A stretch of DNA of 37,632 nucleotides from Hamadaea sp. (GTDB taxonomy: Bacteria > Actinomycetota > Actinomycetes > Mycobacteriales > Micromonosporaceae). Shown here in pieces: positions 1 through 37,632 of this stretch; positions within the stretch are counted from its first letter, which is position 1; each line of letters opens with the position of its first letter. The stretch spans positions 1-37,632 of the forward strand of contig NZ_JABFVK010000102.1 of assembly GCF_013362815.1 (NCBI RefSeq). The letters run 5' to 3'. Made by a program: the position numbers and the translations under genes. The notes beneath the pieces are model-generated. The model searched no databases. It had not been told where the DNA came from and saw only the letters and a program-made list of their open reading frames with translations.

Positions 1-2
1 CC

Positions 3-200
3 TTCGGCCATGGACGGCACTATTGCCCGGCGGCGTTCCTGTCCCGCCTTGTGCTGGATCAAACCCTGCTGGCGCTGGTACGCCGCTTCCCCCGCCTGGA
101 GTCGGTCGAGGACCTTGAGACGTGGGACTGTTTCGACCGCAGGCCGTTGACGATCATCTTCCACACTCCGGAAGTTTCGGTCCCCTCAGATCCATTGTGA
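3..200 (+). CDS. Cytochrome P450, C-terminal fragment (gene enters from the left edge)
   Basis: The frame is open from the first base to TGA at 198-200 and gives 65 residues. It begins in the haem-binding loop, FGHGRHYCPA, which fits the P450 consensus F-G-x-G-x-H-x-C with the cysteine as the haem thiolate ligand. The glycine that usually follows at C+2 is alanine here. The next stretch matches the L helix and terminal beta segments (FPRLE, then RPLTIIFHTPE) of actinobacterial P450s. In this family the protein is a soluble monooxygenase supplied with electrons by a ferredoxin. The substrate cannot be inferred because the recognition regions lie outside the window. The gene seems unrelated to the secreted hydrolase downstream. 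Confidence 0.85.
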   Translation, partial: FGHGRHYCPAAFLSRLVLDQTLLALVRRFPRLESVEDLETWDCFDRRPLTIIFHTPEVSVPSDPL

Positions 201-340
201 CCTGCTGTTCAGCTCCACATCGGAGCCGATGAAAGCCGTTGAATCTCCGAAACTTGCGGAATATCGATGGCAATGTTTCAATGACTTCTCATCGTCCTGG
301 CCGCCGGTCTCCACCCGGCGGCCGTACGCAAGGAGAGGCC

Positions 341-1414
341 ATGGTTTCCACACCTCGCCCGGCCCGCAGATTCCTCGCCGTCGCCGCCGCAGTCGCCGCG
401 GCCGCCGTCGGCACCGTCGCCGCTCTCACGCTCGCCGCCACCCCGTCCCAGGCGGCGACCTGCAACGGCTACGTCGGGCTCACCTTCGATGACGGCCCGA
501 CGCCCGGCAACACCCAGAACCTGATCAACGCACTCACCTCGAACGGCCTCCGGGCGACGTTCTTCGACGAGGGCAAGAACGTGCAGGCGAACCCGTCGCT
601 CGTCCAGGCGACCAAGAACGCCGGCATGTGGATCGGCAACCACAGCTGGGACCACCCGCACATGACGCAGCTGAGCACATCTCAGATGACGACCCAGATC
701 GCCAATACGCAGTCGGCGATCCAGCAGGTCACCGGCACCGCGCCGAAGCTGTTCCGGCCGCCGTACGGGGAGACCAACAGCACGCTGAAGTCAGTCGAGG
801 CGCAGTACGGCCTCACCGAGATCATCTGGGACGTCGACTCGCAGGACTGGAACAACGCCAGCGTCTCGTCGATCGTGGCGGCCAACGCCCGGCTCACCAA
901 CGGGCAGGTCATCCTGATGCACGACTGGCCGGCCAACACGGTCGCCGCCATCCCGCAGATCGCGGCCGGTCTGGCCAGCCGCAACCTGTGCGCTGGAATG
1001 ATCTCGCCGGCGACCGGGCGGGCGGTCGCTCCCGACGGTTCTCAGCCGCCGACCTCACCGTCGGCGTCGGCCACCACGTCGAGCCCGCCGCCCACCGGTG
1101 GCGGCGGCTGCCGGGTGACCTCGGCGATCAACGCCTGGAACAACGGCCTGACCAACAATCTCACCATCACGAACACCAGCGGCTCGGCCGTCTCCAACTG
1201 GCGGCTGACCTTCACCCTCCCGGGTGGACAGACCATCACCTCGGGCTGGAACGCCACCTACAGCCCGGCCAGCGGCGCGGTGACGGCGACCAACGCGGGC
1301 TACAACTCGACCATCGCCGCCGGTGGCTCGGTGGGCATCGGCTACCAGGCCACGCATACCGGCAACACCGGCGCGCCGACCGGCTTCGCGCTCAACGGCG
1401 TCGCCTGCAGCTGA
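341..1414 (+). CDS. Secreted polysaccharide deacetylase (CE4/NodB) with C-terminal CBM2
   Basis: This is a 357-residue exported carbohydrate esterase, expected to remove acetyl groups from xylan or chitin-type polymers. An Arg-rich N-terminus and an Ala-rich hydrophobic core end near PSQA-A (about residue 38), a Sec-type signal. The NodB domain (about 43-215) carries TFDDG (48-52), the zinc motif HSWDH (101-105), RPPYG (139-143), DVDSQDW (164-170) and LMHD (192-195), so the metal ligands and catalytic residues are present. A Pro/Ser/Thr/Gly linker (about 230-256) leads to a family 2 cellulose/chitin-binding module (257-356) with Cys near both ends and conserved Trp residues. The ATG at 341 follows AAGGAGAGG at good spacing. 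An upstream in-frame ATG at 239 is rejected because it puts charged residues before the signal peptide. Xylan versus chitin specificity is undecided. Confidence 0.93.
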   Translation: MVSTPRPARRFLAVAAAVAAAAVGTVAALTLAATPSQAATCNGYVGLTFDDGPTPGNTQNLINALTSNGLRATFFDEGKNVQANPSLVQATKNAGMWIGNHSWDHPHMTQLSTSQMTTQIANTQSAIQQVTGTAPKLFRPPYGETNSTLKSVEAQYGLTEIIWDVDSQDWNNASVSSIVAANARLTNGQVILMHDWPANTVAAIPQIAAGLASRNLCAGMISPATGRAVAPDGSQPPTSPSASATTSSPPPTGGGGCRVTSAINAWNNGLTNNLTITNTSGSAVSNWRLTFTLPGGQTITSGWNATYSPASGAVTATNAGYNSTIAAGGSVGIGYQATHTGNTGAPTGFALNGVACS

Positions 1415-1436
1415 CGCGCTGCGCAACGCAGCCGAG

Positions 1437-1478
1437 CGTCCGGTACGCCGCGACTACGCGGAAGCGGCGTACCGGACG
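1437..1478. terminator. Bidirectional hairpin terminator between convergent genes
   Basis: A perfect 15-bp inverted repeat (arms 1437-1451 and 1464-1478, arm CGTCCGGTACGCCGC) flanks a 12-nt loop. It lies 22 nt after the deacetylase stop and overlaps the last codons of the convergent gene at 1454-1723. There is no U tract, as is usual for actinobacterial terminators. It probably serves both genes. Confidence 0.75.
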
Positions 1479-1723
1479 AGGGGGGCGGATTCGAAGTTCA
1501 GGCCGGCCGCCATGGTCTGGCGTACCCAGCGCATCCGGGCGGCGGCCGATTCGGGGTGGTCGCCGAACTCCTGGGCGACCTGGCCGGCGCAGTACTGCGG
1601 GCCGAACTGCTCGAGGACGCCCGTGATCGCCGCAGTGACCTCCCGTGTGTCGGGGCGGTCCGAAGCTTGCACGTGGGAGGCGAACAGCGCCTCGCACATG
1701 GTGTCCAGGTTCAGGTGGAACAT
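1454..1723 (-). CDS. Small conserved actinobacterial protein, unknown function
   Basis: This is an 89-residue soluble protein without signal peptide or membrane segment. It starts MFHLNLDTMCEALF and contains an EFGDHPE segment followed by ARMRWVRQ. I recall similar 80-90 residue hypothetical proteins in actinomycetes but know no function for them. The start is well supported: GGAGG lies about 8 nt before the ATG. The gene ends inside the hairpin shared with the convergent deacetylase gene. It has no obvious operon partner, since the next gene upstream on this strand begins beyond the divergent Cip1-like gene. Codon use fits a real gene. The short C-terminal stretch encoded by the terminator stem is probably not important for folding. 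Confidence 0.7.
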   Translation of the reverse strand: MFHLNLDTMCEALFASHVQASDRPDTREVTAAITGVLEQFGPQYCAGQVAQEFGDHPESAAARMRWVRQTMAAGLNFESAPLVRYAASA

Positions 1724-1935
1724 CGCTCATCCTCCGGGTTCTCGTCCGCGTTCTCGTCGCTTGTTCCATCGTGCCGCCGGTCACACTCGGTAAACATCGT
1801 CTATCCGGCCTATAGCGCAATTCGGGCATCCGGGACGTGCGAAGGCCGGAAGGTCGGCTACCTCGCAAACTCGGTGACTCTCAGTTAAGGCGAGAAGCTC
1901 TGCGTAGCGACTTCGAGTCCACTCACCGGGATGAC

Positions 1936-1951
1936 CAAACATCGATGTTTG
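1936..1951. promoter_or_regulatory. 16-bp perfect palindrome, probable operator upstream of the Cip1-like gene
   Basis: CAAACATCGATGTTTG is a perfect palindrome 53 bp before the ATG at 2004, in the promoter region of a secreted plant-polymer-binding protein. Its size and central CG step suit a LacI/GntR-type dimer. It does not match the CebR box or the DasR site as I know them. The cognate regulator is not identified. Confidence 0.5.
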
Positions 1952-2003
1952 TCACGACGTAAGGTCCACTGTGGTGTCTCCACCACCACCGAAAGGATCG
2001 CCC

Positions 2004-3179
2004 ATGCGTACCACCAGAACATCCATCGGCGCGCTCGTCGTGTCCGTCCTGGCCACCGTCGGCCTGGCGGGCACGTTCGTCGCCACCGCGCCACAGGCCA
2101 GCGCCGCGACCGCCTGCCAGGTCACCTACCGCGTCAACGAATGGCCCGGCGGGTTCGTCGGCTACGTCGACATCACCGCCGGTGCCACCGCCATTCACGG
2201 CTGGACCGTGACCTGGGTCTACGGCGGGGATCAGAAGATCACGTCGTCCTGGGGCGCGACCGTGGCGCAGTCCGGCACTGCGGTGACCGCCACCAATGTC
2301 GCGTACAACGGCGACATCAACCCCGGCGCCACCGTCGAGTTCGGCGTACAGGGCACCTGGGCCACCGCCGATCCCACGCCCACATCGCTGCTGCTCAACG
2401 GCGCTCCCTGCGGCACGGTCCCGACCAGCCCATCGGCCTCACCGTCCGCATCGATCTCCCCGTCCGCGTCGCCGTCGACCTCGCCGACGTCCAGCTCCTG
2501 CGGATCACTCACGCTGTGTGAGGGCTTCGAGAGCCAATCCACTGGTACGCCCAGCGGGGCATGGGTCGTCAGTTACCCGGATTGCCAGGGAACCGGCACC
2601 GCAACGGTTGACCCGACGACGGCGTACCGCGGGGGCAAGTCGCTGAAGATCAGCGGCACGGAGGGCTACTGCAACCACGTCTTCGTCAAGTCGACGGCGA
2701 CGCTCACCGGTTCGGTGTGGTACGCCCGCTTCTACGTACGCCACACGACCGCGCTCCCGGCTTCGCACGTGACCTTCGCGGCATTGAAGGACGCCGCCGA
2801 CGGCAACCGCGATCTGCGGATGGGCGGCCAGAACGGGGCGCTGCAATGGAACCGCCAGTCCGACGACGCGACGCTGCCCGAGCAGAGCCCGGCCGGAGTC
2901 GCGTTGTCCGCAGTGCTGCCGGTCAACTCGTGGAACTGCGTCGAGTTCAAGGTCAGTGGCGCTGACGGAACCATGCAGACCTGGCTCAACGGAACCGAGG
3001 TCGCCGGTTTGCACGAGGACGGCGTACCGACGCATGACATCGATCAGCAATGGCTGAGCCGCACCAACTGGCGGCCGAGCCTGACCGACTTCCGGCTGGG
3101 CTGGGAGAGCTACGGAAGCGGCGCGGACACGTTGTGGTTCGACGAGGTGGCCCTGGGCGCGAGCCGGATCGGCTGCTGA
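2004..3179 (+). CDS. Secreted CBM2-Cip1-like protein
   Basis: This is a 391-residue exported protein. The signal peptide spans about 1-35 and is cut near ASA-AT. A CBM2-type module (about 38-137, Cys at both ends, with W, NG and GW positions) binds crystalline cellulose or chitin in this family. A Ser/Pro/Thr linker follows (140-165). Residues 166-391 closely resemble the core domain of fungal Cip1 from Trichoderma: CEGFES, GYCNHVF, HVTF, RMGGQ, NRQSDDATLP, WLNG, GWE and a terminal SRIGC all have counterparts in Cip1 as I recall it. Cip1 is induced with cellulases and has a jelly-roll, lyase-like fold whose catalytic role is debated. The ATG at 2004 is preceded by GAAAGGA. A GTG-type start at 1971 would precede the ribosome binding site and is rejected. 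Confidence 0.9.
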   Translation: MRTTRTSIGALVVSVLATVGLAGTFVATAPQASAATACQVTYRVNEWPGGFVGYVDITAGATAIHGWTVTWVYGGDQKITSSWGATVAQSGTAVTATNVAYNGDINPGATVEFGVQGTWATADPTPTSLLLNGAPCGTVPTSPSASPSASISPSASPSTSPTSSSCGSLTLCEGFESQSTGTPSGAWVVSYPDCQGTGTATVDPTTAYRGGKSLKISGTEGYCNHVFVKSTATLTGSVWYARFYVRHTTALPASHVTFAALKDAADGNRDLRMGGQNGALQWNRQSDDATLPEQSPAGVALSAVLPVNSWNCVEFKVSGADGTMQTWLNGTEVAGLHEDGVPTHDIDQQWLSRTNWRPSLTDFRLGWESYGSGADTLWFDEVALGASRIGC

Positions 3180-3189
3180 GGCGGGCCGC

Positions 3190-3224
3190 AGGCGCTAGCG
3201 CGGCGAGCCGTCGCGCTAGCGCCT
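3190..3224. terminator. Bidirectional hairpin terminator
   Basis: A perfect 13-bp inverted repeat (arms 3190-3202 and 3212-3224, arm AGGCGCTAGCGCG) has a 9-nt loop. It sits 10 nt after the Cip1-like stop codon, and the distal arm overlaps the stop of the convergent hydrolase gene at 3216. It should end transcripts from both directions. Confidence 0.8.
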
Positions 3225-4022
3225 GTCCTTGAGCCGCTCGAACTGTCCATCATGGATATCACCGACCCACTCCCAGCCGGGCTGCGGGGACGAGACCCGG
3301 GGATCGCCGGGGAGGTCCCCCGCCCGCAGCGCGAGCACGTACGCACGGTCCAGCGCGATGCGTTCGCGCACCTCACCGACACCGACCGAGCCGTGCCCCG
3401 GTACCACGACGTCGACGTCGTCCGCGACTTCCTCGAACAGGTCCAGAGCGGTGAGGTAGTCCCCGATCGGATCGGCGGATTCGAGGTCGAGCATCGGGAC
3501 CAGCACGTCGGAGAGCATGTCCCCGGCGACCAGTACGCGTCGCACCCCGATCAGCAGCGCCGCGTGACCCGGCGCGTGCGCCCGATGTTCGATGATCCGG
3601 GCATCCGGACCGTCCCAGGGAACCCGCGCCGCGTCGGCGGGCAGACCGGTGATCAGGCCATACAGGTCCAGCGGCACCTGGTCGGCGATCCCGGTCGACT
3701 CGAGGTGATCGATGATCTTCGTCTTTATGTCCGGGTCGGCGAGCTGCTCCGCCACGGCGGCGGCGCAACGCGCGGTGCCGTAGCGCGGGGCGGTACCGAG
3801 TTCGGCGTGCCAGATCAGATGATCCCAGTCGGGATGGGTGGAGAAGCCCGCCACGACGGTCTGACCTAGGTCGCCGAGGTCGTGCGCGAGGCAGGTCAGC
3901 TCCGAGTCCAGCAGTCCGGCGTCGACGAGCAGTACGCCGGAGCCGCCCTGGACGACGACGGCGTTGCTCTGCACGAACTCGCTCTCGTGGACCAGTACGC
4001 CGTCCGCGATCTGCTTCAGCAT
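3216..4022 (-). CDS. Metallo-beta-lactamase-fold hydrolase
   Basis: This is a 268-residue soluble protein of the MBL superfamily. The zinc motif normally written HxHxDH reads H63-P-D65-W-D67-H68, so the second histidine is aspartate. Later motifs are HAPGHA (about 150), AGDMLSD (about 170) and PGHG (about 209), which supply the remaining metal ligands. An Asp at ligand position 2 may change metal preference or leave one metal. The start overlaps the stop of the upstream reductase gene by one base (TAATG), and AAGGAG precedes it, so the two genes are translationally coupled. The pair lies opposite an HxlR regulator, which suggests regulated detoxification or ester/lactone hydrolysis. The substrate is unknown. 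Confidence 0.85.
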   Translation of the reverse strand: MLKQIADGVLVHESEFVQSNAVVVQGGSGVLLVDAGLLDSELTCLAHDLGDLGQTVVAGFSTHPDWDHLIWHAELGTAPRYGTARCAAAVAEQLADPDIKTKIIDHLESTGIADQVPLDLYGLITGLPADAARVPWDGPDARIIEHRAHAPGHAALLIGVRRVLVAGDMLSDVLVPMLDLESADPIGDYLTALDLFEEVADDVDVVVPGHGSVGVGEVRERIALDRAYVLALRAGDLPGDPRVSSPQPGWEWVGDIHDGQFERLKDRR

Positions 4023-4612
4023 TACCTCGTCTCCTTCGCGTCCTGAACGGCGTACCGGTGCAGGGTCACGCCGGAGGTGAACCGTCGCTGCTCGATCAGC
4101 TCGAGATCGATCGGGCGGTCATAGTCGTCGAACAGCGGCCGGCCGAAGCCGAGGATCGCGGGATGGGTCCAGAGCCGAAGCTCGTCGAGCAGTCCGGCCC
4201 GCAGCAGCTGGGTCGCCAGCGTCGCGCCGCCCACGCTGAGGAGACCGTCCGTCTGCGCCCGCAGCTCGGCGAGCCGGCCGATCGCGTCGTCCCCGCCGAT
4301 GATCCGGGTGTTGTAGCCGGCCTCGTTACGCGTACGCGAGACGAGCACCTTCGGCTTGGCCGTCCAGATCTCCCCGAACTCCCGCAGGTAATCCGGGAGA
4401 GAGGCGTCGTCGCCCGACCGCGGCCAGTACTCCTCCATCACTTCGTAGAACACGCGGCCGTGGACCATGACGGCAACCTCCCGCGCCTGCGCATTCGCGT
4501 CGCGGTGCAACTCCTCGTCGATACGCAACCACTCGCCGGCCCCGTTGTCGCCGGGGACCTGCTCGATCCGCAAGTCGACGGACACGTTCATCGAGTAGAC
4601 GAAGCGGCCCAT
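4022..4612 (-). CDS. RibD C-terminal / dihydrofolate-reductase-fold protein
   Basis: This 196-residue soluble reductase-like protein belongs to the RibD_C/DHFR-like family common in actinobacteria. It opens with MGRFVYSMNVSVD, typical of this family, and has a GGATLA segment (128-133) in the nucleotide-binding region and a C-terminal GVTLHRY strand. Members probably bind NADPH; the physiological substrate is generally unknown. Three in-frame starts exist (4642, 4624, 4612). I chose 4612 because GGAGG lies just upstream of it and because the longer versions would cover the operator palindrome at 4623-4649. The gene is first in a two-gene operon with the coupled hydrolase gene and is divergent from the HxlR gene, the likely regulator. 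Confidence 0.85.
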   Translation of the reverse strand: MGRFVYSMNVSVDLRIEQVPGDNGAGEWLRIDEELHRDANAQAREVAVMVHGRVFYEVMEEYWPRSGDDASLPDYLREFGEIWTAKPKVLVSRTRNEAGYNTRIIGGDDAIGRLAELRAQTDGLLSVGGATLATQLLRAGLLDELRLWTHPAILGFGRPLFDDYDRPIDLELIEQRRFTSGVTLHRYAVQDAKETR

Positions 4613-4622
4613 GCCCACCTCC

Positions 4623-4649
4623 ATAGTGATTGCGTTCTGCAACCACTAT
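4623..4649. promoter_or_regulatory. HxlR-type operator between divergent genes
   Basis: Arms of 11 bp (TAGTGATTGC plus a flanking A/T pair, against GCAACCACTA) are separated by a 5-bp spacer and differ at one position. The site is in the 69-bp gap between the reductase (start 4612) and the HxlR gene (start 4682). Position and symmetry fit a winged-helix dimer site controlling both promoters. Confidence 0.7.
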
Positions 4650-4681
4650 ATTGGGGACGACCTACCTGTCAAGGAGGACTC

Positions 4682-5149
4682 GTGGAACCACGATCCGGCT
4701 GTCCGATCAACGCCGCCGTCGAAGTGCTGGGCGATCGCTGGTCGCTGCTGGTCCTCCGCGACGTCATCTTCAGCGACCGCCGCTACTTCCGTGCCCTGCT
4801 GACCGGGTCGGCGGAGGGGATCGCGTCGAACATCCTCGCCGACCGCCTCGTACGCCTCGTCGAGGCGGGCATCCTCACCCGTGGCACCGCCGCCCGGGGC
4901 CAACGCGCCCGCTACAGCCTGACCGAAGCCGGAATTCAGACTCTCCCGATCATCTACGCCCTCGGCAATTGGGGCCTCGACTGGCGTACGGGGGACGACG
5001 GGCTCCGCCGACGCCAGGAGATCCTGCGCGACGGGGGTCTGGCGTTCCTCGACGAGCTCATGGACGAGTTACGCGTACGCCATCTCGGGGCGCCGCCTTC
5101 CGCCCGGCCGCCTTCCGCCGGGCCGAGCGAGAGCGGGTCGATCTCCTGA
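4682..5149 (+). CDS. HxlR-family winged-helix transcriptional regulator
   Basis: This 155-residue DNA-binding protein has the HxlR fold at about residues 5-100: CPIN at the start, the characteristic GDRWSLLVLRD helix (17-27), RYFRAL, then NILADRLVRLVEAGIL (the recognition region) and a wing with RARYSLTEAG. Cys7 lies where redox-sensing members such as YodB keep their reactive cysteine, so thiol or quinone sensing is possible. The C-terminal 20 residues are low-complexity Ala/Pro/Ser. The GTG at 4682 is chosen because AAGGAGG lies 6 nt upstream; the open frame continues upstream but without a plausible start. The gene is divergent from the reductase-hydrolase operon and probably regulates it and itself. 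Confidence 0.9.
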   Translation: MEPRSGCPINAAVEVLGDRWSLLVLRDVIFSDRRYFRALLTGSAEGIASNILADRLVRLVEAGILTRGTAARGQRARYSLTEAGIQTLPIIYALGNWGLDWRTGDDGLRRRQEILRDGGLAFLDELMDELRVRHLGAPPSARPPSAGPSESGSIS

Positions 5150-5150
5150 G

Positions 5151-5200
5151 TGGAACGTTTGGGGGCCTGCCGGATCGGCCAGCTCCCCGCAAACGTTCCA
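5151..5200 (+). terminator. Hairpin terminator after the HxlR gene
   Basis: The inverted repeat TGGAACGTTTG (5151-5161) against CAAACGTTCCA (5190-5200) is perfect over 11 bp and extends inward by a GGG/CCC run after one mismatch. It begins one base after the HxlR stop codon. It could instead be an operator for the following gene, but the position suits a terminator. Confidence 0.6.
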
Positions 5201-5227
5201 CCCACGAGGTCGACCTATGCTTGCGCG

Positions 5228-5632
5228 ATGCCGTTCGCCCCGCGCTGGACTCGATTGCTGATGGTCGTCTCGGCCGCCGGTTTCGCGGCCGCCGCGTACG
5301 CGATCCGCGCCGTGACGGACGGGCCGATCGGGCAGTACTCCGGCGCTGCGTTGTCGGGGGCCATCGTCTACACGATCGTGCTCTTCATCCGGCCGACGAT
5401 CTCCGCACCGGTCGCCGGCTTCGCTGCGATCGCGTACTGCTGGTTCATCGAGTTCGCGCAGCTCACCCCGGTGCCTGCGGCGATCTCCGAGCGCAGCTGG
5501 TTCGCCCGGCAGCTGCTCGGCGCCCAGTTCGACCTCGTCGATGTCCTGTGGTATCCGGTTGGCGTGCTGCCGCTGGTCGCAGTGCATTGGTTTCTCCGCG
5601 CTCGCACGCGCCCGGTCGCCGACCCTCAGTGA
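5228..5632 (+). CDS. DUF2809-like small integral membrane protein
   Basis: This 134-residue protein has four predicted hydrophobic segments at about 9-28, 36-52, 56-76 and 104-122. The pattern, with an aromatic/acidic AYCWFIEFAQL segment in the third helix and LVDVLWYPVGVL near the end, resembles the DUF2809 family, whose function is unknown. The ATG at 5228 is the first start after the terminator hairpin; no strong ribosome binding site is visible, so the start is moderately certain. Its 3' end overlaps the convergent MmcQ/YjbR-like gene by 7 nt. The gene stands alone on its strand. Confidence 0.7.
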   Translation: MPFAPRWTRLLMVVSAAGFAAAAYAIRAVTDGPIGQYSGAALSGAIVYTIVLFIRPTISAPVAGFAAIAYCWFIEFAQLTPVPAAISERSWFARQLLGAQFDLVDVLWYPVGVLPLVAVHWFLRARTRPVADPQ

Positions 5633-6003
5633 TATTTACTCTCGTCGAAGTCAACCGCGAGGTCTGCCGGGGCCCGCATGCGCCACGCGTCGACGACGAG
5701 TTCGGTCAGCCGGTCGACGCCGACCTGGGCCAGCCGCACCATGACCAAGGGCATCCCGTCGTAGGACGGTGTGGTGAAGAACAGGTCCGGTTCGCCGAGT
5801 AATAGCGCCTGTTTCTCAAGCTCGTCACCGACATACAACACCGCGATGTCGGTCCGGATGACCCGGCGCTTGCCCGGTTCGCGCTCCGGATAGGACCACA
5901 CGAACCCCTTGTTGCCGACGCGGAAGTCGAAGCCGTCGCTGTCGATCTCCACGACATGCGGCAACGACGACGCGAGCCGCCGTACGTCGTCGGCGTCAGC
6001 CAT
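5626..6003 (-). CDS. MmcQ/YjbR-family protein
   Basis: This 125-residue cytoplasmic protein matches the MmcQ/YjbR fold: an opening ADADDVRRLASSLPHV helix, a beta sheet segment GFDFRVGNKGFVW, and a later SYDGMPLVMVRLAQV segment before a WRMRAPADLA helix. Members are sometimes called DNA-binding from structural similarity to a CyaY-like fold; the true function is unknown. The ATG at 6003 lies 8 nt inside the end of the upstream Asp-box gene, with GGTGGGA before it. An upstream in-frame ATG at 6081 is rejected because it reaches far into that gene. It is the last gene of a three-gene minus-strand operon. Confidence 0.8.
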   Translation of the reverse strand: MADADDVRRLASSLPHVVEIDSDGFDFRVGNKGFVWSYPEREPGKRRVIRTDIAVLYVGDELEKQALLLGEPDLFFTTPSYDGMPLVMVRLAQVGVDRLTELVVDAWRMRAPADLAVDFDESKYH

Positions 6004-7171
6004 CGATCCCACCTTCCACCGCGATCGGCCGCCAGGTCCGGCCGTCGTCCGCACTGCGATACAGCCTGCCACCGCCGACACCGACTCCGGTCGTCAGCCA
6101 CACCACACCGTCCCCCATCGGAAACAGGTCTGTGATGGACTCCTCGTCCGGCAGCGGTACGCCGAGCCGCCGCCAGGGTCCGGTCACCTGGCCGGCGACC
6201 CACACGTCGTGGCCCGACGCGCTCCAGAGACGGCCGTCGACAGCCCGCACGAGGATGTCGCGATCGACCGCAGCCGGAGAGGTCGGCAGACGATGCGGGC
6301 CACTCCACTCGTCACCGTCTCGGGCGTACGCCCAAACGCCTTGCCATGTCGGACCGGGGTTGCGGCGTGATCGCGCCACGGTCCGCAGAGTCAGCAGTTC
6401 GCCGGGGTTCGGCCGGAGCACGGGAAACAGCCAGGTCTCGGCGGTGGCTGGCAGGCCCGGCGGGAGTGGCAGTGCCAGCCGTGTCCAGCTTCTACCACCG
6501 TCCTCGGTGACGTCGAGCAGATCGGCGCGGTGGCCCTCCTGGGCGACACGCATACCATGCGCGGCATCCGCGAAGGCGAAGTCGACGATCGGCGTACTAT
6601 CGTCGGCAGCAAGCCGTTCCCACGTCGCACCGCCGTCCCCGGTACGCACAAGGCCCGAAGAGCCGCCGGGAACGTGCAGCCGCAGCCAGGCCTGCCGCGT
6701 ACTGAGTAAGAAGGCTCCCGCGCCTTGCCGATCCGGTGGCGAACCGAGCGTCCACGACGTTCCGGCGTTGTGCGTACCAGCGAGAATTTGAGCGAAGGAC
6801 TCCCCTGGCGCGACCGGCCGTCCGTTGATCTGGTTGCGATGGGCCGGCCAGAGGCCGAGCAGACCCGCGGCCTGGTCGGCGTCGAAGGCGCGCAGCGGAC
6901 CGAGCAGGACGCCGGGCCAGCCCAGTTGGCAGGTCCACGTCGCGCCGCCGTCCACCGTACGCAGCAGCGACGATGTCCCCGCGCCACCGATCGCCACCCA
7001 CCCGGTCGTCGCCGAGACGAAGGCCGCGGCCTGCACGGGCTGGCCCACCGGCACGGACGGGGCGCCGGCGGCCGCCACTTCGATCGGCGGTGCCAGCGCC
7101 GGTACCGGCCGCCACGTCTCCTCGATGCGCACGCAGCCATCTTGCCCTGCGGCTGCGCACGGCACCGTCAC
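5996..7171 (-). CDS. Asp-box (BNR/Ycf48-like) beta-propeller protein
   Basis: This 391-residue protein has several Asp-box repeats, S/T-x-D-x-G-x-T-W: TVDGGATW, TGDGGATW, TEDGGRSW and SADDGRTW, plus a degenerate NAGTSW. These mark a sialidase/Ycf48-type propeller with about 5-7 blades. No catalytic sialidase residues are recognisable, so a binding or scaffold role is likelier. I place the start at a GTG that overlaps the upstream lipoprotein stop as GTGA. A GTG about 13 codons later is an alternative, and no strong ribosome binding site decides. There is no signal peptide in either version, so it may be cytoplasmic, which is odd beside a lipoprotein partner. It overlaps the following YjbR-like gene. 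Confidence 0.75.
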   Translation of the reverse strand: MTVPCAAAGQDGCVRIEETWRPVPALAPPIEVAAAGAPSVPVGQPVQAAAFVSATTGWVAIGGAGTSSLLRTVDGGATWTCQLGWPGVLLGPLRAFDADQAAGLLGLWPAHRNQINGRPVAPGESFAQILAGTHNAGTSWTLGSPPDRQGAGAFLLSTRQAWLRLHVPGGSSGLVRTGDGGATWERLAADDSTPIVDFAFADAAHGMRVAQEGHRADLLDVTEDGGRSWTRLALPLPPGLPATAETWLFPVLRPNPGELLTLRTVARSRRNPGPTWQGVWAYARDGDEWSGPHRLPTSPAAVDRDILVRAVDGRLWSASGHDVWVAGQVTGPWRRLGVPLPDEESITDLFPMGDGVVWLTTGVGVGGGRLYRSADDGRTWRPIAVEGGIDG

Positions 7172-8973
7172 TCGAGGCCGAGCACCTTGCGGGTGATGGC
7201 GATGATCCGTTCCCGGCTCTCGCCGCCGGCGACGGTCAGCGTCTTGTCGCCCATGATGACGTCGACGAAGTACTCCGGGCCGAGCGGACCGGTCGGACCG
7301 CCGAACGACCAGGCGGCGTCCGCGCCGGGGATGTCGACCGGCTCGAGGTTCTCGACATCCGGCCGTGGGCTCGTGGAGACCGTCTTCGAGACGCCGATGA
7401 CGAGCTGGACCTTGCTCGGTCCGATGTAGGAGCACGCCTGGACGCCGCTGTGGTTGAACACTTCGCGCTGGCCGTAGCCGAAGGCGGCGGCTGCGGCGTC
7501 CGGGCAGCCCTGGGGCAGCACGGCCACCTTGCCGCCGGGCCGGACGCTGGTGCCCGGAGCAGCGGTCTTCTCGTCGTCGGGCACGTGATAGTCGACGGGC
7601 AGTACGCCGAGGATGGTGACGTCGCGCAGCGCGGTCAACGGCGAGAGCAGACGCTGGATGGCCGGGCCGACTACGCTGCGGATGAACGGCTCGGTCACCT
7701 GCTGGATCAGCGTCGGAACGCCCTGGAACAGCAGGCTCGTGACTCGTTCGTGCAGGTCGTCGAGGTCTTTGCGGTGCACCTTGGCCGACAGCTGGACGAT
7801 GCCGTCCTGCATCAGCTTGCCTTCAGCGACGTCGGGCGGCTCCGGCAGCGTCTGGTAGCGCCACGTCGCCGTCGAGTCGGCGGCCAGTGGGCCGCTGTCG
7901 GAGACCTTCACGACCATCGGCCCGGGCGCCTGCTCGAACACCGTCCACGTGACGTCCGCGTCCTTCGGCGTCAGGGACGGCAGCGTCACGCCGGCCACCC
8001 GGGCGCAGCCCTCGATCTCCGGCGGCCACTGCTGCGGCTGGTTCGACCCTGCGCGTACGCGCAACGTCATGGTGCCGTCGTGGGCGCTCGCATCCCGGCG
8101 CGCGATCCCCGGATCGGGCCGGATGTCGCCGGTCCACGGCTGCAGGAACAACAGGATCTGGGAGGCGACCGCCACGACGCTCGCCACCGTCGCGATCGCG
8201 CTGATCACCGGACGCAGCGCGAGATCTACCCCGCCGATGACGATCGCCTTGATCTTGTCGATGCCGAAGTTGACGACTGCTGCGCCGAGATTGCGGATGA
8301 ACGTCAGCGCGTCCATGAACCATCCGCCCGACGACGTCACGATCTTGATGTGGCCGATGGCGGCGAACACCTTCTCGATGGTCGTATGGATGAAGCCGGT
8401 CACGGCTTCGCATCCGCTCACGGCCTGCGCACCGCCGCCGCTACCACCGGTGGACTCCACCGCCGGGGCGACGTCCGCGGCGAACAGCGCCAGGACGATC
8501 GTCGGGAACGTGACGTCTTGGTAGTGCGCCCAGTTCTGGGTGCCCAGCGCCTGCTTGGCCAGCTCCGCCTTCGCACCCGGGGCGGTCTGCGCCCAGGCGA
8601 TGATCAGCAGCGAGGCGGGAATGGGTTTCGCACCGTCGACCATCCTCGGTGTGCTGACCAGACTGTCGACGTCACGGCCACGCAGTCCCGCGTACGCCCA
8701 CACACCGAGCGCCGCATTAGCCACCTGCTCCCGCAGGAGCCGCATCGGCGCTGCCGGTCGCTTGACCTCCGACAGGGGCTTGGACTCACCGGGACGATAG
8801 ACGCCGATCCCGGCTGCGGCCAGGCTCTCGGCGTACTGGTCCACAGTCGACTCAGTGAACGCGACAGTGCTCCGTCCCCGGGAGGCCGTCGGCTGGGAGG
8901 TGGACGGACCACTCGATCCGCAGCCGGTCAGCACGAGGGAAAGGGCGATGGCAACGCTGTACAACCTACGCAT
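7168..8973 (-). CDS. Large lipoprotein of unknown function
   Basis: This is a predicted surface lipoprotein of about 601 residues. The N-terminus, MRRLYSVAIALSLVLTGC, has a lipobox with Cys18 followed by a Ser/Gly/Thr linker. A central hydrophobic Ala/Ile/Val-rich helical stretch (about 230-275, FIRNLGAAVVNFGIDK then VASVVAVASQILLFL) could insert into membrane or form a helical bundle. The C-terminal third (about 480-600) has GYGQREVFNHSGVQACSYIG and later ESRERIIAITRKV, vaguely like the DUF3558 lipoprotein domain, but I cannot confirm it. The start is chosen for the signal peptide; ATG at 8982 and 9054 are alternatives and none has a clear ribosome binding site. It heads the operon with the Asp-box and YjbR-like genes. 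Confidence 0.7.
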   Translation of the reverse strand: MRRLYSVAIALSLVLTGCGSSGPSTSQPTASRGRSTVAFTESTVDQYAESLAAAGIGVYRPGESKPLSEVKRPAAPMRLLREQVANAALGVWAYAGLRGRDVDSLVSTPRMVDGAKPIPASLLIIAWAQTAPGAKAELAKQALGTQNWAHYQDVTFPTIVLALFAADVAPAVESTGGSGGGAQAVSGCEAVTGFIHTTIEKVFAAIGHIKIVTSSGGWFMDALTFIRNLGAAVVNFGIDKIKAIVIGGVDLALRPVISAIATVASVVAVASQILLFLQPWTGDIRPDPGIARRDASAHDGTMTLRVRAGSNQPQQWPPEIEGCARVAGVTLPSLTPKDADVTWTVFEQAPGPMVVKVSDSGPLAADSTATWRYQTLPEPPDVAEGKLMQDGIVQLSAKVHRKDLDDLHERVTSLLFQGVPTLIQQVTEPFIRSVVGPAIQRLLSPLTALRDVTILGVLPVDYHVPDDEKTAAPGTSVRPGGKVAVLPQGCPDAAAAAFGYGQREVFNHSGVQACSYIGPSKVQLVIGVSKTVSTSPRPDVENLEPVDIPGADAAWSFGGPTGPLGPEYFVDVIMGDKTLTVAGGESRERIIAITRKVLGLE

Positions 8974-9066
8974 GGCCGACATCGTCGGCACTGGAGCGTC
9001 CCGGGCGCATAGGGCGGATGTCCCGGCCGAGCCGGGAATCTCGCGGCGTACCACGCCACATGAGTC

Positions 9067-9110
9067 GCCGGCCGGATGCGACGGCCTCGTTGTCCTCGCA
9101 CCCGGCCGGC
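9067..9110 (-). terminator. Hairpin terminator after the DoxX gene
   Basis: Arms of 15 bp (GCCGGCCGGATGCGA at 9067-9081, partner at 9096-9110) pair with a single G-U-type mismatch around a 14-nt loop. The hairpin starts 9 nt after the minus-strand DoxX stop (9119) and separates it from the lipoprotein operon. Confidence 0.7.
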
Positions 9111-9118
9111 TCAGGCGA

Positions 9119-9556
9119 CTACGCCGTCAGCGGCCGGCTCTTGTGGCGGTACGCCCCGACGACGGCGTCGAGCGCCAACTTGCCGGGACCGAGGATCGCC
9201 ACGAGGAAGAACGACCAGCAGAACAGGGCGGCCAGTTCACCGCCGTTCTTGAGCGGGATGAGCGCCGTCGGCTGATGCACGACGAAGTACGCGTACGCCA
9301 TCGAGCCGGAGCACAGCAGGGCGGCCCACCGCGTACCGAGTCCGAGGAGCACGAGCACCCCGCCGACCAGCTGGATCGCCGCCGCCCACCAACCAGGCCA
9401 CTGTCCGAACGGGATCGCGGCGGCAGTGCCGCGGGCCCCACCCAGGATGCCGAAGATGGACGCCGCTCCGTGCATCGCGAACAGCAGGCTGACCACGATG
9501 CGGAACAGCCCGATGCCGTAGGGACGGAACTGCTCCATCGATTGCCGTGAGTTCAT
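9119..9556 (-). CDS. DoxX-family membrane protein
   Basis: This protein of about 145 residues has four hydrophobic segments and the typical DoxX opening, RPYGIGLFRIVVSLLFAMHG, followed by IFG. A GLGTRWAALLCSGSMAYAYF segment comes later, with a PLKNGGELAALFC motif before the last helix. DoxX proteins are quinol- or thiol-linked membrane proteins, some acting in oxidative-stress complexes; the specific role here is unknown. The start is taken as the ATG at 9556. ATG 9538 (at the conserved MEQF) and GTG 9583 are alternatives, and ribosome binding is weak for all. It is divergent from the ABC transporter pair, with an AT-rich gap between them. Confidence 0.85.
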   Translation of the reverse strand: MNSRQSMEQFRPYGIGLFRIVVSLLFAMHGAASIFGILGGARGTAAAIPFGQWPGWWAAAIQLVGGVLVLLGLGTRWAALLCSGSMAYAYFVVHQPTALIPLKNGGELAALFCWSFFLVAILGPGKLALDAVVGAYRHKSRPLTA

Positions 9557-9627
9557 AAAGAATGGGAACGCTCCCACCGTCACAATGGTTCCATCGAACA
9601 GAAGCTATTTCCGTGACCATCGTCATA

Positions 9628-9657
9628 TTGACATGAATAATGTGATTAAGATAAGAC
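9628..9657 (+). promoter_or_regulatory. Sigma-70-type promoter for the ABC transporter genes
   Basis: TTGACA (9628-9633) is a perfect -35 hexamer. Possible -10 hexamers are GATAAG (9650-9655, 16-bp spacer) or TAAGAC (9652-9657, 18-bp spacer). The region is strikingly AT-rich for this genome. The predicted RNA start near 9663 leaves only about 8-10 nt before the GTG at 9672. Confidence 0.6.
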
Positions 9658-9671
9658 GGTACGCTGAAGCG

Positions 9672-10298
9672 GTGATCGTTGCGGTACGCGGACTGTGCGT
9701 CGAACGCGGTGGCAACCTGGTCGTGAAGGATGTCAGCTTCGGCGTAGCGCCGGGCGAAGTCGTCGCCTTGCTCGGAGTGAACGGCGCGGGCAAGTCCACC
9801 ATCTTGCGCTGCCTCACCGGACTGCTGTCGCCGACCGCCGGCGAGCTCGAAGTCCTCGGCAAGCCGCCCACCGCCGATCCCGAGTACTGGCGAGACGTCG
9901 CGTACGTGGCGGAGGAGCCGTCCTGGTATCCCGGATTGACCGTGCGCGAACACCTCGACCTGGTACGCGTCACGCACGGATCGGAGGCCGATCTCGACGC
10001 GGCCGTCGACGAATTCGGGCTGACCGGCCGGGCCGACGCCACACCGTTGGCTCTCTCCTCCGGTCAGCGGCGGCGGGTCATGCTCGCTGCGGCGCTGCTG
10101 CGGCCCAGCCGACTGCTCCTGCTCGATGAACCCGAGCAGACCCTCGACAGTGGATTCCGGGGAGCCCTGGCGCGCCGCCTGGTCGCGTACGCCCAAGGCG
10201 GCGGCGCGGTGCTGCTGGCGGCCCACGATCTGGAGTTCGTCGCAGCCTGTGGCGCGCGGCGCCTGATCATCGCCGATCACGCCCTCACCGCCGAATGA
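9672..10298 (+). CDS. ABC transporter ATP-binding protein
   Basis: This 208-residue nucleotide-binding subunit has Walker A GVNGAGKST (35-43), a Q-loop region where the usual glutamine is Glu (VAEEPSWYPGLTV, 79-91, common in this export-type subfamily), signature LSSGQRRR (128-135), Walker B LLLLDEP (148-154) and switch His185. It energises the membrane partner encoded next, whose gene overlaps by 4 nt (ATGA). I chose GTG 9672 because the better promoter overlaps the alternative ATG at 9633, which would then lie upstream of the transcript. This makes the mRNA nearly leaderless. The substrate is unknown; the pair resembles single-permease export systems rather than uptake systems, since no binding protein is present. 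Confidence 0.88.
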   Translation: MIVAVRGLCVERGGNLVVKDVSFGVAPGEVVALLGVNGAGKSTILRCLTGLLSPTAGELEVLGKPPTADPEYWRDVAYVAEEPSWYPGLTVREHLDLVRVTHGSEADLDAAVDEFGLTGRADATPLALSSGQRRRVMLAAALLRPSRLLLLDEPEQTLDSGFRGALARRLVAYAQGGGAVLLAAHDLEFVAACGARRLIIADHALTAE

Positions 10299-11758
10299 CC
10301 GCCCTCGCCCAAGCGCGGCGGCTGACCCGCGCGCACCGTCCGGCCGGCACCCTGACCGACCGTTACACGCTGTTCTTCGGCCTCGCCGTGGCGCTCGGCC
10401 TGATCGCCGCCCCGCTGCTGCCCGTGGTCCGGGGCCTGAGCTCCGGCCAGACGCATCCAGAGCGAGCGGTGCTGGCCGCGTCCATGCTGCTCCTGGCCGT
10501 CACCGGCGTTGCACAGGTGGCTCGCGTCATCGGCCCACTATTCCTGCCGCCATCAGATGCACATTGGCTACTACTGACGCCACTACCGCGCAGGGCTGTC
10601 CTCACGCGAGTCGCGCTCCTACTGGCACTGACGGCCGCGGTACTCGGAAGCCTCCTCGGCGTCGCGACTCTCGCCGCCGTGGGCACGCCGAACGCGCTGG
10701 TCACCGGGGCCGCCGCGACAGCCGGCGCAGCGACCATGCTCACCCTCACCGTCGCCACCGTCCGCTGGCAGGCCTCGCGCGCCAAGTGGCCGCGCATCGT
10801 GCTCAGCGCGGCCTTCGTCGTGGGCGAGGGATTCGCCATCGCGTGGGCACTCGGCCTGCGCATGACGCCGGCAATGCCCGCGACCAGCACCGTCGTCATG
10901 GCGACCGGCGCGCTGCTCATTCTCGTCACAATGCTCATCTGGTACGCGTGGCGCAGCTTGCGCGATTTCCCGGCGGCCGCGGTGGTCCAAGCGTCGCAGC
11001 GCCTCGGGTCCGCCGCGGATGCGACGATCGGCCTAGATCCGTTCCACCTCTCGCTCGTCGCCGAGGACCGCTACTGGACATCCAGGAGGATGCGCTCGCG
11101 GGGCTGGCCCCGACTGCGCCCGCAGTGGTTGGCAGCGCTCGCCGACGCCCGCACTCTCGCCCGCCGACCGGGGCGACTGGCCGTCCTCGCCGCAGCCGTC
11201 GCCTGGCCAACGTTGTTGGCACTCATGACTTCCGGCCAACACATCGCGGTGATCCTCCTCCTCGGGGCGGGTACGCTTTCCGCTGCCGCCGCAGGCCTGG
11301 CGACCCTACGCCGAGACGTCGCCGACCCCTCGTTACGCCGTATGCTCGGCGTCGACCCGGCGGCCGCCGACGCCGCCCGCCTGGCCCTGCCGGGCCTGCT
11401 CGGCGGCGGCTGGCTCACCGCCGCCCTGATCTGCGGCACCGTCATGGGCATCCTCCCGCCCGGACCGTGGTGGGCGTTCGGGCCGCTCGCGGCACCGGTC
11501 ATCGCCGTCGCCGCCCGCCGCTTGGCGCGCCGGGGTCCGATCGACCACACCTCGACGCTGATCGTCATGCCGATGACCGGATCGCAGTTGCCCACCGGAT
11601 GGCTGTTGTGGTCGTTCAAGGGACTCGACGTCGCAGTTCTCGGCACTCTTCCGGCGCTGCTGGCGCTCGCCACCGCGCGGGTGACCGCTTTCGCGCTATT
11701 CGCGCAGCTGGCGTTGAGCGCCCTGGTCCTCGCGGTTGCGCTTCGCTCCCGTCCCTAG
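10295..11758 (+). CDS. ABC transporter membrane subunit (DUF6297-like)
   Basis: This 487-residue polytopic membrane protein has about ten or more hydrophobic segments rich in Ala, Leu and Val, and a basic soluble stretch around 265-285 (TSRRMRSRGWPRLRPQWLA). It starts MTALAQARRLTRAHRPAG, with the cytoplasmic Arg-rich N-terminus seen in the actinobacterial DUF6297 family, which accompanies ABC ATPases. It overlaps the ATPase gene by ATGA, so the two are translationally coupled and likely form one complex. No substrate-binding motif is visible. Assignment to DUF6297 rests on overall composition and the gene pair, so it is moderately certain. Confidence 0.75.
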   Translation: MTALAQARRLTRAHRPAGTLTDRYTLFFGLAVALGLIAAPLLPVVRGLSSGQTHPERAVLAASMLLLAVTGVAQVARVIGPLFLPPSDAHWLLLTPLPRRAVLTRVALLLALTAAVLGSLLGVATLAAVGTPNALVTGAAATAGAATMLTLTVATVRWQASRAKWPRIVLSAAFVVGEGFAIAWALGLRMTPAMPATSTVVMATGALLILVTMLIWYAWRSLRDFPAAAVVQASQRLGSAADATIGLDPFHLSLVAEDRYWTSRRMRSRGWPRLRPQWLAALADARTLARRPGRLAVLAAAVAWPTLLALMTSGQHIAVILLLGAGTLSAAAAGLATLRRDVADPSLRRMLGVDPAAADAARLALPGLLGGGWLTAALICGTVMGILPPGPWWAFGPLAAPVIAVAARRLARRGPIDHTSTLIVMPMTGSQLPTGWLLWSFKGLDVAVLGTLPALLALATARVTAFALFAQLALSALVLAVALRSRP

Positions 11759-11896
11759 GCACGAATCGTCGCCCGTTTCACGGGGTATTTCACCATTTTG
11801 TCGTGTCCGGCCGATATTCAATCAGACATCTGGGCATCGGTCGCCGTTGGTGCCTGTGATGAATTCCGCAGTTTTCCGATCCAGCTTCGAGACAGC

Positions 11897-11925
11897 TTGT
11901 AGCCGCCTCTGACCTGCGGTTATCT
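11897..11925 (+). promoter_or_regulatory. Possible promoter of the LamG-Rhs operon
   Basis: TTGTAG (11897-11902) and TTATCT (11920-11925) are separated by 17 bp, about 40 bp before the LamG start codon. Matches to the sigma-70 consensus are partial. The rest of the 206-bp gap shows no hairpin or palindrome that I can support. Confidence 0.35.
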
Positions 11926-11964
11926 TCTGCCAGCAATCTTTACGGTTCCCCTCGGAGATCCTTC

Positions 11965-14900
11965 ATGGACCTGTCATACCCCCGTGCGCTCTTCGCGCGC
12001 CGCCGTCGCCGGCTTCTTGCGGCGGCTCTCGCTGCAGGCCTTGTAGCGGCCCTTCTTCCGGCCACTGCCTCGTCGGCTGCCGCCTCGATCACAGCGGTCG
12101 ACGACCCGCAGCAGGCGAGCGCGGCCGCCCGCAGCTCGGGTCATCGGGTCGAGACGATGAAGCTTCGGACGGAGACATCGCAGACGTTCGCGAACCCCGA
12201 CGGCAGCTTCACGCAGGAGCAGGCGACCGTGCCGCAGTTCGTCCATCGCGCGGACGGTTCGTGGGCGTCCGTGGACACCGATCTGGCCCGGCGCCCTGAC
12301 GGCGTCGTCGCGCCGAAGGCGACCACGGCCGATCTTCGACTCTCCGACGGCGGAAACAGCCCTCTTGTCACCTTCACCCGTGACAGATCGACTTTCACGC
12401 TCGCTTGGCCGACGGCGCTGCCGAAGCCGAGCCTCGCCGGAGACACGGCCACCTACTCGGAAGTCCTGCCCGGAGTGGACCTGACCGTACGCGCGCTGGC
12501 AGACGGCTTCACGCACGTTCTGGTGGTCAAGAGCGCCGAAGCCGCCACCCAGCCCGGTCTGGCCGAATTGAAGTACCGGCTTGGCGGCACCGGCGTGCAG
12601 ATCGCCCCGACCGCGGAGGGCGGCCTGTCCGTCAAAGGCAAGGGCGGCGCACCGCTGATCCAGTCGGGCGGCGCACTCATGTGGGATTCCAACACTAGCG
12701 ACGCGCCGGGCGGCCGGACCGTCGCCGACGCAGGCAAGGGTGCCGTGGCGGACAAGTCGTCGCATCGTGCTCCCGGCGACCTGGCAGCACGTTCGCAAGC
12801 GCACATGAGCGTGGCGAGCGGCGAATTGAAGCTCGCCCCGGATGCTCGGCTGCTGACCGGCGCGCACACCGTCTATCCCGTCTATGTGGACCCCGTGTTC
12901 AGCTACTCCAAGTGGGCGTACGCGAACAACACCAACATGACGAACAGCGACGGCAAGGCGTGGGTCGGCAAGGACCCGGTCAACGGCAATATCTACCGCT
13001 CGTTCTTCCAGTACTCGATCAGTTCGCTGACCGGGAAGAAGATCACCGCCGCCAACCTGGCCACGACCTTGTGGCACTCGTGGTCGTGCACCTCGACGCC
13101 CGCGTCGTTGTATCGCACCAACGGCATCTCCGCGACCCCCCGCGTGAGCTGGTCGTCCATGACCCTGTCGAAGTATCTGGACACGCGGTCCGGTCATGCG
13201 AACAAGTCCGGCGGCTGCGGAGCGAACGAGCCGGACATGCCGATGGAGTTCGGCGGGAACCTGCTGTCCGATCTGCAGGCGGCCGCGAATTCCGGCTGGA
13301 CCACCTACGTTGTGGGTTTGACCGCTCGCAAGGCGGACGGCACGGGCGAGTCGACCACCGATCGATGGAAGAAGTTCATCGTGGCCGACACCAAGCTGGT
13401 CGTGACCTACAACTCTTACCCGACGGTGCAGTCCAGCTCGTTGAAGACCAACGGGTACGCCTGTGTCACGGGCGTGAGCCGGCCTCGGCTGGGCGTCGAC
13501 CCCACGGCTTCGGCGATCGGCGTCGACGCCGAGAACGGCAACGTGACGATGACGTTCCAGCGGGCTCACATCAAGGCCGACGGTACCTACGAGACGATCA
13601 CACCGCTTGGCACGGTCACGAAGGCGTCCGGTACGGCGGCAACGAAGCAGCTGACCGGGTTATCCGGTGGAAACTCATATGCCTGGCAGGTGATGGCGTC
13701 CGATTCCAGCGGTCTGTCCAGCGCTTGGTCAGCCTGGTGCGAATTCACGGTGGACACTTCGGCGCCCACGGTCACGCCTAAGATCACGTCGACGGACGGT
13801 CTGGTCCAGGAGTGCCCGGAAGGCTCGCAGGATTGCCCAGGATCGGGGATGCCCGGGCAGACCGCCTCGTTCACGTTCGCGCCGAAGGACCCGGCCGACC
13901 CGGCCGACGTCAGCGACATCGTCGCGTACGAGTGGGGCTGGACCGACACACCCACCACTCGGGTCGGCTTCACCCAGGGACAGACCACGACCGTCAAGCT
14001 GACCATGCCGTCCCCCCTCGCGGACGACCCCACCTCCGGCGGCGAATTGCGGCTGCGGGTACGCAGCGTGGACGGTGCCGGCAACCGCGGCCCCGTGTAC
14101 AGCTACCGATTCATGGTCGGGTCCGCCGGGCCTGCGGCGACGTGGCTGAGCTCCTGGGACGACGGCTCCACGGCTAACCTCACCGACGCCACCGGCGGCG
14201 GCAAGGACGCCATCAGCACCAACACCGCCTGGAGTGCCACGGCGAACCAGCACGTTCCGGGCGATGCGTCGATGAGCTTCAACGGCACCAGCAGCAAGGC
14301 CGCGACGAGCGCCCCGGTGGTGACCCCGTCGCAGAGCTTCACCGTCACAGCGTGGGCCCGAACCACTGGAGCCGACGGCACTTACCGCAACGTCCTGGCT
14401 CAGTCCGGTCCGCAGACCAGCCTGTTCGGTCTCGGTATGTCGAGCGGCGGCAAATGGGCGTTCTGGTGGCATCCGACCCTGGACGGGTCGACGGCGACGG
14501 TGGTCTCCACCGCCGCGACCGTGAAGCCGAATGTCTGGACTCACTTGGCCGGTACCTACGACGCGGTCGCCAACCAGATCACGCTATACGTCAACGGCGT
14601 CAAGGTCGGCACCGCGGCGCTGCCCGCCGGATCGGTCCTCACCGCGGACGGCAGCTTCACGATCGGTCACGGCCGGTACGCCAACGCCGACACCTACTTC
14701 TGGAACGGCGACATCGACGACGTTCAGGCTCATAACCGCATCATGAGCCCCGCCGAGGTGGAGGCTGTCGCGCTCGCCGCCGTCGGCCGGTGGCGCATGG
14801 ACGAGGGTTCCGACCTGTACGCCTACGACGGTGCCGGCTACGGCAGCTGGATGTCCTCTCGGGACATGACCGTCAGCTTGTCCGGGACGGGTGCGAGCTG

Positions 14901-15453
14901 GACGGCCGACAAGTCCGGCGCGACGGCTTTGCAGACCGACGGTGTCACCGGTTCAGCGCAGACCACCAGCGCTGTCGTCCGCACGAACCAGTCCTTCACG
15001 GTATCGGCCTGGGTCAGGCTGGATCGTAAGACCGGGTTCCAAGCCGTCTGGAGTCAGGACGGCGGGCTCAACTCCGCCGCGTACATGCGTTATCAAGACA
15101 ACTACACCAACGGCATCTGGGTCTTCGGCATGACGAACGCGGCCGACTCCACCGGTGTCCAGGTCGCCGCCTACCAGCAGACCGTCGCGATCGGCACGTG
15201 GACCCATCTGACCGGCGTGTACGACGCCACCGCCGGGCAGATGAAGCTCTACGTCAACGGTGTCCTCGGCGGTTCGACCAACACGGCGACCTACACGATG
15301 ACGTGGGATGGCGGCGACGTCTTCGCCATCGGCCGGATGAAATACCGAGGCAACATCAACACGTACTTCTGCGGGGCCATCGACGATCTGCGGGCATGGC
15401 AGTCCGCGCTGACCGCCGACCAGGTCACGCGCGTCTACAACAGCGCGCTGTAA
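11965..15453 (+). CDS. Secreted LamG-domain protein paired with the Rhs gene
   Basis: This 1162-residue exported protein has an Arg-rich then Ala/Leu-rich signal peptide (about 1-40). A beta-rich N-terminal region follows. Residues about 305-485 look like a DNRLRE-type domain (YVDPVFSYSKW, NIYRSFFQYSI, then WTTYVVGLTA and KLVVTYN). Fibronectin-like beta segments fill about 490-715. Two LamG-like jelly-roll domains (about 722-937 and 938-1162) each contain NQSFTV/SQSFTV-AWxR, WTHLxGxYDA, KLYVNG/TLYVNG and a terminal IDDxxAxxxxLSP-like helix. Such proteins commonly precede Rhs genes in actinomycetes and may bind glycans or help export or encapsulate the Rhs protein; the latter is inference. The ATG at 11965 follows CGGAGAT. 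A hairpin separates it from the Rhs gene. Confidence 0.88.
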   Translation: MDLSYPRALFARRRRRLLAAALAAGLVAALLPATASSAAASITAVDDPQQASAAARSSGHRVETMKLRTETSQTFANPDGSFTQEQATVPQFVHRADGSWASVDTDLARRPDGVVAPKATTADLRLSDGGNSPLVTFTRDRSTFTLAWPTALPKPSLAGDTATYSEVLPGVDLTVRALADGFTHVLVVKSAEAATQPGLAELKYRLGGTGVQIAPTAEGGLSVKGKGGAPLIQSGGALMWDSNTSDAPGGRTVADAGKGAVADKSSHRAPGDLAARSQAHMSVASGELKLAPDARLLTGAHTVYPVYVDPVFSYSKWAYANNTNMTNSDGKAWVGKDPVNGNIYRSFFQYSISSLTGKKITAANLATTLWHSWSCTSTPASLYRTNGISATPRVSWSSMTLSKYLDTRSGHANKSGGCGANEPDMPMEFGGNLLSDLQAAANSGWTTYVVGLTARKADGTGESTTDRWKKFIVADTKLVVTYNSYPTVQSSSLKTNGYACVTGVSRPRLGVDPTASAIGVDAENGNVTMTFQRAHIKADGTYETITPLGTVTKASGTAATKQLTGLSGGNSYAWQVMASDSSGLSSAWSAWCEFTVDTSAPTVTPKITSTDGLVQECPEGSQDCPGSGMPGQTASFTFAPKDPADPADVSDIVAYEWGWTDTPTTRVGFTQGQTTTVKLTMPSPLADDPTSGGELRLRVRSVDGAGNRGPVYSYRFMVGSAGPAATWLSSWDDGSTANLTDATGGGKDAISTNTAWSATANQHVPGDASMSFNGTSSKAATSAPVVTPSQSFTVTAWARTTGADGTYRNVLAQSGPQTSLFGLGMSSGGKWAFWWHPTLDGSTATVVSTAATVKPNVWTHLAGTYDAVANQITLYVNGVKVGTAALPAGSVLTADGSFTIGHGRYANADTYFWNGDIDDVQAHNRIMSPAEVEAVALAAVGRWRMDEGSDLYAYDGAGYGSWMSSRDMTVSLSGTGASWTADKSGATALQTDGVTGSAQTTSAVVRTNQSFTVSAWVRLDRKTGFQAVWSQDGGLNSAAYMRYQDNYTNGIWVFGMTNAADSTGVQVAAYQQTVAIGTWTHLTGVYDATAGQMKLYVNGVLGGSTNTATYTMTWDGGDVFAIGRMKYRGNINTYFCGAIDDLRAWQSALTADQVTRVYNSAL

Positions 15454-15459
15454 TTCCCC

Positions 15460-15491
15460 GGGCTCGCCGCCACATCCCTGGCGGCGAGCCC
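15460..15491 (+). terminator. Hairpin attenuator/terminator between LamG and Rhs genes
   Basis: GGGCTCGCCGCC (15460-15471) pairs perfectly over 12 bp with 15480-15491 across an 8-nt loop, 6 nt after the LamG stop. The Rhs gene begins 44 nt further on, with no obvious promoter between. It may partially terminate so that less Rhs than LamG transcript is made. Confidence 0.65.
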
Positions 15492-15535
15492 CATCTTCGT
15501 CTGAGTTCATTCTTCAACCCCTCTTCTGGAGCATC

Positions 15536-18500
15536 GTGAGCACCAACGCCTCCGCGGTTCGACGCGCCCTGCGCAGGACGCGACGTGTACTGCTGCCCGG
15601 CCTGTCGGCCGGTGTGACTGCGACTCTCATCGCTGCTGTCCTCGTGCCGCAACAAGCGGCCGCGGCGGCGTTCGTTCCGCTGAAGCCGCAGGTCGACCGG
15701 CAGATTCAAACCGAGGATGTCCCGGCGGTCGCCAAGCGTGCCTCGGACAAGGTCGCCCGGGTGACCGCCGATCCGGCCAAGACTCCGAAGTGGCCGTCCG
15801 CGGGAACTGCCCACGTCGAGTTGCCCGCGGCCGGATCGCGCGGCAAAGACGGACGCCCCGCCGCAGCTCAGGCCGGTAGCCTGCCGATCACGCTGCGGCA
15901 TGCCGATGACGCGACGTCGGCGGCGACCGCTGCCCAGGTCGAGATCCTGGACCTGTCCGCCGTCGGGCGAACCCATCGTCCCGTGACGATGCGAATGACG
16001 GTCGACGCCCCGGCGAAGGCGGAGCGTCTGCGTATCAGCGTCGACTACTCGTCCTTCCAGTACGCAGTCGGCGGCGATTGGGCCAACCGACTGCGCCTGG
16101 TGAACCTGCCGGAATGCGCGCTGAGCACGCCGACGGCGGCCGAATGTCAGGGCACGCCGCTGTCCAGCGTGAACGACACCACCACGCGCACCGTGTCTGC
16201 CGACGTCACGCCGCAGGAGTCGACTGCCGGGGTGGCCGCCACCTCGACGATGCTCCTGGCGCTGACCGCCGGAACCGACGGCGCGAGCGGCGACTACTCG
16301 GCGACCTCCCTGACGGACTCGTCGACGTGGACGGCGGGTGGCTCCTCGGGCGCGTTCACCTGGAACTATCCGATGCGTACGCCGCCGGCCGCGGGCGGCC
16401 CGAGTCCGCAGCTCGCGCTGACCTACTCCTCGCAGAGCGTGGACGGGCGTACTGCCGCCTCGAACAACCAGCCGTCGTGGATCGGCGAAGGCTTCGACCT
16501 GTCCGCGGGTGGCTTCGTCGAGCGCAAATACAAGTCGTGCGGCGACGACATGGGCGGTACCGCGAACAACAGCACCAAGACCGGTGATCTGTGTTGGGGA
16601 ACCGACAACGCCTTCCTCAACCTGCCGGGCCACTCCGGTGAGCTGATCTACAAGTCGTCCGAGGGTCGCTGGCATCTGCGCCAAGACGACGGGACCCGGG
16701 TCGAACGCAAGACGGGCGCGGCCAACGGCGACGACAACGGCGAATACTGGGTCGTCACGACGACCGACGGAACTCAGTACTGGTTCGGCGCGCACCAGCT
16801 GCCGGGCTGGAGTTCCGGTAAGGGCGTGACCAACTCGGCCTGGACCGTGCCGGTCTTCGGCAACAACACCGACGAGCCCTGCAACGCGAGCAGCTTCGCC
16901 TCGTCGTCCTGCACGCAGGCATGGCGTTGGAACCTCGACTACGTCGTCGACACCTTCGGCAACGCGATGACCTACTGGTACGCCACCGAGGCCAACAAAT
17001 ACGGCAAGAACAACACGGCGAGCGACACGGCCGACTACGTCCGCGGCGGGTTCCTGCAGCGCATCGAGTACGGCCTGCGCTCGTCCAACCCGTTCGGCAC
17101 TCCGGCGGCGAAGGTGCTGCTCACCGACGGTGACCGTTGCCTGTCGGGATGCGCCACGTTCGACGCCACGCACTGGCCGGACACGCCGACCGACTTGGAC
17201 TGCACCGGCAGCTCCTGCTCGATCACGACGCCGAGCTTCTACACGAAACGTCGGCTGACCGGCGTCAAGACACAGGTCTGGGACTCCGCGGCGGCGGGGT
17301 TCAAGGACGTCGAGTCATGGACGTTCACCCACTCGTTCCCCGATCCGGGAGACACCACGCGAGCGGGCCTGTTCCTGTCGCGCATCTCGCACAGCGGTCT
17401 GCGAAACGGAACCGCCACCGTTCCCGACATCGTGATCACTCCCATTCAGCTGCCCAACCGGGTGGACGGCACCGACAACCGCCCGGCGATGAACTGGTCT
17501 CGCGTGCAGCAGATCCAGTCCGAGACCGGTGCGCTGACCACCGTCAGCTACACCGGTGCTGATTGCGTGGCGGGTTCCCGGATCCCGGCTTCGCCTGAGA
17601 CGAACACCTACCGATGCTTCCCCGGCTATTGGACGCCGACCGGGCAGACCAACCCGGTGCTCGACTGGTTCCACAAATACCTAGTCGACACGGTCACCGT
17701 CACCGACACCACCGGTGACACCGACACGTACGCGGCGTACACGATCAAGCGCTACCAGTACCTCGGCACGCCCGCGTGGCACTACACGGACAACGACGGG
17801 CTCACGAAAGCCAAGTACCTCACGTGGTCCGACTATCGCGGTTACGAGCGGGTCCGGACCCTGGTCGGCGAGCCCGGCGAGCAGAGCATGAGCGAGACCC
17901 GGTACTTCCGCGGCATGAACGGCGACCACCTGTCGTCGGGAACGCGCGCAGTCTCCGTCAGCGACTCGAAGGGTGGCAGTGTCGTCGACGACGACGTGTT
18001 CGCGGGCATGACCCACGAAGAGATCACCTACGCCAACACCGGCGGCACCGCTGAAGTCGACGGGACGATCAACACCCCCTGGAAGTCGTCGGCGACGGCC
18101 ACCCGGACGGTGAACGGCGTCAGCAGCTCCGCGTACCTGAGCGGGATCAGCGACACGGTCGCTCGAACCACGCTTGCCGCCGGCGGCGAGCGGACCACCC
18201 GGACTCACACCAGCTACGACGGCTACGGCATGGTCACGCAGGTCGACGACGAGGGCGACGTGGCCGTCACCGGCGACGAGACCTGCGAGAAGACGACGTT
18301 CGAACCGCGTAACACCACCGCCTGGATCGTCGACGCTCCCCAGGAGCAGCAGACGTTTGCCTTGCGCTGTGGCCAGACAAGCGACCCGGCGACCCTGACC
18401 GAGAACGACATCGTCTCCGACACCCGGACCAGCTACGACAACCACGCGTACGGCGTCGCCCCGAGCCAAGGCGCCGCCACGCTCACCGAGCGGCTGAAGT

Positions 18501-21500
18501 CCTACAACGCCGGGGTCAAAGCGTTCATCACCGACACCAAGTCGGCGTACGACGCCCAAGGGCGGGTGATCGACACCTGGGACGTCTTCGGCAACCACAG
18601 CTCCACCGCGTACACACCCACTACCGGTGGGCCTCTGACCAAGACGGTTACGACCAACGCTGCGGGGCACCCGATCACCACCGATCTGGACCCCGCGTAC
18701 GGGTCGCCGACCTCAACGACCGATGCGAATGGGAACAAGACCGACCAGGCGTACGACCCGCTCGGGCGGCTGACCGGTGTCTGGCTGCCAGGCCGGGTCA
18801 AGGGCACCGACATCGCGAACTCGGCGTTCACCTACACCGTCTCGAACACCGCACCGTCTGTCGTCGCCACGACGAAACTGACTCCGAACGGTGGCACTCT
18901 GACCACCTACTCGTTGCTCGACTCGATGCTGCGTACGCGACAGGAGCAGAAGCCGGAGGGATACACCACCGGCGGCCGAATCATCACCGACACGTTCTAC
19001 GACACCGCCGGCCGAGTCGCGAAGACCTGGGGTCCCCAGGCTGCCGACGGTGCTCCGTCGGGCACGCTCGTCGGCAACGGGCTGACCGACGCCCTCATCG
19101 ACACGATCAACATCACCAAGTACGACCCGGCCGGACGCACCATCGCGTCCATCTACTCCAAGGCCGGAACCGAGCAATGGCGTACCACGACCACGTACGA
19201 GGGCGACCGGACGAACGTGACCCCTCCGGCGGGCGGCACCGCTACCACGACGATCACCGATGCGCGGGGCAACACGGCCGCGCTGCGGCAGTACCACGGT
19301 CCGGCGCCGACCGGCGCGTACGACGAGACGGCCTACACCTACAACCGTAAGAACCAGCTCACCAAGGTCACCGACCAGGCTGGGAATCACTGGGACTTCG
19401 GTTACGACCTGCTCGGTCGCCAGACAAGCGCAACCGACCCGGACAAGGGCACGACGACCACGACCTACGACGACGGCGATCGAGTCGAGACGGTCAAGGA
19501 CGCCAACGGTGAAGTGGTCGCCTACACCTACGATGTCCTGGGCCGCAAGACCAGCCTGCGCGACGACAGTCCTACGAGCACGAGCAAGCGTGCGGAATGG
19601 ACCTACGACACCGCGACCGGCGGCAAGGGCCAGCTCGCCTCATCGTCGCGATGGGTCGGAACGAACGAGTACAAGACCACTGTCAACGGCTACAACGTCA
19701 ACAGCCAGCCCACGGGCAAGACGATCTCGATTCCGTCGTCCGAGCCCAGCGGCATCACCGGCACGTACGCCTACACGTACACCTACCGCGTAGACGGCAG
19801 CCCGGCGACGACGCGTACGCCGCTGGCCGGCGGCATCGCCGCCGAAACCCTGACGACGACGTACAACGATCAGGGCGCCGCCGCGCAGTTGCAGACGTCC
19901 ATCGGTGCCACCACCTACGTCAACGGCACCACCTACACTCGCTACGGCGAGCCGACCCTCATCAGCCGCCGCAACGGAACCGGAAAGGTCGTCCAGACCG
20001 GCCTCTACTACGAGACCGGTACGCGTCGCCTGATCGAGAGCCACTCGATCCGCGAAACGAGTCCGACCAACCTGACCGACGCGTTCTACACCTATGACGC
20101 GACCGGCAACATGACCAAGATTCGCGATGTCGCCAGCAGTGGTCCCGACGACTACCAATGCTTCAGCTACGACTACCTGCGTCGGCTCAACGATGCCTGG
20201 ACTCCGGCTGACGGCAACTGCGCCACCGCGTCGTCGGCGAGCGTCCTCGGCGGTCCGGCACCGTACTGGCTGACCTGGACGTTCGACGCCACGGGCAACC
20301 GCGCGACGCAGGTCGACCACACGGGCGCCAACGGTGCGGCGACGACGACCTACACGTACCCGACCGCAGGAGCGTCCCAGCCCCACACGCTGCTCGGCAC
20401 GTCCACCACCGACTCCGCAGGCACGAAGACCGCGGCGTACTCCTACGACCCGGCGGGCAACACCACCAAGCGCCCGGCGACCGGCGGCGGCGACCAGACA
20501 CTCACCTGGGATGCCGAAGGCCACCTCGCGACCAGTACCGACGCCGCCGGGGCAACCAGCTACGTGTACGACGCCGACGGCAACCGACTGCTGCGCAAGG
20601 ACCCGGCAGGCACGACCCTCTACCTCGACGGGCAGGAGGTCCGCCGCACCACCGCTGGAACCGTCACCGGCATCCGTTACTACAGCCACACCGGAACCCT
20701 GATCGCCCAGCGGACGAACGCGGGACTGACGTGGGTGATCACCGACCGCCAGAACAGTCAGCAGATCACCGTCAACGTCTCGACCCAGGCGTCGGTCCAG
20801 CGCCGCCAGACCCCCTACGGCACGGTCCGCGGAACCAACGCAGCCTGGGCCAACGACAAGGGATTCGTCGGCGGCACCAACGACAACACAGGTCTGACAC
20901 ATCTCGGCGCCCGCGAGTACGACCCGGCCATCGGCCGCTTCATCAGCGACGACCCGATCAGCGACCCCAACGATCCTCAGCAGATCAACGGGTACGCGTA
21001 CTCGCACAACACGCCGGTCACCGCATCGGACCCGAGCGGACTGCGTGACTGCGACTTCGCAGACTGCGACGCGTACGGCAACAACAACGACACCACCGCC
21101 GCCAGCAACTCGTATCTGAAGCCAAGCGGCGGCAAGGCAGGTGGCGGTCGCAAGACTCAGCAACAGCAAGACGAGGACGAGCAGCTCTATTACGCACGGA
21201 AGAACCATCGTGATTACCTCGCCGCGCTCCACGCCACCCAAGCGAGGCAGCAGCAGATCGCCGCGCAGAACGCGGCCGCTAAGCAAACTCACCACAGCTG
21301 GACCGACTTCTTGACGACCCCGACCTGGTCTCTGATCGCCCAGGACAAACTCGGATGGAATTGCACCTTCGGGAATGACCTGTGCTGGCTCGACGACTGG
21401 GGTCAATTCAAGGACCATGCCTTTGTCGAGGGCTCAGTCTGCGCAATTTTCTGCCTACAGGGCGTGATGAGCCACGGCCGCGTCGATCTGAATCTAACCA

Positions 21501-21742
21501 TGCTGGGGTCACCCGGCCCGGCCGGAGGCGTCGGATTCACCAGCGCAACGCCATCGGAGATGGGAACTGGAAGTTACGGGACATGTGTCACACCCGGCGT
21601 TGGGCTGTGCTACCTAGGAGGCCCGCGCTCCGAGGGCGGCGTCTACCATGGCCTTGAGGCTCAAATGGGCTGGCGACTCAGTGCCGCTTACGGCGGTGGC
21701 GGCGGCGTCTCTCTCTGGCACACGAATTGGAGTCTTTGGTGA
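15536..21742 (+). CDS. Rhs/YD-repeat polymorphic toxin-like protein
   Basis: This 2068-residue exported protein starts with GTG (TGGAG upstream) and an Arg-rich signal peptide (to about residue 40). An SpvB/TcdB-like N-terminal region (about 250-700) precedes many YD repeats (about 980-1780; for example YTYDVLGRKT and YDPAGNTTKR). The Rhs core motif follows at 1785-1838 (HLGAREYDPAIGRFISDDP, then a DPSGLRD boundary at 1832-1838). In this superfamily the YD repeats form a shell enclosing a variable C-terminal toxin. The tip here (1839-2068) has a charged/Gln-rich linker and a Cys/Gly-rich end (CAIFCLQG, GYGTCV-type repeats, YGGGGGVS, terminal WSLW). It matches no nuclease or deaminase signature I know. 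The stop overlaps the first downstream membrane-protein gene. Toxin function is inferred. Confidence 0.9.
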   Translation: MSTNASAVRRALRRTRRVLLPGLSAGVTATLIAAVLVPQQAAAAAFVPLKPQVDRQIQTEDVPAVAKRASDKVARVTADPAKTPKWPSAGTAHVELPAAGSRGKDGRPAAAQAGSLPITLRHADDATSAATAAQVEILDLSAVGRTHRPVTMRMTVDAPAKAERLRISVDYSSFQYAVGGDWANRLRLVNLPECALSTPTAAECQGTPLSSVNDTTTRTVSADVTPQESTAGVAATSTMLLALTAGTDGASGDYSATSLTDSSTWTAGGSSGAFTWNYPMRTPPAAGGPSPQLALTYSSQSVDGRTAASNNQPSWIGEGFDLSAGGFVERKYKSCGDDMGGTANNSTKTGDLCWGTDNAFLNLPGHSGELIYKSSEGRWHLRQDDGTRVERKTGAANGDDNGEYWVVTTTDGTQYWFGAHQLPGWSSGKGVTNSAWTVPVFGNNTDEPCNASSFASSSCTQAWRWNLDYVVDTFGNAMTYWYATEANKYGKNNTASDTADYVRGGFLQRIEYGLRSSNPFGTPAAKVLLTDGDRCLSGCATFDATHWPDTPTDLDCTGSSCSITTPSFYTKRRLTGVKTQVWDSAAAGFKDVESWTFTHSFPDPGDTTRAGLFLSRISHSGLRNGTATVPDIVITPIQLPNRVDGTDNRPAMNWSRVQQIQSETGALTTVSYTGADCVAGSRIPASPETNTYRCFPGYWTPTGQTNPVLDWFHKYLVDTVTVTDTTGDTDTYAAYTIKRYQYLGTPAWHYTDNDGLTKAKYLTWSDYRGYERVRTLVGEPGEQSMSETRYFRGMNGDHLSSGTRAVSVSDSKGGSVVDDDVFAGMTHEEITYANTGGTAEVDGTINTPWKSSATATRTVNGVSSSAYLSGISDTVARTTLAAGGERTTRTHTSYDGYGMVTQVDDEGDVAVTGDETCEKTTFEPRNTTAWIVDAPQEQQTFALRCGQTSDPATLTENDIVSDTRTSYDNHAYGVAPSQGAATLTERLKSYNAGVKAFITDTKSAYDAQGRVIDTWDVFGNHSSTAYTPTTGGPLTKTVTTNAAGHPITTDLDPAYGSPTSTTDANGNKTDQAYDPLGRLTGVWLPGRVKGTDIANSAFTYTVSNTAPSVVATTKLTPNGGTLTTYSLLDSMLRTRQEQKPEGYTTGGRIITDTFYDTAGRVAKTWGPQAADGAPSGTLVGNGLTDALIDTINITKYDPAGRTIASIYSKAGTEQWRTTTTYEGDRTNVTPPAGGTATTTITDARGNTAALRQYHGPAPTGAYDETAYTYNRKNQLTKVTDQAGNHWDFGYDLLGRQTSATDPDKGTTTTTYDDGDRVETVKDANGEVVAYTYDVLGRKTSLRDDSPTSTSKRAEWTYDTATGGKGQLASSSRWVGTNEYKTTVNGYNVNSQPTGKTISIPSSEPSGITGTYAYTYTYRVDGSPATTRTPLAGGIAAETLTTTYNDQGAAAQLQTSIGATTYVNGTTYTRYGEPTLISRRNGTGKVVQTGLYYETGTRRLIESHSIRETSPTNLTDAFYTYDATGNMTKIRDVASSGPDDYQCFSYDYLRRLNDAWTPADGNCATASSASVLGGPAPYWLTWTFDATGNRATQVDHTGANGAATTTYTYPTAGASQPHTLLGTSTTDSAGTKTAAYSYDPAGNTTKRPATGGGDQTLTWDAEGHLATSTDAAGATSYVYDADGNRLLRKDPAGTTLYLDGQEVRRTTAGTVTGIRYYSHTGTLIAQRTNAGLTWVITDRQNSQQITVNVSTQASVQRRQTPYGTVRGTNAAWANDKGFVGGTNDNTGLTHLGAREYDPAIGRFISDDPISDPNDPQQINGYAYSHNTPVTASDPSGLRDCDFADCDAYGNNNDTTAASNSYLKPSGGKAGGGRKTQQQQDEDEQLYYARKNHRDYLAALHATQARQQQIAAQNAAAKQTHHSWTDFLTTPTWSLIAQDKLGWNCTFGNDLCWLDDWGQFKDHAFVEGSVCAIFCLQGVMSHGRVDLNLTMLGSPGPAGGVGFTSATPSEMGTGSYGTCVTPGVGLCYLGGPRSEGGVYHGLEAQMGWRLSAAYGGGGGVSLWHTNWSLW

Positions 21743-22074
21743 TGATATCAACTGCCGTCATGTCGGCATCGACATTAGCGTCAGGTGGCGATTCGCTAGT
21801 CTCCGGCCCGGTTGGCTCTATCGTGCTTGCAGTACTAGCCGGCGGCGCGTCGATCGCCTTGGGGATATGGTTTCTGCGACTCAGAAGATCCATTGAGTCT
21901 ATGACGCCTGAGGAGCGGGCTAATCATCCCTACAACGAAGGATTCATGGGCTTTTCAGGCGTCGGTCTCAGCATGAAGAAGCCCTATATGGCAACCGTCC
22001 AGGGGATCGTCATCATTTGTTTCGGCATCATGATCTTGATCGGGATTCCATTGGCGGAGCTACTTGTCAAATAG
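21739..22074 (+). CDS. Two-helix membrane protein, candidate immunity protein (copy A)
   Basis: This protein of about 111 residues has hydrophobic segments at roughly 24-46 and 84-108, joined by a soluble loop with MTPEERANHPYNEGFMGFSGVG. The loop motif M-x-PEERxxxPxNEG recurs in the gene at 22974, a clear paralogue. The start is taken as GTG overlapping the Rhs stop (GTGA), with GGAG 6 nt upstream; ATG 21742 is the alternative. Direct overlap with an Rhs gene is the expected place for a cognate immunity gene, and small membrane proteins are typical immunity partners of membrane-active toxins. Immunity function is inferred from position only. Codon use is less GC-biased than in the Rhs repeats. 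Confidence 0.75.
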   Translation: MMISTAVMSASTLASGGDSLVSGPVGSIVLAVLAGGASIALGIWFLRLRRSIESMTPEERANHPYNEGFMGFSGVGLSMKKPYMATVQGIVIICFGIMILIGIPLAELLVK

Positions 22075-22382
22075 CGGGGGACCAACACTGACGGTAGAAG
22101 TCCGTCGTATTCGCGGCCTTAGTAGAACGACTCGCATTTCGTGGAGCCAGGTCGTCGATATACGCCCACCAGGGCCACCGGTAGCGTTGACTGTATCTGC
22201 GCCCACGATTGTCCGTCGGCGGTCCGGCAAAGGCAGACGAGATCGTTGCATTGAACGAGGTTGGCGGCTATGGCCTCTTTCATCGAACTAATCGGAAGGC
22301 AGATCGGGCGTACGACGGATTGATCGAAGGTTGGAACAAGTGGTCGTCTGATACCGCGGCTATTGGATGGCGCGGAAGGTAA
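22064..22382 (+). pseudogene. Frameshifted PH-like-domain gene (copy 1)
   Basis: The first part of the reading frame (from TTG 22064, overlapping the preceding gene) reads GGPTLTVEVRRIRG, then TRISWSQVVDIR, resembling the central strands of bacterial PH-like (bPH_6/antigen-6 type) domains. Near 22229-22231 the sequence has AAA where the second copy (23317-23502) has AA. Removing one A joins this frame to the next, ADEIVALNEVGGYGL...LIEGWNKWSSDT, which ends at TAA 22380-22382. The frame switch and the strong similarity of the tail to copy 2 show a broken gene. The family call is moderate; the frameshift relative to copy 2 is direct observation. Confidence 0.7.
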
Positions 22383-22529
22383 CGCAGACACGGTTACGGT
22401 TGCAAACTTACGTAGCGAGGAACGCATGACCGTGACCTGGATGTTGCCGACGGTAACAGTCTGAGGGAGCATGAACACATATCGGCGACTGGCTGCGAGC
22501 TCAAGATATGTGCCGAGGATGAGGTGCTA

Positions 22530-22760
22530 ATGAATCCGATACCACTCATTGCATCGGCCATCATGTTTGTCGTAGCATTCGTGTCGATTCGCAATCCAGA
22601 CGGAGTCCGGTCCTGGATGAGAAATAGGTCCATTGGGATCCTCCCTGCTGCCGTTCGGGAGTCAGCAGAGAGCATTGCTCCAGTAATTTTTGCGATCATC
22701 GGAATTTTCCTTGGATTAGGATTCTTGGCAGCCTTCGTTATGCCGTTGCTCAGTCAGTGA
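22530..22760 (+). CDS. Small two-helix membrane protein C
   Basis: This 76-residue protein has hydrophobic segments at about 3-21 and 48-72 with a basic loop between them (SWMRNRSIG). The ATG at 22530 has GAGG 5 nt upstream. The frame is also open upstream to 22413, encoding DVADGNSLREHEHISATGC and more, which may be the remnant of another gene joined to this one. It belongs to the cluster of small membrane proteins after the Rhs gene. I recognise no family. It could be an immunity protein for a lost toxin tip or an unrelated membrane peptide. Confidence 0.5.
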   Translation: MNPIPLIASAIMFVVAFVSIRNPDGVRSWMRNRSIGILPAAVRESAESIAPVIFAIIGIFLGLGFLAAFVMPLLSQ

Positions 22761-22773
22761 GAGGATTTGTCGC

Positions 22774-22977
22774 GTGATCCACCGTCAAAGCAGGTACACG
22801 GTGGCGGCGACGTTGAATTGGATAGCACTAGTGCCGTTCGTAATCGGTGGCATCGGTCTTGTCTTCTTGACAGAGGTCAACCGGGCGCTGTGCGGCGGGA
22901 TGATCCTGTCTCCCCTGATCCTGCAACTGACCGCCTTGGCGCTGCATCGACGGCGAACGGATAACCCGGAGAGATGA
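22774..22977 (+). CDS. Small two-helix membrane protein D
   Basis: This 67-residue protein starts at GTG 22774 with GAGAGGA about 7 nt upstream. It has hydrophobic segments at about 9-31 and 38-57, separated by a short charged turn (TEVNRALC). Its stop overlaps the ATG of the next gene as ATGA, so it is translationally coupled to paralogue B. It starts 14 nt after membrane protein C, suggesting one operon. The family is unknown. Coupling to an immunity candidate suggests a shared role in the toxin locus. Confidence 0.55.
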   Translation: MIHRQSRYTVAATLNWIALVPFVIGGIGLVFLTEVNRALCGGMILSPLILQLTALALHRRRTDNPER

Positions 22978-23312
22978 TTATTGGCTCATCACCGACCATT
23001 GCTCGGCTTCTCGGAGACGGGCACCCGGCCGTGTTCAGCAGCCCGCTGGCCGGCGCGATACTCGGAGTTCTCGCGTCGGCCTTCTTCATAAGCATTGGCG
23101 TCGCGTTCCTGCAGTGGGCAAAGAAGATCCGGCAGATGAGCCCGGAAGAACGGCGGAGTAATCCACGAAACGAAGGCATCCTCGGCGTCAGCGCTGTCGG
23201 GTTCAGCCTGAGACATCCATGGTTCGCTGTGGCTCAGGCCTACTTCGCCTTTGCTTTGGCTGGCTTGGTTCTGATGCTCACCGCCATATCGACCATCCAG
23301 GCAGTCGCCTGA
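22974..23312 (+). CDS. Two-helix membrane protein, candidate immunity protein (copy B)
   Basis: This 112-residue paralogue of the protein at 21739 shares the same length, the same two-helix layout (about 24-48 and 84-108) and the loop motif MSPEERRSNPRNEGILGVSAVG. The motif aligns with copy A at PEER, P-x-NEG, G-x-S-x-VG and a following P before helix 2. The start overlaps the stop of the preceding small gene, with GGAG only 4 nt before it, so translation probably depends on coupling. As in copy A, a remnant of the PH-like gene follows. Duplicated orphan immunity genes downstream of Rhs tips are common in this superfamily; the function is inferred. Confidence 0.7.
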   Translation: MIIGSSPTIARLLGDGHPAVFSSPLAGAILGVLASAFFISIGVAFLQWAKKIRQMSPEERRSNPRNEGILGVSAVGFSLRHPWFAVAQAYFAFALAGLVLMLTAISTIQAVA

Positions 23313-23316
23313 TCGG

Positions 23317-23502
23317 ATGCCAGTATGTCAATCAGGCGCACCTGGCGCTCGTGGCAAGGCAGACGAGACGGTCACATTGAACGAGGTTGGCGGATACGGC
23401 CTCCCTTGTCGAACCGACCGGAAGGCGGATCAGGCGTACCACGGATTGATTGAAGCCCGGAACAAGTGGTCGTCAGACACAGGAGCCTATGGAGGGCCCT
23501 GA
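23317..23502 (+). pseudogene. 5'-truncated PH-like-domain gene remnant (copy 2)
   Basis: The frame from ATG 23317 gives 61 residues. From GKADE onward it matches the tail of copy 1 closely (LNEVGGYGL, RKAD, AY, GLIE, NKWSSDT), at both protein and DNA level. The part that would carry the PH-like strands is missing, and the 12 preceding residues have no counterpart in copy 1. It is probably a leftover of a duplicated cassette. It could still be translated as a short protein, but no convincing ribosome binding site is seen. Confidence 0.65.
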
Positions 23503-23564
23503 TGCAGATCACGGTTACGCATGCTTCCGGAGGCTCGGGAGGCATGCGTAATCGTGATCTGCAT
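23502..23564. terminator. Long hairpin between the Rhs locus and the peptide cluster
   Basis: Two 23-nt arms (23502-23524 and 23542-23564, beginning ATGCAGATCACG) pair with one mismatch around a 17-nt loop. The element starts at the last base of the copy 2 stop and lies 38 nt from the convergent M50-like stop. It likely terminates both transcription units. Confidence 0.8.
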
Positions 23565-23601
23565 GGATGGTGCGGTCCGTCAGAGCAGATCGCGCACGTG
23601 A

Positions 23602-24780
23602 TCATGTGAGCAGGCGGAGCAGCCGGAGCCCTGTGCGTACGAGGCCGCGTAGCAGGAACGTCGTCGTCGCGGCCATCAAAACAAGAGCCGCCACGCCGGC
23701 AACTCCCGGAGCACTGAGCACCCCGGCGTCGCGTACAGCGTCGACGGCCATCGTGGCGATCCGGTACATCGAGGGCACGCCGTACGCCGCGAAGTACCAG
23801 ACCGTCCAGGTCACGCCCGGGAAGTACAGCAGTAGGTAGATCCGCGCGCAAACGAGGTCGCGGCGGCCGACGGACGACAGCAGCGCCAGGTCTTCCGGGG
23901 TTGCGCGGCGGATCGCGCGCCGGGCCAGCGCGCCCTTGGTGTCCCACAGGTTCCGGCAGCCGGTCACGGCCACGAACAAGGCATAGACGTCGGTACGCAT
24001 GTAGACCTGAAGCTGGACGACGATCCCGGTGGCCTTGAGGAACAACAGCGCTTTCAGCAGATGGGCGATCGGCGACGAGGGGTCCGACGGCCACGACAAC
24101 TGCACCACCGCGAGGACGCCGACCGTCGCAGCGTCCGACAGCATCCCCGCGAGCAGCGGCACAATTCTGTCCCGGCGAGGCAGGCCCCACAGCGTCGTCA
24201 AATCCGTCTGGTACGCGAGATTCAGCAACCGGCGGCTGATGGTCACCCGGCCGCGGACGCCTTTGGCCGCAGCCGCGAGAAGATGTGCCACCTCGTGCAC
24301 CAGACCCGACGCCAACCCCAGGAACGTCACGGCGACCAGGCTCACGAGAGGCACGGAGCTCACGATCAGATCCGTGTACGCGAGCCGCAGCGACGGCGTG
24401 ATCACCATCGCGACGACGGCAGTGATCGCGAGGGACGACTGCACGGTGAGTCCGACCTTGCCGAACAGGAGGCGGCCGGCGATCACCTGCCAGCGAGCGG
24501 GCTTGGGTTCCGAGACATCGGCAGAGGTCAGGACTCCTGCCGCGGCCAGCCCATCGAGGAAGCCTGCGACGTCCACCGGTTGACCGGCGAACTGCTCGGC
24601 TCGGGCCGTGCACTCCTCGACGTCGGTGCCCTCCTGCAGCCATCGCATGACCTGGCCGCCGATCTCCGGCACGATCACGTACTCGCCGGTGCGCGCGTTG
24701 CCGAGCACGTATCCGTCGCCGTCGCGAACGATGCTGACACCGGTGAACCGGGCCGCCTGCCGGTCGTCCAGGGTGGTCAT
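23602..24780 (-). CDS. Membrane M50-like peptidase with N-terminal PqqD/RRE-like domain
   Basis: This 392-residue protein has a soluble N-terminal region (about 1-85) with GDGYVLGNARTGEYV, then EIGGQVMRWLQEG, which resembles PqqD/RiPP recognition elements that bind precursor peptides. About six membrane segments follow. The zinc motif HEVAH (162-166) lies in the second or third helix, as in site-2-type M50 proteases, and a second motif YMRTDVYALF (260-269) resembles the distal ligand segment of peptide zinc metalloproteases. It probably cleaves, and perhaps exports, a modified peptide. The ATG overlaps the ThiF stop (ATGA), so the two are coupled. Its neighbours, a ThiF enzyme and a short peptide gene, support a maturation role. 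Confidence 0.82.
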   Translation of the reverse strand: MTTLDDRQAARFTGVSIVRDGDGYVLGNARTGEYVIVPEIGGQVMRWLQEGTDVEECTARAEQFAGQPVDVAGFLDGLAAAGVLTSADVSEPKPARWQVIAGRLLFGKVGLTVQSSLAITAVVAMVITPSLRLAYTDLIVSSVPLVSLVAVTFLGLASGLVHEVAHLLAAAAKGVRGRVTISRRLLNLAYQTDLTTLWGLPRRDRIVPLLAGMLSDAATVGVLAVVQLSWPSDPSSPIAHLLKALLFLKATGIVVQLQVYMRTDVYALFVAVTGCRNLWDTKGALARRAIRRATPEDLALLSSVGRRDLVCARIYLLLYFPGVTWTVWYFAAYGVPSMYRIATMAVDAVRDAGVLSAPGVAGVAALVLMAATTTFLLRGLVRTGLRLLRLLT

Positions 24781-25865
24781 CCGGCACCGTCGCACAGCAG
24801 GCACTTCGGATGACGAGACCAGGACGACCGGGAGGTGGTCATGCCGTCGGCCAGTTCGATCACGTTGTACGCAGCCGCGGCGACGGGCGGATCGGTATGC
24901 GTGACGTATCGCATGGCCTCCATCGCCATGAGCCCCGAGAGGATCTGCGCGACCGGACCGGTCGCCCGGTTGACGCGGGGCGGATCGATGAAGACGCCGT
25001 CCCGCAGTTCGACCGGCAGCTCGGCGGCCTCGTCCGCGCGGTTCAACTCCAGGCACTGACGGCACGGCGTACGCCCCGGCCACACCGACCAGTAAGACAA
25101 TGTCGAGTACGCGAGCCCGCCCGCGACGAACGGTATGCCCACGGCGAAGCAGACCTCGTTGATCATCAGATGCAGATCGGGTGGCGAGTCGGCGGCGCAG
25201 ACGACGACGTCACAGCCGGTCGCAAGGTCCTGAATGGACTGCACGTCGGTGACGCGGCGGTTGACCGGCGTCACGCGCGTCCCCGGCGAGTAGCCCGCCA
25301 CCCAGTCCGACGCCGCCAGCACCTTGGGCCGGCCCAACGCCGACAGCCCGTAGACGAACTGGCGGGCGAGGTTCTTGACCTCGACGATGTCGTCGTCGAC
25401 GAGGACGATCTCCCCGACACCCAACCCGGCCAGAGCCTGCAGTACGCCGCTGCCCAACCCGCCCGCGCCCACCAACAGCACCCGGGCGCGGGCCACGGCG
25501 GTGTGGATGTCGGCGCTGCTGCGCTGCAGGCTCGCGAAGAGGTCGTAGAACCGCAGGTTGCTCTGGTGGCGTCGGCGGACGTCCTCGTCGAGCCGGTCGT
25601 CGCCGTCGGCGTCCGCCAAGACCTCCAGGCCGTCGAGGTGAGCCAGCGCGGCTGAGACCTCGGCGTCGCTCACCGAGACGCCGCGCTCCGACAACGCACC
25701 GGGCAGCTCCCCGACCGTATGCCTGCCCTCGGCCAGGACCTGCAGCAAGGTCGCGACCGAACCGGTCGGGTCGTCGAGATACACACGTTCCAGCGCCCGC
25801 CGGCAGATGATCACCTGCGATCCGGCGCGTTGCACGATGATCGACTTCAATCGGGGCCGTTCCAC
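24777..25865 (-). CDS. ThiF/E1-like adenylating enzyme with N-terminal RRE-like region
   Basis: This 362-residue enzyme of the E1/ThiF/MccB superfamily activates carboxylates with ATP. The adenylation domain (about 105-335) contains the nucleotide loop GAGGLGS (133-139), the acidic cluster VDDD (155-158) and NLARQF (165-170), matching the N-L-x-R-Q motif of E1 enzymes. CRQC (268-271) and CLLC (355-358) form the structural zinc site. Residues 1-85 look like a winged-helix peptide-binding (RRE) domain, as in MccB and PaaA. The start is GTG, with AAGGA 7-8 nt upstream. It follows the 24-codon peptide gene, separated by a hairpin, so that peptide is the obvious substrate. The reaction product (amide, cyclic imide or nucleotidyl peptide) cannot be read from sequence. 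Confidence 0.88.
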   Translation of the reverse strand: MERPRLKSIIVQRAGSQVIICRRALERVYLDDPTGSVATLLQVLAEGRHTVGELPGALSERGVSVSDAEVSAALAHLDGLEVLADADGDDRLDEDVRRRHQSNLRFYDLFASLQRSSADIHTAVARARVLLVGAGGLGSGVLQALAGLGVGEIVLVDDDIVEVKNLARQFVYGLSALGRPKVLAASDWVAGYSPGTRVTPVNRRVTDVQSIQDLATGCDVVVCAADSPPDLHLMINEVCFAVGIPFVAGGLAYSTLSYWSVWPGRTPCRQCLELNRADEAAELPVELRDGVFIDPPRVNRATGPVAQILSGLMAMEAMRYVTHTDPPVAAAAYNVIELADGMTTSRSSWSRHPKCLLCDGAG

Positions 25866-25922
25866 CTGCGCGTCCTTTCGCCGAGGTCTTCCCGGTGCCT
25901 GCGTGGCTGCGGCATGGGTGCG

Positions 25923-25954
25923 GTGGGTGACCCGGCTGGCACCGGGTCACCCAC
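25923..25954 (-). terminator. Attenuator hairpin after the precursor peptide gene
   Basis: A perfect 13-bp stem (arms 25923-25935 and 25942-25954, arm GTGGGTGACCCGG) has a 6-nt loop. It starts 5 nt after the peptide stop codon and 57 nt before the ThiF start. Partial termination here would give more peptide mRNA than enzyme mRNA, as known for many RiPP clusters. Confidence 0.75.
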
Positions 25955-25959
25955 GACCG

Positions 25960-26034
25960 CTACGCGAGCTGGTCGTCGCGATAGTGGATGTAGGTCGGCT
26001 CGATGCGCTCGGCCTTCACGATGGTGATCGTCAT
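25960..26034 (-). CDS. 24-residue peptide, candidate RiPP precursor
   Basis: This short gene encodes MTITIVKAER followed by IEPTYIHYRDDQLA and ends in TAG. A strong ribosome binding site (GAGGAGG) lies 9-10 nt before the ATG, stronger than most in this window. The peptide has three Thr, two Tyr, one His, an Asp-Asp pair (20-21) and no Cys, Ser or Asn. The basic/hydrophobic first half could be the leader and the YIHYRDDQLA end the core; this split is inference. It lies between a LanC-like gene and a ThiF gene, with a hairpin on each side. It is easily missed by gene callers. Without a Cys it cannot form lanthionine, and without a C-terminal Asn it is not a microcin C7-type substrate. Confidence 0.75.
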   Translation of the reverse strand: MTITIVKAERIEPTYIHYRDDQLA

Positions 26035-26050
26035 GCGGGATGCACCTCCT

Positions 26051-26086
26051 CGGTCCGTCGAGGGGCCGATCTGTCGGCCCGGACCG
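26051..26086 (-). promoter_or_regulatory. Structured leader just upstream of the precursor ribosome binding site
   Basis: Outer arms CGGTCCG (26051-26057) and CGGACCG (26080-26086), and inner arms GGCCGA (26064-26069) and TCGGCC (26074-26079), form a bulged hairpin ending next to the AGGAGG sequence. It may stabilise the short mRNA or control access to the ribosome binding site. No promoter hexamers are convincing in the 50 nt upstream. Confidence 0.45.
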
Positions 26087-26134
26087 AGAGTCGGCGACCG
26101 GGTTCACAGCCCGATCACCGTTTGGTCACACCGG

Positions 26135-26200
26135 GCGTTGATCATGAAGGTGGGTGCGCGACACGCCGGACTGGCGGGACCATAGGTTCATGATCAACGC
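26135..26200 (-). terminator. Inverted repeat between lanC-like gene and precursor gene
   Basis: GCGTTGATCATGAA (26135-26148) is perfectly complementary to 26187-26200. The 38-nt interior contains a smaller CGCC/GGCG pairing. It begins 16 nt after the LanC-like stop, so it probably ends that transcript. Similar TTGATCATGAA/TTCATGATCAA elements recur, in my recollection, between genes of Micromonospora-type genomes. Confidence 0.65.
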
Positions 26201-26216
26201 GGAGGTCGGGTGGGGG

Positions 26217-27422
26217 TCAGACCCAGGGGACGAGGGGTGGCACGATGCGGCCCTGGTGGGCGGCGGCGAGGCGTGCGAGCCAGCTGGCGACGCCGACCGA
26301 TCCCTGCATGAATCCGGGCTCCGGCGGCAGGTCGGGCGGTGTCGCGGTGTGCTCGAAGTTCGACCAGGTCACCCCGTCCGGCGTGGTCAGCGCGCGGTCG
26401 AGCACGTCGGCGGCTAGCCGATCGCACCAGGTCAGATACTTCTCGTCGCCGGTCGCCTCGTGGCGATTCAGCAACAGCTGGCCCACGCTGGCGGTGCCGC
26501 AACAGCGGGCCACGTTGTCCCAATAACCCGGGTAGAGCCGCTCAGGAAGTCGACTATCCTCGATCGCCTGGAGACACGCGTCGATGGCGTACTGCCATTG
26601 TGGGTGCGGCGCGATCTCGTTGAGCAGCAGAAACAGCCGGATCGTGCCGGTCGGTCCGTGGCACCAGCCGAACGCCACGCGCTGCCGTTCCGGCTGCGGC
26701 GGGATCACCACCGGAACAGCCCATCCGGTCTCGTGGTCACCCAGCTTCACGATCGTCCGGGCACCGGCTACCGCCGCGTCGATCAGTTCCGGACGATCGC
26801 TCGCCCGGCCGGCCATGCCCAACGCGTACGCCACGCCGGCGGTGCCGTGGGAGAAGTTCGGTGTCAGCCGCTCCCGACCCGCGACGGCCCGCCATTGCAG
26901 TCCGTCCGCAGTGGACTCAGCCGACGCCGCCAGCCGGTCGGCCAAGACGTTCGCCGCCACCGTCACAGCCTCGTCCGCCGATTCCAGCAGGGTCAGCAGC
27001 GTGCCCGCATCGCCGAAAATGATGTCGGTGTACCGCTGCGGGTCCGGCTCGTCGTTCAGGATCCGCCCGGCGATCTGAGCCCGAACGTGAGCGGCCGCCG
27101 CGTGGCTGGCCGCATCACCGGAAACACCCGCCCACGCCTGCAAAGCCGAGGCGACGCCGGCCCAGCCGGTGAACAGTCCGTCGTTGCTCATCCGGCCGTG
27201 ATGGGCGAGATGAACGAGCCGCCCCCGGGCCGCGTCCGCGATGTCGCCGACGTCGAGCCCCGCCAGGGTCGCCTCAGCCGCAGCGAGCAGTACGCCCGCA
27301 GTGCCCTTGTAGAGGTAGTCGACCGGCTCGTTCCCCTCGCACCAGGCCTTTCCGCCGTCCGCATCGGTGGCCTGGGCCCGAATCCAATCGAATGCGCGGC
27401 GCGCGGCGTACTCCCCGTCCAT
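26217..27422 (-). CDS. LanC-like zinc protein
   Basis: This 401-residue soluble protein has the alpha/alpha-toroid of lanthionine cyclases. Repeated G-x-x-G segments are visible (YKGTAGVLLA, FTGWAGVASAL, FSHGTAGVAYAL, FMQGSVGVASWL). The zinc-site motifs are GWCHGPTG (Cys254) and RCCGTAS (Cys307, Cys308). The usual C-H-G motif is C-C-G here, a three-cysteine site like that of ProcM-type enzymes. LanC proteins add Cys thiols to dehydroamino acids, while LanC-like proteins can use other thiols. No dehydratase is encoded nearby and the adjacent peptide has no Cys, so the reaction is open. The ATG at 27422 is the best start available but has only a weak GGGG upstream. It is separated from the precursor gene by an inverted repeat. 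Confidence 0.85.
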   Translation of the reverse strand: MDGEYAARRAFDWIRAQATDADGGKAWCEGNEPVDYLYKGTAGVLLAAAEATLAGLDVGDIADAARGRLVHLAHHGRMSNDGLFTGWAGVASALQAWAGVSGDAASHAAAAHVRAQIAGRILNDEPDPQRYTDIIFGDAGTLLTLLESADEAVTVAANVLADRLAASAESTADGLQWRAVAGRERLTPNFSHGTAGVAYALGMAGRASDRPELIDAAVAGARTIVKLGDHETGWAVPVVIPPQPERQRVAFGWCHGPTGTIRLFLLLNEIAPHPQWQYAIDACLQAIEDSRLPERLYPGYWDNVARCCGTASVGQLLLNRHEATGDEKYLTWCDRLAADVLDRALTTPDGVTWSNFEHTATPPDLPPEPGFMQGSVGVASWLARLAAAHQGRIVPPLVPWV

Positions 27423-27440
27423 GACCCCAGAACGTACGCC

Positions 27441-27500
27441 ATCCACAGCCCGATCCGTGTCAAAGTCGGGAGGCGAAATGACACGGATCGGGCTGTGGAT
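27441..27500 (-). terminator. Perfect 22-bp hairpin terminating the arabinofuranosidase operon
   Basis: Arms 27441-27462 and 27479-27500 are exact complements around a 16-nt loop. The hairpin starts 12 nt after the stop of the large GH51 gene. It lies 18 nt from the LanC-like start, and the sequence TTGACA on the minus strand spans its loop edge, so it may overlap the next promoter. Confidence 0.85.
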
Positions 27501-27512
27501 CACGCAGCCGTA

Positions 27513-30500
27513 TTACAACCGGATCGGGAGGGGCGACGCACCGACGGACGACGCTTCCACCGCTGTGCGTACCTTCGTGGTGAAACCGGCCTTGGACACC
27601 GTGAGCGTGTAGGTGCCCACGGGCGCTGTGATGCGGTAGTAGCCCGCGGCGTTGGTCGTCGCGGTGAGCCCGCCGCCTGCGTCGACCGTGGCTCCGGCGA
27701 TCGGCGTGCCGGTGGTGGTCGTGACCCGGCCGATGATCGACGGGCCGGTGATGGCCGCGGCACCGGTGGTGACGGTGATGACGGTGTAGGAATGGGCCGG
27801 GAAGGTGTAGTCGAAAGTGGACCCGACACCGGTGATGGTGCTGGTGGCGGTCTGGATTTGAGTCGGCGACTGCCAGGTGTTCTGATCGAGGTAGCCGGCC
27901 GAGTCGACGGTGGCGACGCTCGCGGTGGAGGCGATCGTGCCTGCGCCGGTGAGGTTGACGGTCGAGGTCTGCGCAGCCGAGGGATCGCGGTTGATCACCG
28001 AGAGGTAGAGCTTGGTGCCGTCGGCCGAGCGGGTCGTGGTGATGTCGAGCATCGGTACGCCGCTGCGAGCGGGCAGGTTGCCGAGCGCCGGCGTGTTGTA
28101 GGTCGGGCCGGTGAGGGTGGTGCTGAGCAGCAGCGGCCCGTGTTGCGTGGCGGCGAGTTGCTGCGCGAGGTAGCCCGGCGTGACGAAGGTGCCGCGGTTG
28201 GCCAGCCGGATCGCGGAGCCGTCCCAGAAGTTGACGAGAGCGGATGCGCCGTTGAGTTCGTTGGCGTCCGAGCGGCGCATGAAGAGGTTCAGCAGCCCGG
28301 CTTCTTGGAGCGCGCCTTCGAGCGTACGGGTTCGGCGGTGCTCTTCATTGAAATACATCGCGTTGTGTTCGGTGACGGCGAGTTTGATGTCCCGTCCGCC
28401 GCCGCTGGCCAGCAGGGTGTCGGTCGCGGTGGCCATGCGGTCGCCGATGACCGCCGGCGCGCCGACCGACGCCTGGTAGACGGTGAGGTTGTCGTAGTTC
28501 GCCGGCAACGGTTGCGGGCTGTAGTAATGCACCGACAGGTGGTCCGTCCGGCTGCCTGAGGTGCCGAGCACTGTCGTGTTCCAGGTCTGATCGTTGTTGG
28601 TTCCGTCGCCGCCTTCGGCGATGAACGCGATCGTGGAATCCTTGGCCGCCATGGCATCGCGGTAGGTGTTGTAACTGGCCGCGTAGTTCGCTGCGGTCGT
28701 CCAGCCCGGCGTCCAGGAACCCCACACCTCGTTGCCGATCTCCCAGGTGCGTACGTTCCACGGGGTGCTGCGGCCGTTGGCGGCCCGCTGCGCACCATAG
28801 GTCGTTGCCGTGCTGCCATTGGCGTACTCGACCCAGTTGGCCGCCAGCGTTGGAGTGCCACGGCCCCAGTTCACGTTGAGATACACCGGGATGCCGAGCG
28901 CCTCACCCAACGCCAGGATCTCGTCCGTGCCGACATCGTTCGTCAGCCACAGCGCATCCCATTGGTTGTAATGCATCGGCGGACGGCTGTCCCGAGGACC
29001 GATGCCGTCGGTGAAGGTGTAGCTGTCGGCGATGATGCCGCCGGGCCAGCGGATCGCGCCGGGCTTCAACGCGGTCAAGGCGTCGACGAAGTCCTTGCGC
29101 CAGCCGCCGAGCGTCACCTCCGCCGCGTTCAGCGGCATGACACTCACCATGTCTATCCACAATGTACCTGTCCCGGCCGTGCCGAGGAACAGCTTGGCGT
29201 ACGGGTCGGTGGTCGTGGGGGTCACGGTCGCGGTGAACTTCGTCCACGCGCCGGTCACTGAAGAAAACGTCGTGGTCGCGTACGCGGGATAACTCGCGCT
29301 GTCCCCCACATCCGGTCCCAGGGTCACGGTCACCGGGCTGCTCAAGGCCGTCTGCTTCAGATAGGCACTGATCTGATACGCACGACCGCCGGTCACGGCG
29401 ATGGCGCCCTGGCTGATGCCCTTGCGGCCGGTGGTGTGCTGCGTGACGTCGATACGCTGGGCGTACGTGCCGTTGAAGCCGGCTCGGTCCTGGCTGTAGA
29501 CGGCCTGATCGGCGTACCCGTCTTCGGCCCAGCCGTCGGTACGCCACCAGGTGAGGTAGTCCCACTTGGTGACCGAGGTGCCCCAGCCGTAGAGGAAGGC
29601 CGAGTAGTCCCCGTTCGGCACCGCTGTCGTCGTGATGCTGTACGCGAGCCGCCCGTTGGCGAAGAAGTTCACCGTACGCGAGCCGCCGGTCCACTTGCCG
29701 ACCTCGACTCGCAGGACGACCGGGAGGCTGACGGCCGGACCGGTCCACGGAGTGACTCCGTCGCCGAAGACCCGCAGGGTGCCCGCTTCCACGCCGAACT
29801 CGATGTACTTGGTGAAGTCGCCGCGGCCGCTGCCGCCGTAGATGTTGAGCAACCCGTTGGTGCCGGTCATCGAGTCCAGCTTGGCCTCGACCGTGTAGTC
29901 GTAGACGTCGCCTTCGGAGACCGGCTGCGACATGATCCCGTATCGGCTGTTGGCCGCGCCGTTGATCACCATCTGGCTGTTGGACATGCTCGACGTGCCC
30001 CAGCCGCCGGCCAGCGTGGAGTTCGTCCACGCGCCGCTGATCCCGGGTCCACCCTCGAAGTGGTTGTCCCAGCGGTCGTTCATGTGCACTTGGCGTACGC
30101 CGATCGAGTCCCAGGTGGTCGTCGAGGTGCCCCAGCCGTAGAGGAACAGCCGGAAGTCGGGCGCGGGCACGTCGAAGCGCGTCCACAGCTCGTGGACCCG
30201 AGTGCCGTTCACGAAGAAGCGGAACAGCCGCCCGTTCGACCAGTACGGGCTGACCTGGACGGACAAGGTGGCGGGCAGGCTGACGGCCGAGCCGGTGAAG
30301 TTGCCGGTGCCGTCGCTGGTGAAGACCTTGGCGACACCGCCGTCGATCCCGAACTCCATGAACTTCGTGAAGTCGTTCGCCCCGGCACCGCCGTAGATGT
30401 TGAGCAGGCCGTTGGTGCCGGCGATGCCGGTGAGCCGGGCGTCGATCGTGGTCCAGTCGGTCGAGCTGTTGCGGATGTAGTCCGACAGCACGCCGTACCG

Positions 30501-31415
30501 GGAGTTCGCGCCGCCGGTGATGGTCAGCGCGCCGCTGCCGACCGCCACCGATCCGTTGGTCGCGCCCTCGAGCCGGGTGGTGGTCCAGCGCGGCGAGAGG
30601 GTGCTGCCGTCGAATCCGTCGTAGGTGCCGTCCGGTGTCATCGTGAGGTAGTCGGCGGTGACCGTCCCGGACCACCCGTAGAGGAAGGCTCGATAGCCGC
30701 CGGGCAACCCGGTGAAGCCGGTCATCGTCCGCACAAGCGTGCCGTTGTAGTAGAAGTTGAGCGTACGCGCGCTCCCGCCGAGCCCGGAGACGTCGACTCG
30801 CAGGGTGGCAGGCGTCGTGGCGGCTCCTCCGGTCCAGGCGGGCTGGCCGTCGGCGAAGACCTTGAGGACGCCGCCTTCGATGGCGAACTCGGCGAAGTGG
30901 GTGAAGTCGCCGGCTCCGGCTCCGCCGTAGATGTCGAGGATGGCGTTGGTCCCGGTGTAGGAGACGATCTTCGTCTCGACGCTCCAGGTGGCGTACCGGT
31001 TGTCCGGGATCGGGTTGCTCATGATGCCGAACCGGCCCCCGGTCGAGCCGGTGACCGCGACCGAGCCGCCGGACACGGTGACGGTGCCGGCCGGCGCGGT
31101 GTCGAGGCTCATCGGCGTCCACTTCGATCTGTCCAAAGCGGACCCGCCGAAGCCGTCGTAGAGGGTGGACCGCTCCGCGGTCACCTGGTCCCGCTCGAAC
31201 GAGCGGTCGGTGACGCGTTCGGCCCACGCGCCGTTCATGTCGTCGGACGCCCATTCCATCATCTGGCCGGTGACGCCGGGCTGGACGACGCCGACCGGAG
31301 CGCTCGCGTCGACGGAGATGACATTGGCTCCGACTGCGGCCGCGGGCTGGGGAACGGCCGCGACCGCGGCGACGAGGCCGATGACGGAGAGGATGCGCAG
31401 AAGGGGACGGTTCAT
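27513..31415 (-). CDS. Secreted multimodular GH51-like alpha-L-arabinofuranosidase
   Basis: This 1300-residue exported protein has a signal peptide (about 1-28). The N-terminal GH51 strand region (32-80, VGVVQPGVTGQMMEWASDD, ending RSFERDQ) is interrupted by three homologous lectin-like modules of about 175-190 residues (86-260, 264-442, 448-625), each with GTNxLLxIYGGxGxxDFT, a xEFxIxxGxxKVF segment and FLYGW. A CBM4/9-like module follows (626-762), then the rest of the glycosidase (763-1215) with WPGG, WEIGNE (acid/base Glu896) and LAVTEHN (nucleophile Glu1016). A carboxypeptidase-regulatory-like beta domain ends the protein (1226-1300). It should release arabinose from arabinan or arabinoxylan outside the cell. 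AAGGAG precedes the ATG. It is last in the operon and follows an intracellular GH51 gene. Confidence 0.88.
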   Translation of the reverse strand: MNRPLLRILSVIGLVAAVAAVPQPAAAVGANVISVDASAPVGVVQPGVTGQMMEWASDDMNGAWAERVTDRSFERDQVTAERSTLYDGFGGSALDRSKWTPMSLDTAPAGTVTVSGGSVAVTGSTGGRFGIMSNPIPDNRYATWSVETKIVSYTGTNAILDIYGGAGAGDFTHFAEFAIEGGVLKVFADGQPAWTGGAATTPATLRVDVSGLGGSARTLNFYYNGTLVRTMTGFTGLPGGYRAFLYGWSGTVTADYLTMTPDGTYDGFDGSTLSPRWTTTRLEGATNGSVAVGSGALTITGGANSRYGVLSDYIRNSSTDWTTIDARLTGIAGTNGLLNIYGGAGANDFTKFMEFGIDGGVAKVFTSDGTGNFTGSAVSLPATLSVQVSPYWSNGRLFRFFVNGTRVHELWTRFDVPAPDFRLFLYGWGTSTTTWDSIGVRQVHMNDRWDNHFEGGPGISGAWTNSTLAGGWGTSSMSNSQMVINGAANSRYGIMSQPVSEGDVYDYTVEAKLDSMTGTNGLLNIYGGSGRGDFTKYIEFGVEAGTLRVFGDGVTPWTGPAVSLPVVLRVEVGKWTGGSRTVNFFANGRLAYSITTTAVPNGDYSAFLYGWGTSVTKWDYLTWWRTDGWAEDGYADQAVYSQDRAGFNGTYAQRIDVTQHTTGRKGISQGAIAVTGGRAYQISAYLKQTALSSPVTVTLGPDVGDSASYPAYATTTFSSVTGAWTKFTATVTPTTTDPYAKLFLGTAGTGTLWIDMVSVMPLNAAEVTLGGWRKDFVDALTALKPGAIRWPGGIIADSYTFTDGIGPRDSRPPMHYNQWDALWLTNDVGTDEILALGEALGIPVYLNVNWGRGTPTLAANWVEYANGSTATTYGAQRAANGRSTPWNVRTWEIGNEVWGSWTPGWTTAANYAASYNTYRDAMAAKDSTIAFIAEGGDGTNNDQTWNTTVLGTSGSRTDHLSVHYYSPQPLPANYDNLTVYQASVGAPAVIGDRMATATDTLLASGGGRDIKLAVTEHNAMYFNEEHRRTRTLEGALQEAGLLNLFMRRSDANELNGASALVNFWDGSAIRLANRGTFVTPGYLAQQLAATQHGPLLLSTTLTGPTYNTPALGNLPARSGVPMLDITTTRSADGTKLYLSVINRDPSAAQTSTVNLTGAGTIASTASVATVDSAGYLDQNTWQSPTQIQTATSTITGVGSTFDYTFPAHSYTVITVTTGAAAITGPSIIGRVTTTTGTPIAGATVDAGGGLTATTNAAGYYRITAPVGTYTLTVSKAGFTTKVRTAVEASSVGASPLPIRL

Positions 31416-31446
31416 TGCGACTCCTTCGCTGGGGTACGCCTGACGG

Positions 31447-32994
31447 TCAGGCGGTGGGGGCGAGGCGCAGCATGGTCCAGGAGACGGGCGGGAGCGCGGC
31501 GGTGAGCTCGCCGTCGGTCAGCGTGTGTTCGGTGCTCGTACGCGGCTGGACCCGGTCGGGGTCCTCGGCGTTGTTGGTGTGCAGCAGTTCGGCGGAGTCG
31601 CCGCCGAGCACGACGTGTTCGACGACGCGCAGGCCCGGAAGCGCCCGTAGCTGCGCGGTGAGGTTCACCGGCTCGGTCTCGCTGCGGTTGAGGGCCAGCA
31701 CGGTGAGCTGGCCGGTTTCGGGATCGTGCGTCGCGACGACGTCGGCGACGGGCACATCGCCGTGACGGGCGGTGTCATAGCTCGGCGTACGCGGTTCGGC
31801 CCGCAGGACGGTGCCGCGTGCGTACCGGGCGGTCAGTGCGAACGGGTGGAAGATCGTCTGTCGCCAGGCCGGGCGGTCGGACTCGGCCCGGATCGGGGCG
31901 ATGATGTTGACCAGCTGGGCGAGGCAGGCGACCCCGACCCGGTCGGCGTGCCGCAGCAGGCTCATCAGCAGCGAGCCGACCACGACGGCGTCCTCGACGG
32001 TGTACTCGTCCTCGATCAGCCGGGGAGCTTCCGCCCACTCGAGGTTGGTGTAACCGGCGAACCGGCTCTCGTACCAGATGTTCCACTCGTCGAACGACAG
32101 CTGCAGCTTCTTGCGAGAGCGCTTCTTGGCGGCGACGTGATCGGCGGTGGCCACCACGCCGTCGATGAACCGGTCCATCGCCAGTCCCGAAGCGAGGAAC
32201 GAGGCGCGGTCGTCCTCGTGCTTCTCGAAGTACGCATGGAGTGAGATGTAGTCGACGTGATCGAAGGTGTGGTCGAGGACGGTCGCCTCCCACGCGCCGA
32301 AGGTCGGCATCCGGTCGTTCGAGCTGCCACAGGCGACCAACTTGATGCTGGGATCGACCTGCCGCATGGCTTTGGCGGTCTCGGCGGCCAACGCCCCGTA
32401 CGCGTCGGCGCTCTTGTGGCCCACCTGCCACGGGCCGTCCATCTCGTTGCCGAGGCACCAGAGTTTGATGCCGTAGGGGTCGGCGACACCGTGACTGCGC
32501 CGTAGATCCGACCAGTAGGTGCCGCCCGGGTGGTTGGCGTACTCGAGCAGGTCGCAGGCTTCCTGAATGCCCCGGGTGCCGAGGTTCACCGCCATCATCG
32601 GCTCGACGGCCGCCCGCTGGGCCCACGTCATGAACTCGTTGAGCCCGAACGCATTCGTCTCGACCGACCGCCACGCCAAGTCCAACCGGCGCGGCCGGTC
32701 GGCGACCGGGCCGACGCCGTCCTCCCAGCGATAGCCGGAGACGAAGTTGCCGCCGGGATAGCGCGCGACCGTGATGCCCAATTCGCGGACGAGCTTGAGG
32801 ACGTCGGCTCGCAGCCCGTCGGTGTCCGCCTCGGCGTGACCGGGTTCGAACACGCCGCCGTAGACGCACCGGCCCATGTGCTCGACGAACGAGCCGAACA
32901 GGCGCGGGTCGACCGGCGCGATGCCGAAGGCGGGATCGAGGGTGACGGTGCAGGTGAGCACGGCGGTACTTCCCATCTGATTGCGGGTTGTCAT
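31447..32994 (-). CDS. Intracellular GH51 alpha-L-arabinofuranosidase
   Basis: This 515-residue protein has no signal peptide and is close to the usual length of the family. The (beta/alpha)8 domain contains RYPGGNFVSGYRWEDGVGP (78-96), WCLGNE with acid/base Glu184, and LSFDEWN with nucleophile Glu303; a C-terminal beta domain ends at 515. It cleaves terminal arabinofuranosyl units from oligosaccharides imported by the adjacent ABC transporter. The frame stays open far upstream through the permease gene, which is a shadow. I start at ATG 32994, which is preceded by a duplicated copy of the permease's last codons; ATG 32976 is an alternative. No strong ribosome binding site is visible, so coupling to the permease is likely. 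Confidence 0.92.
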   Translation of the reverse strand: MTTRNQMGSTAVLTCTVTLDPAFGIAPVDPRLFGSFVEHMGRCVYGGVFEPGHAEADTDGLRADVLKLVRELGITVARYPGGNFVSGYRWEDGVGPVADRPRRLDLAWRSVETNAFGLNEFMTWAQRAAVEPMMAVNLGTRGIQEACDLLEYANHPGGTYWSDLRRSHGVADPYGIKLWCLGNEMDGPWQVGHKSADAYGALAAETAKAMRQVDPSIKLVACGSSNDRMPTFGAWEATVLDHTFDHVDYISLHAYFEKHEDDRASFLASGLAMDRFIDGVVATADHVAAKKRSRKKLQLSFDEWNIWYESRFAGYTNLEWAEAPRLIEDEYTVEDAVVVGSLLMSLLRHADRVGVACLAQLVNIIAPIRAESDRPAWRQTIFHPFALTARYARGTVLRAEPRTPSYDTARHGDVPVADVVATHDPETGQLTVLALNRSETEPVNLTAQLRALPGLRVVEHVVLGGDSAELLHTNNAEDPDRVQPRTSTEHTLTDGELTAALPPVSWTMLRLAPTA

Positions 32995-33008
32995 CACTTC
33001 AGTCCCGG

Positions 33009-33887
33009 TCACTTCAGTCCCGTGGTGGCGATGCCCTGGACGAAGAAGCGCTGGGCGACGAGGAACGCGACGGCGAGCGGGGCGAGCGAGATCGCGGCCC
33101 CGGCCATCAACGCGGCGTGGTCCACGCCGGACTGGCTGGAGAACAAGGTCAGCGCGGACGGCAGTGTCCGCATGTCGAGGGTGCTGGAGACGACCAGTGG
33201 CCATAGGAAGTCGTTCCACAGGGCCATGAACTGGATGACGAACAGCGACGCCAAAGCCGGCTTCGCCAAGGGCAGAACGATGCGCCAGTAGATCTGGAAG
33301 CTGTTCGCCCCGTCGATGTGCGCGGCGTCGTCGAGCTCGGCGGGCAGCGTACGGAAGAACTGGCGGAGCATGAAGATGCCGAGCGCACTGGTGGCCCGGG
33401 GGATGATCAGGCCCTGGAACGTGTTGAGCCAGCCCAGATCGAACAGGGTCAGGAATACCGGGATGATCGTGACCTGGAACGGAACCATCAGGGTGGCCAG
33501 GATGACGATGAAGATCGCCTGCCGTCCCCGGAACTTCAAGCGGGCCAGGGCGTACCCCGCAAGGGAGTCGAGGAACACCAGCAGGATCGTCGTGCCGCCC
33601 GCGAACACGAAGGTGTTGAAGGCCAGCCGGGCGAACGGCAGCTGAGTCAGCACGGCGTGGAAACCGGCCACACTCCACTCCCCCGGCCAGAGCCGGGCCG
33701 GATCGGCGTAGAGGTCGGCCGGCGTACGCAGGGAGACCCCGATCATCCAGACGAACGGCAGGACGGTGGCCGCAGCCGCCAGAATCAGCACGCCCCATGA
33801 GGCGTACCGGATGATGTTCTTGAAGATCTTCAGCGTGCCCGGCAGCCAGGCGGGCGCCTCGACCCGCGCGAGCGTCTCACTGGTCAT
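33009..33887 (-). CDS. Carbohydrate ABC transporter permease (MalG/AraQ type)
   Basis: This 292-residue inner-membrane subunit of a CUT1 sugar importer has six hydrophobic segments. The EAA loop, ELDDAAHIDGANSFQIYWRI (184-203) followed by VLPLAKP, is the docking site for the shared ATPase. Its start overlaps the end of the other permease gene by 11 nt, showing translational coupling. It ends GLK, and the bases encoding this end and stop are duplicated 15 bp downstream. No ATPase gene is present in the operon, as is common for actinobacterial sugar importers served by an MsiK-type ATPase elsewhere. The substrate is inferred to be arabino-oligosaccharides from the neighbouring GH51 genes. Confidence 0.93.
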   Translation of the reverse strand: MTSETLARVEAPAWLPGTLKIFKNIIRYASWGVLILAAAATVLPFVWMIGVSLRTPADLYADPARLWPGEWSVAGFHAVLTQLPFARLAFNTFVFAGGTTILLVFLDSLAGYALARLKFRGRQAIFIVILATLMVPFQVTIIPVFLTLFDLGWLNTFQGLIIPRATSALGIFMLRQFFRTLPAELDDAAHIDGANSFQIYWRIVLPLAKPALASLFVIQFMALWNDFLWPLVVSSTLDMRTLPSALTLFSSQSGVDHAALMAGAAISLAPLAVAFLVAQRFFVQGIATTGLK

Positions 33888-34779
33888 CGTCGCTCCTCGC
33901 GATGCGCAGCTGGATCAGCGAGACCGCCAGGATGAGCAGGAACAGCACCCAGGCGATGGCGCTGGCGTAGCCGAGCCGGAACTCGACGAAGCCGCGCTGA
34001 TACAGGTAGGTGACGATCGATTCGGTGTGGAACAGCGGCCCGCCGCCGGTCATGACGTAGACCAGGTCGAACAGCTGCAGGGAGGTCACCGTCGAGATGA
34101 CCGTGGTGAACAGCAGTGCCGGCCGGATCTCCGGCAGCGTCACCGCGCGCAGCCGTTGCCAGCGATTCGCACCATCCAATGTGGCCGCTTCCATGAGCGG
34201 GACCGGTACGCCTTGCAGCGCCGCCAGCAGCACGATCATCGAGAAGCCGACGCCTTTCCAGATGCCGACGGCCATGACGGTGGGCAGGGCGAGCCCGGTG
34301 TCGGCGAGCCAGCTGGGGCCGGTGACGCCGACCTCGCCGAGCCAGCCGTTGATCAAGCCGACCTGCGGATCGAGCAGGAACTTCCAGACCACCCCGACCA
34401 CGGCGAACGAGGCGACGGTCGGGAAGAAGAACGCCGACCGCAGGAGTGCGGTGAGCCAGGTTGTTCGCCGCAGCCACAAGGCGAGCGCGAGCCCGCCCAG
34501 GACCTGCCCGGCGGTGACGACCACTGTGTACAGACCGGTGACGCCGAGGGCGTTGCGGAACCGTTCGTCGCCGAACAGCTCGGTGTAGTTGCCGAGGCCG
34601 ACCCAGGCATGGGTGTCCTCGCCGACCGTCCAATCGTGCAGGCTCATCCAGCCCGACCGCAGGATCGGTTCGGCGATGAACACTCCGATGAGCAGCAGGC
34701 TGGGCGCGACATACAAGTACGCCGAGTTGAACCGCTGTCGGCGTCTCGTCGTCGCCGGGGGGATGGTCGCGGTGGTCAT
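33877..34779 (-). CDS. Carbohydrate ABC transporter permease (MalF/AraP type)
   Basis: This 300-residue CUT1 permease has six membrane segments. The N-terminus ends its basic stretch at about residue 17 and enters YLYVAPSLLLIGVFIAEP, typical of MalF/UgpA-like subunits. The EAA loop is LMEAATLDGANRWQRLRAVT (195-214), followed by LPEIRP. It pairs with the MalG-type subunit encoded in overlap to form the transmembrane channel. A 17-bp perfect hairpin separates it from the binding-protein gene upstream. A strong ribosome binding site is not obvious before the ATG at 34779. The substrate is inferred from context. Confidence 0.93.
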   Translation of the reverse strand: MTTATIPPATTRRRQRFNSAYLYVAPSLLLIGVFIAEPILRSGWMSLHDWTVGEDTHAWVGLGNYTELFGDERFRNALGVTGLYTVVVTAGQVLGGLALALWLRRTTWLTALLRSAFFFPTVASFAVVGVVWKFLLDPQVGLINGWLGEVGVTGPSWLADTGLALPTVMAVGIWKGVGFSMIVLLAALQGVPVPLMEAATLDGANRWQRLRAVTLPEIRPALLFTTVISTVTSLQLFDLVYVMTGGGPLFHTESIVTYLYQRGFVEFRLGYASAIAWVLFLLILAVSLIQLRIARSDDDQ

Positions 34780-34805
34780 GCGTGCCTTCCGGGCTGAGTG
34801 GTCGG

Positions 34806-34844
34806 CGGGTCCGGCCCACCGGGTACGCCGGTGGGCCGGACCCG
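34806..34844 (-). terminator. 17-bp perfect hairpin between binding-protein and permease genes
   Basis: Arms 34806-34822 and 34828-34844 (for example GGGTCCGGCCCACCGG) are exact complements around the loop GTACG. It lies 6 nt after the binding-protein stop codon and 26 nt before the permease start. It probably stabilises the upstream mRNA or causes partial termination, so that binding protein exceeds permease. Confidence 0.75.
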
Positions 34845-34850
34845 ATCGGG

Positions 34851-36116
34851 TCAGGGCTTGCAGCCGGTGATCTTGTTGATGGCTTCGGCGGCCGACTGCG
34901 CCGCCGGGCCGACCGGCTCACCCCGAGTGATCTTGCCGATCAGCGGGACGTAGACATCCGTATCGATCTTTGCCGACGTCGGCAGCCCGGGCAGGTAGAG
35001 CCGCGCGGTGGGCAGCTGCGCGGCGAACGGGGCCACGATCGGGTTGGTGGGCGTCACGTCGGTGCGTACGGGCGGGAACCCGGAGGCGTCGCTGAACGCG
35101 GCCTGCGCCGTCTTGCCCGTCCACCAGGCGAGGAACTCCAGCGCCTGCGCCTTGTGCTTGGTGGACTTGCCGATGGCCAGCGGCACTGTCGAGGCGAGGG
35201 TCACCGGCCCGCCCGCGCCGACCGGCACGGCGGCGATGCCGAGATCGATCCCGGCGGACTTGAATCCGGCCGCAGCCCAGGGGCCGTTGATCTCCATCGC
35301 CGCCTTCTTCGCGGAGAACAGCGTGTCGGCGTCGGCGCCGGTCTGCCCGACCGGGCTGACCTTGTCCTTGGCGACCAGGTCGGCCCAGGTCTGGAGGGCC
35401 TGGACGCTCGCCGGTTCGGCGACGGTGGCGCAGCCCTTGGCGTCGACGATGTCGCCGCCGTTCATCCACTGGAGGATCGGCCACATCTGGATGGTCGCGT
35501 GATCGGCCAGCGAGATGCCGTACTGCGTGACCTTGCCGCCGTTCATCTTGGTGAGCTTCTTCGCCGCGGCGACCAGATCGTCGCCCGTCTTCGGCTCGCT
35601 GACGCCGGCTTCGGTCAGCATCGCCTTGTTGTAGTAGAGGACCAGCGTCGCCATGTTGGCCGGGGCGGCGTACAGCTTGCCGTCGATCGTGAAGGCGGTG
35701 GTCACCGCCTTCGGGAACAGCGACGCGTTGAGCTTGCCGTCGCCGTCACCGGCCGCCTCGTCCAGCGGCAGCAGCGAGTTCGTCTTGGCGTAGGTGAACA
35801 GCACACCGGGGTCGAAGTTCGGCGTGGCCAGATCGGGTCCCTGGCCGGTGGCCCAGGCACCGGGCAGCTTCTGCCCGATGGCGTCCCACGGCTGCACGTC
35901 CATGGTGACCTTGATCTTGGGGTGCGTGTCGTTGAACTGCTTGACCAGCGACTCGTACGCCGGCCGGTCGGGACCGGTGAACCCGGTCCACAGGCTCAGC
36001 TGCACGACGCCGTCGGCGGAGCCGTCGTCGCCGCCGGAACCGCAGCCCGCGACGGCCAGCAGGCCGGCGGTGAGGACTGCGGCAATCTTCCAAGGTGCTC
36101 GCAAAGGTGATCTCAT
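34851..36116 (-). CDS. Sugar ABC transporter substrate-binding lipoprotein
   Basis: This 421-residue lipoprotein of the family 1 solute-binding group has an n-region MRSPLRAPWK, a hydrophobic core and a lipobox LAVAGC with Cys25. The mature part has LSLWTGFTGPDRPAYESLVKQ and YNKAMLTEAGV, with conserved W/NG motifs (QWMNGG, ACYLYL-type substitutions absent), typical of oligosaccharide binders. It would capture arabino-oligosaccharides at the cell surface and deliver them to the two permeases. The start is ATG 36116, with GGAAGG about 11 nt upstream; an ATG at 36167 lies in front of the signal peptide and is rejected. It is first in the operon and divergent from the LacI gene. Confidence 0.92.
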   Translation of the reverse strand: MRSPLRAPWKIAAVLTAGLLAVAGCGSGGDDGSADGVVQLSLWTGFTGPDRPAYESLVKQFNDTHPKIKVTMDVQPWDAIGQKLPGAWATGQGPDLATPNFDPGVLFTYAKTNSLLPLDEAAGDGDGKLNASLFPKAVTTAFTIDGKLYAAPANMATLVLYYNKAMLTEAGVSEPKTGDDLVAAAKKLTKMNGGKVTQYGISLADHATIQMWPILQWMNGGDIVDAKGCATVAEPASVQALQTWADLVAKDKVSPVGQTGADADTLFSAKKAAMEINGPWAAAGFKSAGIDLGIAAVPVGAGGPVTLASTVPLAIGKSTKHKAQALEFLAWWTGKTAQAAFSDASGFPPVRTDVTPTNPIVAPFAAQLPTARLYLPGLPTSAKIDTDVYVPLIGKITRGEPVGPAAQSAAEAINKITGCKP

Positions 36117-36160
36117 TGGGGGTCGACCTTCCGTCCCAGCTCGGGGGAGATTGCAGACAT

Positions 36161-36219
36161 GTTCCATCGTTGGAACGACGTTGTAAAGAGGTCTTGGCGA
36201 GAATCGTTACAACGTTGTA
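36161..36219. promoter_or_regulatory. LacI-type operator region between divergent genes
   Basis: Three symmetric elements lie in the 154-bp gap: GTTCCATCGTTGGAAC (36161-36176), a half-conserved ACGACGTTGTA (36175-36185) and a perfect TACAACGTTGTA palindrome (36208-36219). The last two share 10 of 11 bases, 34 bp apart. The central CG palindrome is typical of LacI-family sites. They likely mediate repression of the transport operon and autoregulation. Confidence 0.7.
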
Positions 36220-36270
36220 CCTTGAACTCCCCGGACCGCCGCTCCTTCCGATCATGAGTGAGGTTGATCG

Positions 36271-37281
36271 ATGGTTGCCACCCTCAAGGACGTCGCCGCC
36301 CGTGCGGGCGTGTCGGTCAAGACGGTGTCCAACGTGGTCAACGGATACTCGTTCGTCACCGAGGACAACCGTCGGCGCGTACAGGAGGCGATCGACCTCC
36401 TGGGGTACGTGCCGAACATCGGCGCACGCAACCTTCGCAAGGGCCGCACCGGATTCCTGACCCTCGCGGTGCCGGAGCTGGCCAACCCCTACTTCGCCGA
36501 GCTGTGCGGACTGGTCATGAACGCTGCCGCCGAACACGACTGGACCGTCCTGATCGAACAGACGGGCGGCGTACGCGAACGGGAGCTGACCGTGATCAAC
36601 GCGGCGCACCGTTCCCTGGTGGACGCGATCATCCTCAGCCCGATCGGACTGCAGCCCACCGACCTCGCCGAAGCCGCGCCCGGCACTCCCCTGGTGCTCC
36701 TCGGCGAACGAGCGCTCAGCGCGCCGGTGCATCACGTGGCCATCGACAACGTGGCCGCCGCCAGCGCCGCGACCCGCCATCTGCTGGACCTCGGCCACCG
36801 GCGCATCGCCGCCCTCGGCGACCAGCCCGGCCCGCACGGGACCGCCGCCCTCCGGCTGCGCGGCTATCAATCGGCGCTGCAAGCGGCCGGGCTCTCCGTC
36901 GATCCGGCGCTCATCGTGCCCGCCGCCGCCTACAGCCGGGCCGAAGGCACGGCCGCCATGCGGCGCCTGCTCTCGCTGGCCGACCCGCCGGACGCGGTGT
37001 TCTGCTTCAACGACATGCTCGCCGTCGGTGCGCTCAGCGCTGCCCGGGATCGCGGTCTACGCGTACCGGAGGATGTGGCGGTGGTCGGCTTCGACGGCGT
37101 CGACGAGGGCAACTACAGCGCGCCTCGGCTCACCACGATCGCGCCCGACAAGGCCGCGATCGCGGAGGCCGCCGTGGGCCTGGTCCGCGCGGCGCTTCAG
37201 GACGGTGCCGGGCAGCCGCAGGACGTGGTCACGCCCTTCACGCTGATCACTCGGGAGAGCACTCGCTCCTTCGCCCACTGA
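36271..37281 (+). CDS. LacI-family transcriptional regulator
   Basis: This 336-residue regulator has an N-terminal helix-turn-helix TLKDVAARAGVSVKTVSNVV (4-23) with the hinge helix region VPNIGARNLRKG, then a periplasmic-binding-like sensor domain (FLTLAVPELANPYFAEL, then FDGVDEGNYSAPRLTTI near the end). It binds a sugar, probably arabinose or an arabino-oligosaccharide, and releases the operator. GAGG lies about 8-9 nt before the ATG at 36271. The gene is divergent from the binding-protein gene and shares the operator region with it. The inducer is inferred from the operon; family assignment is certain. Confidence 0.93.
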   Translation: MVATLKDVAARAGVSVKTVSNVVNGYSFVTEDNRRRVQEAIDLLGYVPNIGARNLRKGRTGFLTLAVPELANPYFAELCGLVMNAAAEHDWTVLIEQTGGVRERELTVINAAHRSLVDAIILSPIGLQPTDLAEAAPGTPLVLLGERALSAPVHHVAIDNVAAASAATRHLLDLGHRRIAALGDQPGPHGTAALRLRGYQSALQAAGLSVDPALIVPAAAYSRAEGTAAMRRLLSLADPPDAVFCFNDMLAVGALSAARDRGLRVPEDVAVVGFDGVDEGNYSAPRLTTIAPDKAAIAEAAVGLVRAALQDGAGQPQDVVTPFTLITRESTRSFAH

Positions 37282-37378
37282 CTGGTACGCCCAGCGGCGC
37301 GGACTGTGGCCGGCCATGCGAGATAGACGAGCCGTGTTACCTTGCACACCGGTTGCCGGTTCATCGAAGGGTGCGCGC

Positions 37379-37632
37379 ATGTCCGCTCGTGTGGCTTCCG
37401 CGGTCCTGCTCGGTCTGGTGCTGGCGTCGAGCCCGATGTTGACGACCCCCGCGTACGCGGCCTCGCCCACCGTCACGATCGACCAGGGCCCGGCACAGGC
37501 CGATCCGGTGGCGAGCGGGCCGATCACGTTCGCGGTCACCTTCAGCGAGGCGGTCACCGGCTTCGACGCCGCCGACATCAGCTTCACCGGCAGCACCGCA
37601 GGCGGCACCCTCGTCGCAGCCATCAGCGGCAC
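37379..37632 (+). CDS. Secreted Ig-like-domain protein, 5' part (runs off the right edge)
   Basis: This partial gene has 84 complete codons. A signal peptide (MSARVASAVLLGLVLASSPM, ending AYA-A near residue 29) is followed by a bacterial Ig-like domain: TVTIDQGPAQADPVASGPI, then FAVTFSEAVTGFDAADISF. This VTF-S-E-x-V-x-G-F pattern is typical of repeated extracellular Ig-like modules. GAAGGG is 8-9 nt before the ATG. The function is unknown; it may be an adhesin or a carbohydrate-active protein with further modules beyond the window. It follows the LacI gene by about 100 nt, with no clear terminator in between, and may be independent. Confidence 0.8.
   Translation, partial: MSARVASAVLLGLVLASSPMLTTPAYAASPTVTIDQGPAQADPVASGPITFAVTFSEAVTGFDAADISFTGSTAGGTLVAAISG

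What the first reader, a model, noticed from the sequence alone, without database searches (positions are those of the whole stretch)
23602..27422. Candidate undescribed RiPP-type cluster: 24-residue peptide, ThiF enzyme, M50-like protease, LanC-like protein
A very short peptide gene with one of the best ribosome binding sites in the window sits directly upstream of a MccB/PaaA-like adenylating enzyme. A membrane M50-like protease with a PqqD/RRE-like N-terminus follows (ATGA overlap), and a LanC-like zinc protein lies on the other side. Both maturation enzymes seem to carry peptide-recognition regions. I know of no described RiPP class combining these three enzymes with a Cys-free, Ser-free precursor. 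Product class and bioactivity are unknown.
Basis: partly seen in the sequence, partly recalled or inferred. Interest (0 to 1): 0.88.

Follow-up and report, generated by a model that had tools for sequence, protein, structure and literature searches.

The report
Three-gene ThiF/M50 modified-peptide cluster in actinobacteria
A tiny peptide gene sits beside an enzyme that probably activates the peptide's tail end and a membrane protease that probably cuts it free; the same trio recurs in many actinobacteria with a fixed front half and changing tail, so it looks like an undescribed family of small modified peptides, while the neighbouring LanC-like gene is probably not part of it.

Summary
The 24-residue peptide (25960-26034, minus), ThiF enzyme (24777-25865) and M50-like protease (23602-24780, ATGA overlap) are real and recur as a unit: M50 lies within 600 bp of ThiF in 43 of 45 large loci. 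A precursor with the same 14-residue leader (roughly MKIxVxKVExIxAT) is found in 58 of 67 ThiF loci by profile; 5 more carry a longer variant, 1 a frameshifted copy. The profile gave no hit away from ThiF in 45 loci and none in shuffled DNA. After Thr14, constant in 41 of 41 distinct precursors, the tail is hypervariable (4-19 residues). ThiF keeps MccB-type ATP residues. No core ends in Asn and 11 of 41 lack Asp/Glu, so neither microcin C nor pantocin chemistry fits the whole family; the carboxylate all share is the C-terminus. Best reading: ThiF adenylates the C-terminus, an internal nucleophile or an amine captures it, and M50 frees the product. LanC is not found beside ThiF in relatives. 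A SARP/TPR regulator lies near in 27 of 45 loci, none in the window's clade. My searches found no description in print. New variant of a known kind; chemistry untested.

The parts
25960..26034 (-). precursor peptide gene, MTITIVKAERIEPT (leader, 25993-26034) + YIHYRDDQLA (core, 25963-25992) + stop; the leader/core border after Thr14 is inferred
   Evidence: leader found in 58 of 67 loci
26043..26050 (-). ribosome-binding site AGGAGGTG of the precursor
   Evidence: sequence, upstream string printed
25923..25954 (.). hairpin right after the precursor stop (13-bp perfect arms, 6-nt loop), before ThiF
   Evidence: 75 nt after stop, MFE -45.6, z -5.1
24777..25865 (-). ThiF adenylating enzyme (GTG start), 362 aa, with a probable N-terminal RRE domain
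   Evidence: Pfam ThiF 1.4e-44; MccB and PaaA in PDB profile search; invariant R168, K181, D226 in 19 of 19; model pLDDT 86.5 with an N-terminal three-strand/three-helix region
23602..24780 (-). M50-like membrane protease with PqqD/RRE-like N-terminus; HEVAH and R-T-D-x-Y
   Evidence: membrane topology not computed
23502..23564 (.). inverted repeat (31-nt arms, 90% complementary, 1-nt spacer) after M50: possible end of the unit, no T-run
   Evidence: sequence
26135..26200 (.). 14-nt perfect inverted repeat between LanC-like gene and precursor: possible boundary of the unit
26217..27422 (-). LanC-like gene: adjacent, judged NOT part of the cluster

Best explanation
The peptide, ThiF and M50 genes are a self-contained RiPP pathway. 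[quoted passage not shown] The activated end is then captured, most likely inside the same peptide (loss of water, macrocycle or imide) or by a small amine. The M50-like membrane protease, which carries its own PqqD/RRE-like domain, cuts at or near the constant Thr14 and releases the product, perhaps also carrying it out, since I saw no conserved exporter. Shown: gene conservation and linkage, leader/core anatomy, ATP-site residues, HExxH. Inferred: RRE binding, C-terminal adenylation, capture, cleavage site, export. LanC is a bystander.
For: Linkage: M50 within 600 bp of the ThiF end in 43 of 45 large loci; an M50 hit in 65 of the 67 small loci (all but L024 and L136). Leader: 58 of 67 loci by profile, plus L028-L031 and L137 with a longer leader ending ...KIETT and L006/L035 frameshifted. 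The precursor may lie before ThiF, between ThiF and M50, or after M50 and still keeps the leader. Residue 14 is Thr in 41 of 41 distinct ORFs picked on residues 2-9 only, beside variable residues 10-13 and a hypervariable core. C-terminal residue is S, A, T, V, C or G in 39 of 41. 11 of 41 cores have no D/E, 13 of 41 no C/S/T: the alpha-carboxylate is the only activatable carboxylate all share. R168/K181/D226 invariant in 19 of 19, at the spacing of EnfB R167/K180/D225 (PMC12250964, section 5). ThiF profile hits MccB (1e-38 to 2e-38) and PaaA (5e-28, aligned from position 14). HExxH in 25 of 25 M50s printed. M50 N-terminus: lasso PqqD chaperone in 2 of 20 (best 0.0004) and 2 of 20 hit the daptide protease model (best 3.9e-06). 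Hairpin after the precursor stop, z <= -2 in 27 of 41.
Against: No product, transcript or mass is known. No gene family other than ThiF, M50 and the SARP (and ORFs antisense to M50) occurs in more than 5 of 45 loci, so no exporter is conserved; not all neighbours were annotated. With the window's ThiF alone as query the best solved relatives are MoeB (6e-21) and E. coli ThiF (3e-17), with MccB (7e-17) and PaaA (7e-11) behind and MccB aligned from residue 118 only. The RRE assignment rests on a predicted model and profile overlap, as fold comparison was switched off. PqqD and daptide hits are weak and, where shown, under cut-off. dN 0.125 / dS 0.179 for the window/G133 peptide pair (2 synonymous, 5 nonsynonymous codons of 24) does not by itself show purifying selection. 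Chemistry need not be the same in all clades. L180 and L182 have no M50 hit (E<=1e-10) near ThiF, L024 and L136 none at 1e-3.
Confidence: 0.66

Rival explanations
1. Microcin C-like peptide-nucleotide: ThiF makes an N-P bond between the C-terminus and a nucleotide.
For: MccB is the best solved relative of the 19-row profile, though not of the window's sequence alone.
Against: MccB specifically modifies a C-terminal Asn (PMC12250964, section 2); 0 of 41 distinct precursors end in Asn. No gene family beyond ThiF, M50 and SARP in more than 5 of 45 loci, antisense ORFs aside.
Confidence: 0.08
2. Pantocin/GRC-like: ThiF activates an Asp/Glu side chain that is then captured in the core.
For: PaaA is among the PDB hits; 30 of 41 cores have D/E and 17 of 41 have D next to last; the window core has two Asp.
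Against: 11 of 41 cores have no D/E, among them QFMT, QNPAT, GLQV. It could hold in some clades only, the window's included.
Confidence: 0.15
3. Three-enzyme cluster including LanC.
For: Adjacent and on the same strand in the window.
Against: No LanC hit at E<=1e-3 in the 20 large relative loci (four weaker hits at 0.007-0.6) and only in the window's own copies among 69 loci. 18 of 120 other genomes have a LanC match (E<=1e-20), none of the three other same-genus genomes; 19 of the 21 other LanC places were checked with 1.5-kb flanks and show no ThiF/M50 hit. G005 has both, far apart (2.6 and 6.3 Mb). No Cys in the window's peptide; inverted repeat between the genes.
Confidence: 0.03
4. A peptide-signal system: the modified peptide is read by the TPR part of the adjacent SARP regulator.
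For: A BTAD/NB-ARC/TPR gene within 5 kb of ThiF in 27 of 45 loci (domains of three of them). In 12 genomes with 12-56 or more BTAD genes each (367 in about 110.6 Mb, about 0.03 per 10 kb) 11 loci have one within 5 kb, expected about 0.4.
Against: None in the window or in the other loci of its clade (L035 and L166 are short contigs). SARPs also simply switch on clusters. The 12 genomes were chosen after seeing their loci.
Confidence: 0.12
5. Ordinary sulfur-carrier/thiamin or Ubl-type ThiF, or a defence E1.
For: ThiF fold; MoeB and ThiF are the top PDB hits of the single sequence.
Against: NCBIfam thiamin ThiF score far under cut-off (106.6 against 275.25); in the tree the 66 loci split from 19 generic ThiF rows (100/98, with a long-branch warning); the conserved neighbours are precursor and M50.
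Confidence: 0.02

Closest known systems
RRE-ThiF cyclases EnfB (enterofaecin) and IndF (indolylamide)
   Same: leader + short core, N-terminal RRE, ThiF domain, ATP-dependent activation of the C-terminal carboxylate, compact cluster (PMC12250964 section 5; PMC12150305 main text)
   Different: Enterococcal/streptococcal precursors with WWIVI or NWYFI ends; Ind uses an M16 protease and a transporter. Here: KVExIxAT-type leader, no fixed core, M50-like protease, no conserved transporter seen
Microcin C (MccB)
   Same: best solved relative of the ThiF profile
   Different: no C-terminal Asn in 41 of 41 precursors; no conserved further enzyme genes
Daptide protease MpaP
   Same: RRE domain fused to an intramembrane protease, also in Actinomycetota (PMC10036551, passages); NCBIfam daptide protease model hits 2 of 20 relatives
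   Different: no family like the daptide modifying enzymes conserved beside it (not tested by profile); C-terminal Thr in only 6 of 41
Pearlin proteases TglG/TmoG and epipeptide EpeP
   Same: membrane M50 proteases that finish RiPPs; EpeP thought to cut and export (PMC10885120, passages)
   Different: work with other modifying enzymes

Membership tests
RRE-ThiF RiPP (broad kind) | ThiF domain with N-terminal leader-binding RRE | tested here: inconclusive
   PaaA aligned from profile position 14; model shows three strands and three helices before the ThiF domain; no fold comparison possible
RRE-ThiF RiPP (broad kind) | conserved precursor gene beside the enzyme | tested here: met
   58 of 67 loci by profile, 5 more
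RRE-ThiF RiPP (broad kind) | ATP-dependent modification of the precursor | not testable with these tools
   ATP-site residues conserved in 19 of 19
Microcin C | precursor ends in Asn | tested here: not met
   0 of 41
Pantocin A | core Glu-Glu pair cyclised by PaaA | tested here: not met
   window core YIHYRDDQLA has no Glu; 11 of 41 cores lack D/E
Enterofaecin / Ind | Trp-containing core (WWIVI, NWYFI) | tested here: not met
   window core has no Trp; 2 of 41 precursors have Trp in the core
Daptide | C-terminal Thr | tested here: not met
   window ends in Ala; T is C-terminal in 6 of 41
Daptide | oxidative decarboxylation, aminotransferase and methyltransferase genes | tested here: inconclusive
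   no such conserved family by clustering; no profile search for them was made
Lanthipeptide | Cys and Ser/Thr in core | tested here: not met
   the window's peptide has no Cys and its core no Ser/Thr
Lanthipeptide | dehydratase gene | not tested
   no profile search for a dehydratase was made; none noticed beside LanC
Thiamin ThiF | NCBIfam equivalog score | tested here: not met
   106.6 bits against cut-off 275.25
M50 site-2 protease | HExxH and a second conserved Asp motif | tested here: met
   HExxH in 25 of 25; R262/D264/Y266 invariant in 20 of 20. That this Asp is the M50 zinc ligand is recalled, not tested
M50 site-2 protease | match to the Pfam Peptidase_M50 model | tested here: inconclusive
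   window: no such hit at E<=1; 5 of 20 relatives at E<=0.1, best 0.0054

The most novel reading that the evidence does not exclude
An actinobacterial peptide-hormone system: ThiF closes a ring between the C-terminus and the hydroxyl of the constant Thr14 (a 5-residue macrolactone in the T-QFMT type, the ring size I recall for staphylococcal autoinducing peptides, which other enzymes make), the M50-like protease trims and releases it, and in many relatives the neighbouring BTAD/NB-ARC/TPR regulator senses it.
Probability: 0.1. Interest if true: 0.88.

Novelty: new variant of a known kind. Interest (0 to 1): 0.62.

Why it matters
It defines a compact, repeatedly found peptide pathway with one likely modifying enzyme, one protease and a fixed leader that tolerates very different tails. 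If confirmed it adds to the short list of ThiF chemistries in RiPPs (phosphoramidate, pantocin bicycle, thiolactone, a reported imide whose structure PMC12150305 says needs more NMR, indolylamide), gives a simple engineering scaffold, and, through the linked SARP regulators of many relatives, makes it testable whether actinobacteria use modified short peptides as signals.

Tried and rejected
LanC as a partner: rejected. Generic ThiF/cofactor role: rejected, although MoeB and ThiF lead the single-sequence PDB search. Rfam match in 22500-28500 at gathering score: none. PDB profile search with M50: weak unrelated hits, best E 0.23. The 19 Streptomyces plasmid records were not examined for precursor or M50. 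Family F3 lies on the opposite strand over the M50 position and was taken as antisense ORFs; families F4 and F5 (5 and 4 loci, the window among them) were not annotated. Tree labels were set by hand; rows labelled 'none' L028-L031 and L137 do have precursors, the tree was not rebuilt, and L013 was left out as short. Loci still without this leader: L013 (ThiF cut short), L024 and L136 (other short ORFs upstream, MIKKSTKRYS... and MSFTVNRV...). In the 45-locus set the five without a profile hit are L035 (frameshift), L042 (= L013), L180 (two degenerate candidates, not counted), L182 (other leader) and L183 (longer leader).

My own errors: the M50 and the peptide were given one base out of frame, so their 'no family' and BLAST results there are void; they were redone in frame. 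The other proteins were in frame.

Limits of counts: the leader profile was built from 33 leaders of these same loci, so 58 of 67 measures presence, and the control is the lack of hits elsewhere and in shuffled DNA. Gene calling in scripts was a simple GC3 method. The 45 large and the 67 small loci overlap heavily (same genomes). '41 precursors' are distinct sequences; a few share a core.
Full report
Observation. The four genes described are present on the minus strand with the stated order and signals. The peptide is MTITIVKAERIEPTYIHYRDDQLA with AGGAGGTG 8 nt before its ATG. ThiF starts with GTG at 25865; its stop overlaps the M50 start as ATGA. Pfam gives ThiF 1.4e-44 and LANC_like 6.8e-28. 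The window's M50 hits only PqqD-type models weakly. The thiamin ThiF model of NCBIfam scores far under its cut-off.

Conservation. Of 354 genomes of the window's family 32, its own included, have a ThiF match at E<=1e-30. With a 19-row ThiF profile at E<=1e-60: 5 of 394 genomes drawn from the class and 1 of 396 from the phylum (both counts include the window's own), and 41 of 297 in a second family (f19) whose members join named Nonomuraea in the tree. A genome-contig scan gave three Nonomuraea and one Streptomyces member, each with M50 and precursor. 19 Streptomyces plasmid records hold ThiF at 36-37% identity, not looked at further.

The unit. In 45 large loci M50 begins within 600 bp of the ThiF end in 43. 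A 14-residue leader profile hits 40 of 45 loci, always on the ThiF strand, from -307 to +2386 of the ThiF start, with nothing elsewhere in those loci at score 12 and nothing in about 810 kb of locally shuffled sequence. In the set of 67 smaller loci 58 have a hit. Of the nine without, four (L028-L031) have a precursor with a longer front, ending ...IEIRKLDKIETT|ALNSNPSG or ...ALSSNPSG, and L137 ends ...KLEKIETT|INRGGQSG; L006 is the same locus as L035, where a homologous precursor is frameshifted. Left over are L013, L024 and L136.

Anatomy. The 41 distinct precursors share E9 and T14 without exception; positions 10-13 vary, and the stretch after T14 is 4 to 19 residues with no common residue. 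Choosing ORFs on residues 2-9 only still gives T at 14 in 41 of 41. The last residue is S 14, A 10, T 6, V 4, C 3, G 2, H 1, L 1. 30 of 41 cores hold D/E, 28 of 41 hold C/S/T, and two (GLQV, VNGPH) hold none of D, E, K, C, S, T. 11 of 41 have His three residues after T14, the window and its clade among them. In the L-T class (mostly R-L-T) the precursor sits between ThiF and M50; the ThiFs of this class form one clade (14 rows, 100/100). A hairpin follows the precursor stop in many loci: z <= -2 in 27 of 41, the window's at -5.1.

Enzymes. The ThiF profile's best solved relatives are MccB (1e-38 to 2e-38), then MoeB (4e-37) and E1 enzymes, with PaaA at 5e-28. The window's sequence alone ranks MoeB (6e-21) and E. 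coli ThiF (3e-17) before MccB (7e-17). R168, K181 and D226 are invariant in 19 of 19; PMC12250964 gives R167, K180 and D225 as ATP and Mg residues of EnfB. The predicted model (24 rows, pLDDT 86.5, pTM 0.67) has an N-terminal three-strand, three-helix region before the ThiF domain. The M50 proteins have HExxH in 25 of 25 and an invariant R-x-D-x-Y in 20 of 20; PqqD is hit by 3 of 20 (0.002 at best), the lasso PqqD chaperone by 2 of 20 and the daptide protease model by 2 of 20.

Mechanism. ThiF-like RiPP enzymes adenylate a carboxylate which a nucleophile then takes (PMC12250964, read: sections 1-3, 4.1, the start of 4.2, 5 and 6; PMC12150305, main text read). Because no side chain is shared by all cores, I place the activation at the C-terminus; this assumes one chemistry for the family. 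What captures it is open: backbone amide, a side chain, Thr14, or an amine. The M50 step is by analogy with MpaP (PMC10036551, passages), TglG/TmoG and EpeP (PMC10885120, passages).

LanC. No hit at E<=1e-3 in the 20 large relative loci (weaker hits in four loci at 0.007-0.6), and among 69 small loci only in the two copies of the window. Of 121 genomes 19 including the window's own have a LanC match at E<=1e-20; none of the three other same-genus genomes does. None of the 19 other LanC loci checked, of 21 other matches, shows ThiF or M50 in 1.5-kb flanks. The two nearest homologues follow genes of homogentisate and fumarylacetoacetate type (Pfam on one of the two loci).

Regulator. A BTAD/NB-ARC/TPR protein (three scanned) lies within 5 kb of ThiF in 27 of 45 loci, in none of the window's clade. 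In 12 genomes with 12 to 56 BTAD genes each (367 in about 110.6 Mb by the listed sizes, lower bounds) 11 loci have one within 5 kb, against about 0.4 expected.

Print. Ten searches of 5.39 million open papers found no description of this combination or of the leader strings. Seen besides: passages of PMC7136475 and PMC7470986, abstract and passages of PMC13053918. PMC12150305 reports 27,400 RRE-ThiF candidates and further clusters in its Figure S1, which I could not see; this family may be one of them. Most subscription papers are not covered.

Verdict. A real, conserved, apparently undescribed RiPP family of the ThiF kind, without LanC. Structure, activity and export of the product are unknown.

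Noticed in passing
L206:6003-10911 (-), L207:3355-8265 (+): LanC-like proteins 55-57% identical to the window's lie in a same-strand run after an HPPD-like (glyoxalase-superfamily), a homogentisate dioxygenase and a fumarylacetoacetase gene (Pfam on L206 only), where by recall a maleylacetoacetate isomerase might be expected; a stand-alone LanC may be a catabolic thiol enzyme. The window's genome, G133 and G135 have the homogentisate dioxygenase elsewhere, but G133 and G135 lack this LanC at E<=1e-20.
   Followed up: partly
window 23502-23564, 26135-26200, 27441-27500: Three long inverted repeats lie after the M50 gene and on both sides of the LanC-like gene, perhaps marking separate transcription units.
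   Followed up: partly
window 15536-21742 (+) and 21727-23312 (+): A 2068-aa protein that looks RHS-like by eye (not scanned), followed by small ORFs; three of these were scanned and hit no family above cut-off.
   Followed up: no
L182 around ThiF; L024 upstream of ThiF: More distant ThiFs with another short ORF type, MIKKSTKRYS..., in L182 both before and after ThiF: possibly a sister precursor family.
   Followed up: no
L043, +1163 and +1300 from the ThiF start: One locus encodes two different precursors in tandem between ThiF and M50.
   Followed up: no
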